Positions 1 to 45,132 of a stretch of 45,132 nt of DNA are shown piece by piece (position 1 is the stretch's first letter; every line of letters starts with the position of its first letter). This DNA comes from Alphaproteobacteria bacterium. Its GTDB lineage: Bacteria; Pseudomonadota; Alphaproteobacteria; GCA-2731375. A program made the position numbers and the translations under genes. The notes below the pieces were generated by a model. The model searched no databases, had not been told where the DNA came from, and saw only the letters and a program-made list of their open reading frames with translations. The DNA lies in assembly GCA_016869175.1 (NCBI GenBank), contig VGEV01000010.1, forward strand, positions 1 to 45,132, in the 5' to 3' direction.

Positions 1-105
1 ACTGCATCGACACGCCACCGCAGACCAAATAGACCCCGCCACAGCACCCAATCCGCAGGCTGGGCCGCAGGCCATGCCCTCATCGGCGATGCTTCGTCGT
101 CAATG

Positions 106-1251
106 ATGGGGTTCTTCGAGGTGTCCGAATGGCTCGAAGTCGCGGCCGGCTCGGAGCGTGTGCTGGAACAGATCCTGGCCTGCTATCCGGCCGCCGACCT
201 CTATGTCGTGGTCGATTTCCTGCCGCACGACCAGCGGGGCTTTCTGGGCGAGCGGCAACCGATCCCGTCCTTTATCCAGCACCTGCCTTTCGCCCGCCGG
301 CATTTCCGCAAGTACCTGCCCCTGATGCCGCTGGCGGTCGCGCAATGGGATCTCGCGCCCTACGAACTGGTGATCTCCAGCAACCATGCCGTCGCCAAGG
401 GCGTGCTGACCGGGCCCGATCAGTTGCATGTCAGCTACGTGCACTCGCCCATGCGTTATGCCTGGGATTTGCAGGCGCTCTATTTGCGCGAGAGCGGCCT
501 GACGCGCGGCCTGAAGAGCTGGTTCACCCGCTGGATCCTGCATCGGTTGCGATTGTGGGATTGCCGCACCGCCAACGGCGTCGATGCCTTCGTCGCCAAT
601 TCTAGCTACATCGCGCGGCGCATCGCCAAGACCTATCGCCGGCCGGCAGAGGTGATCCACCCGCCGGTCGCGACCGACGACTTCACCTTCCGTGCCGACA
701 AGGAGGACTTCTATCTCGCCGTCTCCCGACTGGTGCCGTACAAGAAAATGGACCTGGTCGTCGAGGCGTTTCGCGACCTCCCCGAACGCCGCCTGATCGT
801 GATCGGCGACGGACCCGACATGGCGAAAGTCAGGGCCAGGGCCGGCGCCAACACCACGCTGCTGGGCTATCAGCCGCTGCCCATTCTGCGCGACCACACG
901 CAGCGCGCCCGCGCATTGCTGTTCGCGGCCGAGGAGGATTTCGGCATCGTGCCGGTGGAAGCGCAAGCCTGCGGTACGCCGGTCATCGCCTTCGGCCGCG
1001 GCGGCGCGCGCGACTCGGTCCTGGATATCGACCAGGCGCGGCCGACCGGCTTGCTGTTCGCCGAGCAGAGCGCGGCTTCGCTGGTCGAGGCCGTCCGCCG
1101 CTTCGAGGCGGCAAGCGACCGGATCCGCCCGAAACATTGCCGCGAGAATGCCTTGCGCTTCCGCCCCGAGGTCTTTCGCGCCCGTCTGACCGCGCTGGTC
1201 GAACGCGAATGGACACGGCTGCAAGCGGCGCGATCGCCGGCCGCGCCCTAG
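106..1251 (+). CDS. Glycosyltransferase family 4 (GT-B), WbaZ-like
   Basis: Probably transfers a sugar from a nucleotide-sugar donor during exopolysaccharide or lipopolysaccharide assembly at the inner membrane; donor and acceptor cannot be read from sequence. The product is 381 residues. The donor-site E-x7-E motif is EDFGIVPVE around residues 276-284, followed by ACGTPVIAFGRGGARDS, which is characteristic of GT4 enzymes. An NSSYIARRI segment marks the start of the C-terminal Rossmann lobe. The frame stays open to the window edge, but aligning the N-terminus with family members (xxVxEWLExxAGSERV) puts the start at the second of two adjacent ATGs, so the gene looks complete. No clear ribosome binding site is visible. 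Its stop shares the four bases CTAG with the stop of the converging gene. No other polysaccharide gene is visible, so the rest of its locus probably lies upstream. Confidence 0.85.
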   Translation: MGFFEVSEWLEVAAGSERVLEQILACYPAADLYVVVDFLPHDQRGFLGERQPIPSFIQHLPFARRHFRKYLPLMPLAVAQWDLAPYELVISSNHAVAKGVLTGPDQLHVSYVHSPMRYAWDLQALYLRESGLTRGLKSWFTRWILHRLRLWDCRTANGVDAFVANSSYIARRIAKTYRRPAEVIHPPVATDDFTFRADKEDFYLAVSRLVPYKKMDLVVEAFRDLPERRLIVIGDGPDMAKVRARAGANTTLLGYQPLPILRDHTQRARALLFAAEEDFGIVPVEAQACGTPVIAFGRGGARDSVLDIDQARPTGLLFAEQSAASLVEAVRRFEAASDRIRPKHCRENALRFRPEVFRARLTALVEREWTRLQAARSPAAP

Positions 1252-2321
1252 AAAGCCGCGGCCACCGCCTTGCCGCAAGCCGCCGTGCCGAGCGGGCCGC
1301 CCAGATCGCGCGTGCGCAACTTCCGTTCGGCCAAGGTGCGCTCGATCGCGGCTTCGATGCCGCGTGCCGCTCCCGCCTCGCCCAGATGTTCCAGCATGAG
1401 CGCCGCCGACCAGATCTGCCCGATCGGATTGGCGATGCCCTGGCCGGCGATGTCGGGGGCCGAACCATGCACCGGTTCGAACAGCGAGGGGAACCTGCCC
1501 TCGGGATTGATGTTGCCCGAGGGCGCAATGCCGATGGTGCCGGTGCAGGCGGGGCCCAGGTCCGACAGGATGTCGCCGAACAGGTTCGAGGCCACCACCA
1601 CGTCGAACCAGTCGGGGTGCTGCACGAAATGCGCGGTCAGAATGTCGATGTGGAACTTGTCCCAGCGCACCTCGGGATAGCGGCTGGCCACCGCCTCCAC
1701 CCGCTCGTCCCAATACGGCATGGTGATGGAGATGCCGTTCGACTTGGTGGCGGAAGTGACGTGCCGGCGCGGCCGCCGCTGTGCCAGGGCGAAGGCGAAG
1801 TCGAGAATGCGGTCGACCCCGATGCGCGTCATCACGGTTTCCTGCACCACCACCTCGCGCTCGGTGCCGGCAAAGATGCGGCCGCCGATCGAGGAATATT
1901 CGCCCTCGGTATTCTCGCGCACCACATAGAAGTCGATCTCGCCGGGCTTGCGGCCGGCCAGGGGCGAGGGCACGCCGGGCATCAGCTTCACGGGCCGCAA
2001 GTTGACATACTGGTCGAACTCGCGCCGGAACTGCAGCAAGGATCCCCACAGCGAGACGTGGTCCGGCACCTTGGCGGGCTGGCCGACGGCACCGAAGAAG
2101 ATGGCGTCGTGTCCGCCGATCCGCTGCTTCCAGTCTTCCGGCAGCATGCGGCCGTGCTTGGCGTAGTAGTCGCAGCTGGCGAACTCGAACTCGTCCAGTC
2201 TCAACTGGAAGCCGAAACGGCCGGCGGCAGCCTCCAACAACCGTACCCCCTCCGGCACCACTTCCTTGCCGATGCCGTCGCCGGCAATCACGGCGATACG
2301 GTAGACCCGGTTGCTCTGCAT
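1248..2321 (-). CDS. Tartrate dehydrogenase / decarboxylating beta-hydroxyacid dehydrogenase (TtuC/DmlA type)
   Basis: Cytoplasmic NAD- and metal-dependent enzyme of the isocitrate/isopropylmalate dehydrogenase fold. The closest recognisable branch oxidises tartrate or D-malate. The 357 residues have the usual length. Visible family motifs are the N-terminal IAVIAGDGIGKEVVPEG, the substrate loop VVRENTEGEYSSIGGR, the metal-binding segment ASNLFGDILSDLG and the adenosine-site segment EPVHGSAPDIAGQGIANP. EYSSIGGR in the substrate loop favours tartrate/malate over isopropylmalate, but this is a sequence impression. The ATG is preceded by a purine-rich AAGGAAGG. An MFS carrier lies 49 bases upstream on the same strand and could supply the hydroxy-acid substrate. 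Leucine biosynthesis (leuB) is the main alternative and is less likely, because no leu genes are adjacent. Confidence 0.87.
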   Translation of the reverse strand: MQSNRVYRIAVIAGDGIGKEVVPEGVRLLEAAAGRFGFQLRLDEFEFASCDYYAKHGRMLPEDWKQRIGGHDAIFFGAVGQPAKVPDHVSLWGSLLQFRREFDQYVNLRPVKLMPGVPSPLAGRKPGEIDFYVVRENTEGEYSSIGGRIFAGTEREVVVQETVMTRIGVDRILDFAFALAQRRPRRHVTSATKSNGISITMPYWDERVEAVASRYPEVRWDKFHIDILTAHFVQHPDWFDVVVASNLFGDILSDLGPACTGTIGIAPSGNINPEGRFPSLFEPVHGSAPDIAGQGIANPIGQIWSAALMLEHLGEAGAARGIEAAIERTLAERKLRTRDLGGPLGTAACGKAVAAAF

Positions 2322-2370
2322 GCCTTGCCTTCCTTGGCTGCTGGGGTCAGCTTGCCATGCCGCACGCGGG

Positions 2371-3690
2371 CTAGGCCAGGGCCGGGCGCGGCGATGCCAT
2401 GCCCATCGACCGATGCAAGAGCCACATCGCGATGCCGGCGTTCAGCAGGTTCCAGGCGATGCCGTGCACGAAGGCCAGGCGATAGGAACCGCTCCAGTCG
2501 AAAATCACCCCGGTCAGCCAGCCGCCCAGCGCCATGCCGGCCAAGGTCGTGGTGAGCACCAGGCCAAGACGCTGGCCCGTCTCGTGGGCCGGGAAGTTCT
2601 CGCGCACCACGATCGCGTAGCTGGGCACGATGCCGCCTTGCACCAGGCCGAACAACGCGGAAATGACGTAGAGCGAGGCCAAGTCGTCGAAGGTCAGGTA
2701 CAGCCCCAGCGCCAGCATCTGCAACACCGAGCCCAGCACCAGCGTGGCCAGGCCGCCGATCCGGTCGGCGATGAAGCCGGCGGCCAGGCGCGAGACGATG
2801 CCAAAGCCGAACATCAGCGACAGCATCTGGGCGCCGCGCGCCGCGCCATAACCCAGGTCGGCACAATAGGCGACCACATGCACCTGCGGCATCGCCATGG
2901 CGACGCAGCAAGCCACACCCGCCAGCACCAGCAGCGCCTGCAGGACATTGGGCGACAGGCCGAGCGGCCGCTCGCTTTCCGCCTCTCTTGCGCCCGCCTG
3001 CACCGGCGGCTGCGCCCGCGGCGGCGGGCGGCGCAGCGCCAGCGTCAGCGGCAGCATGGTCGCCACGCAGATCATGCTCAGGCTGAAGTACGTCTCCCGC
3101 CAGCCGATCGTGTCGATGAGATATTGCAGGACGGGCGGCCAGATGGCCCCGGCCAAATAGTTGCCGCAGGCGCAGATCGCAATCGCCAGGCCGCGATTGC
3201 GCTGGAACCAGTGCGAGACATCGGCGATCAGCGGGCCAAACGTGGCCGAGGTGCCGATCAGGCCAATGGCCAAGGCCTGCACGATGGTGAACTGCCACAG
3301 GCTGCCGGCGAGCCCCGCCCCAAGATAGCCGGCCGCCAGGCCGGCAATGCCCCAGCACACCGGCAGCAGCGTGCCGCAGCGATCCGCCAGCCGCCCCATC
3401 AGCACGCCACCGACCGCGATCGCAACCATGGTCGCGGTATAGGGCAGGGTCGCATCGCCGCGCGCCGCGCCAAACTCCTCCTGCACCGCCGGCAGAACGA
3501 CGACGATCGACCACATGCCGATACCGCCCATGGTGCTGAGTGCCAGGGCCGCCGCCAGCCTGAACCAGGCATAGCGCGACTCGACGCCCGCGGCGTCGTC
3601 CTCCTTGGCCGCCACCGGCGTCGGATCCCTCACTTGCCATCCCGTGATCTGGTCGAGCCGGCCCGCCGCCGGCGCTTGACCCGTCGCCAC
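2371..3690 (-). CDS. Major facilitator superfamily transporter, carboxylate-type
   Basis: Inner-membrane secondary carrier of 439 residues with about twelve hydrophobic segments and a charged, proline-rich central loop (RRPPPRAQPPVQAG). The loop after the second helix, GRLADRCG, matches the MFS signature, and a related ADRIGG occurs in the second half. The layout resembles oxalate/formate and monocarboxylate carriers of the MFS, so an organic acid is the likely substrate; this is inferred from family and from the tartrate-dehydrogenase-like gene downstream on the same strand. The frame opens with a GTG at 3690 lacking a good ribosome binding site. A GTG at 3633 has GGGA six bases upstream and would leave a shorter tail before the first helix, so the start is uncertain. 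Confidence 0.85.
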   Translation of the reverse strand: MATGQAPAAGRLDQITGWQVRDPTPVAAKEDDAAGVESRYAWFRLAAALALSTMGGIGMWSIVVVLPAVQEEFGAARGDATLPYTATMVAIAVGGVLMGRLADRCGTLLPVCWGIAGLAAGYLGAGLAGSLWQFTIVQALAIGLIGTSATFGPLIADVSHWFQRNRGLAIAICACGNYLAGAIWPPVLQYLIDTIGWRETYFSLSMICVATMLPLTLALRRPPPRAQPPVQAGAREAESERPLGLSPNVLQALLVLAGVACCVAMAMPQVHVVAYCADLGYGAARGAQMLSLMFGFGIVSRLAAGFIADRIGGLATLVLGSVLQMLALGLYLTFDDLASLYVISALFGLVQGGIVPSYAIVVRENFPAHETGQRLGLVLTTTLAGMALGGWLTGVIFDWSGSYRLAFVHGIAWNLLNAGIAMWLLHRSMGMASPRPALA

Positions 3691-3751
3691 TATCGCCAGG
3701 CCGGCCCGTTGGTCAAGCGGTCGCCGTGTTCAGCGCCAGGCAGCCTAGCGC

Positions 3752-4069
3752 TCAAGGATCCAGCGCCTGGGCGTATTCCAGAACCTCGCGGGTGCGGGTC
3801 ACGCGGCCCTGCCAGGTGGCGTCGAAATCGGCGACCAGGCGCCGGGTGCCGGGGAATTGCTGCACCGCCTCGGCCTTGGCCACGCTCGGGAACAGGTAGT
3901 AGGCGCAATGCACGGCCGGATCGTTCTTGCTCCAGCAGCGCCAAGCCCGTTCGGCGCCGAAGGTCTTCAGCGCGTCGCCCAGATGCTCGTCCTGGTACCA
4001 CTTGTCGAACGCCTTGCGGTCGGCCTCCGGCACCGTCGCCCGCACCACGAGACACGCCTTACCCTTCAT
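3752..4069 (-). CDS. Small dimeric alpha/beta-barrel (EthD-like) protein
   Basis: A cytoplasmic protein of 105 residues. The segment FDKWYQDEHLGDALKTFG resembles the conserved core of EthD-like ferredoxin-fold proteins, which dimerise and often accompany oxidoreductases or act as small monooxygenases and isomerases. No catalytic function can be assigned. The frame extends eight codons further upstream, but the ATG at 4069 is chosen because AGGGAGGG lies just before it. It is transcribed away from the LLM oxidoreductase at 4153, with an 83-base shared upstream region, and lies 61 bases before the MFS gene on the same strand. Confidence 0.7.
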   Translation of the reverse strand: MKGKACLVVRATVPEADRKAFDKWYQDEHLGDALKTFGAERAWRCWSKNDPAVHCAYYLFPSVAKAEAVQQFPGTRRLVADFDATWQGRVTRTREVLEYAQALDP

Positions 4070-4152
4070 GCCGCCCTCCCTTGCGCGGCGCATTCTAGCG
4101 TCCGGCCGCGGCTACCGCCTAACATCCGCCGCGGCGGCTTGAGGGGAGAAGC

Positions 4153-5094
4153 ATGGCGAGCATTGCGGAGTTCGGCCTGGACGTCGGAGTCTATGGCCCG
4201 TTGGCCACGCCCGGGATCGTGCTGGGACTGGCGCGGCAGGCGGAAGAGATCGGCTTCGGCGCGGTCTGGCTGGCCGACCACGTCGCCTTCCCGGTGCAGT
4301 TCAAGTCGCAATATCCCTACAGCGCCACCGGCGACTTCCCCACGCGACTGGCCGAACCATTGCTGGAACCGGTCGCGCTCATGGGCGTCATCGCCGGGGC
4401 GACGCAGCGGGTCAAGATCGGCACAGCGGTATTGGTGATGCCCTATCGCAATCCCGTGCTGCTGGCCCGGATGCTGGCCACCATCGACAACCTTTCTGGC
4501 GGGCGGGTGATCCTGGGCGCCGGCACCGGCTGGCTGGAAGAGGAGTTCCAGGTTCTCAACACGCATGATTTCGCCAAGCGCGGCCGGGTGACCGACGAGT
4601 ATCTGGAGATCTTCAAGGCGATCTGCGGCGGCGGCGAGGTGGCATACCGGGGCGAGACCTATGCCTTCGAGCCGATCTTCTGCGTGCCCGGCTCGGTGCA
4701 GCGGCCGCATCCGCCGATCCTGGTGGGTGGCGTGGCCGATGCGGCGCTCAGGCGCGTGGCGAAGCACGCCGATGGCTGGCTGGCCGTCACCATCGGCACC
4801 CAAGCAATTCCCGAGCGGCTTGCCAAGCTGAAGCAGTTCTGCCAGCAGCAGGGCCGTTCATTCGACAGCGTGCAGCTCGCCTACAAGCTGTTCCTCAATA
4901 TCGGCGAAGCCAAGCGCAGCAAGTTCGACGCGCGCGAGCCCGGCACCGGCAGCCTGGCCGAGATCATCGACGACCTGAAGGCGCTGAAGGGCTTGGGCTT
5001 CAGCCATTTCGTCGTGCGCTATCGCGGCGCCAGCGCCGCGGAACAGAGCCGCCAGATCGCCGGCTTCACCGACGAAGTGATCCCGAAAGTCTGA
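4153..5094 (+). CDS. LLM-class oxidoreductase (TIGR03619-like)
   Basis: A 313-residue bacterial luciferase-like TIM-barrel oxidoreductase using a reduced flavin or F420. The N-terminal barrel strand is followed by EEIGFGAVWLADHVAFP. Typical internal segments are RVKIGTAVLVMPYRNPVLLA and LSGGRVILGAGTGWLEEEF. The C-terminal half carries the HPPILVGG segment common to the family. The layout fits the group annotated as F420-dependent, but F420 use is not proven and is patchy in Proteobacteria. The ATG follows a strong GAGGGGAGAAGC ribosome binding site. The gene converges on the dehydrogenase at 5096 with one base between the stops. It stands alone in its orientation, so its substrate is unknown. 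Confidence 0.85.
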   Translation: MASIAEFGLDVGVYGPLATPGIVLGLARQAEEIGFGAVWLADHVAFPVQFKSQYPYSATGDFPTRLAEPLLEPVALMGVIAGATQRVKIGTAVLVMPYRNPVLLARMLATIDNLSGGRVILGAGTGWLEEEFQVLNTHDFAKRGRVTDEYLEIFKAICGGGEVAYRGETYAFEPIFCVPGSVQRPHPPILVGGVADAALRRVAKHADGWLAVTIGTQAIPERLAKLKQFCQQQGRSFDSVQLAYKLFLNIGEAKRSKFDAREPGTGSLAEIIDDLKALKGLGFSHFVVRYRGASAAEQSRQIAGFTDEVIPKV

Positions 5095-5095
5095 C

Positions 5096-5989
5096 TCACC
5101 ACCGCGCGTCGTTGACGATGCGCACGCCGGCTGCCCGCTCGTAGCGTTTCAAAAGCCGCATGTTGTCGACCCCGGGCCCTTCCGAGGCGACGCCCGCCAA
5201 CAGGGTCTCGTGCGCCAGCCCGCACATCGGCATCGGCACGCCGGTGTCGCGGGCCAGCTGCGTGGCCAGCCGCACGTCCTTCAGCATCAGCGCCATGGTG
5301 AAGCTGAGACGCGAGGGATCCTTCATGAACAACGGCATGGTGTTGGTCAGCGTGTAGTTGCAGCCCGACCCCTTGCTCAACACTTCGACGCAGGTCGCGA
5401 AGTCGAGGCCGTTTTTGACGCCGAGCGCCAGGGCCTCGAACGTCACCTGGCGGGTCGTCGCCGCCACCACGTTGTTGACCAGCTTCATGGTGTGGCCGGC
5501 GCCAACTTCGCCGCAGTGAAAGACGTTGGGGCTGATTGCCCGCAACGCCGGCAGGCAGCGTTCGAAGATCGGCTTGGGCGCGCCCACCATGATGGCGAGC
5601 GTGCCCGCGGCAGCGCCGGCCGGGCCGCCGCTGATCGGCGCGTCGATCAGGTCGCGCCCGCTTGCCGCCAGTTCCGCCGCCATGGCGCGCGTCGCCAGCG
5701 GGTCGCCCGTCGTCATGTCGACGATCACGCCGCCCTTGGCCAGACCCTGGCCCAGGCCATCGGCGGCGAAGATCGCCTGGCGCACCTCGGCCGAGGTCGG
5801 CAGGCACGTCAGCACCAGATCGCATTCGGCCGCCAGCGCCGCCGGCGATTGCGTGACGATGGCGCCCGCCTGGGCGAATGGCTCCATGGCCGCGGGCTTC
5901 AGGTCGAAGACACGCAGCTTGTGGTCGCTCAGCAGCCGGCGCGCGATCGCGCCACCCATCATTCCCAGCCCGACATAGCCAAGTCGCAT
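5096..5989 (-). CDS. 3-hydroxyisobutyrate dehydrogenase family NAD(P)-dependent oxidoreductase
   Basis: A beta-hydroxyacid dehydrogenase of 297 residues. The N-terminal Rossmann fingerprint is GYVGLGMMG (residues 4-12). The substrate-binding segment DAPISGGPAGA surrounds Ser120 and the catalytic lysine is K169 in GHTMKLVNN. Relatives reduce tartronate semialdehyde or oxidise 3-hydroxyisobutyrate or similar short hydroxy acids, and the sequence does not decide between them. The open frame extends to 6049, but the ATG at 5989 sits directly before the nucleotide-binding strand and follows GCGGGGGTG, so it is preferred. The gene is monocistronic and divergent from the LLM gene at 6079, leaving about 90 bases of shared upstream sequence. 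Confidence 0.87.
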   Translation of the reverse strand: MRLGYVGLGMMGGAIARRLLSDHKLRVFDLKPAAMEPFAQAGAIVTQSPAALAAECDLVLTCLPTSAEVRQAIFAADGLGQGLAKGGVIVDMTTGDPLATRAMAAELAASGRDLIDAPISGGPAGAAAGTLAIMVGAPKPIFERCLPALRAISPNVFHCGEVGAGHTMKLVNNVVAATTRQVTFEALALGVKNGLDFATCVEVLSKGSGCNYTLTNTMPLFMKDPSRLSFTMALMLKDVRLATQLARDTGVPMPMCGLAHETLLAGVASEGPGVDNMRLLKRYERAAGVRIVNDARW

Positions 5990-6078
5990 GACACCCCCGC
6001 CCGCTTGATCGGCCGCCGACGTTGTAGCGACTGGCCGGGAATGGAACAATCGAGGCAGCCGCGCGCCGGGAGCCGGCC

Positions 6079-7164
6079 ATGCTGGATTTCGGCTATTTCA
6101 CGCTGAGCGACAACCGCTACGCCAACAACTCGCGCTCGCCCGAGCAGTTCATCCAGGAGATCTACCAGCAGGCCTTGTGGGCCGAACAGGTCGGGCTGAA
6201 CTCCGCCTGGATCGGCGAGCACCATTTCAACCTGCTGGGCGTCAACGCCTCGCCACACATGCTGCTGGCGCAAGTGGCGGGAGCGACCAAGCGGATCAGG
6301 CTGGCACCGGCGGTAGTGCTGCTGCCGGTGCACCATCCGCTGCAGGTCGCGGAAGATTGGGCGACCTTGGACCTGTTGTCGGGCGGACGCGTCGATTTTG
6401 CCGCCGGCCGCGGCTACGACCGCATGGAGTATGACCCCTTCGGCCAGCCGTTCGAGCATCGGCGGAACTCTTCGCGGAAGGGCTGGAGATCGTTTGGCGC
6501 GCCTGGACCGAGCCCGGCAGGTTCTCGCATGCCGGCCGCTTTTTTTCGCTTCCAGGACGTCGACATCCGGCCGAAGCCGCTGCAACGGCCGCTGCGTCCC
6601 TATGTTGCCTGCTTCTCGCGGCCGAGCATGGAACTCGCCGCCCGGCACGATTGGAATATCATCTACGCGCCCTTCGCCGCCGCCATGGTCTACGGCTCGC
6701 TGGCCGAGGCGGTCGCCACCTATCGCCGGCTTTGCGAGGAACGGCACGGCCGTCCCGCCCGGCGCGCCATGTGCTCGTACTTCGTGCACATCGCCGACCA
6801 CGAGGCGGAAGACCGCTCTGCCCGCGAAGCGCTGATCCGCTATTTCCACGAGGCGCTGATCGCGGCGTTCCCCGGCGATCCCGCCCGCGCGCCGCCCAGC
6901 TACCGCTATTTCGTGGACATCTGCGACATCCTGCGCAAGATGCGGCCCGAAAGCCTGACCAACCGCTCGGTGCTGATCGGACCGCCGGGCAAGATCATCG
7001 ACGACCTGAAGCAGGTGGAGGCCGCCGGCATCGCCGAGGTCATCCTCTATTTCAACTACGGCCTGAAGCCGCATCAGATGGTCAAGGAGCAGATGCAGCG
7101 CTTCATGGCGGAGGTGGCGCCCGCCTTCGAAGGCCGCCACCAGCGCCTTGCCGCCGCGCAGTAG
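6079..7164 (+). CDS. LLM-class flavin-dependent oxidoreductase with an internal scrambled segment
   Basis: Luciferase-like monooxygenase, 361 residues as read. The N-terminal half (LDFGYFTLSDN, WIGEHHFNLLG, LLSGGRVDFAAGRGYD) and the C-terminal half (DVDIRPKPLQRP onward) are normal. Residues 130-153 do not look like the family in the main frame. Between 6465 and about 6542 the next frame reads ELFAEGLEIVWRAWTEPG and then RFSHAGRFF, exactly what the family has there. One G is therefore missing near 6463-6465 and one T is extra in the seven-T run at 6540-6546. The two changes restore the frame. This is either a natural pair of compensating mutations or two sequence errors. The ATG has GGGAG seven bases upstream. 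The amidohydrolase at 7190 follows and is probably co-transcribed. Confidence 0.82.
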   Translation: MLDFGYFTLSDNRYANNSRSPEQFIQEIYQQALWAEQVGLNSAWIGEHHFNLLGVNASPHMLLAQVAGATKRIRLAPAVVLLPVHHPLQVAEDWATLDLLSGGRVDFAAGRGYDRMEYDPFGQPFEHRRNSSRKGWRSFGAPGPSPAGSRMPAAFFRFQDVDIRPKPLQRPLRPYVACFSRPSMELAARHDWNIIYAPFAAAMVYGSLAEAVATYRRLCEERHGRPARRAMCSYFVHIADHEAEDRSAREALIRYFHEALIAAFPGDPARAPPSYRYFVDICDILRKMRPESLTNRSVLIGPPGKIIDDLKQVEAAGIAEVILYFNYGLKPHQMVKEQMQRFMAEVAPAFEGRHQRLAAAQ

Positions 7165-7189
7165 CAACCCTGACAGCCGGAGCCACGCC

Positions 7190-8092
7190 TTGGACGAGCT
7201 GAGCATTGTCGACGCGCACCACCATCTCTGGGATCTCGACGGTCCCTTGCGCTATCCGTGGCTCAACAGCGGCGAGCACAGCTATCTCGGAGACTATTCC
7301 GCCATCCGGCGCAGCTACCTGCCGCCGGAATACCGCCGCGACACGACACTGCACAAGGTCATCGCCACGGTGCATGTCGAGGCCGAGTGCGACCGCGGCC
7401 AACAGGTGGCGGAAACTCGCTGGCTTGGCCGGATTCACACCGAGTTCGGCATGCCGAACGCCATCGTGGCGCATGCCTGGGTGGATACGCCGAATGCCGA
7501 GGAGATCCTCGCGCAGCACAAGCAGCATCCCCTGGTGCGCGGCATCCGCACCAAGCCGGTCACGGCGCACGCGCCCGGCGAGAGCGTGCGCGGGCAGCCT
7601 CGCAGCCTGCAGGACCCGAATTGGCGCAAGGGCCTGGCGCTGCTGGAAAAGTACGACCTTTCCTGGGATCTGCGCGTGCCGTGGTGGCATCTGGAGGAAG
7701 CGGCCGAGGTCTGCCGGCTCTACCCGACGATGCGCATCGTGCTGAACCACACCGGCTATCCCTGGCATCGCGACGAGGCATCGCTCGCGGCCTGGCGGCA
7801 AGGGATGCGGGCTCTGGCGCTCTGCCCCAATGTCTGGTGCAAGATCTCGGCACTCTGCGTCAAGGACCGGCCCTGGACGCTCGCCGAGAATGGTCCGCTC
7901 ATCCGCCAGACCATCGACCTGTTCGGCGCCGAACGCTGCATGTTCGCGTCCAACTTCCCCGTCGATAGCCTGAAGGGGAGCTGGGACTATATCTATAGCG
8001 GTTTCAAGCGGGCGGTGGCCGACCTGCCCCGGGCGCAGCAGGCTGGGCTGTTTGCCGGCAATGCGATCCGGTTCTACCGGCTATCCGTCTGA
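7190..8092 (+). CDS. Amidohydrolase-2 family metal-dependent hydrolase
   Basis: A TIM-barrel hydrolase of 300 residues. The first strand reads IVDAHHHLWD, giving the metal-binding histidines at residues 10 and 12. Later strands give NHTGYP and ASNFPVD, which supply the further metal and catalytic side chains in the PF04909 family. Relatives include lactonases acting on sugar lactones and on 2-pyrone-4,6-dicarboxylate, so hydrolysis of a lactone is a reasonable guess. The TTG at 7190 is chosen because GGAG lies seven bases upstream; an in-frame TTG at 7148 would overlap the preceding gene. The spacing of 25 bases from the LLM gene suggests one transcript, so the oxygenase product may be the substrate here. 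Confidence 0.83.
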   Translation: MDELSIVDAHHHLWDLDGPLRYPWLNSGEHSYLGDYSAIRRSYLPPEYRRDTTLHKVIATVHVEAECDRGQQVAETRWLGRIHTEFGMPNAIVAHAWVDTPNAEEILAQHKQHPLVRGIRTKPVTAHAPGESVRGQPRSLQDPNWRKGLALLEKYDLSWDLRVPWWHLEEAAEVCRLYPTMRIVLNHTGYPWHRDEASLAAWRQGMRALALCPNVWCKISALCVKDRPWTLAENGPLIRQTIDLFGAERCMFASNFPVDSLKGSWDYIYSGFKRAVADLPRAQQAGLFAGNAIRFYRLSV

Positions 8093-8173
8093 GCCCTTGC
8101 GGCCAGTCGCCCCGGTGCGGCATTCTGGCCGCCGAACCGGATGTTAACCCTCTGTCCCTTAATCGGAAACTCA

Positions 8174-8929
8174 ATGATCTATGCCGCCGCAGAGCCTGCC
8201 GTCCGCAAGACCGTCGAGGTCAACGGCCGGCCATACGTGATCAGCGAGTATGTCGGCCAGTCGCCGAAACGCGGCCGCTACGTCGAGGGCGCGGACGCCG
8301 AGGGCAATTCGCGGCGACCGCAGGGCTTCCTGGTGGAACAGCCGGCCGGCGCGGTAACGCCGCCGCATTTCCATGAAGTCGACCAGTTCCAGGTGGTGGT
8401 GGAAGGCGCCGCCCGCTTCGGCAAGCACCCGGCGCCGCCGCTTTCCGTGCACTATGCCAGCGGCCACACGCCTTATGGCCCGGTGGCGGCCGGGGCCGAC
8501 GGCGTTGTTTACTACACGCTGCGGGCCGGTTGGGACCCGGGGGCCAAGTACATGCCCGCTCAGCGTGACAAGCTGCGTCCGCCGCCGCGCCGCGCCCGCT
8601 TTGCCCAGGCCGCGCCGGTCGCCGCGCCGAGCCTCGCCGGTCGCCTCGGCGTGCAGACCGAGACGCTGATGACGCCGGAGGCCGATGGCCTGGCCGCCTG
8701 GCGGTTGCTGGCTGGGCCGGGCGCCATGCTGGCGCCGCCGGCGCCGCTTGGTGGCGGGCAGTACATCGTCGTGGTCGAGGGCGATTTCGCGCGCGCCGGC
8801 GAAACCTTCGGCAAGCGCGCCTGCCTGTTCCTAGAGCCGGGCGAGGCGCCGCTCGACGGCGTGGTTGGCGAGCAGGGTCTCGACCTGCTGGTGCTGCAAT
8901 TGCCCGCGGATACGCGGACCGCTCAATAG
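8174..8929 (+). CDS. Cupin-fold protein of unknown function
   Basis: A protein of 251 residues. The N-terminal half carries a cupin-like metal-binding stretch, TPPHFHEVDQFQVVVEGAA, and ends in HYASGHTPYGPV. The second half (GGGQYIVVVEGDFARAGE, LFLEPGEAPLDG) looks like a degenerate second cupin without the histidines, so a bicupin is possible. No enzyme activity can be assigned. The frame also has an ATG at 8141, but the ATG at 8174 has GGAA six bases upstream and avoids the imperfect hairpin at 8112-8140. Its end overlaps the converging isomerase gene by seven bases. Confidence 0.65.
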   Translation: MIYAAAEPAVRKTVEVNGRPYVISEYVGQSPKRGRYVEGADAEGNSRRPQGFLVEQPAGAVTPPHFHEVDQFQVVVEGAARFGKHPAPPLSVHYASGHTPYGPVAAGADGVVYYTLRAGWDPGAKYMPAQRDKLRPPPRRARFAQAAPVAAPSLAGRLGVQTETLMTPEADGLAAWRLLAGPGAMLAPPAPLGGGQYIVVVEGDFARAGETFGKRACLFLEPGEAPLDGVVGEQGLDLLVLQLPADTRTAQ

Positions 8930-9546
8930 GCGGCCGAGTAGGCGAACGGCCGCTGCAGCGCCCGTTCCACCAGGTCGAGACGATCCTGGCCATAGAACGG
9001 GTCGCCATCCACCACATAGGTCGGCGACCCGAGGATGAAGCGGCGCACCGCCTCGTCCGTGCAGGCGCGGAAATGCGCTTGGATCTCGGCCGAGCGTGCG
9101 CGTTCAAGCAGCCGATCGGGGTCCAGGCCCTGGGATCGCGCCAGGTCCGCGAGCACCGCCGGGTCGGCGATGTCGCGGTCATCCCGCCATAGCGCCTGAA
9201 GGATCGCGTGCGACAAGCGGTTGACCGCGTCCCCCGGCAATTCGGCGGCGGCCAGCACGATGCCGGACGGCAGCGTCCGATCGCCATAATGGTGCTTGGG
9301 ATCGACATGCGCCGGCAGACCCAGATACTGGCTCCAGCGCTCGATCTCCCGGCCGAAGAAATAGGCTTGGCGCTGCTTGGCGCGATCGCCGAACGGCGTG
9401 CCACCGCTGGCCGGCACCACCACCGAGAGGTCGATGGGCTTGTGCTCGATCCGCCGGCCGAACTGCCGCGCCAGCGCCGTCAGGCGGGCCGCGCCGAAAT
9501 AGGCGTAGATCGACCGCGTCGAATAGAAATACTCGATCACCGCCAT
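8923..9546 (-). CDS. 2-hydroxychromene-2-carboxylate isomerase / DsbA-family thiol-dependent isomerase
   Basis: A thioredoxin-fold, kappa-class glutathione-transferase-like protein of 207 residues. The N-terminus (VIEYFYSTRSIYAYFG) has the serine-containing motif that replaces the DsbA CxxC in this family. The C-terminal LGSPTYVVDGDPFYGQDRLDLVERAL is highly characteristic. Known members isomerise chromene carboxylates in naphthalene breakdown using glutathione. Here the gene is the last of a four-gene run with hydantoinase A/B genes, so another substrate or a redox role is likely. The start is the ATG ten bases after the stop of the upstream hydantoinase B gene. Confidence 0.82.
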   Translation of the reverse strand: MAVIEYFYSTRSIYAYFGAARLTALARQFGRRIEHKPIDLSVVVPASGGTPFGDRAKQRQAYFFGREIERWSQYLGLPAHVDPKHHYGDRTLPSGIVLAAAELPGDAVNRLSHAILQALWRDDRDIADPAVLADLARSQGLDPDRLLERARSAEIQAHFRACTDEAVRRFILGSPTYVVDGDPFYGQDRLDLVERALQRPFAYSAAY

Positions 9547-9556
9547 TGCCCGAACC

Positions 9557-11215
9557 CTATTCCGCCGCGGCCCGGCCCCGCCGAACGTCGAAGCCGTAGT
9601 CGCGCAACGCGGCCTCCGGACTGACCAGGCCTTCAGCCAAGTCAGAAGCGATGCGTTCGGGCGCGCGGGCGCGGGGATTGCCATAGCCGCCGGCGCCGGA
9701 ATCTTCCAGCAACAGGGTGTCGCCCACCTGCAGCTCGTAACGGCCCTTGGCATGTACCGGCTGGCCGTTGATGCGGAAGACCCGCGCCATGCCGTTGCCG
9801 GCGCCCCGCATGCCGCGCGCGGGGAATTCGGTGCGCGAGCCCAGGATCATCACGGTCAGCGGATGGCCGGTATCGTTGCGCAGCTCGATCTCCTGGCCCA
9901 AGCCGCCGCGAAACTCTCCGGCACCGCCGGAATCGATGCGGAAATTGCGCCGGATGACGCGCATCCCGGTCATCGGTTCCCAGGCTTCCGCCGGCATGCA
10001 CATCATGTTGGCGGGCGCCGGCGTGGCCGACATTCCGTCGAGCCCCGCCAACGCGCCGAACCCGCCGGAGGAGAAGAACAAGGTCGAGAAAGGCTCGCCG
10101 TCGCGCCGACGTCCAACCACGTTCAGCACGTTCATCATCCCAGGGTCGCCCTGCACGCGATGCGGCAAGGCATCCGCCAGCGCGCCGAAGATCATCGGCA
10201 CGACGAAATGGCCGACCAGCATGCGCGCGGCCGAGGCGGCGGGCGGCCGGCAGTTCAGGATGCTGCCGTCGGGCGCCGACAGCTCGATCGGGTTGACCGA
10301 ACCCTCGTTGTTGGGGATGTTCGGCAGCACTAGGCATTTCAGCGCAAAGCAGGTCATCGCCCGCGTGTAGCAGAGCGGCACGTTGATGCCGGCCCGGATC
10401 TGCGGGCCGGTCCCGGCATAATCGACATGCAGCCGGTCGCCCGCCACATCGATGCGGCAGGCAAGATCGATCGGGCCATCCAGGCCTTCGATCTTGATGG
10501 CGTTGCGATAGCTGCCGTCGGGGATCGCGGCAATCTGCTCGCGCATGGCGCGTTCCGACTGGCTGACGATGGCGTCGGCGAGCGGTGCCAGGTCCTCCAG
10601 GCGGTACTCGTCCATGAAATCGAGCAGCAGCCGCCCCCCCACCTCGGTGGCGGTGACGTTGGCCAGGATGTCGCCGATCACCTGTTCGCTCACCCGCACG
10701 TTCTTGCGGATCAGATCGACCAGTTCGCGATTGAGCGTGCCGGCCTTGACCAGCTTCAGCAGCGGGATCTGCAGGCCTTCGTCGTGGATGTCCTGGTTCA
10801 CCGCCGACATGCCGCGGCCACCGATGTCGGGCAGGTGACTGATGGTCAGCGCGTAGCCGACGATGCGGCCCTTGCGGAAGACCGGGCGCACCAGGTTGAC
10901 GTCCCACAGATGCCCGGTGCCCATGTAGACGTCGTTGGTGATGACGACATCACCCTCGCCGAAGCTCTCCGGCGGGAAATATCGCAGAACGTGCTTCATC
11001 GTTTGCGGACCGGTGCCGATGAACACCGGCTGGCAGAAGGTGCCTTGCGCCAGGCTGCGGCCGCGCGCGTCGAACAGCACAACCGCGAGATCGTAGCTCT
11101 CGCGCACGATCGAGGAGAACGAGGTGCGGACCAGCGTCTCCACGATCTCGTTGGTGATGGAGATCAGGCGGTCCCACAGGATGCCGAGCGTGACCGGATC
11201 GATCCGTTCTGTCAT
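9557..11215 (-). CDS. Hydantoinase B/oxoprolinase family protein, first paralogue
   Basis: A 552-residue HyuB-type subunit. With HyuA it forms ATP-dependent hydrolases of cyclic amides (5-oxoproline, N-methylhydantoin) or the related acetone and acetophenone carboxylases. The characteristic segments are DPVTLGILWDRLISITNEI, ITNDVYMGTGHLWDVN, SHLPDIGGRGMSA and RIDSGGAGEFRGGLGQ. It starts three bases after the stop of the second hydantoinase B gene, with GGAG as ribosome binding site inside that gene's end. The two B proteins have equal length and are more than half identical by eye, so they arose by duplication. Which activity the operon has cannot be decided from sequence. Confidence 0.87.
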   Translation of the reverse strand: MTERIDPVTLGILWDRLISITNEIVETLVRTSFSSIVRESYDLAVVLFDARGRSLAQGTFCQPVFIGTGPQTMKHVLRYFPPESFGEGDVVITNDVYMGTGHLWDVNLVRPVFRKGRIVGYALTISHLPDIGGRGMSAVNQDIHDEGLQIPLLKLVKAGTLNRELVDLIRKNVRVSEQVIGDILANVTATEVGGRLLLDFMDEYRLEDLAPLADAIVSQSERAMREQIAAIPDGSYRNAIKIEGLDGPIDLACRIDVAGDRLHVDYAGTGPQIRAGINVPLCYTRAMTCFALKCLVLPNIPNNEGSVNPIELSAPDGSILNCRPPAASAARMLVGHFVVPMIFGALADALPHRVQGDPGMMNVLNVVGRRRDGEPFSTLFFSSGGFGALAGLDGMSATPAPANMMCMPAEAWEPMTGMRVIRRNFRIDSGGAGEFRGGLGQEIELRNDTGHPLTVMILGSRTEFPARGMRGAGNGMARVFRINGQPVHAKGRYELQVGDTLLLEDSGAGGYGNPRARAPERIASDLAEGLVSPEAALRDYGFDVRRGRAAAE

Positions 11216-11218
11216 GGC

Positions 11219-12877
11219 CTACTCCGCTGCCTTGCCCGACTGTTCCATCGCCAGATCGAACCCATAGTCGGCCTTGGCGCGTCCCAGCGTCACGAACCCT
11301 TCGGCGATATCCTGCAACAGTTTCTGTCGCGGCCGCCGGGAGGGTTCGCCCAGACCGCCGGCCCCCGATTCCAGCATCTCCAACCGGTCGCCCGGCCGCA
11401 TCTCGTGGCGACCCTTGGCGCTCACCGCCTCGCCATTCAGGCGATAGAGTCGCCTGGCGCCGGGCTTGCCGCCCTGCAGGCCGAGCGCCGGGAAGTCGGT
11501 GCGCGCGCCCATGCCGAATACCGTCAGCGGATGGCCGGTGTCGTTGACCAGTTCGACGACCTGACCCAGGCCGCCGCGGAATTCGCCGGCACCGCCGGAA
11601 TCGGCCCTGAGTTCGCGCCGCACCACGCGGATGTTGGTGGTCGCCTCCCAGTCCTCGGTCGCCACCACCGCCATGTTGGAAGGGGCAGGCGTGGTGGCCG
11701 TGCCGTCATAGCCGAGCAGCGCGCCGAAGCCGCCACTGGAGAAATAGAGCGTCGTGAAGTCCCGCCCGTCGCGGCGCCGACCCATGACGTTCAAGAGGTT
11801 CATCATGCCGGGATCGGCCTGCACCCGGTCCGGCAGCGCCTCGGCCAGGGCACCGAAGATCAGCGGCGCCACGAAATGGCCGATCTGGAAGCGCGCCGCG
11901 GTGGCCGCCGGCGGCTGGCAGTTGAGGATCGAGCCGACCGGCGCCGACAATTCGATCGGATTGACCGAGCCTTCGTTGTTGGGGATGTCCGGCAACAGCA
12001 ACGCCTTCATGGAAAAACAGGTCATCGCCCGCGTGTAGCAGAGCGGCACATTGATGGAGTATGGCACCGACGGACTGGTGCCCGAAAAATCGACATGCAG
12101 GCGATCGCCCGCGATGCTAACGGCGCAGGCCAGCGTCACCGGATCACCGACAGACTCCACCTGGATGCGATTGCGATAGACGCCGTCGGGACAATCGGCG
12201 ATGCGCCGCCGCATCATGCGCTCGGACTGCGAAAGGATCGCCTGCGACAAGGGCCGCAGGTCGTCGATGCGATACTCCTCCATGAAAGCGACCAGTTCGC
12301 GGCAGCCGACCTCGACCGCCGTGACATTGGCCATCAGGTCGCCCACGGTCTGTTCCGGCACGCGCACGTTCTGGCGGACGATGGCGATCAGCTCCTCGTT
12401 GAGCCGCCCCTGGTCGACCAGTTTCATGATCGGAATCTGCAGACCTTCCTCGTACTCGTCGACGTTCACGGCCGAGAAGCCGCGGCCGCCGATATCGGGC
12501 AGATGCGTGATGCTCATGGCATAGCCGATCAGCCGGCCGTCGTGGAATGCCGGCCGCATCACGTTGACGTCCCAGAGATGCCCGGTGCCCATGTAGATGT
12601 CGTTGGTGACGATGACGTCGCCCGGGCGCAGCGTCTCCGGCGGAAACTTGGCCAGCATGTGCCGCATGGTCTGGGGTGCGGTGCCGATGAACACCGGCAC
12701 GCTGAACGTGCCCTGCGCCAGGCTGCGACCTTCGGCATCGAACAGCACGCAGGCAAGGTCGTAGGAGCGCACGATGCTGGAGAACGACGTGCGCACAACG
12801 GTCAGCACGATCTCGTTGGTGATCGAGATCAGCCGGTCCCACAGAATGCCGAGCGTGACGGGATCGAACGTCGTCAT
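11219..12877 (-). CDS. Hydantoinase B/oxoprolinase family protein, second paralogue
   Basis: A second HyuB-type subunit, also 552 residues. It shares DPVTLGILWDRLISITNEI, TNDIYMGTGHLWDVN, THLPDIGGRGFSAVN and DSGGAGEFRGGLGQ with its neighbour. It lacks one glutamate in the N-terminal region (SIVRSYDL against SIVRESYDL), an in-frame codon difference. Its ATG overlaps the TGA of the hydantoinase A gene by four bases, so translation is coupled. In most loci one A subunit pairs with one B subunit; here one A is followed by two B genes, which might provide two alternative enzymes or one hetero-oligomer. That is inference. Confidence 0.87.
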   Translation of the reverse strand: MTTFDPVTLGILWDRLISITNEIVLTVVRTSFSSIVRSYDLACVLFDAEGRSLAQGTFSVPVFIGTAPQTMRHMLAKFPPETLRPGDVIVTNDIYMGTGHLWDVNVMRPAFHDGRLIGYAMSITHLPDIGGRGFSAVNVDEYEEGLQIPIMKLVDQGRLNEELIAIVRQNVRVPEQTVGDLMANVTAVEVGCRELVAFMEEYRIDDLRPLSQAILSQSERMMRRRIADCPDGVYRNRIQVESVGDPVTLACAVSIAGDRLHVDFSGTSPSVPYSINVPLCYTRAMTCFSMKALLLPDIPNNEGSVNPIELSAPVGSILNCQPPAATAARFQIGHFVAPLIFGALAEALPDRVQADPGMMNLLNVMGRRRDGRDFTTLYFSSGGFGALLGYDGTATTPAPSNMAVVATEDWEATTNIRVVRRELRADSGGAGEFRGGLGQVVELVNDTGHPLTVFGMGARTDFPALGLQGGKPGARRLYRLNGEAVSAKGRHEMRPGDRLEMLESGAGGLGEPSRRPRQKLLQDIAEGFVTLGRAKADYGFDLAMEQSGKAAE

Positions 12878-14985
12878 GCCGCGGCCTCCCTGACCTGCTC
12901 CTGCGCGATCTCCGTCACCAGATTGCCGGCGGCATCGACCGTCACCTGGTCGCCGACGCCGACCACGCAGGTCGACTCGTTCTCTTCGATCAGTGCCGGC
13001 CCGCCGATCGTCACCTCCGGCCGCAGCGCGTAGCGGTCATAGACGGGCGTCGCCACATATCCGCCGGCTTCCGGGAAATAGGCTTGGCGACGGCCCTTCT
13101 CCGGCGCGCCGACCTGGTGTTCCAGCGCCAGGTGAAAATGCTGGCTCATGGCCGGCGTCGGGCCCTGCACTTCCACCTTCCAGTTGACGATCTCCAGCGG
13201 CTCCTGCAGGTAGCTGAGCGAGAAGATCCGCGCGTAGCTCTCGCCAAAGAGCTGCGGCAGCCGCTCGAAGGCGGCCGACAAGTCCAGCTCGTCCGGCAAT
13301 TCCACCTCGATCTCATAGCCCTGGCCGCGGTAGCGCATGTCGAGCCGCCGCGTCACGCGGATCTCCGGCTGCGGCACGCCGGCGCGCAACAGGAAGGCGG
13401 CGGCCTCTCGGGTCAGGCCGGCGAACAGCTCGGCGAAGCGCTCGCGCGGCAGCTCGGCATAACCGACCCGGTTGGACCGCGCGATCTGGAAGGACAACGG
13501 GCTGACCAGCATACCGAACGCACTCATCACGCCGGCCCCGGTCGGCAGCACGACGCGCGGGATGCGCAGCTTGCGGGCGATCCGAAGCGCATGCATGGGG
13601 CCGGAGCCGCCGAAGGCGATCATGCTGCAGCCGCGATAGTCGAAGCCTTTCTCGGAGGCGTGCACGCGGAAGGCTCGCGCCACGTCCTCGTTGATCACTT
13701 CGTGGATGCCCCAGGCGGCGCGCGTGACGTCGACGCCCAGCGCCTTGGCCAGACCGAGCTCCAGTGCCGTTTCGGCCGCCGCCCGGTCCAGCTTCATCTT
13801 GCCGCCCAGGAAGAAATCCGGGTCGAGATAGCCGAGCAGCAGGTCGGCATCGGTCAGCGTCGGCCGCTTGCCGCCGCGGCCGTAACAGGCGGGGCCGGGG
13901 TCGGCGCCGGCGCTTTGCGGGCCGACGCGGATCACGCCTCGGTCGTCGAGTTCGGCGATGCTGCCGCCGCCGGAGCCGATCTCGATCATGTCCAGGACCG
14001 GCACCTTGGCCGGCAGGCCGCTGCCCTCCTTGAAATGGTGGATGCGCGCCACCTCGATCTCGTAGGTCTTGTGCGGCTGGCCGCCGCGCACGATCGCGCC
14101 CTTGGCCGTGGTCCCGCCCATGTCGTAGGAAAGGATGTTCGACAGGCCCAGCGTGCGGCCGTGATGCGCGCTCATCAGCACGCCGGCGGCCGGCCCCGAT
14201 TCCAGCATGCGGACCGGATAGCGCTTGGCGGTCGCCGTCGTTACCGTGCCGCCGCTCGAGGTCATGATGTAGAGCGGCCCCTTGACGCCCAGCCGCTGCA
14301 GCCCCCCTTCCAGGTTGCCGAGATAGCGGTCGGCGACCGGCTGCACGAAGGCGTTCATCGCCGTGGTATTCCAGCGTTCGTACTCGCGGGCATAGGGAAA
14401 CACGTCGGCCGAGGTGGAGACGTAGAGTTCGGGATAGCGCCGGGCGACGATCTCGCGCGCCTGCTCTTCGTGCCCGGCGTTGACGAAGGAATGCAGGAAG
14501 CAGATGGCGAGCGCTCGGACGCCTTCCTGCTCCACCAGTTCGGCCGCGGCCCGCTCCACTTCGCCCGCGTCGAGCGGCTGCAGCACAGCGCCCGAGAAGT
14601 CGAGCCGTTCGTCGATCTGCCGGCGCCGCCGGCGCGCCACTATGGGCGTGGGGAAGCGGATGGTGAGATCGTAAAGGTCGTAGCGGCGCTCCATGGCGAT
14701 GTCGAGCACATCGCGGAAGCCCTTGGTCACCAGCATGCCGGTGACCGCGCCCTTGCGCTCGATGATGGCGTTGGTGACCAGCGTCGAGCCGTGGATGACC
14801 GCGCCGAGCTGCGCCGGCGCGACGGCGCGTCGCTTCAGCAGGGTGGCAACGCCGTCCAGCACCGCTTCCGACGGGTCGGCCGGCGTGGTCAACTGCTTGT
14901 GGATCGTCAGTTCGCCCGTTGTGTCGTCGATCAGCGCGAAATCCGTGAACGTGCCGCCGATATCGACGCCCATCCGATAGGTCAT
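12874..14985 (-). CDS. Hydantoinase A/oxoprolinase family protein
   Basis: A 703-residue HyuA-type subunit, the ATP-using partner of the B proteins. The N-terminal actin-like ATPase start is MGVDIGGTFTDFALID. SSGGTVTTATA, YDMGGTTAKGAIVRGG and AFGGSGPMHALRIARKL are further family landmarks. The C-terminus has the usual EENESTCVVG segment. Length matches the family. The ATG is preceded by AGGGGAGTGGC and the gene is first of the run hyuA-hyuB-hyuB-isomerase. About 90 bases separate it from the end of the next upstream gene on the same strand, so a promoter may lie there, but I see no convincing -35/-10 pair. Confidence 0.88.
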   Translation of the reverse strand: MTYRMGVDIGGTFTDFALIDDTTGELTIHKQLTTPADPSEAVLDGVATLLKRRAVAPAQLGAVIHGSTLVTNAIIERKGAVTGMLVTKGFRDVLDIAMERRYDLYDLTIRFPTPIVARRRRRQIDERLDFSGAVLQPLDAGEVERAAAELVEQEGVRALAICFLHSFVNAGHEEQAREIVARRYPELYVSTSADVFPYAREYERWNTTAMNAFVQPVADRYLGNLEGGLQRLGVKGPLYIMTSSGGTVTTATAKRYPVRMLESGPAAGVLMSAHHGRTLGLSNILSYDMGGTTAKGAIVRGGQPHKTYEIEVARIHHFKEGSGLPAKVPVLDMIEIGSGGGSIAELDDRGVIRVGPQSAGADPGPACYGRGGKRPTLTDADLLLGYLDPDFFLGGKMKLDRAAAETALELGLAKALGVDVTRAAWGIHEVINEDVARAFRVHASEKGFDYRGCSMIAFGGSGPMHALRIARKLRIPRVVLPTGAGVMSAFGMLVSPLSFQIARSNRVGYAELPRERFAELFAGLTREAAAFLLRAGVPQPEIRVTRRLDMRYRGQGYEIEVELPDELDLSAAFERLPQLFGESYARIFSLSYLQEPLEIVNWKVEVQGPTPAMSQHFHLALEHQVGAPEKGRRQAYFPEAGGYVATPVYDRYALRPEVTIGGPALIEENESTCVVGVGDQVTVDAAGNLVTEIAQEQVREAAA

Positions 14986-15076
14986 GCCACTCCCCTGCGG
15001 TCCGCCCGGGAGCCTAGGCGGTCGCCCCTAAGGCAAGCAAGGCAGGCGGGCCAATAACAGCCTTGCGGGACGCCCC

Positions 15077-16741
15077 TCAGCGCTTGGCTTCCAGCACGAC
15101 CTCGACCAGATGGGGCCTGCCGGAGGCCACCGCGCGGGCGATCGCGCCCGCAAGCGCGTCGGCCTTCTCGACCCGGGTACCGGCCACCCCCATGCCGGCC
15201 GCCAGCGCGACGAAATCCAGCGCCGGCCGGGCCAGGTCCATGTGCGCGTAGGGCCGGTTGGAACGCGTGGCGAAGCGCTGGCGATAGGTATCCAGATTGT
15301 GTTTCAGCACCCGGTATTCGCGGTTGACGAGGACGACAAAGACGATCGCCAGATCATGGTGCGCGGCGGTCCAAAGCGCCTGGATGCTGTACATCGCCGA
15401 GCCGTCGCCCGAGATCGCCAGTACCGGGCGCGCGCGGTGGGCCACCTTGATGCCCAGCGCACCCGCCAAGCCCTGGCCGATGCCGCCGCCGCGCCCGCTG
15501 AAATAGCTGTCGGGAGTATCGAACCGGAAGGTCTTGGCCAGGTCGGCGCTGGCGGTGATCGCCTCCTCGACCACGATGGCATCGGCCGGCGCGCCGGCAC
15601 GGATTTCCGCCATGGCCCGCGCCATCGACATCGGCTGGCGGTCCCAGTTCTTCTGCAGCCGTGCCGTCTGGGCGGCGGCCTCCGCTTCGCTCGCCAGCCG
15701 GTGCGCCGCGTTACGCCGGGCGGCGGCGGCGCGATAACGGGCATCCGCCCGCCGCTCGATCGCGCCGGCCACGCCCGCCAGCGTGCCGGCCAGCGACCCG
15801 GCAAGGCCGACCGCCAGGGGGAAGTTGCCGGCCAGGCGTTCGGGCGCCTCCTCGATCTGCGCCACCTTGACGCCCGGCGGAAACGGGCTGCCGGGGGTGA
15901 ACCAGACTTCCTCGAAAAACGGCCCGCCCAGCAGCAGCACGCAGTCGGCATCGCCCAACGCCTTGGCGATGGCCGCGGCATCGAAGGGCAACGCGCCGCG
16001 GGCGTTGGCATGGCCCGTGGGGAACGAGGCTCGCGCCCGCAAGCCCTCCCACCACACCGCCGCGCCGGTACGTTCGACCAGCCGCAGCAACGCCTCGCCG
16101 GCACCGGCCCGCGCCACGTCGTCGCCGGCCACCACCGCCGGCCGTTCGCTGGCCAGCAGCAGCCCGGCCAATTGCTCGATGCCCCGCGCGTCGGCGGCGC
16201 CGGCGCGATGCAGCGGCGAGGGTGGCGCGGGCGCCACCTCGGTTTCCTGTTCCATCACGTCGATCGGCAGACCGACAAACACCGGGCCCGAGGGCGGGTC
16301 CTGTGCCAGCTTGAGGGCGCGCGCCAGGATCGGCGCGAACTCGTCGGCCCGCTCCACCTGCACGCTCCACTTGCAGACGGGCGCGGCCATGGCCACCAAG
16401 TCGTGGCTCAGCACCGGAGCGCGCAGCCGCATGCGGGTATCCTGCTGACCGGCGGTGACCAGCAGCGGGGAGTTCGCTTTCATCGCGCTGTACAGCATGC
16501 CGATGGCATTGCCGAGGCCCGGCGCGACATGCAGGTTGACCATGGCCGGTTTGCCGCTGGCCTGCGCATAATAGCTGGCGGCGCCCAGCGCCACGCCCTC
16601 GTGCAGGGCGACGTAATAGGCGAGCTGCGGGAATTCGGCCAAGCTGTCGATCAACGGGCTTTCCGTGGTACCCGGATTGCCGAATATGCTGTCGACACCG
16701 TGCGCCACCAGGCTTTGCATCAGCACTTGCCGTCCGCGCAT
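15077..16741 (-). CDS. Thiamine-diphosphate-dependent decarboxylase, benzoylformate-decarboxylase-like
   Basis: A cytoplasmic ThDP enzyme of 554 residues with the three-domain acetolactate-synthase/benzoylformate-decarboxylase layout. The cofactor-activating glutamate is E48 in ALHEGVALGAA. The diphosphate/magnesium motif begins with GDGSAMYSIQA at residue 445 and ends with the asparagine of FVVLVN. The N-terminal GNPGTTESPLIDSL is typical of benzoylformate decarboxylase relatives rather than anabolic acetolactate synthase, and no small regulatory subunit is adjacent. It lies last in a run with an SDR and a zinc alcohol dehydrogenase, so it may turn a 2-oxoacid into an aldehyde that these enzymes interconvert. 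The substrate is unknown. Confidence 0.83.
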   Translation of the reverse strand: MRGRQVLMQSLVAHGVDSIFGNPGTTESPLIDSLAEFPQLAYYVALHEGVALGAASYYAQASGKPAMVNLHVAPGLGNAIGMLYSAMKANSPLLVTAGQQDTRMRLRAPVLSHDLVAMAAPVCKWSVQVERADEFAPILARALKLAQDPPSGPVFVGLPIDVMEQETEVAPAPPSPLHRAGAADARGIEQLAGLLLASERPAVVAGDDVARAGAGEALLRLVERTGAAVWWEGLRARASFPTGHANARGALPFDAAAIAKALGDADCVLLLGGPFFEEVWFTPGSPFPPGVKVAQIEEAPERLAGNFPLAVGLAGSLAGTLAGVAGAIERRADARYRAAAARRNAAHRLASEAEAAAQTARLQKNWDRQPMSMARAMAEIRAGAPADAIVVEEAITASADLAKTFRFDTPDSYFSGRGGGIGQGLAGALGIKVAHRARPVLAISGDGSAMYSIQALWTAAHHDLAIVFVVLVNREYRVLKHNLDTYRQRFATRSNRPYAHMDLARPALDFVALAAGMGVAGTRVEKADALAGAIARAVASGRPHLVEVVLEAKR

Positions 16742-16784
16742 GGCGCGTTCCCCTTGTTCCGAACGTCGCGCCAGATTTGCGCCG

Positions 16785-17582
16785 CTATTGCGCGGTCAGG
16801 CCACCATCCACCACCAAGCCGGCGCCGGTCATGAAGCCGGCATCGTCGGACGCCAGGAAGACGATGCCCTTGGCGATGTCCTCCGGCGTGCCCAGCCGGC
16901 CGATGGGGTGCGTCGAGCGCGAGATCTCCTTGGCCGCGGCGACGTCGTTGCTGCCAAGATGCGCGCGGGCGCGCGCCACGAAGGTCTGCGCGCCCATGTC
17001 GGTCTCGATCACGCCCGGATGGATGGAGTTGACCCGCACGCGGTAGCCCTTGCGGCCGAACTCCAGCGCCGCCGACTTGGTGAACAGCGTCACTCCGCCC
17101 TTGGTCATGGAATAGAGCGGGTCGAGCTGCGAGCCAACCAGCCCGGCGATGGAGGCGAGGTTGACGATGGCGCTGCCATGCGGCGAAGCCTTGCCACGCT
17201 CGCGCAAGGCCGGCAGCGCCAGCTTGGTGCCCAGGAACACCCCGGTCATGTTGATGGCCACCAGCCGGTTCCAGTCCTCGAGCGTCGCTTCCTCGATGGA
17301 GCGGCCGGTGAAGATGCCGGCATTGTTAACCAGGATGTCGAGGCCGCCGAAGACCCCGACCGCCAGCGTCGCGGCTGCCTGCCAGTCCGCCTCGCGCGTG
17401 ACGTCGAGATGCACATAGCGGGCCGTGGCGCCGATCGCCTGCGCGATCTCGCGTCCGCGCTCGTCCAGCAGGTCGCCCAGCACCAGCTTGGCACCGGCCT
17501 TGGCCATCAACCGCGCTGTCTCCGCGCCGATGCCGCGCGCAGCGCCACTGATCAACGCCACCTTGCCGTCCAGGCGATTCAT
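16785..17582 (-). CDS. SDR family NAD(P)-dependent oxidoreductase
   Basis: A classical short-chain dehydrogenase/reductase of 265 residues. The cofactor motif is SGAARGIG near residues 12-19, NNAG lies at 86-89, and the catalytic triad is S144, Y157 and K161 in YSMTKGG. The acid in strand two (LVLGDLLDE) suggests NAD(H) preference. The C-terminus (DDAGFMTGAGLVVDGGL) is standard. The ATG at 17582 is preceded by GGGGGCAGGG; an in-frame TTG four codons earlier overlaps that site and is less likely. It lies 28 bases from the alcohol dehydrogenase and 43 bases from the ThDP decarboxylase, on the same strand, so one transcript is likely. Confidence 0.87.
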   Translation of the reverse strand: MNRLDGKVALISGAARGIGAETARLMAKAGAKLVLGDLLDERGREIAQAIGATARYVHLDVTREADWQAAATLAVGVFGGLDILVNNAGIFTGRSIEEATLEDWNRLVAINMTGVFLGTKLALPALRERGKASPHGSAIVNLASIAGLVGSQLDPLYSMTKGGVTLFTKSAALEFGRKGYRVRVNSIHPGVIETDMGAQTFVARARAHLGSNDVAAAKEISRSTHPIGRLGTPEDIAKGIVFLASDDAGFMTGAGLVVDGGLTAQ

Positions 17583-17610
17583 CCCTGCCCCCAAGCGCTC
17601 GTCGGTCCAA

Positions 17611-18660
17611 CTACATCAGGAACACACCCTTGCCGCTGGTCTGCCTGTCGAACAGTTGATAGGCCGCCCGGGCCTGCTCCAGCTTCCAGCGATGGGTGAA
17701 CAGGCCATCGACGTCGATCTTGCGATCGGCGACGAACTGCGCGCACTCCGCCTGGCCAACCGTGGAAAAGGTCCAGGAGCCGTGCAACGTGACCTGCCGG
17801 CGCAGCAGGTCGGGGCTCACATCCAGCGTGACGCTTTCGCCCTCGCCGACAAAGCAGCAATGGCCCCAGGTGCGCACGCTGCGCACGGCTTGCGCACGGG
17901 CCATCGGATGGCCAGAACAATCGAGCGTCTTGTGCGCGCCCTCGCCATGCGTCAGCTCCTTGATGGCGGCGACGGGGTCGTTGCTGCCGGGGTTGACCAC
18001 CGCGGCCGCTCCGAACGCCTTGGCCCGTTCCAAACGCTGCGGCTCGGTATCGAGCGCGATCACCCGCGCACCCATGGCGGAGGCAAGCTGCGTCGCCGAC
18101 AGCCCGACCGGCCCCTGGCCGAAGATCGCGATCGTATCGCTGCCCGACAGATCGAGGCGTTTCAGCGCGCCCCAGGCCGTGCCGGTGCCGCAACTGATGG
18201 CGGCCCCGGTCTCGAACGACAGCTCGTCAGGCAGCGGCACCAAGGTCGAAGCCGGCACCTTCATGTAGGGCGCGTGCGCGCCATGGCCGGTCGCGCCATA
18301 GACGACGACGCCCTCGGCGCAGAGCTGCGACCAGCCGACCTGACAATGCTTGCATACGCCACAGCCCTTGTAGTGATGCACCATCACCCGGTCGCCGACC
18401 CGCGCCCTGGCCTCGGGCACGCCGGCGCCGACCGCCGCCACCACGCCGCAAGGCTCGTGCCCGCCGATGACCGGGCCGCTCAAGGCGCCCAGGCCTAGCG
18501 CGGCCGTCGCACCGCCCTTGGGCGCACGGTAGAATTTCAGGTCGCTGCCGCACATGCCCGACGCCTTGATCTCAAGCACGACCTCGCCCAGGCCGGGCGT
18601 CGGATCGGGAAACTCCAGGAAGTCCAATTCGCGTTCACCCAGGAACACCACCGCACGCAT
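17611..18660 (-). CDS. Zinc-dependent medium-chain alcohol dehydrogenase
   Basis: A medium-chain dehydrogenase of 349 residues. Catalytic zinc ligands are C37 (GMCGSD) and H68-E69 (GGHEP). The structural zinc lobe is intact, with C100, C103, C106 and C114. The cofactor motif IFGQGPVGLSATQLA is followed by VIALDTEPQRLERAKAFGA, whose aspartate fits NAD use. The whole resembles L-threonine or polyol dehydrogenase relatives, but the substrate is not resolved. GAGGGGGATCGAAC precedes the ATG. The gene sits between a small unknown gene and the SDR on the same strand, consistent with an operon oxidising an alcohol to an aldehyde or ketone. Confidence 0.87.
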   Translation of the reverse strand: MRAVVFLGERELDFLEFPDPTPGLGEVVLEIKASGMCGSDLKFYRAPKGGATAALGLGALSGPVIGGHEPCGVVAAVGAGVPEARARVGDRVMVHHYKGCGVCKHCQVGWSQLCAEGVVVYGATGHGAHAPYMKVPASTLVPLPDELSFETGAAISCGTGTAWGALKRLDLSGSDTIAIFGQGPVGLSATQLASAMGARVIALDTEPQRLERAKAFGAAAVVNPGSNDPVAAIKELTHGEGAHKTLDCSGHPMARAQAVRSVRTWGHCCFVGEGESVTLDVSPDLLRRQVTLHGSWTFSTVGQAECAQFVADRKIDVDGLFTHRWKLEQARAAYQLFDRQTSGKGVFLM

Positions 18661-18729
18661 GTTCGATCCCCCTCGTCACGTCGGGTCTTGCCATCCAGTC
18701 TAGAACAGTCCCGCAAGCCCACGACAGCC

Positions 18730-19053
18730 TCAGCCGCGCCGGCCCCGCCCGCGGCGCCGGAGCGCCTTGGCCAGCGCCTCCGCGCTCGCCAGCAAGGGCT
18801 GGCAATGCGCCTCGTCCATCGGCGGCAGCGTGCGCAACGAACCCGCCAACTCCGCCAGGATGTCGGCCAGCAGATAGTAGTGCAGATGCAGCCGGGCAAC
18901 GCGGCGGTCCGCACTGCCCCGCACCAGCTGCAGGTGCACACCCTCGACGTCCGCCGTGGCGTCGAAGCTGGCATCGCGGACGAACGAGCCGATATAGACC
19001 TTGTCGGGGAAATCGATGGAAACTTCCGCGCCGTCGGTGATCGGTCGTGTCAT
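18730..19053 (-). CDS. Unrecognised small protein, first gene of a catabolic operon
   Basis: A 107-residue soluble protein that I do not recognise. The N-terminal half looks beta-rich (AEVSIDFPDKVYIGSFV, VEGVHLQLVRG). The C-terminal half is helical with RLHLHYYLLADILAELAGSL and ends in a basic tail of eight arginines among glycines. No signal peptide, membrane segment or catalytic motif is visible. The ATG at 19053 follows AGGGTGAAAGC. It lies first in the run leading to the alcohol dehydrogenase, with 69 bases between them, and directly next to the divergent control region at 19054-19149. A role linked to that pathway is likely by position only. Confidence 0.62.
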   Translation of the reverse strand: MTRPITDGAEVSIDFPDKVYIGSFVRDASFDATADVEGVHLQLVRGSADRRVARLHLHYYLLADILAELAGSLRTLPPMDEAHCQPLLASAEALAKALRRRGRGRRG

Positions 19054-19077
19054 GCTTTCACCCTGTTCGCCCGCCAT

Positions 19078-19118
19078 GCGAAGCTTGCTGGCAGCATGGC
19101 TGATCGGCTTAGCTTCGC
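19078..19118. promoter_or_regulatory. Inverted repeat in a divergent promoter region (candidate operator)
   Basis: The arms GCGAAGCT (19078-19085) and AGCTTCGC (19111-19118) are perfect reverse complements separated by 25 bases. Inside lies a second perfect repeat, TGCTG-G-CAGCA (19086-19096). The element occupies the 96-base region between two divergent operons. Such a position is typical of operators shared by divergent promoters, but no regulator gene is adjacent and no clear promoter hexamers are seen. An RNA hairpin is the alternative. Confidence 0.4.
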
Positions 19119-19149
19119 GACAGGGCAATGACAACCCCGGGGGACGGCA

Positions 19150-19923
19150 ATGGCAAGACTGGCTGGAAAGGTTGCGCTGATCACGGGCGCCGGCGCCGGG
19201 ATCGGCAGGGCGGCGGCGCAGGTCTTCGCGGCCGAAGGCGCCAAGGTGGCACTGGTCGACCTCCACCGCGCAAGCCTGGAGGAAACCGCCCGTGGTCTTG
19301 CCGACAGCCTCACCTTGCCGGCCGATGTGACCAAGCCGGAAGAGAATACCCGGCTCGTCGCCGAGACCGAGAAGCGGTTCGGCGGCCTCGACATCGCCAT
19401 CTTCAATGCCGGCATCGAGGGACCGGTGGAAGATTTCGTCAGCTATCCCCTGGAAGCCTTCGACCGGGTGCTGGCGATCAATCTGCGCGCCGTGTTCTTG
19501 GGCATGCAGGCTGCCATCCCGGCCATGCGTCGGCGCGGAGGCGGCAGCATGGTGTTGACGTCCTCCACCGCCGGCTTGCGCGCCCTGGTCGGCATGGCGG
19601 CCTATACCGCGAGCAAGCACGGCGTGATCGGCTTGATGAAATCGGCCGCGGTCGACCTGGCGCCGGAGAAGATCCGCGTCAACACGGTCAATCCCGGCCC
19701 GATCGACACCCGCATGCTGCGCGCTCTCGAAGGTCGCTTCCGGCCCGACGACCCGGCCGCGGCGGACGAGGCAACCCGGCGCAACTCGCCATCCAAGCGC
19801 AAGGGCCGGCCCGAGGAAGTGGCCAAGCTGATGCTGTTCCTGGCCAGCGACGAGGCCAGCTTCTGCACGGGCGGGGTCTACATGGTCGATGGCGGCCAGT
19901 CCGCGGGCATCGCGCGGCCCTGA
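19150..19923 (+). CDS. SDR family oxidoreductase
   Basis: A classical SDR of 257 residues. The cofactor motif is GAGAGIG at residues 13-19 and strand two ends in ALVDLHR, which suggests NAD(H). The usual NNAG is FNAG here (residues 85-88). The catalytic residues are S139, Y152 and K156 in YTASKHG. The C-terminal IRVNTVNPGPIDTRM and FLASDEASFCTGGVYMVDGG match the wrecked SDR at 22819-23219 closely, so the latter may be its decayed copy. First gene of a plus-strand run of four. Confidence 0.87.
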   Translation: MARLAGKVALITGAGAGIGRAAAQVFAAEGAKVALVDLHRASLEETARGLADSLTLPADVTKPEENTRLVAETEKRFGGLDIAIFNAGIEGPVEDFVSYPLEAFDRVLAINLRAVFLGMQAAIPAMRRRGGGSMVLTSSTAGLRALVGMAAYTASKHGVIGLMKSAAVDLAPEKIRVNTVNPGPIDTRMLRALEGRFRPDDPAAADEATRRNSPSKRKGRPEEVAKLMLFLASDEASFCTGGVYMVDGGQSAGIARP

Positions 19924-19949
19924 AACCGCGAGCGAAGAAGGAGCACGCC

Positions 19950-20954
19950 TTGGCACGCAAACCCATCGGCCACGAGCGCGTGGCAGCGATGACCGGCGTC
20001 AACCCCAACTGGCTCATGCGCTTCGTCAGGGATCATCCGGAAGTGCGCAAACTGACCGCCGGGGCCGAGACGCCGCATCTGGCGGGCGCTATCGACGTGC
20101 ATGTGCATGCCGACCCGTGCAGCCTGATCCCGCGCGCGCAGAGCTATACCGAAGTCGCCATCGAATGCGCCAACGCCGGCATGCGGGCGGTGGTGCGCAA
20201 GGACCATAGCTATTCGACCGTCGGCGAGGCGGTGGCCATCCAGCGGCACGTCGACCATCTGGTCGAGAGCGGCCGGCTTGCTAACCGCATCGAGGTCTAT
20301 GGCGGCATCCCGACGCGCTTCGGCCGCGGCCCCGAACTGGTTCGCGACGCGTTGCGGACGGGCATGCTGAAGGAAATCTGGATGAACCCGGTGGGCGGCG
20401 TGCCGCTGGTCGAGAGCACACGGGTCTATCCGGAAGTGCTCGACCTGATCAAACTGGCCGCGGAGCGCGGCATCGGCCTCAACCTGGGGCCGCCCAACCA
20501 CAGCCTCGCCTATGCTGGCATCGACGATTACGATGGCCTGGCACCGCTCGTTGATGCGGTGGCCAAGATCGGCTGCGTTGCCTGCCTCGATCATCCCTTG
20601 AGCTCATACGATGTCGACGAGATCGACCGGCTGACCCCACCCGGCGTCTATGCCGGTCTGTTCTGCTTTCCCTCGCTGCCCAGCATCATCAAGGGCCCGC
20701 TCGCCGATCCGCAGGAGACGCTCGATCTCGTCCGGCGCATCGGTGCCGGGCGGTGCATCGTCGCCAGCGACGTCGGCACCATGCTGGAGCCAAGCACGAT
20801 GGAATCGCTGCGCCTGATGATCCGCTTCCTGCTCGGGCTCGGCCTGCCGGGCCCGGCGGTTGACCAGATGCTGAAGGTCAATCCCGCGAAGCTGATTGGT
20901 CTGTCGACACCCTCGCTGGCAGACGAGGCGTCATTTCCCCGAGCCGCCGAATGA
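19950..20954 (+). CDS. DUF6282-like amidohydrolase-fold protein
   Basis: A metal-dependent hydrolase-like protein of 334 residues. The first barrel strand is GAIDVHVHADPC with histidines 51 and 53, followed by helices and strands ending with GRCIVASDVGT, which offers the late aspartate. The overall pattern resembles the DUF6282 group within the amidohydrolase superfamily, whose reactions are not established. The TTG at 19950 is chosen because AAGGAG stands six bases upstream; a later ATG at 19989 has no such site. It starts 26 bases after the SDR and probably shares its transcript. Confidence 0.75.
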   Translation: MARKPIGHERVAAMTGVNPNWLMRFVRDHPEVRKLTAGAETPHLAGAIDVHVHADPCSLIPRAQSYTEVAIECANAGMRAVVRKDHSYSTVGEAVAIQRHVDHLVESGRLANRIEVYGGIPTRFGRGPELVRDALRTGMLKEIWMNPVGGVPLVESTRVYPEVLDLIKLAAERGIGLNLGPPNHSLAYAGIDDYDGLAPLVDAVAKIGCVACLDHPLSSYDVDEIDRLTPPGVYAGLFCFPSLPSIIKGPLADPQETLDLVRRIGAGRCIVASDVGTMLEPSTMESLRLMIRFLLGLGLPGPAVDQMLKVNPAKLIGLSTPSLADEASFPRAAE

Positions 20955-20991
20955 GGCAGGCGGCTGCGCCCAGCCAGCCGAGGAGGCCCGC

Positions 20992-21813
20992 TTGCTCATC
21001 GCGCAGATCACCGACATGCATGTCCGGCCCTATGCCAAGCCCTGCTATGGCCGGGTGGAAACCAATGCGCATCTGCGCCAGGCGGTGCGTGCGCTGGGCG
21101 AGTTGCGGCCGGCGCCCGACCTCGTGCTGGCGACCGGCGACCTGGTCGACCGAGGCTCGATCGAGGAATACGAGATCCTGCGCGATCTGCTGTCGCCGTT
21201 GACCATGCCGGTCTACCTGATCCCGGGCAACCACGACGATCGGGCCAACTTGCGGGCGGTGTTCGCGGACGCCTATCTGCGGCAGGACGACCGGTTCCTG
21301 CATTATGTGGTCGACCGCCACCCGGTCAGGCTGATCGGCCTCGACACGCTGGTGCCGGGCAGCCCGGACGGCGAGCTCTGCGCCGACCGCTTGCGTTGGC
21401 TGAGCCATCGCCTGGCGGAGCGGCCGGACCAGCCGACCGTCCTGTTCATGCACCACCCGCCTTTTGCCAGTGGGCTTGGCCACATGGACCGCTTCGCCTG
21501 TGTGGGGTCCGAACCGCTGGCGGCCCTGGTGCGGGCCTATCCACGGATCGAGCGGGTGCTGTGCGGCCATCAGCATCGCTCGGTGCAGATGCGCTGGGCC
21601 GGCACGCTCGCCTCGATCGCGCCGTCGACCGCGCACCAGATGACCTTCGACACCGCGCCCGATGCGCCACTTGCCTTCGTCATGGAGCCGCCCGGCTTCC
21701 ACTTGCATCTGTGGCGCGAAGACACAGGCGTCGTGACCCATCAGCTTTACGTCGGGCCGCATGCCGGGCCTTACCCGATCCGGCCGGCGGCCGGCACAGG
21801 AGGCGAGACATGA
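20992..21813 (+). CDS. Metallophosphoesterase, class III cyclic-nucleotide phosphodiesterase-like
   Basis: A calcineurin-like phosphoesterase of 273 residues. Its metal ligands are all visible: D8 and H10 in QITDMHV, D50 in ATGDLVDRG, N80-H81 in PGNHDDR, the histidine pair in FMHHPPF and CGHQHR. This set and the length match CpdA-type cyclic nucleotide phosphodiesterases, although many relatives act on other phosphodiesters. The TTG at 20992 is chosen because a full AGGAGG lies five bases before it and the first strand begins directly after. It follows the DUF6282-like gene by 37 bases and overlaps the next gene by four. A catabolic operon is an unusual setting for a signalling phosphodiesterase. 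Confidence 0.85.
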   Translation: MLIAQITDMHVRPYAKPCYGRVETNAHLRQAVRALGELRPAPDLVLATGDLVDRGSIEEYEILRDLLSPLTMPVYLIPGNHDDRANLRAVFADAYLRQDDRFLHYVVDRHPVRLIGLDTLVPGSPDGELCADRLRWLSHRLAERPDQPTVLFMHHPPFASGLGHMDRFACVGSEPLAALVRAYPRIERVLCGHQHRSVQMRWAGTLASIAPSTAHQMTFDTAPDAPLAFVMEPPGFHLHLWREDTGVVTHQLYVGPHAGPYPIRPAAGTGGET

Positions 21814-22145
21814 ACCAGCAGGACAGTCCTTATGTCTTTCGCGCAAGCGAGGCGCCCTTGGTGCAGATGGGGCTGGCGCTCAAGGTCAAGGAGGCCCGCA
21901 TGCTGGACGGCATGACGGTGCGCTACCAGGAACGTGCGCCCGGCCCGCGCAACCAGGGAGCGTGGTGCGAGACCGGCCACACCGCCTTCGTCTTGAGCGG
22001 TCGGCTGGCCTACGAATTCCCCAACCACGCGGTCGAGGTTGGACCCGGCGACATCGTGCACATCCCGGCCGGCCACGCCCATCGCCATCGCCCGAGCGTG
22101 GTGGGCAACGAGACGGTCAAGTACTTCATCACCGAGTTCGAATGA
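21810..22145 (+). CDS. Single-domain cupin protein
   Basis: A small cupin of 111 residues. WCETGHTAFVLSGRLAYEF is followed by EVGPGDIVHIPAGHAHRHR, the two cupin half-motifs with the second histidine-rich. Such proteins bind a metal and serve as isomerases, dioxygenases or binding proteins. Its ATG overlaps the TGA of the phosphodiesterase gene by four bases and has AGGAGGCGAGAC before it, so it is the last gene of the run starting at 19150. The converging methyltransferase gene ends six bases beyond. Confidence 0.78.
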   Translation: MNQQDSPYVFRASEAPLVQMGLALKVKEARMLDGMTVRYQERAPGPRNQGAWCETGHTAFVLSGRLAYEFPNHAVEVGPGDIVHIPAGHAHRHRPSVVGNETVKYFITEFE

Positions 22146-22151
22146 GCCGGT

Positions 22152-22802
22152 TCACGCCGGCTTGCGCAGATGCACCAGCGTGAACAGGCCAAACGGCGCG
22201 AGCGGACGCCGCTCGACCAACCGCAGGGTGCTGCCGGCCATCAGCTCCTCGAAGCCGAAGGCTGGGCGCCAGCCAAGCCAGTCGGCCAGCGGTTCCAGCG
22301 CGCGCTCGATCCGCCGCCGGGCGACGGTCTCGCCGGCGAAGTGATTGACCAGCACGATGTCCCCACCCGGCCGGCAAACCCGCGCCGCTTCCGCCAGCAC
22401 GGCCGCCGGCTCCGGCACCACGGACATCACATAGGCCGCGACCACCGCGTCGAAACTGGCATCGCAGAAGGCCAGGTTGCCGGCGTCCATCAGCGACAGT
22501 CCGGCGACTTGCCCCAGCTTGCGCTCCCGCGCCCGGCGCTGCGCCAGCGCCAGCATGTCCGGCGAGATGTCGATGCCGACCAAGCGGCGATCCGCGGGAT
22601 AGAGAGGCAGGGTGAGGCCGGTGCCCACGCCCAACTCCAGAATGACCCGAGCCCGCGCCGCGGCCGTGGTGGCGGCCAAGCGGCGCCCCTGGCGAGCCAG
22701 CATCCAGCTGAAGGTATGGTCGTAGATCGGCGCGTAGCGAGCATAGGCCCGCCGGATCGCCTCGAGATCCATGCCAAACGCACTGGGCGAGCCGAGCGCC
22801 AT
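22152..22802 (-). CDS. pmtA: Phosphatidylethanolamine N-methyltransferase-like SAM methyltransferase
   Basis: Class I SAM-dependent methyltransferase of 216 residues resembling the Rhodobacter-type PmtA, which methylates phosphatidylethanolamine toward phosphatidylcholine at the inner membrane. The SAM site is VILELGVGTGLTLPLY, followed by LVGIDISPDML and VCRPGGDIVLVNHFAGE; the VNHF segment is typical of PmtA. The frame is open for 22 more codons upstream, but the ATG at 22802 follows TTGGAG at eight bases and matches the family start. It lies 16 bases downstream of a wrecked SDR gene on the same strand, so its promoter may lie within that remnant. Activity on ubiquinone precursors is the main alternative. 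Confidence 0.75.
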   Translation of the reverse strand: MALGSPSAFGMDLEAIRRAYARYAPIYDHTFSWMLARQGRRLAATTAAARARVILELGVGTGLTLPLYPADRRLVGIDISPDMLALAQRRARERKLGQVAGLSLMDAGNLAFCDASFDAVVAAYVMSVVPEPAAVLAEAARVCRPGGDIVLVNHFAGETVARRRIERALEPLADWLGWRPAFGFEELMAGSTLRLVERRPLAPFGLFTLVHLRKPA

Positions 22803-22818
22803 CTTGCGACTCCAATAC

Positions 22819-23219
22819 CTAGGATATCCGGCCGACCATGACGCCGCCATCCACCAGGTAGCGGCCAACGGTGCGGAAGCTCGCGTCGACGCTGGCCAAG
22901 AACCGCATCAGCCTAGCGACTTCCGCCGGCGTGCCATAGCGCTTGAACGGCAGGCTCGCTTGCATGGCGTTGCGGGCGGCGGCGGGAGCCCGGGCCCGCG
23001 CGCCCGCTTCCAGCGCGTGGATCATGCGCGCGTCGATGGGCGCTGGATTGACCCTATTGACGCGGATGTTGCGCTTGGCGGCCAGCGGCGCCGGTTCGTC
23101 CGGGTCAACCGGCAATACCGCCGCGCCCTCGGCCGCAAACGGCTTGCCGGTCGCCGGCCAATGCCACCGCTGCCGCCGGTGACGAGCGCCCTACGGTCCT
23201 TCGGTCTGGCCACAGCCAC
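22819..23219 (-). pseudogene. Remnant of an SDR oxidoreductase gene
   Basis: The 5' end (GTG at 23219) encodes RALVTGGSGGIG, the SDR cofactor motif. A frameshift of one base follows near 23150. In the shifted frame come FAAEGAAVLPVD, then directly NIRVNRVNPAPIDARMIHALE and a normal SDR C-terminus ending with YLVDGGVMVGRIS. About 130 residues, including NNAG and the catalytic S-Y-K residues, are missing. A frameshift plus an internal deletion means no active enzyme can be made. The remaining pieces match the SDR at 19150-19923 best, which may be the parent or a sister copy. Confidence 0.78.
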
Positions 23220-23278
23220 CCCCCTTCGGCCACAGCATTAGGCCAATGTCGCATCCTCAGGCAACGGAAATCCGGTGC

Positions 23279-24232
23279 CTAGCGCTGACTGTCGCCGACC
23301 GCGGTGCCGAGCGGTCCATTCAACGCCCACGCCGCCACGTCGGCCCACACCTGTTCCGCTTGCAGATCGCGCAGCAGCATGTGCCAGCCGGAGGGATAGC
23401 GGCGCAGCGTCGGCTTCATGCCGCTGTCGGCGAACGGCCGCAGGATGCTGTCGGGCGGCAGCACCTCGTCCCGCTCGCCGACCAGCACCAACAGCGGTCG
23501 GCCGACCCGTCCCGCAACGGCATGCGCCGCGTCCATCAGTCGAACAAGGCCATGCACGGCATCGAGCCGGGTCTGCTTCAGCACCAAGGGATCGTTCGCC
23601 AGGGCGCGCAGCATGGGGACGTTGTCGCTCGGCCTTCGCCGCAACTCGGCTCCGCCGGCATGGTTCCACGGCATGACATGCGCCCCCACCCAGACCGCCG
23701 CGCGGAACAGGCCGTTGAGCTCCGGCCCACCCCACAGCGCCGGAGCCACCAGGATGCCGCCCGCGGCCTCGTCACCGCCCTGGCTCAGCGCCAGCACGGC
23801 AACGGCACCCCCCATGCTTTCGCCCAGCAGGAAGACCGGCACGTCGGGGTGACGCGCCTTGACCGCCCGCAACACCGCGCGCGCATCGGCCGCCAGCACT
23901 TCGTGCGCCGCCCAAATGCCCGGTTCGGGCGCAGCCCCGAAACCGCGTTGATCATAGGCATAGGTGACGACGCCTTGCCGGCGCCACCAGGCGGCTGGCG
24001 CCTCGAAGGCGCGGCGATAGTCGTTGAACCCGTGCAGGGCGACGATGGCCGCGATCGGCGGGCCGGACGGCTGCCACACCGTGAACGGCAGGCGCGCGCC
24101 GTCGGCCGCGACGAAGACCTCGGCCTCCAGCCTCGGTGGGCCGAGCGGCGGGCCGGCGAGCTGCACGCGCGGCGCGCAGGCGGCCAGCGCCAGCCCAAGT
24201 CCCAGCACGATCGATCCGATGCGCCGCCTCAT
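23279..24232 (-). CDS. Alpha/beta hydrolase lipoprotein (lysophospholipase-like, serine aminopeptidase S33 fold)
   Basis: A predicted lipoprotein of 317 residues. The signal peptide ends in LALAAC with the lipidated cysteine at residue 19. The hydrolase core shows IVALHGFNDYRRAF, the nucleophile elbow GESMGG (S139), the acid D255 in GERDEVLPP and the histidine H284 in SGWHML. This is a complete triad, and the arrangement matches monoacylglycerol lipase / lysophospholipase relatives. It would act at the inner or outer membrane on the periplasmic side. Its ATG overlaps the stop of the uracil-DNA-glycosylase-family gene by four bases. The natural ester substrate is unknown. Confidence 0.85.
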   Translation of the reverse strand: MRRRIGSIVLGLGLALAACAPRVQLAGPPLGPPRLEAEVFVAADGARLPFTVWQPSGPPIAAIVALHGFNDYRRAFEAPAAWWRRQGVVTYAYDQRGFGAAPEPGIWAAHEVLAADARAVLRAVKARHPDVPVFLLGESMGGAVAVLALSQGGDEAAGGILVAPALWGGPELNGLFRAAVWVGAHVMPWNHAGGAELRRRPSDNVPMLRALANDPLVLKQTRLDAVHGLVRLMDAAHAVAGRVGRPLLVLVGERDEVLPPDSILRPFADSGMKPTLRRYPSGWHMLLRDLQAEQVWADVAAWALNGPLGTAVGDSQR

Positions 24233-24819
24233 TGCTCGATCACGGCACGCACCCGTCGGCGCAATTCGGGTAGCACATCCGCGGCGAACCAAGTGTTGCG
24301 GCGCTCCCAGCCGCCGGTCCGCCAGGACGGGTGCGGCAACGGCAGGCAGCCGGGCAGGTAGTCGCGAAAGGCGGCGACCGTCTCGGTTAGACTGGCCTTG
24401 CGGGCATCGCCCAGATGCCAGGCGATGGCGTATTGCCCAATCGTCAGCATGAGTTCGACCGCGGGCAACAGCGCCATCAGTCGGTGGTGCCAGGCCGCGG
24501 CGCATTCCGGGCGCGGCGGCAGGTCGCCGCCCCGCGCGTCGCGCCCGGGGTAACAGAAGCCCATGGGCACGATGGCGATCCCGCGTTCGTCATAGAACTG
24601 CGCCGGCGAAAGGTCGAGCCATTGCCGCAAGCGCTCGCCGCTGCGGTCCTGCCAGGGAATGCCACTCGCATGCACCCGTGTGCCGGGCGCCTGGCCGGCG
24701 ATCAACAGTCGCGCGCGGCGGCTCGCGCGCACGATCGGTCGCGGCCCCAACGGCAGATGCGGGACGCATAGCCGGCACCGGCGAATTTCGCTGAGCAGCT
24801 GGTCAAGGGGCGGCGACAT
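24229..24819 (-). CDS. Uracil-DNA glycosylase superfamily protein
   Basis: A protein of 196 residues. The first motif, LLIAGQAPGTRVHASGIPW, resembles motif A of family 4/5-like glycosylases. LPLPHPSWR near the C-terminus is motif B. CRLC near the N-terminus recalls the iron-sulphur ligands of family 4 enzymes, but the other two cysteines are not evident, so cluster binding is doubtful. It may remove uracil or a related damaged base from DNA; some relatives of this shape have unknown substrates. The ATG at 24819 is the first plausible start, with no strong ribosome binding site. It is divergent from the MORN-domain gene at 24876, only 56 bases away. Confidence 0.78.
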   Translation of the reverse strand: MSPPLDQLLSEIRRCRLCVPHLPLGPRPIVRASRRARLLIAGQAPGTRVHASGIPWQDRSGERLRQWLDLSPAQFYDERGIAIVPMGFCYPGRDARGGDLPPRPECAAAWHHRLMALLPAVELMLTIGQYAIAWHLGDARKASLTETVAAFRDYLPGCLPLPHPSWRTGGWERRNTWFAADVLPELRRRVRAVIEQ

Positions 24820-24875
24820 GGCGGCGATGCTCTGACAGCGGGTTCGGCTATAGTAGTCTGGCAGAGGGGGGCAAC

Positions 24876-26081
24876 GTGAAGGGCTTGGCAACGCGAGCGG
24901 CGGGAATGACCTTGGCGGGGATGTTGCTGGCCGTGCCCGAGGCGGGCGACGCGGCGCCGGCCGGCTTCATTGTCGATCCAACCAGCAATTGCGGCACCAG
25001 CAATCCGTTTCCGCGACCGGGCGAAAGCATCCGCTGGCAAGGCGGCTGCCGGGACGGTAAGCTGCAAGGCCGCGGCGTGTTGACTTGGTACGAGAGTAAC
25101 AAGGAATACGAGCGCAACGACGGGGTGTTCGCTGACGGCGAGCTGGAGGGCGAGGCGATCGTCAGCTTCGCCAATGGCAATCGCATCTATGGCAACTATC
25201 GACGGGGCATCCGCGACGGCGAGTTCACCGTGGTCCGCCCGGACGGCAAGCGGATCCGCGCGACCTACCAGAACGGCGCCTTCGTTACCGAACGGCTGCT
25301 GCGAGCCGAGGAGGCAGCCGCGTTCGAGGCGGATCGCCAACGGCTGGAACAGCGGTTGGGCGGCGTGGCATCCACGGCTTCCGGGCCGCCAGCGGCAACC
25401 CCTTCGCCAGCCGCTCCGGCACCCGTGGCGGCCACCCGAGCGGCGGACTCGCCGCCCGGCGCCACCCCAAGTCCGCGCCCACTCGCGGCCCCACCCGCAC
25501 CCGCGGCCCCGCCCCTGCCCGCGGCGGTGGCGCCGTCGATCCGCCTGCCGGCAGCGGCCGTCCCCCCAGCAACGGCAGCGCAACCGGCCATCCGCGCGGG
25601 CGCCGCCGCCCGGCGCGCCGAACCGCCGATCCGGCTCCGCCCGCCACCCGAATTGGCAAGCGCCTGGACAACGGCCGACTACGGCCCGGAGACACTGGTG
25701 ATCGACAGCCGCAGCGCGCGCGATTTTCCGCGCCAAGCGGGCATGCTGCGCCTGCCGCTCGGCGGGCCGCCGTCCGCCCCGCCGGAAACGGCGGCGCAGC
25801 GCCCGACGGTGCCAGCGGCGCAGAGCGGATTGCGCTACGCTGTGCGCATCGTCGACTGGCCAGTGGCAGAGGCGGCGGCGCTGTTGTTCGGCACGGTGAT
25901 CCAGCGGCCCTACCGGATCGATCCGGCGGTCAGTGGCCGCATCAGCATCACGCCGGCGCAGCCGGTCGACGGCCCCGAGGCGACGGCCGCGTTGGCCGAA
26001 GCCTTGCGGCCGCTCGGCGCCGAGTTGCTGAGCACGGCGGAGGCGCTGGCGATCGTCCCCGCCGGCCGAAGGCAGCGCTGA
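24876..26081 (+). CDS. Exported MORN-repeat protein with a C-terminal secretin N0-like domain
   Basis: 401 residues from a GTG preceded by GAGGGGGGCAAC. A signal peptide (residues 1-26) is followed by MORN-like repeats at about 50-140 (GRGVLTWYESNKEYE, YGNYRRGIRDGEFTVVR). A proline/alanine-rich linker spans about 150-270. The C-terminal 80 residues (319-398) read YAVRIVDWPVAEAAALLFGT, then PYRIDPAVSGRISI and AEALRPLGAELLSTAEALAI. The order of strands and helices matches the N0 domain of the GspD gene 1.2 kb downstream (ITLNFVGADLREVAQVVLRD, YTIDADVRGTVTLEF, ALEASGAALLRAPGVYRI). Such a domain in a separate protein beside a type II secretion operon suggests it docks to, or mimics, the secretin's periplasmic ring. 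The domain call is by pattern only. Function is unknown. Confidence 0.72.
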   Translation: MKGLATRAAGMTLAGMLLAVPEAGDAAPAGFIVDPTSNCGTSNPFPRPGESIRWQGGCRDGKLQGRGVLTWYESNKEYERNDGVFADGELEGEAIVSFANGNRIYGNYRRGIRDGEFTVVRPDGKRIRATYQNGAFVTERLLRAEEAAAFEADRQRLEQRLGGVASTASGPPAATPSPAAPAPVAATRAADSPPGATPSPRPLAAPPAPAAPPLPAAVAPSIRLPAAAVPPATAAQPAIRAGAAARRAEPPIRLRPPPELASAWTTADYGPETLVIDSRSARDFPRQAGMLRLPLGGPPSAPPETAAQRPTVPAAQSGLRYAVRIVDWPVAEAAALLFGTVIQRPYRIDPAVSGRISITPAQPVDGPEATAALAEALRPLGAELLSTAEALAIVPAGRRQR

Positions 26082-26097
26082 CCGCGCCGTCGCTTGC

Positions 26098-26125
26098 TTG
26101 CGCCCGATCGCTGTTTCAGTAGAGT
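26098..26125 (+). promoter_or_regulatory. Weak sigma70-like promoter candidate
   Basis: TTGCGC at 26098-26103 and TAGAGT at 26120-26125 are separated by 16 bases, just upstream of the gene starting near 26154. Each hexamer matches four of six consensus positions. In such GC-rich DNA this could be chance; it would let the PPC-domain gene be expressed apart from the MORN-domain gene. Confidence 0.28.
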
Positions 26126-26153
26126 GCGGAGAGAAGCAAATCGGGGGAGTGGG

Positions 26154-27317
26154 GTGTTGCGCGAACGAGGCAGGGTGCGAGCCTTGACGACGCTGGCGAT
26201 GTTGTCGCTCAGCGCGGGTTTGGCGCAGGCAGGCAGCCTCACCGTTGCCAGCGGCCAGGGCGGCGAAATCTTCGACATCGGCCTGAACCGCCTGATCGCC
26301 AGCCACCGCGCCGAATCGGCGAGCTATTTCAGCGGCGTCGATACCACCAGCAGCAGCCGCGAGCAGTGGTACAATCCGATCGCCGACCGCAACGGACTAT
26401 ACGGACCGGCGGACATGACCACCGCCGAGACCATGTGGTCCAAGGCCAACCTGCGGGTCTACGACCTGTATGAAGCCTTGGGTGGCAATGCCATTGATCT
26501 GCGCCAGGTCTATCGCCATCAATCGGGCCGCTTCTATGTGGCGCTCGACACGGTCGGCGGGCAGTGGTTCGCCACCGCCGAAGACGCCCGCGGCTATATG
26601 CTGAAGCTGCTGATCCAGCGCAGCATCGAGCTGCCGCAGGGCGTCCGTAGTGCAATGGCGCAGCTAGCCGCCAACGATCTGGAATCCGTCACCGGTGCCG
26701 CGCGCACCTCGCTGGCCAGCGCGCGTGCCTTCTTGGCGCGCGGCAGCAGCACCGCCGCGACGTTGACCGGCACCGGCTTCTCCGACGCGGACGGCGCTCC
26801 GTCGGTGCAAGGGCCACCCGGCGTGACAGTGCGCAATGTCGTTTTCGATAGCGGCAGCCAGTTGCGCTTCACCATCGATGTCGAGCCGACCGCGCGACTG
26901 GGGGCGGGGCGGCTGGCCGTATTCAACGGCGGCACGGCCATGGTGCCGGTCGATCATGCCGAAATCCATGTTGTGGATGGCGGCACCGGCTTCGCTGGCC
27001 AGGGCGGCGGAAGTGGGCCGATCGCCCTGCCGCTTGCGGTGCCGACGGCGAGCGCCATCGCCACCAAGGGCGAGGAACGGACGTTCAACCTGGTATTGCC
27101 GACCGCCGGTACGCTCACCGTCGCGTCCGTCGGCGGCACCGACGTCAGCGCGCAATTGCTGCGGGCCGACGGCACGCTCGAAGCCAGCAACGACGATGGC
27201 GGCAACTGGTACAATTTCCGCATCCAGCGGACGCTTTCAGCCGGCAATTACAGCCTGAAAGTGCGGCATTGCTGTCAGGGCGTCGGCGAATTCACCCTCA
27301 CCGCGACACTGCAATAG
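26154..27317 (+). CDS. Secreted protein of unknown function with a C-terminal PPC-like beta domain
   Basis: About 387 residues with a signal peptide ending in LSLSAGLAQA. The mature protein begins with a helical, tyrosine- and tryptophan-containing region of unknown type (EQWYNPIADRNGLYG, NLRVYDLYEAL). A beta-rich middle follows (TLTGTGFSDADGAPSV, LRFTIDVEPTARLGAGRL). The last 90 residues, from ERTFNLVLPTAGTLTV to GNYSLKVRHCCQGVGEF, look like a bacterial pre-peptidase C-terminal (PPC) domain, which is usual in secreted enzymes. No protease or glycosidase motif is visible. The start is uncertain: GTG 26154 and TTG 26157 both follow GGGGGAG. It converges on gspD with ten bases between stops, so it is a candidate cargo of that system. 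Confidence 0.68.
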   Translation: MLRERGRVRALTTLAMLSLSAGLAQAGSLTVASGQGGEIFDIGLNRLIASHRAESASYFSGVDTTSSSREQWYNPIADRNGLYGPADMTTAETMWSKANLRVYDLYEALGGNAIDLRQVYRHQSGRFYVALDTVGGQWFATAEDARGYMLKLLIQRSIELPQGVRSAMAQLAANDLESVTGAARTSLASARAFLARGSSTAATLTGTGFSDADGAPSVQGPPGVTVRNVVFDSGSQLRFTIDVEPTARLGAGRLAVFNGGTAMVPVDHAEIHVVDGGTGFAGQGGGSGPIALPLAVPTASAIATKGEERTFNLVLPTAGTLTVASVGGTDVSAQLLRADGTLEASNDDGGNWYNFRIQRTLSAGNYSLKVRHCCQGVGEFTLTATLQ

Positions 27318-27327
27318 GTCAGCCGGT

Positions 27328-29544
27328 TCACTCGAACAGGCCGCGCCCCAGCAAGCCGCTGCCCGGCGGCGCGAAGCGCCGGGGCTGACGCAAGCCGCTC
27401 TCTTCCTGCTCCAGGATCGCCTGGTAGCGCCGGCGGATCTCAGCGGACAGATCGCGCGCTTCGCGCTGACTGCGCACCACGACCGGACGCAGCATCACCA
27501 GAAGCTCGGTGCGCCGCAGGTCGGCTGCCTGGTTGCCGAACAGCACCCCGATCACCGGCAGGTCACCCAACACCGGCAGGCTGCTCTTGGTGTCGGTGTT
27601 GCTCTCGCGGATCAGGCCGCCCAGCACCACCGTCTCGCCGCCATGCACCGCCACCGTGCTGACGATCTTGCGCTGCTGGATGGTGGGCGAATTGATGGTC
27701 GAGGTGGTGGTGGGCACCACATCGCTCACCTCTTGCCCGATCTCCAAGGTGACGAGGCCGCTGGCATTGACCCGCGGCGTCACCTCCAGGGTGACGCCGG
27801 TGTCGCGGTATTCCACCGTGTTCACGGTGCGCGCGTCGGCGGTGAAGGTGCTGGTTGAGAACTGGGTGATGATCGGCACCTGGTCGCCAACCCGCAGCTT
27901 GGCCGACTGGTTGTCCAGCACCATGACCTGCGGCGAGGAGACGACGTTCACTTCCGTCAATTGCGACAGCGTATCCAGGATGAAGCGTGCCTGATCGGCA
28001 TCGGCCAGCGTGAAGGCGAAACCCGGAAAGCTTGGCTGCAGCAAGCCGGTCGCCACCGAGGACAGCACGGCCGAGCCGTCGCGTGTGATGTTGAAGCCAC
28101 CCGACTTGATGAAATACTGCAGGCCGAAGCGAAGCTGGTCGCGCAGTGTGACCTCGAAGATATTGGCTTCGATCATCACCTGCAGCGGTTGAATATCGAG
28201 CTTGCTCAGTACCTCCTCGATCAGGACGTATTCTTCCGGACTCGCGAGCACCAGGACCGCGTTGTTCTTTTCGTCCGCTATGATGCGAACGCTCTCGGCA
28301 CCGCTGTTGTTCGCGCCGGCGGCAGGCCGGCTCGCCGGTTGCGGGGCGCCTTGCGGCGGTGGTGGCGGCAAACCTTGGCCAGGCTGGCCAAGCGCCGATT
28401 GCTGCGCCAGCGCCGGCGACAATTCGACGCCGGCGACCGGCGTCCTGTCTTCCGTGCCCGGCTGGAACACGCCGCGCAGGGTCTTGGCCAGATCGCCGGC
28501 TTTGCCGTTCTGCGCATAGTAGACAAACAGCCGCCGGACCTTGGCATTGCGCGTGCGGTCCAGGCGCGCGATCCAGCTGCGCGCCTCTTCCAGGTAGCGC
28601 GGTTGCTTGGCGAACACCAAGATGGCGTTCATGCGCTCGATCGGCACCAGGCGCACCTGGCCGGCAAGCGGCCCCTTGTCGAGGCCGCCGAAGACATTGT
28701 CGAGCTCGAATGCCAGCGTGCCGACATCGACATGCTCCAAGCTTTCCAGCAGCACCGATGTGCCGGCGAGCTGGTCGACGTCGAACAGCTGCACCGTCTG
28801 CCCGACCAGGCGCTGTTCGCGGCTGTTTCCGGCGACGATCAAGAGGGCGCGGGCGGCATCGGCGCGCACCAGGCGGCCCTCACCCACCAGCGGCTCTACC
28901 ACCTTCTTGATTTCCTCGGCGCCGATGAAACGCAACGGATAGACCGCGACGGTGAAGCCCGCTTCGCCGGTTCCCGCGGGTCCAACGGCGCTCAAGCCCG
29001 CGCGGCGTCCGGCGGTGGCGGCGCTGGCGATACGATAGACCCCCGGCGCCCGCAGCAGTGCGGCGCCGGATGCCTCCAGCGCCACTTCCAGTATCGGCAG
29101 TAGGTCCTCGCGCGCCACGGCTTGCGCGAATTCCAGCGTCACCGTGCCGCGCACGTCGGCATCGATCGTGTAGTTGACGCCCAAGAGATCGCGCAGCACC
29201 ACCTGCGCCACCTCGCGCAAGTCGGCACCGACGAAGTTGAGCGTGATGTCGCCGCGTTGCGCCGGTTCCGGCCGCCGGGCGCCGGCCAGGTCTGCCGTGC
29301 GGCCGGTGCCCGGATAGATCTCGGCGATCTTGCCCGTGTCGCGCGGAGGGTTGAGCGGCCGGGCCGCCACGGAATCGCCGACCGATGGGCTGGGCACGAT
29401 GGCCGCCACCGACTCGGGCTGCCGGACGGCCGTCGCCTGACGCTTGGGCTGCACCCCGCAGCCGGCCAGCGCTGCCGCAACGCAAGCCGCCGCCAGCCAG
29501 GCGAGGCCGCATCTTACGCGTCGGTTGGAAGCAGGGGCCGGCAT
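27328..29544 (-). CDS. gspD: Type II secretion system secretin GspD
   Basis: Outer-membrane secretin, the exit channel of the type II system, 738 residues. It is a lipoprotein precursor with cysteine 29 in AALAGC. A basic, proline-rich stretch precedes the N0 domain (from about residue 100, ITLNFVGADLREVAQ). N1, N2 and N3 repeats follow, the last interrupted by a Q/P/G-rich loop (LGQPGQGLPPPPPQGAPQP). The secretin core carries VGDQVPIITQ, VTLEVTPRVNASGLV, VVLGGLIRE and SLPVLGDLPVIGVLFG. The lipobox suggests self-piloting to the outer membrane. The ATG has no clear ribosome binding site. Last gene of the operon, 35 bases after the GspC-like gene. Confidence 0.95.
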   Translation of the reverse strand: MPAPASNRRVRCGLAWLAAACVAAALAGCGVQPKRQATAVRQPESVAAIVPSPSVGDSVAARPLNPPRDTGKIAEIYPGTGRTADLAGARRPEPAQRGDITLNFVGADLREVAQVVLRDLLGVNYTIDADVRGTVTLEFAQAVAREDLLPILEVALEASGAALLRAPGVYRIASAATAGRRAGLSAVGPAGTGEAGFTVAVYPLRFIGAEEIKKVVEPLVGEGRLVRADAARALLIVAGNSREQRLVGQTVQLFDVDQLAGTSVLLESLEHVDVGTLAFELDNVFGGLDKGPLAGQVRLVPIERMNAILVFAKQPRYLEEARSWIARLDRTRNAKVRRLFVYYAQNGKAGDLAKTLRGVFQPGTEDRTPVAGVELSPALAQQSALGQPGQGLPPPPPQGAPQPASRPAAGANNSGAESVRIIADEKNNAVLVLASPEEYVLIEEVLSKLDIQPLQVMIEANIFEVTLRDQLRFGLQYFIKSGGFNITRDGSAVLSSVATGLLQPSFPGFAFTLADADQARFILDTLSQLTEVNVVSSPQVMVLDNQSAKLRVGDQVPIITQFSTSTFTADARTVNTVEYRDTGVTLEVTPRVNASGLVTLEIGQEVSDVVPTTTSTINSPTIQQRKIVSTVAVHGGETVVLGGLIRESNTDTKSSLPVLGDLPVIGVLFGNQAADLRRTELLVMLRPVVVRSQREARDLSAEIRRRYQAILEQEESGLRQPRRFAPPGSGLLGRGLFE

Positions 29545-29579
29545 GGACGCACGATCATAGCGGCCGCCCCGATGCTCGG

Positions 29580-30062
29580 CTATTGGCCTTTGCCCTTGTT
29601 CCCGATCGGCAGTTCCTGCGGGCCGTTGCGGCCGCTCACCACGACCCGGTCCTTGGTGATCCGCTCGATGCGCACGCCTTCGATCACCTCGCCTTCCTTG
29701 ACCCGACGAATGGGCCCGCCTTCGGCCGGACGCAGCAGCAGCAGCCGCTGGCCGGGGGCCACCACGACGCCGCCGAACCGGTAGCGCCCGAACAGCAGCC
29801 CGTCGGCCGGTGCCGGCGGCAAATCCGGCGGCAGCCGCCGGGTGGCGAGGAAGAGCGGCCGCCCGATGGTCGCGCGCATATCCTCGAGGCGCGGCAGGCT
29901 GGCGGTCGGATCGGCGAAGCTGGACGGTGCGGCGACGGCGGCATCCGGCGGCGGCGGGGCTGGCGCCGGCCGCTGCCATAGCGCCACGGCCAACGGCAGC
30001 AGGGCCAGGACGCAGGCCAAACCCAACAGGCGCGCCAGTCGGCGTCGACCGCCCAGGGTCAT
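29580..30062 (-). CDS. GspC-like inner-membrane protein with HR domain and no PDZ domain
   Basis: 160 residues: a short basic N-terminus, one membrane helix (residues 8-27, LARLLGLACVLALLPLAVAL), a proline/alanine linker and a small beta domain. The beta domain (LLFGRYRFGGVVVAPGQRLL, GGPIRRVKEGEVIEGVRIER) resembles the homology region of GspC/PulC, which contacts the N0 domain of GspD. GspC normally has a further PDZ or coiled-coil domain of about 100 residues, and none is present. GspN-like naming is possible. Its ATG overlaps the gspM stop by four bases. The short form makes the nearby MORN-N0 protein more interesting as a possible replacement partner. Confidence 0.75.
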   Translation of the reverse strand: MTLGGRRRLARLLGLACVLALLPLAVALWQRPAPAPPPPDAAVAAPSSFADPTASLPRLEDMRATIGRPLFLATRRLPPDLPPAPADGLLFGRYRFGGVVVAPGQRLLLLRPAEGGPIRRVKEGEVIEGVRIERITKDRVVVSGRNGPQELPIGNKGKGQ

Positions 30063-30643
30063 GAGCCGGCAGGGGCAAGAAAGCCCCACACGTCGAACCG
30101 GATGTCAAGACTGGGCTCGCCGGGCGCGGCGGCGGCGGTTCGCGAGCGCACATAGAGGGCATCCAGGAAGACGAACGGGCGACCCACCTCCAGCGCGCAG
30201 ACGAGTCTCTGCAGGGCGCCCGTGTCGGCGACCAGCCGCACCCTCAGGCCAAGCTGCGGGCCGCCGTCCTGGCTACGGACCGGCAAGGCCTCCAAGCTGA
30301 CCAAGCGGGCGCCGCCGGACGCCACGGCACGTTTCACCCGTTCCTGCAAGGCGGCCGTTGCCTGCGCCTCGCTGCCGGTCGCCAGAAACACGTTCTGCAG
30401 CGCGGGCGCGCGCCGCAAGGCCTCGACCTCGGCCCGCAACGCCTCGCGCCGGGCCGCCAGTTCGCGCAGCCGAACAAGGCCGTCCTCGGCCGTGGCCACC
30501 GCCGCCCGCAAACCGGACCGGGCGGGAAGCTGGACGCTCATCGCCAGCGACAGCAGCAAGCCGACGGCGGCCAGCAGCAAGGCGAAAGCCAGCACCCTGG
30601 CCTGCCTGTGCGGCATCAGCCGCAATCGGGCGAGCAACGTCAT
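30059..30643 (-). CDS. gspM: Type II secretion system protein GspM (subtype b)
   Basis: An inner-membrane platform component of 194 residues. One membrane segment at residues 17-36 (VLAFALLLAAVGLLLSLA) is followed by a predicted coiled coil (RLRELAARREALRAEVEALR) and a ferredoxin-like periplasmic domain (ALQNVFLATGSEAQATAALQ, LRLVADTGALQRLVCALE). The pattern matches the short T2SSM_b type. The start overlaps the gspL stop by four bases, as expected for a translationally coupled GspL-GspM pair. Confidence 0.83.
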   Translation of the reverse strand: MTLLARLRLMPHRQARVLAFALLLAAVGLLLSLAMSVQLPARSGLRAAVATAEDGLVRLRELAARREALRAEVEALRRAPALQNVFLATGSEAQATAALQERVKRAVASGGARLVSLEALPVRSQDGGPQLGLRVRLVADTGALQRLVCALEVGRPFVFLDALYVRSRTAAAAPGEPSLDIRFDVWGFLAPAGS

Positions 30644-31650
30644 CGCCGGCGGACTTCCACGCTCAACTGGAACTGCTCGCGTCGGCTTACCGGGTCGCTG
30701 ACCACTGGCGCCCGGAAACTCACCTTGCCGAAATGCGGCGAGGCCTCGATCACCGGCACCAGCGCGGCCGTCGACGTCGTCGAGCCTTCCAGCTCCACCC
30801 GGCCGTCGACCAGGTTGAACTGCCCGAGCCAGGCTTCATCGGGCAGCCGGTTTGACAGATCCTCCAGCAACACCGCCACGGAACCGGCGGCGGCCTTGCC
30901 GCGGAAGGCGCGTTCGCCGCCGCCGCTCAGCCGTTCGCGCTCGCGCAACAGCGCCGCCGCCTCTTCCGCCGCCGGACGCAACTGCACCGCCGCGCCGGCA
31001 AGTTCCGTCAGACGTTGACGCCCCTGCCAGAAAGGCACCGCCAAGGCGGCCAGCAGCTGGGCTGCCAGGAACGCCAGCAACAGCCCATTCAGCCAACCGA
31101 TCCCACCCGGCGGTCGCGCCAGACCCGGCACCGTCAACGGCCCGGCCTCGGCCAGTTCGACCGCCGCGACCGCCAGCCCGGCCCGGCTCGCCGCCTGGAG
31201 TTCGGCGTCCACCCTCGCGCGCGGCACCGCCCAGAGAAGCGCCCGCAACCGATCGCCCTCGCGGCCAAGCAGACGATGGCCGAAATACACCTGCGAGGCC
31301 TGGAACGGCGTCAAGCGATCCATCTCGAAGCGCAGGACCTGGCCCAGATTTTCGGCCGCCGCGGCCGGCAGTTCGACCGGGCGGAGCAAGCCGGTCGCGG
31401 CCGGCAGGCGCAGCGTGACCAACGCCTGCCGCGCAGCCTCGCGCCAAGCGGACGGCGGCTCATCGCCGGCCACCGCCGGCAGGGCCTGCGTGCGGCCGGC
31501 CCGCGCCAGTCGAGCCGCCAAGCCGTCGGCGGCCGGTTCCAGCAGCAACCGGTCCGGCTCGATACCCAGGCAGCGGCGCAACCAAGCCGGCAGGCCCGCC
31601 ACCAGCGTTTCGATCCACCACGACAATAGGCCGGTCAGCCGGTAGCCCAT
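30640..31650 (-). CDS. gspL: GspL/PilN-like type II secretion platform protein
   Basis: 336 residues. The N-terminal cytoplasmic part (LSWWIETLVAGLP, NLGQVLRFEMDRLTPFQASQ) is a reduced version of the actin-like GspL domain. One membrane helix follows (WLNGLLLAFLAAQLLAALAV, about residues 186-206). The periplasmic part resembles PilN: a coiled coil, then VAVLLEDLSNRLPDEAWLGQ and STTSTAALVPVIEASPHFGK. It would recruit the GspE ATPase to the membrane. The ATG at 31650 is chosen because family members begin near this point; an alternative GTG at 31680 has AGGA eight bases upstream. It stands 186 bases after gspK, the only real gap in the operon. Confidence 0.8.
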   Translation of the reverse strand: MGYRLTGLLSWWIETLVAGLPAWLRRCLGIEPDRLLLEPAADGLAARLARAGRTQALPAVAGDEPPSAWREAARQALVTLRLPAATGLLRPVELPAAAAENLGQVLRFEMDRLTPFQASQVYFGHRLLGREGDRLRALLWAVPRARVDAELQAASRAGLAVAAVELAEAGPLTVPGLARPPGGIGWLNGLLLAFLAAQLLAALAVPFWQGRQRLTELAGAAVQLRPAAEEAAALLRERERLSGGGERAFRGKAAAGSVAVLLEDLSNRLPDEAWLGQFNLVDGRVELEGSTTSTAALVPVIEASPHFGKVSFRAPVVSDPVSRREQFQLSVEVRRR

Positions 31651-31790
31651 GCCCCGCTGGTCGTTCTCCGCCGCCGTCACCGTTGCGTTCCTAGCCCGTG
31701 CAACCCGTCCTCGGCGCCATCGGCCCTGGCCCTGCCGTAGCGTGCATCGCTTCGCGCCAAGCGGCGCGGTCATGCGGCAACAGGCGGCGG

Positions 31791-31819
31791 ACGCTAGCAT
31801 CGCGCCGGCCGCCCGACAA
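31791..31819 (-). promoter_or_regulatory. Internal promoter candidate between gspK and gspL
   Basis: Read on the minus strand, TTGTCG (31814-31819) and TAGCGT (31791-31796) are separated by 17 bases in the 186-base gap. The -35 matches four of six consensus bases and the -10 three. The gap in an otherwise overlapping operon is the main reason to suspect a promoter here. Confidence 0.25.
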
Positions 31820-31836
31820 CGCGCGCCTGGCCATCA

Positions 31837-32715
31837 CTATTGCGCCCGGCCGTAGCCAGGCTCCCGCCACGCCAGCAGCGCGAACGGCGCCGGCGCATCG
31901 CCGCGCAGCCACACCACCGCTTCGCGTCGCCAGTTGGCGCCCGAAGGCAACGGCGCCTCGGCGGCGACGGTGAAGGCCAGACGGTGGCTCTGCGTCAACA
32001 GGCCCGCGGCGCCCGGGATCGGCGGCAAGGGCAGCACCTGCTGCGTCCTGGCCGCCTGCCGGCGCAGTTCCAGCAACCGTTCGATCGCCTCGCCATCCGC
32101 ACCAACCCAGGCGAGCGCCCGCAGCAAGCCGGCCGGGGCGGCGCCTGCATCGATGCCGTTCAGGCCGCTATGCACGGTGACCAGCGGCGCCAGGCGACGG
32201 AACAGGTCGTCCGTCATGTCGGGCAGCAACAGCAATTCGGCGATATCGAGGAAACCGGCATCCTCCGGGCGGGCGCCACCGAGGGATTGCTCGGCCGTGC
32301 TGCCACGCCTGCCCAGCACCGCCGTGGCGAGGCGCTCGGCCGGGCGGGCGGCGACGCCGGCGGCGCGCAGCGCCGCCTCGATGAGCGGACGCGGCGCCGC
32401 GTTGAGATCGACCTTGCCGGCTTCATCGACCAGGGTGACCGCGAGCGTGACCCCGCCCAAGGCGATTTCCAGGTGCTGCGTGCCATCGCCGTCCTGCCAG
32501 CTGGGCAAGCCGGCATCCTTGGCAAAGCGCCGCAAGGCGAGATGCACGGCGCCGTCGGCCAAGTGCCGCGCGCGCGCCAGGTCCAAGGCGCCGGCGCTGG
32601 CCGCCAATTCGGAGCGGGCGGTCAGGGCCAGCGCGGCGATCAGGCCGGCGGCCAGCAGCAACGCCCAGAACACCAGCAGCACCGCGGCGCCGGCCTGACG
32701 CTTGGGGACGCTCAT
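31837..32715 (-). CDS. gspK: Type II secretion minor pseudopilin GspK
   Basis: The largest minor pseudopilin, 292 residues. The prepilin leader is short and basic (SVPKRQAG), processed before AAVLLVFWALLLAAGLIAAL. The glutamate at position five of the mature protein is absent, as in other GspK proteins. The body contains the expected helical domain with VDLNAAPRPLIEAALRAAG and a second region, GLNGIDAGAAPAGLLRAL. With GspI and GspJ it forms the pseudopilus tip. The ATG overlaps the gspJ stop by four bases. Confidence 0.87.
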   Translation of the reverse strand: MSVPKRQAGAAVLLVFWALLLAAGLIAALALTARSELAASAGALDLARARHLADGAVHLALRRFAKDAGLPSWQDGDGTQHLEIALGGVTLAVTLVDEAGKVDLNAAPRPLIEAALRAAGVAARPAERLATAVLGRRGSTAEQSLGGARPEDAGFLDIAELLLLPDMTDDLFRRLAPLVTVHSGLNGIDAGAAPAGLLRALAWVGADGEAIERLLELRRQAARTQQVLPLPPIPGAAGLLTQSHRLAFTVAAEAPLPSGANWRREAVVWLRGDAPAPFALLAWREPGYGRAQ

Positions 32716-33293
32716 CGGTCCGCCGCCTTGAGCCTGGGCGCCAGCACCAGTTCCGGCCAATCGGTCCGGCCGCCCGCGAAACGCAAGCGCACCAGCGTCG
32801 GCAGCTGCCCGCGCAGGCGCCATTCTGTGGCGTCCGCTCCGTCCGCCCCTTGGAAGCGGAAATCGCCAACCCCGGTTCCGGCCGCCAGCAGGCGACGCTC
32901 GGCCCCGGCGAGGTCGAGGCTAGGCGCCGCCCCGCCGAGCGGCCGCCAGCGGAGCCACAGCGCGTCCTCGCTGGCTTCGATGCGCAGCACATGCAGCCCG
33001 CGGCCGATCGCCGCCGGGGGCAAGGCGATGAAGGTGACCGAATTGGCGGTACCAGCGAACAGCAGCAGCCGCGCGCGCTCACCGGGCACCGGCAAGGGCA
33101 GCGCCGCCTCGAGCTGACGGCGCAGGAAGTCCTGGGTAAGCCGCAACTCTTCCAGTCGCTCCGCCGTGCGCTCGCCGCGCTGCAAGGCAACGGCTCCCAG
33201 CCGCAGCCCCTGGCCCAACAACAGGGCGACCAACACCAGCAGACCGAGCGCCACCAGCACTTCCAGCAGCGTGAAACCCGACGAGCGTGTCAT
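32712..33293 (-). CDS. gspJ: Type II secretion minor pseudopilin GspJ
   Basis: 193 residues. Prepilin cleavage site SSG-FTLLEVLVALG with glutamate at mature position five, then a long helix ending in RTAERLEELRLTQDFLRRQL. The globular part is beta-rich (GLHVLRIEASEDALWLRWRP). GspJ is part of the tip complex. The ATG overlaps the gspI stop by four bases. The identity as GspJ rather than another minor pilin rests on length and on gene order. Confidence 0.87.
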   Translation of the reverse strand: MTRSSGFTLLEVLVALGLLVLVALLLGQGLRLGAVALQRGERTAERLEELRLTQDFLRRQLEAALPLPVPGERARLLLFAGTANSVTFIALPPAAIGRGLHVLRIEASEDALWLRWRPLGGAAPSLDLAGAERRLLAAGTGVGDFRFQGADGADATEWRLRGQLPTLVRLRFAGGRTDWPELVLAPRLKAADR

Positions 33294-33667
33294 GGGCGCC
33301 CCGCCGGTTCGGCCGGCAGCAGTCGCGCCGTGACGAGCCGCACCTCGCCGCCTTCGCCGGTGTCGACCGCGACCTCGATCTGCACCGGCCGGACGCCCGG
33401 GCCGGGCGGCGCCAACGGGGCAAGCGAGCGGCGCCAGGACAAACCCTCTTCACTTCGCCCTTGCGTTGCTTGGATGGCGGTCGGCAGCTCCGCCGCCTCG
33501 ATAAGCAGACGCTCGGCAAGGCGCAGCGCCGCGGCGCGCCGATCGCCAAGCTCCGCGGCACGCAGCGTCTGGCGCGACAGCGCCAACAACGGCTGCAGGA
33601 CCAATACGGTCAGGGCGAGCGCCACCAGCACTTCCAGCAAGGTAAAGCCGCCGGGCCCAGGCTTCAC
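33290..33667 (-). CDS. gspI: Type II secretion minor pseudopilin GspI
   Basis: 125 residues starting with a GTG that overlaps the gspH stop by four bases. The leader GPGG precedes FTLLEVLVALALTVLVLQPL, a canonical pseudopilin N-terminus. The helix continues into RRAAALRLAERLLIEAAEL and is followed by a small domain. Size and order between gspH and gspJ support GspI, which seeds the tip complex. The open frame extends upstream through gspH and beyond, but that extension is not coding. Confidence 0.85.
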   Translation of the reverse strand: MKPGPGGFTLLEVLVALALTVLVLQPLLALSRQTLRAAELGDRRAAALRLAERLLIEAAELPTAIQATQGRSEEGLSWRRSLAPLAPPGPGVRPVQIEVAVDTGEGGEVRLVTARLLPAEPAGRP

Positions 33668-34137
33668 GGGCGCAGGCTGACGCGGCCCGTCAACCAATCG
33701 ACCGACAGCCGGACCAGCCGCTCCCGGTGGTGAAACGAGACGGCGCCGCCGCCGCTGCTGCCGTCGGCGTGGAACCGGATGGCCTTGGCGCCCGCGTTCG
33801 CCGTTTCGCCTTCGACCCGCAACACCGTGCCGGTCGGCAATCCGGGCAGGCTGCGCACCGCTTCGTCCGCCAGCCGATAGCGCCCGCCCGCGGGATCGAT
33901 GCTGACCACGACGTCGTGCTGGCGCTCCAGCGCGAGCTGCCGCGCGCGCTTCAGTTCGCCGGCCAATTGCCGGGCCGCCGCAGTCGGATCGGACGCCGGG
34001 AGGCGGGCGGCAAACGGCACCAGCAGCCCGAGCGTCCCGGCGAGGATCGCCAGCACCACCAGCAGTTCCAGCAGCGTGACGCCCCGCTGAACCGGCGCAG
34101 GCGAAGGGCCGGCGGCGTGGCGGCGAGGCGCGGCCAC
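33664..34137 (-). CDS. gspH: Type II secretion minor pseudopilin GspH
   Basis: 157 residues from a GTG that shares a base with the gspG stop (TAGTG). The leader is unusually long, about 19 residues, and ends in VQRG before VTLLELLVVLAILAGTLGLL. Position one of the mature protein is therefore valine, not the usual phenylalanine. The rest (RARQLALERQHDVVVSIDP, VRLSVDWLTGRVSL) matches the GspH/FimT layout. It is thought to join the major pilus to the tip. Confidence 0.85.
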   Translation of the reverse strand: MAAPRRHAAGPSPAPVQRGVTLLELLVVLAILAGTLGLLVPFAARLPASDPTAAARQLAGELKRARQLALERQHDVVVSIDPAGGRYRLADEAVRSLPGLPTGTVLRVEGETANAGAKAIRFHADGSSGGGAVSFHHRERLVRLSVDWLTGRVSLRP

Positions 34138-34589
34138 TAGCGCCGCCAGTTAGCGATGTCGGCGGCTTCGCCCTCGCCGCCCTCGGTCGCATCGGCGCCC
34201 AGGCTGAACAGATCGTAGTCGAGGCCGTGCCGGCTGGGCCGGCGGTAGACATAGGGCCTGCCCCAGGGATCGTCCGGCAGCGCCTGAGCCTTGAGATAGG
34301 GCCCGCGCCACACCGCGACGTCGGCCGGCCTGGCGATGAGCGCCTTCAGGCCCTGCTCTTGCGTCGGATAGCCGCCGACATCGAGCCGGTAGAAATCGAG
34401 CGCGGTCGCCAGGCTTTCCACCTGCAGCCGCGCCGCATCGCCCTTGGCCCGGCCGAAATAGTCGATCACGCGCGGACCGACCAGCGTCACGATCAGGCCC
34501 AGGATCGCCAGCACGACCAGCACTTCCAGCAGCGTGAAGCCGGCCTCTGCGGGCCGGCGGCGTATCCGTCGTTCTGTCACAGCTCCCAT
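34137..34589 (-). CDS. gspG: Type II secretion major pseudopilin GspG
   Basis: 150 residues. The leader ends in PAEAG and the mature part begins FTLLEVLVVLAILGLIVTLV. YPTQEQGLKALI and DPWGRPYVYRRPSRHGLDYD are conserved GspG segments. The C-terminal SLGADATEGGEGEAADIANW is the calcium-binding loop of the family. The chosen ATG at 34589 shares a base with the gspF stop (TAATG), giving a leader of 17 residues; an earlier frame opening lies inside gspF. This is the main pilus subunit of the system. Confidence 0.92.
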   Translation of the reverse strand: MGAVTERRIRRRPAEAGFTLLEVLVVLAILGLIVTLVGPRVIDYFGRAKGDAARLQVESLATALDFYRLDVGGYPTQEQGLKALIARPADVAVWRGPYLKAQALPDDPWGRPYVYRRPSRHGLDYDLFSLGADATEGGEGEAADIANWRR

Positions 34590-35800
34590 TACGCCAGTTC
34601 GTAAAGCCCGACCACCGAGGAAATCAACGCCCAGACGATGGCGCCGACGAGACAACCCAGCAGCAAGGTGACGATCGGCACCGCCAGCGCCGCCAGCCGT
34701 CGCGCCAGCGCGCGCGCCTGTCGGCCCTGCATCTCGGCCGCGCGCTGGCTCATCAGCGCAAGGCCGCCGCTGGCCTCGCCGACGCGCAGCAACTCGACCG
34801 CGGTCGCCGGAAACCCCGGCTCAGCCAGCAGACCCGGCGCGAATGGGGCGCCGGTGCGGACCGCTTGCGCGGCCGCGGCGGCCAGTGCCGTCATGGCGCG
34901 ATTGCCAAGCGCCGCGGCGGCCAACTCCGCTGCCTCGGCCAGCGTCACCCCACCCCGCAGCAACGCCGCCAGGGTGCGCAAATAGCGCTCGGCCTCCAGG
35001 CTGGCCACCAGGCGGCCGGCCACCGGCAGACGCAACAGCCAGCGGTCGACGGCCAAGCCCGCGGCGGCGCCCCGTCGCCACCGGCGGAACCCAAGCAGGG
35101 CGAGCAAACCGGCCAGCAGCACCGGCAATCCCCAGGTGCCGATGCCCTCGGACAGGGCTGCCAGCAGTCGCGTCGCCAACGGGGCGGAGCGCCCGGCATC
35201 GCGGAACAATGCCTCGAACTGCGGCACCACGAAGACGAGCATGTAGAGCAGCGAGAGACCGGCGAATACCAGCAGGATGACCGGATAGACCAGGGCCGAA
35301 CGGACTTCCGTCCGCGCTTCGTCGGCGCGTTCCAAATAGTCGGCCAGCGCCTCCAACGCTGGCAGCAGACCGCCGGAAGCCTCGCCCGAGCGCAGCATGG
35401 CCACGGCAGCGGGTGCGAAACCCAACTCGCTCTCGGCCAGTGCCGCCGATAGCGGCTGGCCGCCGCGCACCCTCGTGGCGGCCACGCGTGCCGCCGTCGC
35501 CGCGCGACCGCGCCCCAGTTCTCCCGCCAATGCCAGCGCGCGCTCGACCGGCAGGCCGGCGCCCAGCAATGTCGCCAGCTCGCGTACAAGAAGCGCGCGA
35601 TCGCGCCCCGCCGCGCCGCGCCGTCTGCGGCCGGTCGCGGCCGTTCTGGCCGAGCTCGATTCGCTGGGCGCTTCCGCGCTGAGCGTTACCTTCTGTTGCT
35701 GGCGCAGCCGCAGCACCAGTTCCTCGCGCGAGGCGGCGTCGAGTTCGCCTTGCTCGATGGCGCCATCCGGGGCAACCGCGCGATATCGATAGCGCGGCAT
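34589..35800 (-). CDS. gspF: Type II secretion inner-membrane platform protein GspF
   Basis: 403 residues, three membrane helices and two repeated cytoplasmic helical domains. The N-terminal MPRYRYRAVAPDGAIEQGEL is typical of GspF. Each half contains the family signature: LRSGEASGGLLPALEALADY in the first and LLRVGEASGGLALMSQRAAE in the second. Membrane segments are VYPVILLVFAGLSLLYMLVF, GLPVLLAGLLALLG and a last one near the C-terminus. The frame is open far upstream across gspE, but that is a shadow, not a fusion. The ATG follows the gspE stop by five bases. Confidence 0.93.
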   Translation of the reverse strand: MPRYRYRAVAPDGAIEQGELDAASREELVLRLRQQQKVTLSAEAPSESSSARTAATGRRRRGAAGRDRALLVRELATLLGAGLPVERALALAGELGRGRAATAARVAATRVRGGQPLSAALAESELGFAPAAVAMLRSGEASGGLLPALEALADYLERADEARTEVRSALVYPVILLVFAGLSLLYMLVFVVPQFEALFRDAGRSAPLATRLLAALSEGIGTWGLPVLLAGLLALLGFRRWRRGAAAGLAVDRWLLRLPVAGRLVASLEAERYLRTLAALLRGGVTLAEAAELAAAALGNRAMTALAAAAAQAVRTGAPFAPGLLAEPGFPATAVELLRVGEASGGLALMSQRAAEMQGRQARALARRLAALAVPIVTLLLGCLVGAIVWALISSVVGLYELA

Positions 35801-35805
35801 GGGCG

Positions 35806-37458
35806 CTAGGCTCGGTCGATGACGCGGGCGACTTCCTCCAGGCTGGTCGCGCCTTCCGTCACCTTGGCCAGCGCGGCAGCGCGCAGGTCGATCATGCCGT
35901 CCGCCCTGGCCAGCCTGGCAAGCCCCGCCTCGTCCGTTCCGCGGGCGATCTGCTGGGCCAGATCGGGCGAGAGGGTCAGCAATTCGCCGACCGCGAATCG
36001 GCCACGATAGCCGGTGCCGGCGCACGCGCTGCAGCCAGCGGCAGGGTGGACCGGCCGCGTCGCCGCCGGTCCCACGGCCGCCGGGGCCGGCAATGGCGGC
36101 GAACGCGGCCCGGCGCAAGTCGCGCACAACCGGCGCAGCAGGCGTTGCGCCAACACGCCGTGCAACACCGAGGCAAGCAAGTAGTTCTCCACCCCCATGT
36201 CGGCGAGCCGCGTCACCGCGGCCACGGCGCTGTTGGTATGCAACGTCGCCAGCACCAAGTGGCCGGTCAATGCCGCCTGCACCGCGATGCGCGCGGTCGC
36301 CGGGTCGCGGATCTCGCCCACCAAAATGATGTCGGGATCCTGCCGCAGCACCGCGCGCAACACATTCGCGAAATCCAAGCCGATTTGCGGCTTTACCTGG
36401 ATCTGGTTGACCCCGGCAAGCTGATACTCGACCGGGTCCTCCACCGTCAACACCTTCAGGCGGTCGCGGTCCAGCCGCTGCAAGGCGGCATATAGCGTGG
36501 TGGTCTTGCCGCTGCCGGTCGGCCCGGTCACCAGCACCAGCCCATGCGGGTTCGCCAGCAGCCGATCGAGACCGTCGACGAGCCCCGCCTCGAAACCCAG
36601 TTGCGGCAAAGTAAGCGGCGCGCGCTCGCGATCCAGCAGGCGCAGCACGACACTTTCTCCGTGCAGGGTCGGCACCACGCTGACCCGCACGTCGATTTCC
36701 CGCCCGCTTACGGCAACGCGGGTACGGCCGTCCTGCGGCAATCGGCGCTCGGCGATATCGAGGCCGGCGATGACCTTGATGCGGCTGACCACCGCCGCTT
36801 CCACCTGGCGTGGCAGGACGTGGCGTTCCACCAGCAGGCCGTCGATGCGCAGCCGCACCCGCACACGGTCCTCGAACGGCTCGACATGCAAGTCGCTGGC
36901 GGCCGCCTCGACCGCCTCGGCCAACAGCCGCTGGACGAGGCGGATGGTCGGCGCGTCGCTCGCCTGCTCGCTGAGCCGCCGCAGGTCGGCGTCGTCGACG
37001 GCGGCGGCCGGCCCGACGACCGCCAGCTTGGGCTGCCCGCCATGCAGGCGCTCGATGGCGCGCTCCAGTTCGCCGGCCGGCGCCACCACCCGCTCGACCG
37101 GCCGCCCGGTCAGAAGGGCGATCGCTTCCGCCGCGTAATCGTCGAACGGATCCGCCATGGCCAGCCGCAGCCCGCGCGGGTCCTCGCGCAAGGGCAACAC
37201 CCGCGTCTTGCGCAGGAATTCCAGCGCCACGCGGTCGCCCAGCACCGGCCGTTCCGGCAGCTCCTCGGGCGTCAGGCAGGCAAGGCCCAGTGTCGTTGCC
37301 AGCGCGCGGGCAAGTTCCGCCTCGCTGACCAGACCGAGGCCGGCCAGCACCAGGTGCAGGCGCTCGCCCCGGCGTTCGCTCACGGCCTGGGCCCGGGCAA
37401 GCGCCGTGGCGTCCAGCCTGCCCGCCTTCAATAGATAGTCCGCCAGCGCCTCGGTCAT
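35806..37458 (-). CDS. gspE: Type II secretion assembly ATPase GspE
   Basis: 550 residues, the cytoplasmic hexameric ATPase that drives pseudopilus assembly. The N-terminal domain contains a GspE-N fold (ALADYLLKAGRLDATALARA). The Walker A motif is GPTGSGKTTT with K318. ILVGEIRDPATA carries the aspartate box and HLVLATLHTNSA the histidine box. A zinc-binding C-terminal lobe is present, with LCATC and GCSACAGTGYRGR. First gene of the secretion operon and divergent from the TPR gene, sharing a 77-base upstream region. Confidence 0.95.
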   Translation of the reverse strand: MTEALADYLLKAGRLDATALARAQAVSERRGERLHLVLAGLGLVSEAELARALATTLGLACLTPEELPERPVLGDRVALEFLRKTRVLPLREDPRGLRLAMADPFDDYAAEAIALLTGRPVERVVAPAGELERAIERLHGGQPKLAVVGPAAAVDDADLRRLSEQASDAPTIRLVQRLLAEAVEAAASDLHVEPFEDRVRVRLRIDGLLVERHVLPRQVEAAVVSRIKVIAGLDIAERRLPQDGRTRVAVSGREIDVRVSVVPTLHGESVVLRLLDRERAPLTLPQLGFEAGLVDGLDRLLANPHGLVLVTGPTGSGKTTTLYAALQRLDRDRLKVLTVEDPVEYQLAGVNQIQVKPQIGLDFANVLRAVLRQDPDIILVGEIRDPATARIAVQAALTGHLVLATLHTNSAVAAVTRLADMGVENYLLASVLHGVLAQRLLRRLCATCAGPRSPPLPAPAAVGPAATRPVHPAAGCSACAGTGYRGRFAVGELLTLSPDLAQQIARGTDEAGLARLARADGMIDLRAAALAKVTEGATSLEEVARVIDRA

Positions 37459-37535
37459 CGCGTATTACCGTTGCCTTGGGGCCATGGTAGCTTCGACGGC
37501 AGGCGACCTCCACCTGCTGTCGCAAGGACGGTTCA

Positions 37536-37949
37536 ATGGCTGAAGGCGAACGCGACAGGCACGCAACCGCCGTCGGCGGCTGGCTGCTCATCTCGGCGAT
37601 GACTGCCTTGGCGGCGGTGTCGATTGCCGCCGCCACCGCGATCGCGGCGCTGATCGCAAACGAACGGCGGGCGCCCGTGCCAGTCGCCCTGTCGACGCCG
37701 GAACGCAATCCCGATCGCGAGACCATCGAGGCGCGGGTGGAGAGCCTAAGGCAACGGTTGCAGGCGGCGCCTGACGACCTCGAGGGCTGGAAGATGTTGG
37801 GGCGCTCGCTGCAGGCGCTGGGGCGCCACGGCGACGCGGTCGGGGCCTATAGTCAGGCGGCCAAGCTGGCGCCGAACAATGCGGAAACCCAGGCCGCCCT
37901 CGCCCGGCTTTCGGATATCGCCCGGACCCGCGGCGCACACCCGCAATGA
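37536..37949 (+). CDS. Membrane-anchored TPR protein (CcmH/NrfG-like)
   Basis: 137 residues. One membrane helix at about residues 15-38 (WLLISAMTALAAVSIAAATA) is followed by a TPR unit: PDDLEGWKMLGRSLQALGRH then DAVGAYSQAAKLAPNNAETQ. This resembles the periplasmic C-terminal part of CcmI/NrfG cytochrome c assembly factors, which hold apocytochrome for heme attachment. The five-heme cytochrome gene follows 153 bases later on the same strand, so a role in its maturation is plausible but not shown. Divergent from gspE. Confidence 0.7.
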   Translation: MAEGERDRHATAVGGWLLISAMTALAAVSIAAATAIAALIANERRAPVPVALSTPERNPDRETIEARVESLRQRLQAAPDDLEGWKMLGRSLQALGRHGDAVGAYSQAAKLAPNNAETQAALARLSDIARTRGAHPQ

Positions 37950-38005
37950 CGGCGTGGCAAGCATCACTGCGTCGCAGCAACGCATGGCTTTTCCCAGTTT
38001 GCGCC

Positions 38006-38034
38006 TTTACCTTACCATGCGGCATTCGCATAAT
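38006..38034 (+). promoter_or_regulatory. Sigma70-like promoter candidate upstream of the multiheme cytochrome
   Basis: TTTACC (38006-38011) and CATAAT (38029-38034) are separated by 17 bases. The -10 matches five of six consensus bases and the -35 four. It would start transcription about 60 bases upstream of the cytochrome ATG, apart from the TPR gene. Confidence 0.42.
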
Positions 38035-38102
38035 CGGGTGGCCTGAGGGCGAGGCGCCCATCGCAGCACGTTCCGCGTCTGATGGCGACAAATGGGGGGC
38101 AC

Positions 38103-39470
38103 ATGCGTGTTCAACTGAACTTGCGGGGGGTCGCAAGGTACCTGGTCGCCACGAGTGTGGCGAGCATGCTGGGGCTGTGGTCGCAGCTGAGCGCCGCCGA
38201 AGTCCTGCCGCAATACGCGAAGGATACGCATCTGGGGGTGGTGACCTGCGCCGGCAGCACCTGCCATGGCGCGCTCGAGCCCTGGCAGCAGTCGAATGTG
38301 CTGCAGAACGAGTACATCACCTGGCAGCGGCAGGATCAGCATGCCAAGGCATATGCGACCTTGCTGAAGGAGGAATCCAAGCGGATCGCGCGGAATCTGA
38401 AGCTGGAACGGCCCGCGCACGAATCGAAAATCTGCTTGGATTGCCATTCTGACAACCCGCCGCCCAACCTTCGCGGCGCCCGTTTCCAACTCTCCGACGG
38501 GGTCGGGTGCGAAGCCTGCCATGGCGGCTCGGTGCGCTATCTCGGCCTGCACGCGACCGGCGTCGCAACGCATGCGGAGAACGTGCAGAACGGGCTCTAC
38601 CCGACCGAGGAGCCGGTGGCACGGGCGCAGCTTTGCCTGAGCTGCCATTTCGGCAGCTTCGGCGAGGACAGCAAGTTCGTCACGCACCGCATCATGGGTG
38701 CCGGCCATCCGCGGATGAGTTTCGAGCTCGACACCTTCACCGCGATCCAGCCGGCGCACTACCGAATCGACGCCGATTACCGGAAGCGCAAACCGGTGTT
38801 CAGCGGTGTTCAGGTCTGGGCGATTGGCCAGGCCATGGCGGTCAGCCAGACGATGACAGCCGTGATCAGCAGCAAGTTCGGGCGCGATGGCATTTTTCCC
38901 GAACTGGTGTTGTTCGACTGCCACGCCTGTCACCATCCGATGAGCGATGTGCGCTGGCAGCCGCGCGCCAGCACGGGGCTGCCGCCTGGCGTGCCCCGGC
39001 TGGGCGATGCCAACCTGTTGATGCTGATCATCGCCGCCAAGCAGGTGGCGCCTGATGTCAGTTCAGCGCTGGGCGGCCAGTTGCGTGGCCTGCACGCCGC
39101 CGCGATCCAGGGGCCCGACGCGATGGCGAGCGCGGCGCGGGGCGTCAAGGAATCGGCTGATCGTCTGCTGGCGGCTTTCGCCAAGCATTCGTTCGGCCGG
39201 GCCGACTTGGTGGCGCTGCTGAATGGCGTGCTGGGCATGGGGCTGGGCGGCGAGTTCCTGGACTACGCGGCGGCCGAGCAGGCGACGATGGCGATGGCCT
39301 CGATCGTCAACGCCATGCGCGACACCGGCGTGACCGACGAAGCGCAGCGTAAGGCGCTCGATGCGGCGATGAACCGCGCCTATGAAGCGGTCGGCAAGGA
39401 TGAGCAGTACAAGCCCGCCGCCTTCGTCGAAGCGCTGAAGCAGATCCAGGCCGCGGCGCCAAAGTCGTGA
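38103..39470 (+). CDS. Five-heme c-type cytochrome, exported
   Basis: 455 residues with a signal peptide ending near SQLSAA (residues 27-32). Five heme-binding motifs are visible: an unusual CX4CH (C49-H55, CAGSTCH), then CLDCH (111), CEACH (136), CLSCH (178) and CHACH (273). The spacing resembles the cytochrome c554-type multiheme fold. The C-terminal 170 residues contain no heme site and look helical. No lipobox is present, so periplasmic or extracellular placement is possible. The ATG at 38103 has GGGGGG six bases upstream. The neighbours are a TPR protein and the type II secretion operon. Electron donor and acceptor are unknown. Confidence 0.87.
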   Translation: MRVQLNLRGVARYLVATSVASMLGLWSQLSAAEVLPQYAKDTHLGVVTCAGSTCHGALEPWQQSNVLQNEYITWQRQDQHAKAYATLLKEESKRIARNLKLERPAHESKICLDCHSDNPPPNLRGARFQLSDGVGCEACHGGSVRYLGLHATGVATHAENVQNGLYPTEEPVARAQLCLSCHFGSFGEDSKFVTHRIMGAGHPRMSFELDTFTAIQPAHYRIDADYRKRKPVFSGVQVWAIGQAMAVSQTMTAVISSKFGRDGIFPELVLFDCHACHHPMSDVRWQPRASTGLPPGVPRLGDANLLMLIIAAKQVAPDVSSALGGQLRGLHAAAIQGPDAMASAARGVKESADRLLAAFAKHSFGRADLVALLNGVLGMGLGGEFLDYAAAEQATMAMASIVNAMRDTGVTDEAQRKALDAAMNRAYEAVGKDEQYKPAAFVEALKQIQAAAPKS

Positions 39471-39569
39471 ACCTCCGGATCGGCCGCAGCCGCGGGCGTG
39501 CCAGGGCTTGTGCTGTCAGTTTCACGATGCTAGCAGGTTGTTGAAGAACTTCATCGGCGGGGGGCTCCA

Positions 39570-39854
39570 ATGAGCAAGGCTGACTTCATCGAACGCGTCG
39601 CCAAGAGCGGCAAGCTGAGCAAGGCCGATGCCAAGCGCACGGTCGACTTGGTATTCGGCGAGATCGAGAGCGGCCTGAAGGCCGCCCGCAAGGATGGCAA
39701 ATACACCATTGGCGGCTTCGGCTCGTTCTCGGTCAGCAGGCGTGCCGCGCGTACCGGCCGTAATCCGCGCACGGGCGAGGCGATCAAGATCAAGGCCAGC
39801 AAATCGCTGCGCTTCCGGCCGGCGAAGAACCTGAAGGACGCGGCCGGCATCTGA
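39570..39854 (+). CDS. hupB: HU-family DNA-binding protein
   Basis: 94 residues, the usual length of HU beta. The dimerisation helices (MSKADFIERVAKSGKLSKAD) precede the beta-arm segment GGFGSFSVSRRAARTGRNPR, with the conserved RNPRTGE and KASKSLRFRPAKNLKD. It binds and bends DNA nonspecifically in the nucleoid. IHF subunits are less likely because this arm and C-terminus match HU. GGGGGGCTCC precedes the ATG. The gene stands alone; about 100 bases precede it and 170 follow. Confidence 0.93.
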   Translation: MSKADFIERVAKSGKLSKADAKRTVDLVFGEIESGLKAARKDGKYTIGGFGSFSVSRRAARTGRNPRTGEAIKIKASKSLRFRPAKNLKDAAGI

Positions 39855-39963
39855 CGCTGGCGCTAGGCGCAATTCGGCCGGCGGCGCGACCCGAAAGTCG
39901 CACCGTCGCCATTTGGGCGGCGGCCGAGCCAAGCCGCCGCAGGCTGCCCATGCCGCAACCGCA

Positions 39964-39993
39964 TTGCGCCCGACCGGGCAGGCGGCGGATAAT
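39964..39993 (+). promoter_or_regulatory. Sigma70-like promoter candidate upstream of the thiolase gene
   Basis: TTGCGC (39964-39969) and GATAAT (39988-39993) are separated by 18 bases. The -10 matches five of six consensus bases and the -35 four. The expected start site lies about 25 bases before the thiolase ATG at 40025. Confidence 0.42.
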
Positions 39994-40024
39994 CGGGTGC
40001 GAGCCATAGCCTGGGAGTCAAGCG

Positions 40025-41257
40025 ATGCGCGAAGTCTATGTGGCGGGAATCGCCATGACGCCGTTCGGCAAGTTCCTCGACAAGTCGGTCAAGGACTTGA
40101 CGCGCGAAGCGGTGCAGGGCGCCTTGCGCGATGCCGGCGCCAAGGCCGACGACGTGGACGCAGCGTTCTTCGCCAACACAACGCAAGCGGTGATCGAAGG
40201 CCAGTATCTGGTGCCCGGCGAGGTCGCGCTGCAGGCGGCCGGCATCAACGGCATGCCGATCTTCAATGTGGAGAATGCCTGCGCCAGCGGCTCGAGCGCG
40301 TTTCACATGGCCTACGCGCATGTCAAGGCCGGCCTCAGCGAGATGGCATTGGCGGTTGGCGCCGAGAAGATGTACGATGCCGACAAGGCCAAGTCCTTCG
40401 CCGTGTTCCGTGGCGCCTGGGACGTGCATGACGGCGGCAAGACCATGGCGATGCTGGGCAATCTCGGCGCCGGCGTGAGCGACCCGCAGCCGACCGGCGA
40501 CAACCGCCAGCGCAGCGAGTTCATGGACATTTACGCCGAACTCGCCAAGTACCACATGAAGCGCTTCGGCATGACGCAGCGTCAGCTGGCCGCGGTGGCG
40601 GCCAAGAACCACCAACATTCCGCCTTGAATGCGCTCTCGCAGTACCAGAACGCCATGAGCATCGAGGAAGTGTTGCAGGCCCGCCGCATCGCCTGGCCGC
40701 TCACCTTGCCGATGTGTTCGCCGATCAGTGACGGCGCGGCCGCCGCCATCGTCTGCAGCGAAGAGGCGCTGCAACGGCTGGGCGGCGCCCGGCCGGTCAA
40801 GGTGTTGGCCAGCGTCCTGGCAACCGGCGGGGCGCGGGGCCCCGAGGAATTGGAGCGCCACGTCTGCCGGCGTGCCGCCGCCAGCGCCTACGAGATGGCG
40901 GGCCTTGGCCCGGAGGACATGTCCGTGGCCGAGGTACACGATGCCACGGCCTTCGCCGAGGTGCTGCAGAGCGAGAATCTGGGTTTCGCCGAGATCGGCG
41001 GCGGCGGCGCGTTGGCGGAAAGCGGCGCCACGACACTGGGTGGACGCATTCCGATCAACCCCTCGGGCGGTCTCGAATCGAAGGGCCATCCGCTGGGCGC
41101 GACCGGCCTTGGCCAACTCTACGAACTTGCCGTGCAATTGCGCGGCGAGGCCGGGCCGCGCCAGGTCGAAGGCGCCCGCCTTGCCATCGCCGAGAATGGC
41201 GGCGGCTTCCTCGGCATCGAAGAGGCGGTGGCCTGCATTACCATTCTGGCTCGCTAG
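40025..41257 (+). CDS. Thiolase family protein (SCP-x/acetyl-CoA acetyltransferase type)
   Basis: 410 residues. The active-site cysteine is C86 in NACASGSS. The C-terminal half has VHDATAFAE, the histidine motif NPSGGLESKGHPLGATG and a final NGGG segment with a cysteine in ACITIL. The shape is that of the lipid-transfer-associated (SCP-x) group, whose members often cleave or form 3-oxoacyl-CoA of branched or sterol chains. The following gene, five bases away, is an acyl-CoA synthetase, so the pair may activate and shorten a carboxylic acid. Chain-length choice is unknown. Confidence 0.9.
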   Translation: MREVYVAGIAMTPFGKFLDKSVKDLTREAVQGALRDAGAKADDVDAAFFANTTQAVIEGQYLVPGEVALQAAGINGMPIFNVENACASGSSAFHMAYAHVKAGLSEMALAVGAEKMYDADKAKSFAVFRGAWDVHDGGKTMAMLGNLGAGVSDPQPTGDNRQRSEFMDIYAELAKYHMKRFGMTQRQLAAVAAKNHQHSALNALSQYQNAMSIEEVLQARRIAWPLTLPMCSPISDGAAAAIVCSEEALQRLGGARPVKVLASVLATGGARGPEELERHVCRRAAASAYEMAGLGPEDMSVAEVHDATAFAEVLQSENLGFAEIGGGGALAESGATTLGGRIPINPSGGLESKGHPLGATGLGQLYELAVQLRGEAGPRQVEGARLAIAENGGGFLGIEEAVACITILAR

Positions 41258-41261
41258 GCCG

Positions 41262-42809
41262 TTGTCGCTCGTCAACGCGTTCGACTACGCGGCGCGCCGG
41301 TTCGCCGGGCGGGCTGCCTTTGTGCAAGGCGAGGAACGCATCGACTATGCGGCGGCCGCGGCCTTCAGCCACCGGGTCGCCGCCGGCCTGGGGCGCCAAC
41401 TGGCGCGCGGCGACAAAGTGGCGGTGCTGAGCCCGAACGAGGCGTGGTCGTTCATCGCGGTGCTGGGCATCCTGCGCGGCGGCTTTGTTTGGCTGCCGAT
41501 CAACGCCCGTAACGCGCTGGCCGACACCATCGCGCAGGTCGACGACTTCGATTGCGATTGCCTGCTCTACCATTCCAGCTTCGAGGCTGACGTCGCGCGC
41601 ATCCGCGCCTCGGTGCCGCGCATCCGCCTGTTGCTGTGCCTCGACCGCCCGGGACAAGCGGCGCCGGCGTTGCGCGATTGGCTGGCCGACGCGCCGGCGA
41701 CCGCGCCCCCGCTCGACCTCGCCGCCGACGAGGTCTGCATGATGTTCGGCACTGGCGGCACCACCGGACGCTCCAAGGGCGTCATGCTGATGCATCGCAA
41801 CGTGATGGCGATGATCGGCAATTTCCTGGCGGCCATGCCCTATGGCGAGCCGCCGGTTTATCTGGCGGCGGCCCCGCTGACCCATGCCGCCGGCTTCATG
41901 TGTTTCTGGATCATGGCGACCGGCGGCAGCACGATCGTCTTGCCGACGGCCAATCCGCGCGCGGTGATGCAGGCGATCGAGCAACATCGCGTCACCACGC
42001 TGTTCCTGCCGCCGACCGTGATCTACATGATGCTGGCCGACCCCGAGGTGCGCCACTACGACTACCGCAGCCTGAAACATTTCATCTATGGCGCGGCGCC
42101 GATGGCCGCCGACAAGCTGAAGGAAGCCGTCGCCGTGTTCGGCCCGTGCATGGCACAAGGCTATGGCCAGGTGGAAGCGCCGTGCAGCCTGACCTTCCTG
42201 CCGCCCGAAGAGCACCGGCTGAATGGCGACGCCACGAGCGAACGCCGCCTGACCAGTTGCGGCCGTGCCATGCCTTACAGCGAGGTCGCCATCATGGACG
42301 ACGCCGGCCACCTGCTGGGGCCGGAACAGGCCGGCGAGATCGTGGCGCGCGGCGACCTCGTCATGCTGGGCTATTACAAGAACCCGGAGGCCACCGCCGA
42401 GACCGCCGCTCATGGCTGGCATCATACCGGCGATGTGGGCCTAATGGACGCCGACGGCTTCGTCTACATTGTCGACCGCAAGAAGGACATGGTGATCACC
42501 GGCGGTTTCAACGTCTACCCCAGCGAGGTCGAGCGCGTGCTGTGGTCGCACCCGGCGGTGCAGGACTGCGCAGTGATCGGCGTTCCGGACGAAAAATGGG
42601 GCGAGGCGGTCAAGGCCATCATCGAACTGAAGCCAGACGCAACTGCGAGCGAGGCCGATCTGCTGGCGCTTTGCCGGGTTCGGCTGGGCGGCGTGAAAGC
42701 GCCCAAATCCGTCGAGTTCTGGCCGCAATTGCCGCGCAGCCCGGTTGGCAAGGTACTGAAACGGGCGATCCGCGAGCGCTTCTGGGCCGGCCGCGCCCGC
42801 CAGATCTGA
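41262..42809 (+). CDS. AMP-dependent acyl-CoA synthetase/ligase
   Basis: 515 residues of the adenylate-forming family. The phosphate loop is FGTGGTTGRSKGVMLMH, the aromatic site AQGYGQVEAP, and WHHTGDVGLMDADGFVYIVD carries the hinge aspartate. The catalytic lysine lies in SPVGKVLKRAIRE near the C-terminus. It should activate a carboxylic acid as an acyl-AMP and pass it to CoA. The start is a TTG directly behind the thiolase stop, with only a weak ribosome binding site, so translation is probably coupled. The P-loop TGGTTG in place of the usual TSGTTG is a small variation. Confidence 0.88.
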   Translation: MSLVNAFDYAARRFAGRAAFVQGEERIDYAAAAAFSHRVAAGLGRQLARGDKVAVLSPNEAWSFIAVLGILRGGFVWLPINARNALADTIAQVDDFDCDCLLYHSSFEADVARIRASVPRIRLLLCLDRPGQAAPALRDWLADAPATAPPLDLAADEVCMMFGTGGTTGRSKGVMLMHRNVMAMIGNFLAAMPYGEPPVYLAAAPLTHAAGFMCFWIMATGGSTIVLPTANPRAVMQAIEQHRVTTLFLPPTVIYMMLADPEVRHYDYRSLKHFIYGAAPMAADKLKEAVAVFGPCMAQGYGQVEAPCSLTFLPPEEHRLNGDATSERRLTSCGRAMPYSEVAIMDDAGHLLGPEQAGEIVARGDLVMLGYYKNPEATAETAAHGWHHTGDVGLMDADGFVYIVDRKKDMVITGGFNVYPSEVERVLWSHPAVQDCAVIGVPDEKWGEAVKAIIELKPDATASEADLLALCRVRLGGVKAPKSVEFWPQLPRSPVGKVLKRAIRERFWAGRARQI

Positions 42810-42833
42810 GCCGTCCGGTGGGGATATTTCCGC

Positions 42834-42863
42834 TTGGCGGGCAGTCGCGCCGACCGGTATGAT
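42834..42863 (+). promoter_or_regulatory. Sigma70-like promoter candidate of rne
   Basis: TTGGCG (42834-42839) and TATGAT (42858-42863) are separated by 18 bases. The -10 matches five of six consensus bases and the -35 four. It is one of the best promoter matches in the window and would give a leader of about 330 bases before the RNase E start. Confidence 0.48.
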
Positions 42864-42869
42864 CCGGTG

Positions 42870-43198
42870 GTCGCGCCGAGTCCGTGCCCCTCATCCGCCC
42901 CTAGGGCGACGGGCAAGGGCCGGCAGCCGTGATGGGGTGGAGCGGGCCTTCCGGCGCGCAAGCCGTACCCGCACACGGCGCCCCGGTCATGGACCCCGCG
43001 CGACGCGAAGGAACATCGGAGCCGCCACCGGGGTTTCCCGGATTATCGGAATGCAGCATCTCCCCCCCACCCTTTCGCGTTACTTGCCGGGCTCGTGGAG
43101 CTCGCGGGCGGGTCGAGTTCGCGGCTGGCGCTTCCGCTCAACAGGGAACGGCAGGTCCGCTCCGTTCGAACGAGCGGCGCGGACGACCGTATGGACAC
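42870..43198 (+). promoter_or_regulatory. Long 5' leader of rne
   Basis: The only long stretch without a gene lies between the acyl-CoA synthetase (ends 42809) and rne (starts 43199). No conserved open frame is seen in it. In other bacteria RNase E limits its own level by cleaving its long leader, so this region probably has that role. It is very GC-rich and can fold in many ways; it contains one clear hairpin near its end. The limits given assume the promoter at 42834-42863. Confidence 0.5.
43157..43177 (+). other. Hairpin just upstream of the rne start
   Basis: The left arm CCGCTCCGT (43157-43165) pairs with ACGAGCGG (43170-43177) with one bulged C and a four-base loop TCGA or smaller. The core CGTTCGAACG (43163-43172) is a perfect ten-base palindrome. 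It lies 21 bases before the ATG and could shape ribosome access or serve as a cleavage-control stem. Confidence 0.45.
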
Positions 43199-45132
43199 AT
43201 GACACTGAGAATGTTGATCGACGCCAACCACCCGGAAGAGACGCGGGTGGTGGTGATGAAGGGCAACCGCTTGGAGGAGTTCGACAACGAGTCCTCCACC
43301 AAGAAACAGCTCAAAGGTAACATCTATCTGGCCAAGGTAACCCGCGTCGAACCGTCGCTGCAGGCGGCGTTCGTCGAATATGGCGGCAACCGCCACGGAT
43401 TCCTGGCCTTCGCGGAGATCCATCCCGACTACTACCAGATCCCGGTGGCCGATCGCGAAGCCCTGCTGCGCGAGGAAGCGCAACAGGCCCGGCACGAGGC
43501 CCAGCTAGAGGACGAGGCAGGCGCCCGGGCGGCGCAGCGCGAGGATGCCGAAGCGGCCGAGTCACGCGCCACCGGCGATGGCAACGGCAACGGCAATGGC
43601 AAAGCCGGCGAGGAAAATGGCGCCGGCGCATCGGTCGAACAGGTTGGCCAGCACGACGCGCTCGACGAAGTGCCGCGCGCCCGGCCCCGGCCGCGACGCA
43701 GCTACAAGATCCAAGAGGTGATCAAGAAGCGGCAGATCCTGCTGGTGCAGGTCGTGAAAGAAGAGCGCGGCAACAAGGGCGCCGCGCTGACCACCTATCT
43801 GTCGCTGGCGGGGCGCTATTGCGTGCTGATGCCGAACACCGCGCGCGGCGGCGGCATCAGCCGGAAAATCACCAACATGGGAGCGCGGCGCAAACTGAAG
43901 AGCGTGGTCGCCGACCTCGATGTGCCGGAGGGCATGGGGGTGATCGTGCGCACCGCCGGCATGAACCGCACCAAAACCGAGATCAAGCGCGACTTCGAAT
44001 CCCTGCTGCGGCAATGGGATCAGGTGCGCGAGACCACGCTGCGCTCGACCGCGCCGACGCTGGTCTATGAAGAAGCGAGCCTGATCAAGCGGGCGATCCG
44101 CGACCTCTACGTCAAGGAAATCGAAGAAATCCTGGTCGAGGGCGAGGATGGCTATCGTGCCGCCAAGGAGGTGATGCGCTTCCTGCTGCCGAGCCACGCC
44201 AAGAAAGTGCAGCCCTATCGCGAGCACATCCCGCTCTTCCACCGCTACCAGGCCGAGCAGCAGCTTGACGGCATGCACTCGAACGTCGTGCAGCTCCGAT
44301 CGGGCGGCTACATCGTTATCAACCCGACCGAGGCCCTGGTCGCCATCGACGTCAATTCCGGCAAGTCGACCCGCGAACATCACATCGAGGAGACGGCGCT
44401 CAAGACCAACCTGGAGGCCTCCGAGGAAGTAGCGCGCCAACTGCGGCTGCGCGATCTGGCGGGCCTGGTGGTGATCGACTTCATCGACATGGAGGACGCG
44501 CGCAACAACCGCTCGGTCGAACGCCGCCTGAAGGACAGTCTGAAGACCGATCGGGCGCGGGTGCAGATCGGGCGCATTTCGAATTTCGGACTGATGGAAC
44601 TGTCGCGCCAGCGCCTGCGGCCCAGCCTGTACGAGACCAGCAGCGTGCAATGTCCGCATTGCGCCGGCAGCGGCTATGTACGCTCGACCGAGTCGGCGGC
44701 GTTGCACGTGCTGCGCGCCATCGAGGAAGAGGCGGTGCGCGAACGGGCGGCGCAAGTGACGGTGCACGTACCCACGGCGATCGCGCTCTACCTGCTCAAC
44801 CAGAAACGCGACCACGTCAACCGGATCCACGAGCGCTATGGGTTGCGCGCGCTGATCTATGGCGCGGAGGATTTGATCCCGCCGAACTTCCGGCTTGAGA
44901 TCGACATGCTGAAGTCAGAGGGCGAGAGCGCGGCCATAGCCGAACGGCGCGCCGCGGTGCCGGAGCCGACACCGGCCCCGGTGGCCGAGGAGGACATCGA
45001 CGAGCCCGCGGTCGAGGAAGCCGAGCCGGAAGTGCGCGACGGCGAGGCGGCGGAACGCGAAGGCCGCGAAGTCGGCGAGCGCGACGATGGCCGGCGGCGG
45101 CGGGGCAGGCGGCGGCGGCGGCGGAGGCCGAG
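43199..45132 (+). CDS. rne: Ribonuclease E (3' end beyond the window)
   Basis: About 644 codons are present and the frame runs off the end. The N-terminal RMLIDANHPEETRVVV is typical of alphaproteobacterial RNase E. The S1 domain (GNIYLAKVTRVEPSLQAAFV) is interrupted from about residue 88 to 166 by an acidic, glycine/asparagine-rich insert (GDGNGNGNGKAGEEN), then resumes with KKRQILLVQVVKEERGNKG. The catalytic metal aspartates are D384 (AIDVNSG) and D427 (VIDFIDM). The zinc link is C485-P-H-C488. The spacing D-D-C is identical to E. coli (43 and 58 residues). The arginine-rich end visible at the edge begins the degradosome-scaffold tail. Confidence 0.93.
   Translation, partial: MTLRMLIDANHPEETRVVVMKGNRLEEFDNESSTKKQLKGNIYLAKVTRVEPSLQAAFVEYGGNRHGFLAFAEIHPDYYQIPVADREALLREEAQQARHEAQLEDEAGARAAQREDAEAAESRATGDGNGNGNGKAGEENGAGASVEQVGQHDALDEVPRARPRPRRSYKIQEVIKKRQILLVQVVKEERGNKGAALTTYLSLAGRYCVLMPNTARGGGISRKITNMGARRKLKSVVADLDVPEGMGVIVRTAGMNRTKTEIKRDFESLLRQWDQVRETTLRSTAPTLVYEEASLIKRAIRDLYVKEIEEILVEGEDGYRAAKEVMRFLLPSHAKKVQPYREHIPLFHRYQAEQQLDGMHSNVVQLRSGGYIVINPTEALVAIDVNSGKSTREHHIEETALKTNLEASEEVARQLRLRDLAGLVVIDFIDMEDARNNRSVERRLKDSLKTDRARVQIGRISNFGLMELSRQRLRPSLYETSSVQCPHCAGSGYVRSTESAALHVLRAIEEEAVRERAAQVTVHVPTAIALYLLNQKRDHVNRIHERYGLRALIYGAEDLIPPNFRLEIDMLKSEGESAAIAERRAAVPEPTPAPVAEEDIDEPAVEEAEPEVRDGEAAEREGREVGERDDGRRRRGRRRRRRRP

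Follow-up and report, generated by a model that had tools for sequence, protein, structure and literature searches.

A MORN-repeat protein with a GspD-type N0 domain represents a protein family tied to type II secretion in Alphaproteobacteria

Introduction

The usual parts list of the type II secretion system (T2SS) comprises components C to O, a pilotin and GspAB. On a 45,132-nucleotide stretch of alphaproteobacterial DNA (contig VGEV01000010.1; the window), a gene next to a gsp operon encodes a protein, P0001, to which a first-pass annotation assigned an export signal, MORN repeats and a C-terminal domain resembling the N0 domain of the secretin GspD. Is the resemblance real, is the protein linked to type II secretion beyond this one locus, and what could a second N0-bearing protein do beside a secretin? 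The annotation knew of no described T2SS component with these two domains, and the open-licence papers that we searched agree with it, since we found in them no description of MORN proteins with T2SS, of a stray N0 domain in such a setting or of alphaproteobacterial T2SS parts of this kind.

Results

Gene and protein layout of P0001

The open reading frame lies where the first-pass annotation had placed it. It starts with a GTG codon at 24876 and ends with a stop codon at 26079-26081, leaving a coding part of 24876-26078; a purine-rich, Shine-Dalgarno-like stretch lies immediately upstream of the start, and the GC contents at the three codon positions are 0.73, 0.63 and 0.83. A scan for promoters and terminators gave no signal above chance. 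The parts of the protein are listed in Table 1 along with the neighboring genes. Since a signal peptide is predicted, P0001 is by its sequence built for export, as had been claimed, and inspection of its N terminus revealed no lipobox. The linker of about 154 residues consists of proline and alanine to 51%. Apart from N0, Pfam and NCBIfam searches of P0001 yielded no match to parts of GspD (secretin C domain, N1-N3) and no transmembrane segment with an HR domain of the GspC type, nor did Pfam reveal a pilotin domain of the PulS/OutS or AspS type.

Table 1. Features of the MORN-N0 locus in the window
Feature	Position	Strand	Basis or remark
Uracil-DNA glycosylase gene, divergent neighbor	24229..24891	-	Pfam; also beside family members in G013 and G106
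P0001, MORN-N0 protein, 401 aa (signal peptide, MORN domain, linker, N0)	24876..26081	+	Pfam, AF2, family comparison
P0001 predicted Sec signal peptide, about residues 1-27	24876..24956	+	Sequence, by eye
P0001 MORN domain with flanking helix, residues 31-162	24966..25361	+	AF2, Foldseek, alignment
P0001 Pro/Ala-rich linker, residues 165-318, predicted disordered	25368..25829	+	AF2, composition
P0001 N0 domain, GspD type, residues 320-398	25833..26069	+	Pfam, profiles, AF2, Foldseek, hhalign
Partner gene, exported PPC-domain protein	26094..27317	+	Starts 12 bases after the MORN-N0 stop; convergent with gspD
gspD, secretin, convergent	27328..29544	-	TIGR02517, 446 bits
N0 domain of GspD	29029..29241	-	PF21305, E 4.3e-10
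gspC-like gene, transmembrane segment and HR domain only	29580..30089	-	Weak T2SSB/XpsN matches; homologues
Remaining gsp operon: gspM, L, K, J, I, H, G, F, E	30059..37458	-	ORFs, homologues in other gsp loci

The MORN assignment held as well. The Pfam profile PF02493 matches P0001 below threshold (E 0.0032); the relative L079 passes the cut-off (23.2 bits versus 22.5). The AF2 model of residues 31-162 has pLDDT values of mostly 96-98, and the top Foldseek matches of this part are MORN1 proteins (6t68, 5.9e-6). Cys39 and Cys58 are invariant in the family alignment, and this pair may form a disulfide.

The C-terminal domain is homologous to GspD N0

When the C-terminal domain of P0001 was compared with the GspD of the window by BLASTP, nothing significant was obtained (E 0.95), so profiles were required for the N0 assignment. 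The Pfam profile for GspD N0 (PF21305) matched the domain alone with 20.8 bits (E 3.5e-4), below its cut-off of 27, and scored 34 bits, above it, on a relative from Oceanibacterium hippocampi (L077). We then used a hidden Markov model that was seeded from the window's own GspD and contained secretin N0 domains only. It gave 32.4 bits for the P0001 domain, 15 to 70 bits for the N0-bearing relatives and about 0 bits for family members without N0. Coming from the other side, a profile of seven N0 domains of MORN proteins, containing zero secretin sequences, found GspD chains in 13 of its 14 PDB matches (best E 4.6e-6), and hhalign aligned it with the N0 of the window GspD at 98.6% (E 9e-16).

Structure prediction gave the same answer. 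AF2 models of the family N0 domains, for which the input was shallow alignments of family members only, reached pLDDT values of mostly 81-96. In Foldseek, the P0001 N0 model matched the N0 of LspD (7pmp) at 4.6e-5, with 1.6 Å over 72 columns, and the N0 models matched XcpQ at 2e-5, the matches being N0 structures of T2SS secretins. The sequence kinship is specific to GspD, as opposed to the VirB7, PilQ and TonB-type domains. A chance resemblance is thus excluded by the secretin-N0 model, the PDB matches of the family profile and Foldseek, and we firmly conclude that the C-terminal domain of P0001 is homologous to GspD N0. The N0 call of the first-pass annotation was therefore correct on profile and structural grounds, whereas the pairwise resemblance that it had put forward does not carry the assignment by itself.

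The HR domain of GspC is known to reach the secretin through strand pairing with GspD N0, in which positions 5 and 9 make hydrophobic HR contacts (PMC3169554). Both positions are also hydrophobic in the N0 domains of the MORN family, according to an alignment read by eye.

P0001 is a short, N0-bearing form of a larger family

Strong matches to the MORN part were found in 16 genomes in a class-wide search of 385 genomes. With a MORN-domain alignment as the query, 13 loci were found; a contig scan with the P0001 sequence alone returned zero relatives, a gene-order search led to the same set of genomes that the family search had found, and a phylum-wide sample at E 1e-20 contained the family in the window's genome only. 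Generic MORN proteins, such as those of G199 and a 224-residue one of G014, were excluded by score and by their missing Cys-rich C terminus. The family is alphaproteobacterial and real, is undescribed as far as we have searched, and its members comprise about 350 to 740 residues where complete. They follow the plan of MORN domain, linker, optional N0, tetratricopeptide repeats (TPR) and a Cys-rich domain. The Cys-rich C-terminal domain of the longer members (L077:11126-11890, L070, L057 and others) has invariant Cys residues, no Pfam match and a weak resemblance to SH3/KOW-type folds.

N0 is an optional insert that the majority of members lack; its carriers are the window, G012, G039, G170, G267, G378 and O. 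hippocampi. The window protein is the N0-bearing short form: like that of G012, which is truncated at a contig end with the N0 part alone visible, it stops after N0 and has neither the TPR nor the Cys-rich domain found in the other members. Members of family f30 have no N0 and bear a lipobox; lipoboxes occur in L049, L056, L057 and L070, and relatives show TPR matches.

In a tree of 7 MORN-protein and 15 GspD N0 domains, with short rows and a long branch for L051, the MORN-protein N0s all lie on one side of a branch (support 92/84) that separates them from the GspD N0s. Because of this branch, N0 appears to have been retained for long, and an origin by recent copying from the local gspD is disfavored. 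Based on these sequences, a single capture of N0 followed by long divergence is favored over repeated copying.

The family is strongly tied to gspD

The gspD gene scores over the curated cut-off in 47 of the 385 genomes; adding clear fragments and near-threshold full-length matches yields a baseline of 53. All 16 genomes with a MORN gene are among these 53, corresponding to hypergeometric probabilities of 2e-15 by genome and 8e-7 by family (8/8, within 33/173), both calculated with shared ancestry ignored. In 10 of the 16 (the window, G043, G139, G170, G173, G267, G326, G347, G378 and G383), the MORN gene shares a contig with gspD or other gsp genes and is close to them; in G039 it is at a contig break, and in G100, G106, G212, G303 and G380 it is on a contig other than that of gspD. 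At L056, L057 and L070, all from one family, the gsp genes up to gspK, the MORN gene and the PPC gene follow each other in a single direction, and in O. hippocampi the MORN-N0 gene directly adjoins gspD, with no PPC gene found between them. These data indicated a strong genomic tie of the family to gspD, and the suggested link to type II secretion was borne out in many genomes, with homologues located mainly near gsp genes. Since most family members have no N0, that domain is dispensable for the link.

Within the window's own family, gspD exceeds the cut-off only in G000, G012 and G014. G013 (83% complete) has kept a MORN protein that has neither N0 nor an adjacent PPC gene, and no gspD was detected in this genome; its MORN-only gene is possibly a relic after loss of the T2SS. 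This relative (L010:8713-9480) lies beside a uracil-DNA glycosylase gene.

A PPC partner and lipobox-bearing secretins

The PPC gene is usually the next one after the MORN gene across the family, and at several loci the two overlap or are separated by a few bases. A full-length PPC protein is encoded in 18 of the 385 genomes, all 18 of which have gspD, mostly convergent beside it; in two, G242 and G325, the PPC gene lies beside gspD and no MORN gene was found. Most PPC proteins carry a C-terminal HCC motif.

The end of gspD is 1.25 kb from the P0001 gene, and its N0-coding part is about 3 kb away on the opposite strand. The likely true start of gspD is an ATG that yields the lipobox LAGC; the open frame itself reaches 30162. 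The additional stretch at 29545-30162, about 600 bases beyond the likely start, spans the gspC gene, so that an automatically annotated GspD may have a wrong N terminus. A lipobox-like Cys precedes N0 in all 15 GspDs that we inspected, including that of the window, and in the window's genome no member of the GspS or AspS families was found. The sequences suggest that self-piloted lipoprotein secretins, of which HxcQ is an example (PMC3542185), are the rule in Alphaproteobacteria.

Discussion

What P0001 may do at the secretin

We lean toward seeing in P0001 one form of a periplasmic accessory protein, so far undescribed, of the alphaproteobacterial T2SS, a scaffold with N0 docking. Close to the outer membrane, the MORN domain would offer a scaffold or a binding platform; the linker would give reach, such that the MORN domain may sit away from N0, and N0 would dock in the periplasmic vestibule of the machine, either through β-strand pairing with GspC HR in the manner of GspD N0 or by packing alongside the N0 ring of GspD. 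In this way P0001 and a partner bound to the MORN domain, perhaps the PPC protein, would be held at the secretin, and members without N0 might reach the machine via their TPR or Cys-rich domain. In support of an accessory role, G013, in which gspD was not detected, also lacks N0 and the adjacent PPC gene. In a bolder version, to which we give somewhat less than even chances, the family is a T2SS subunit that brings a further set of N0 domains into the secretin vestibule and competes with or supplements GspD for GspC HR, the PPC protein being part of a dedicated module.

In a different and rather unlikely reading, the PPC protein would be a substrate dedicated to the T2SS; the MORN protein would either escort it through the periplasm or be secreted along with it, and N0 would steer the two into the secretin. 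PPC domains are characteristic of secreted proteins, and the tight linkage of the MORN and PPC genes fits; however, the MORN-N0 gene of O. hippocampi adjoins gspD directly, with no PPC gene found between, and no MORN gene was found in G242 and G325, where a PPC gene is present. Confinement of N0 to self-association, with no contact to the T2SS and the gsp linkage arising for other reasons, would have a parallel in Xanthomonas VirB7 (XAC2622), since N0-fold domains of unrelated envelope proteins can oligomerize (PMC3093366). We consider it improbable, given that the N0 sequences are related specifically to GspD and that the family is so strongly associated with gspD.

P0001 may recruit or cap the secretin, as the first-pass annotation proposed; two other functions that it named did not stand up. 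The lipid anchor and TPR of f30 recall pilotins of the PilF/Tgl type, and the lipoboxes of L049, L056, L057 and L070, the TPR matches and the lack of GspS and AspS families in the window's genome would suit a pilotin-like or secretin-assembly lipoprotein. But a lipobox is missing from P0001 and from the other members that carry N0, and a pilotin may be unneeded because the inspected GspDs, as HxcQ does (PMC3542185), bear a lipobox-like Cys of their own; piloting of the secretin is thus quite improbable. We see hardly any chance that P0001 stands in for the PDZ domain missing from the C terminus of GspC: the GspC of the window is indeed short and HR-only, but G014 likewise has an HR-only GspC and yet no family member, most members lack N0, and no PDZ-like domain was present in the members scanned. 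The scaffold with N0 docking remains the reading to which we lean.

A MORN/PPC pair conserved with gspD in at least 8 alphaproteobacterial families, in one of them inside the gsp operon, would be an overlooked module of this machine, and a secretin docking domain on an accessory protein would offer direct access to the question of how GspC locates the secretin during T2SS assembly.

Comparison with known systems

P0001 resembles GspD N0 (PF21305) in sequence profile, in fold and in the hydrophobic strand of HR contact. It differs from GspD in that the N0 of its family sits at the C terminus or in the middle of a non-secretin protein, with neither N1-N3 nor a secretin domain. Likewise, its N-terminal domain has the same repeat and fold as the MORN proteins MORN1, junctophilin and MORN4; unlike them, it is exported, carries a conserved Cys pair and is fused to N0.

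The nearest precedent comes from type IV systems, where Xanthomonas VirB7 XAC2622 and Legionella DotD contain N0-fold domains (PMC3093366). Like P0001, itself a probable accessory, these exported secretion accessories carry a stray N0 fold behind a disordered stretch. Their N0 is related by fold, whereas P0001 is encoded at a T2SS locus, has a MORN domain and bears an N0 of GspD-type sequence; moreover, unlike VirB7-N0 of the XAC2622 type, the N0-bearing MORN forms have no lipid anchor. In its proposed way of working, the family is comparable to GspB/OutB and the ExeAB scaffold, in which an accessory ties the secretin to envelope parts through an N0-HR contact; there GspB supplies the HR domain that binds GspD N0 (PMC9239104), whereas here the accessory itself bears the N0. 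Finally, secretin N-domains on separate proteins are also known from the mitochondrial T2SS, in the form of GspDN1-N3. Those pieces are of the N1-N3 type and the mitochondrial GspD is without them (PMC8134430), whereas GspD in the present system retains its own N0.
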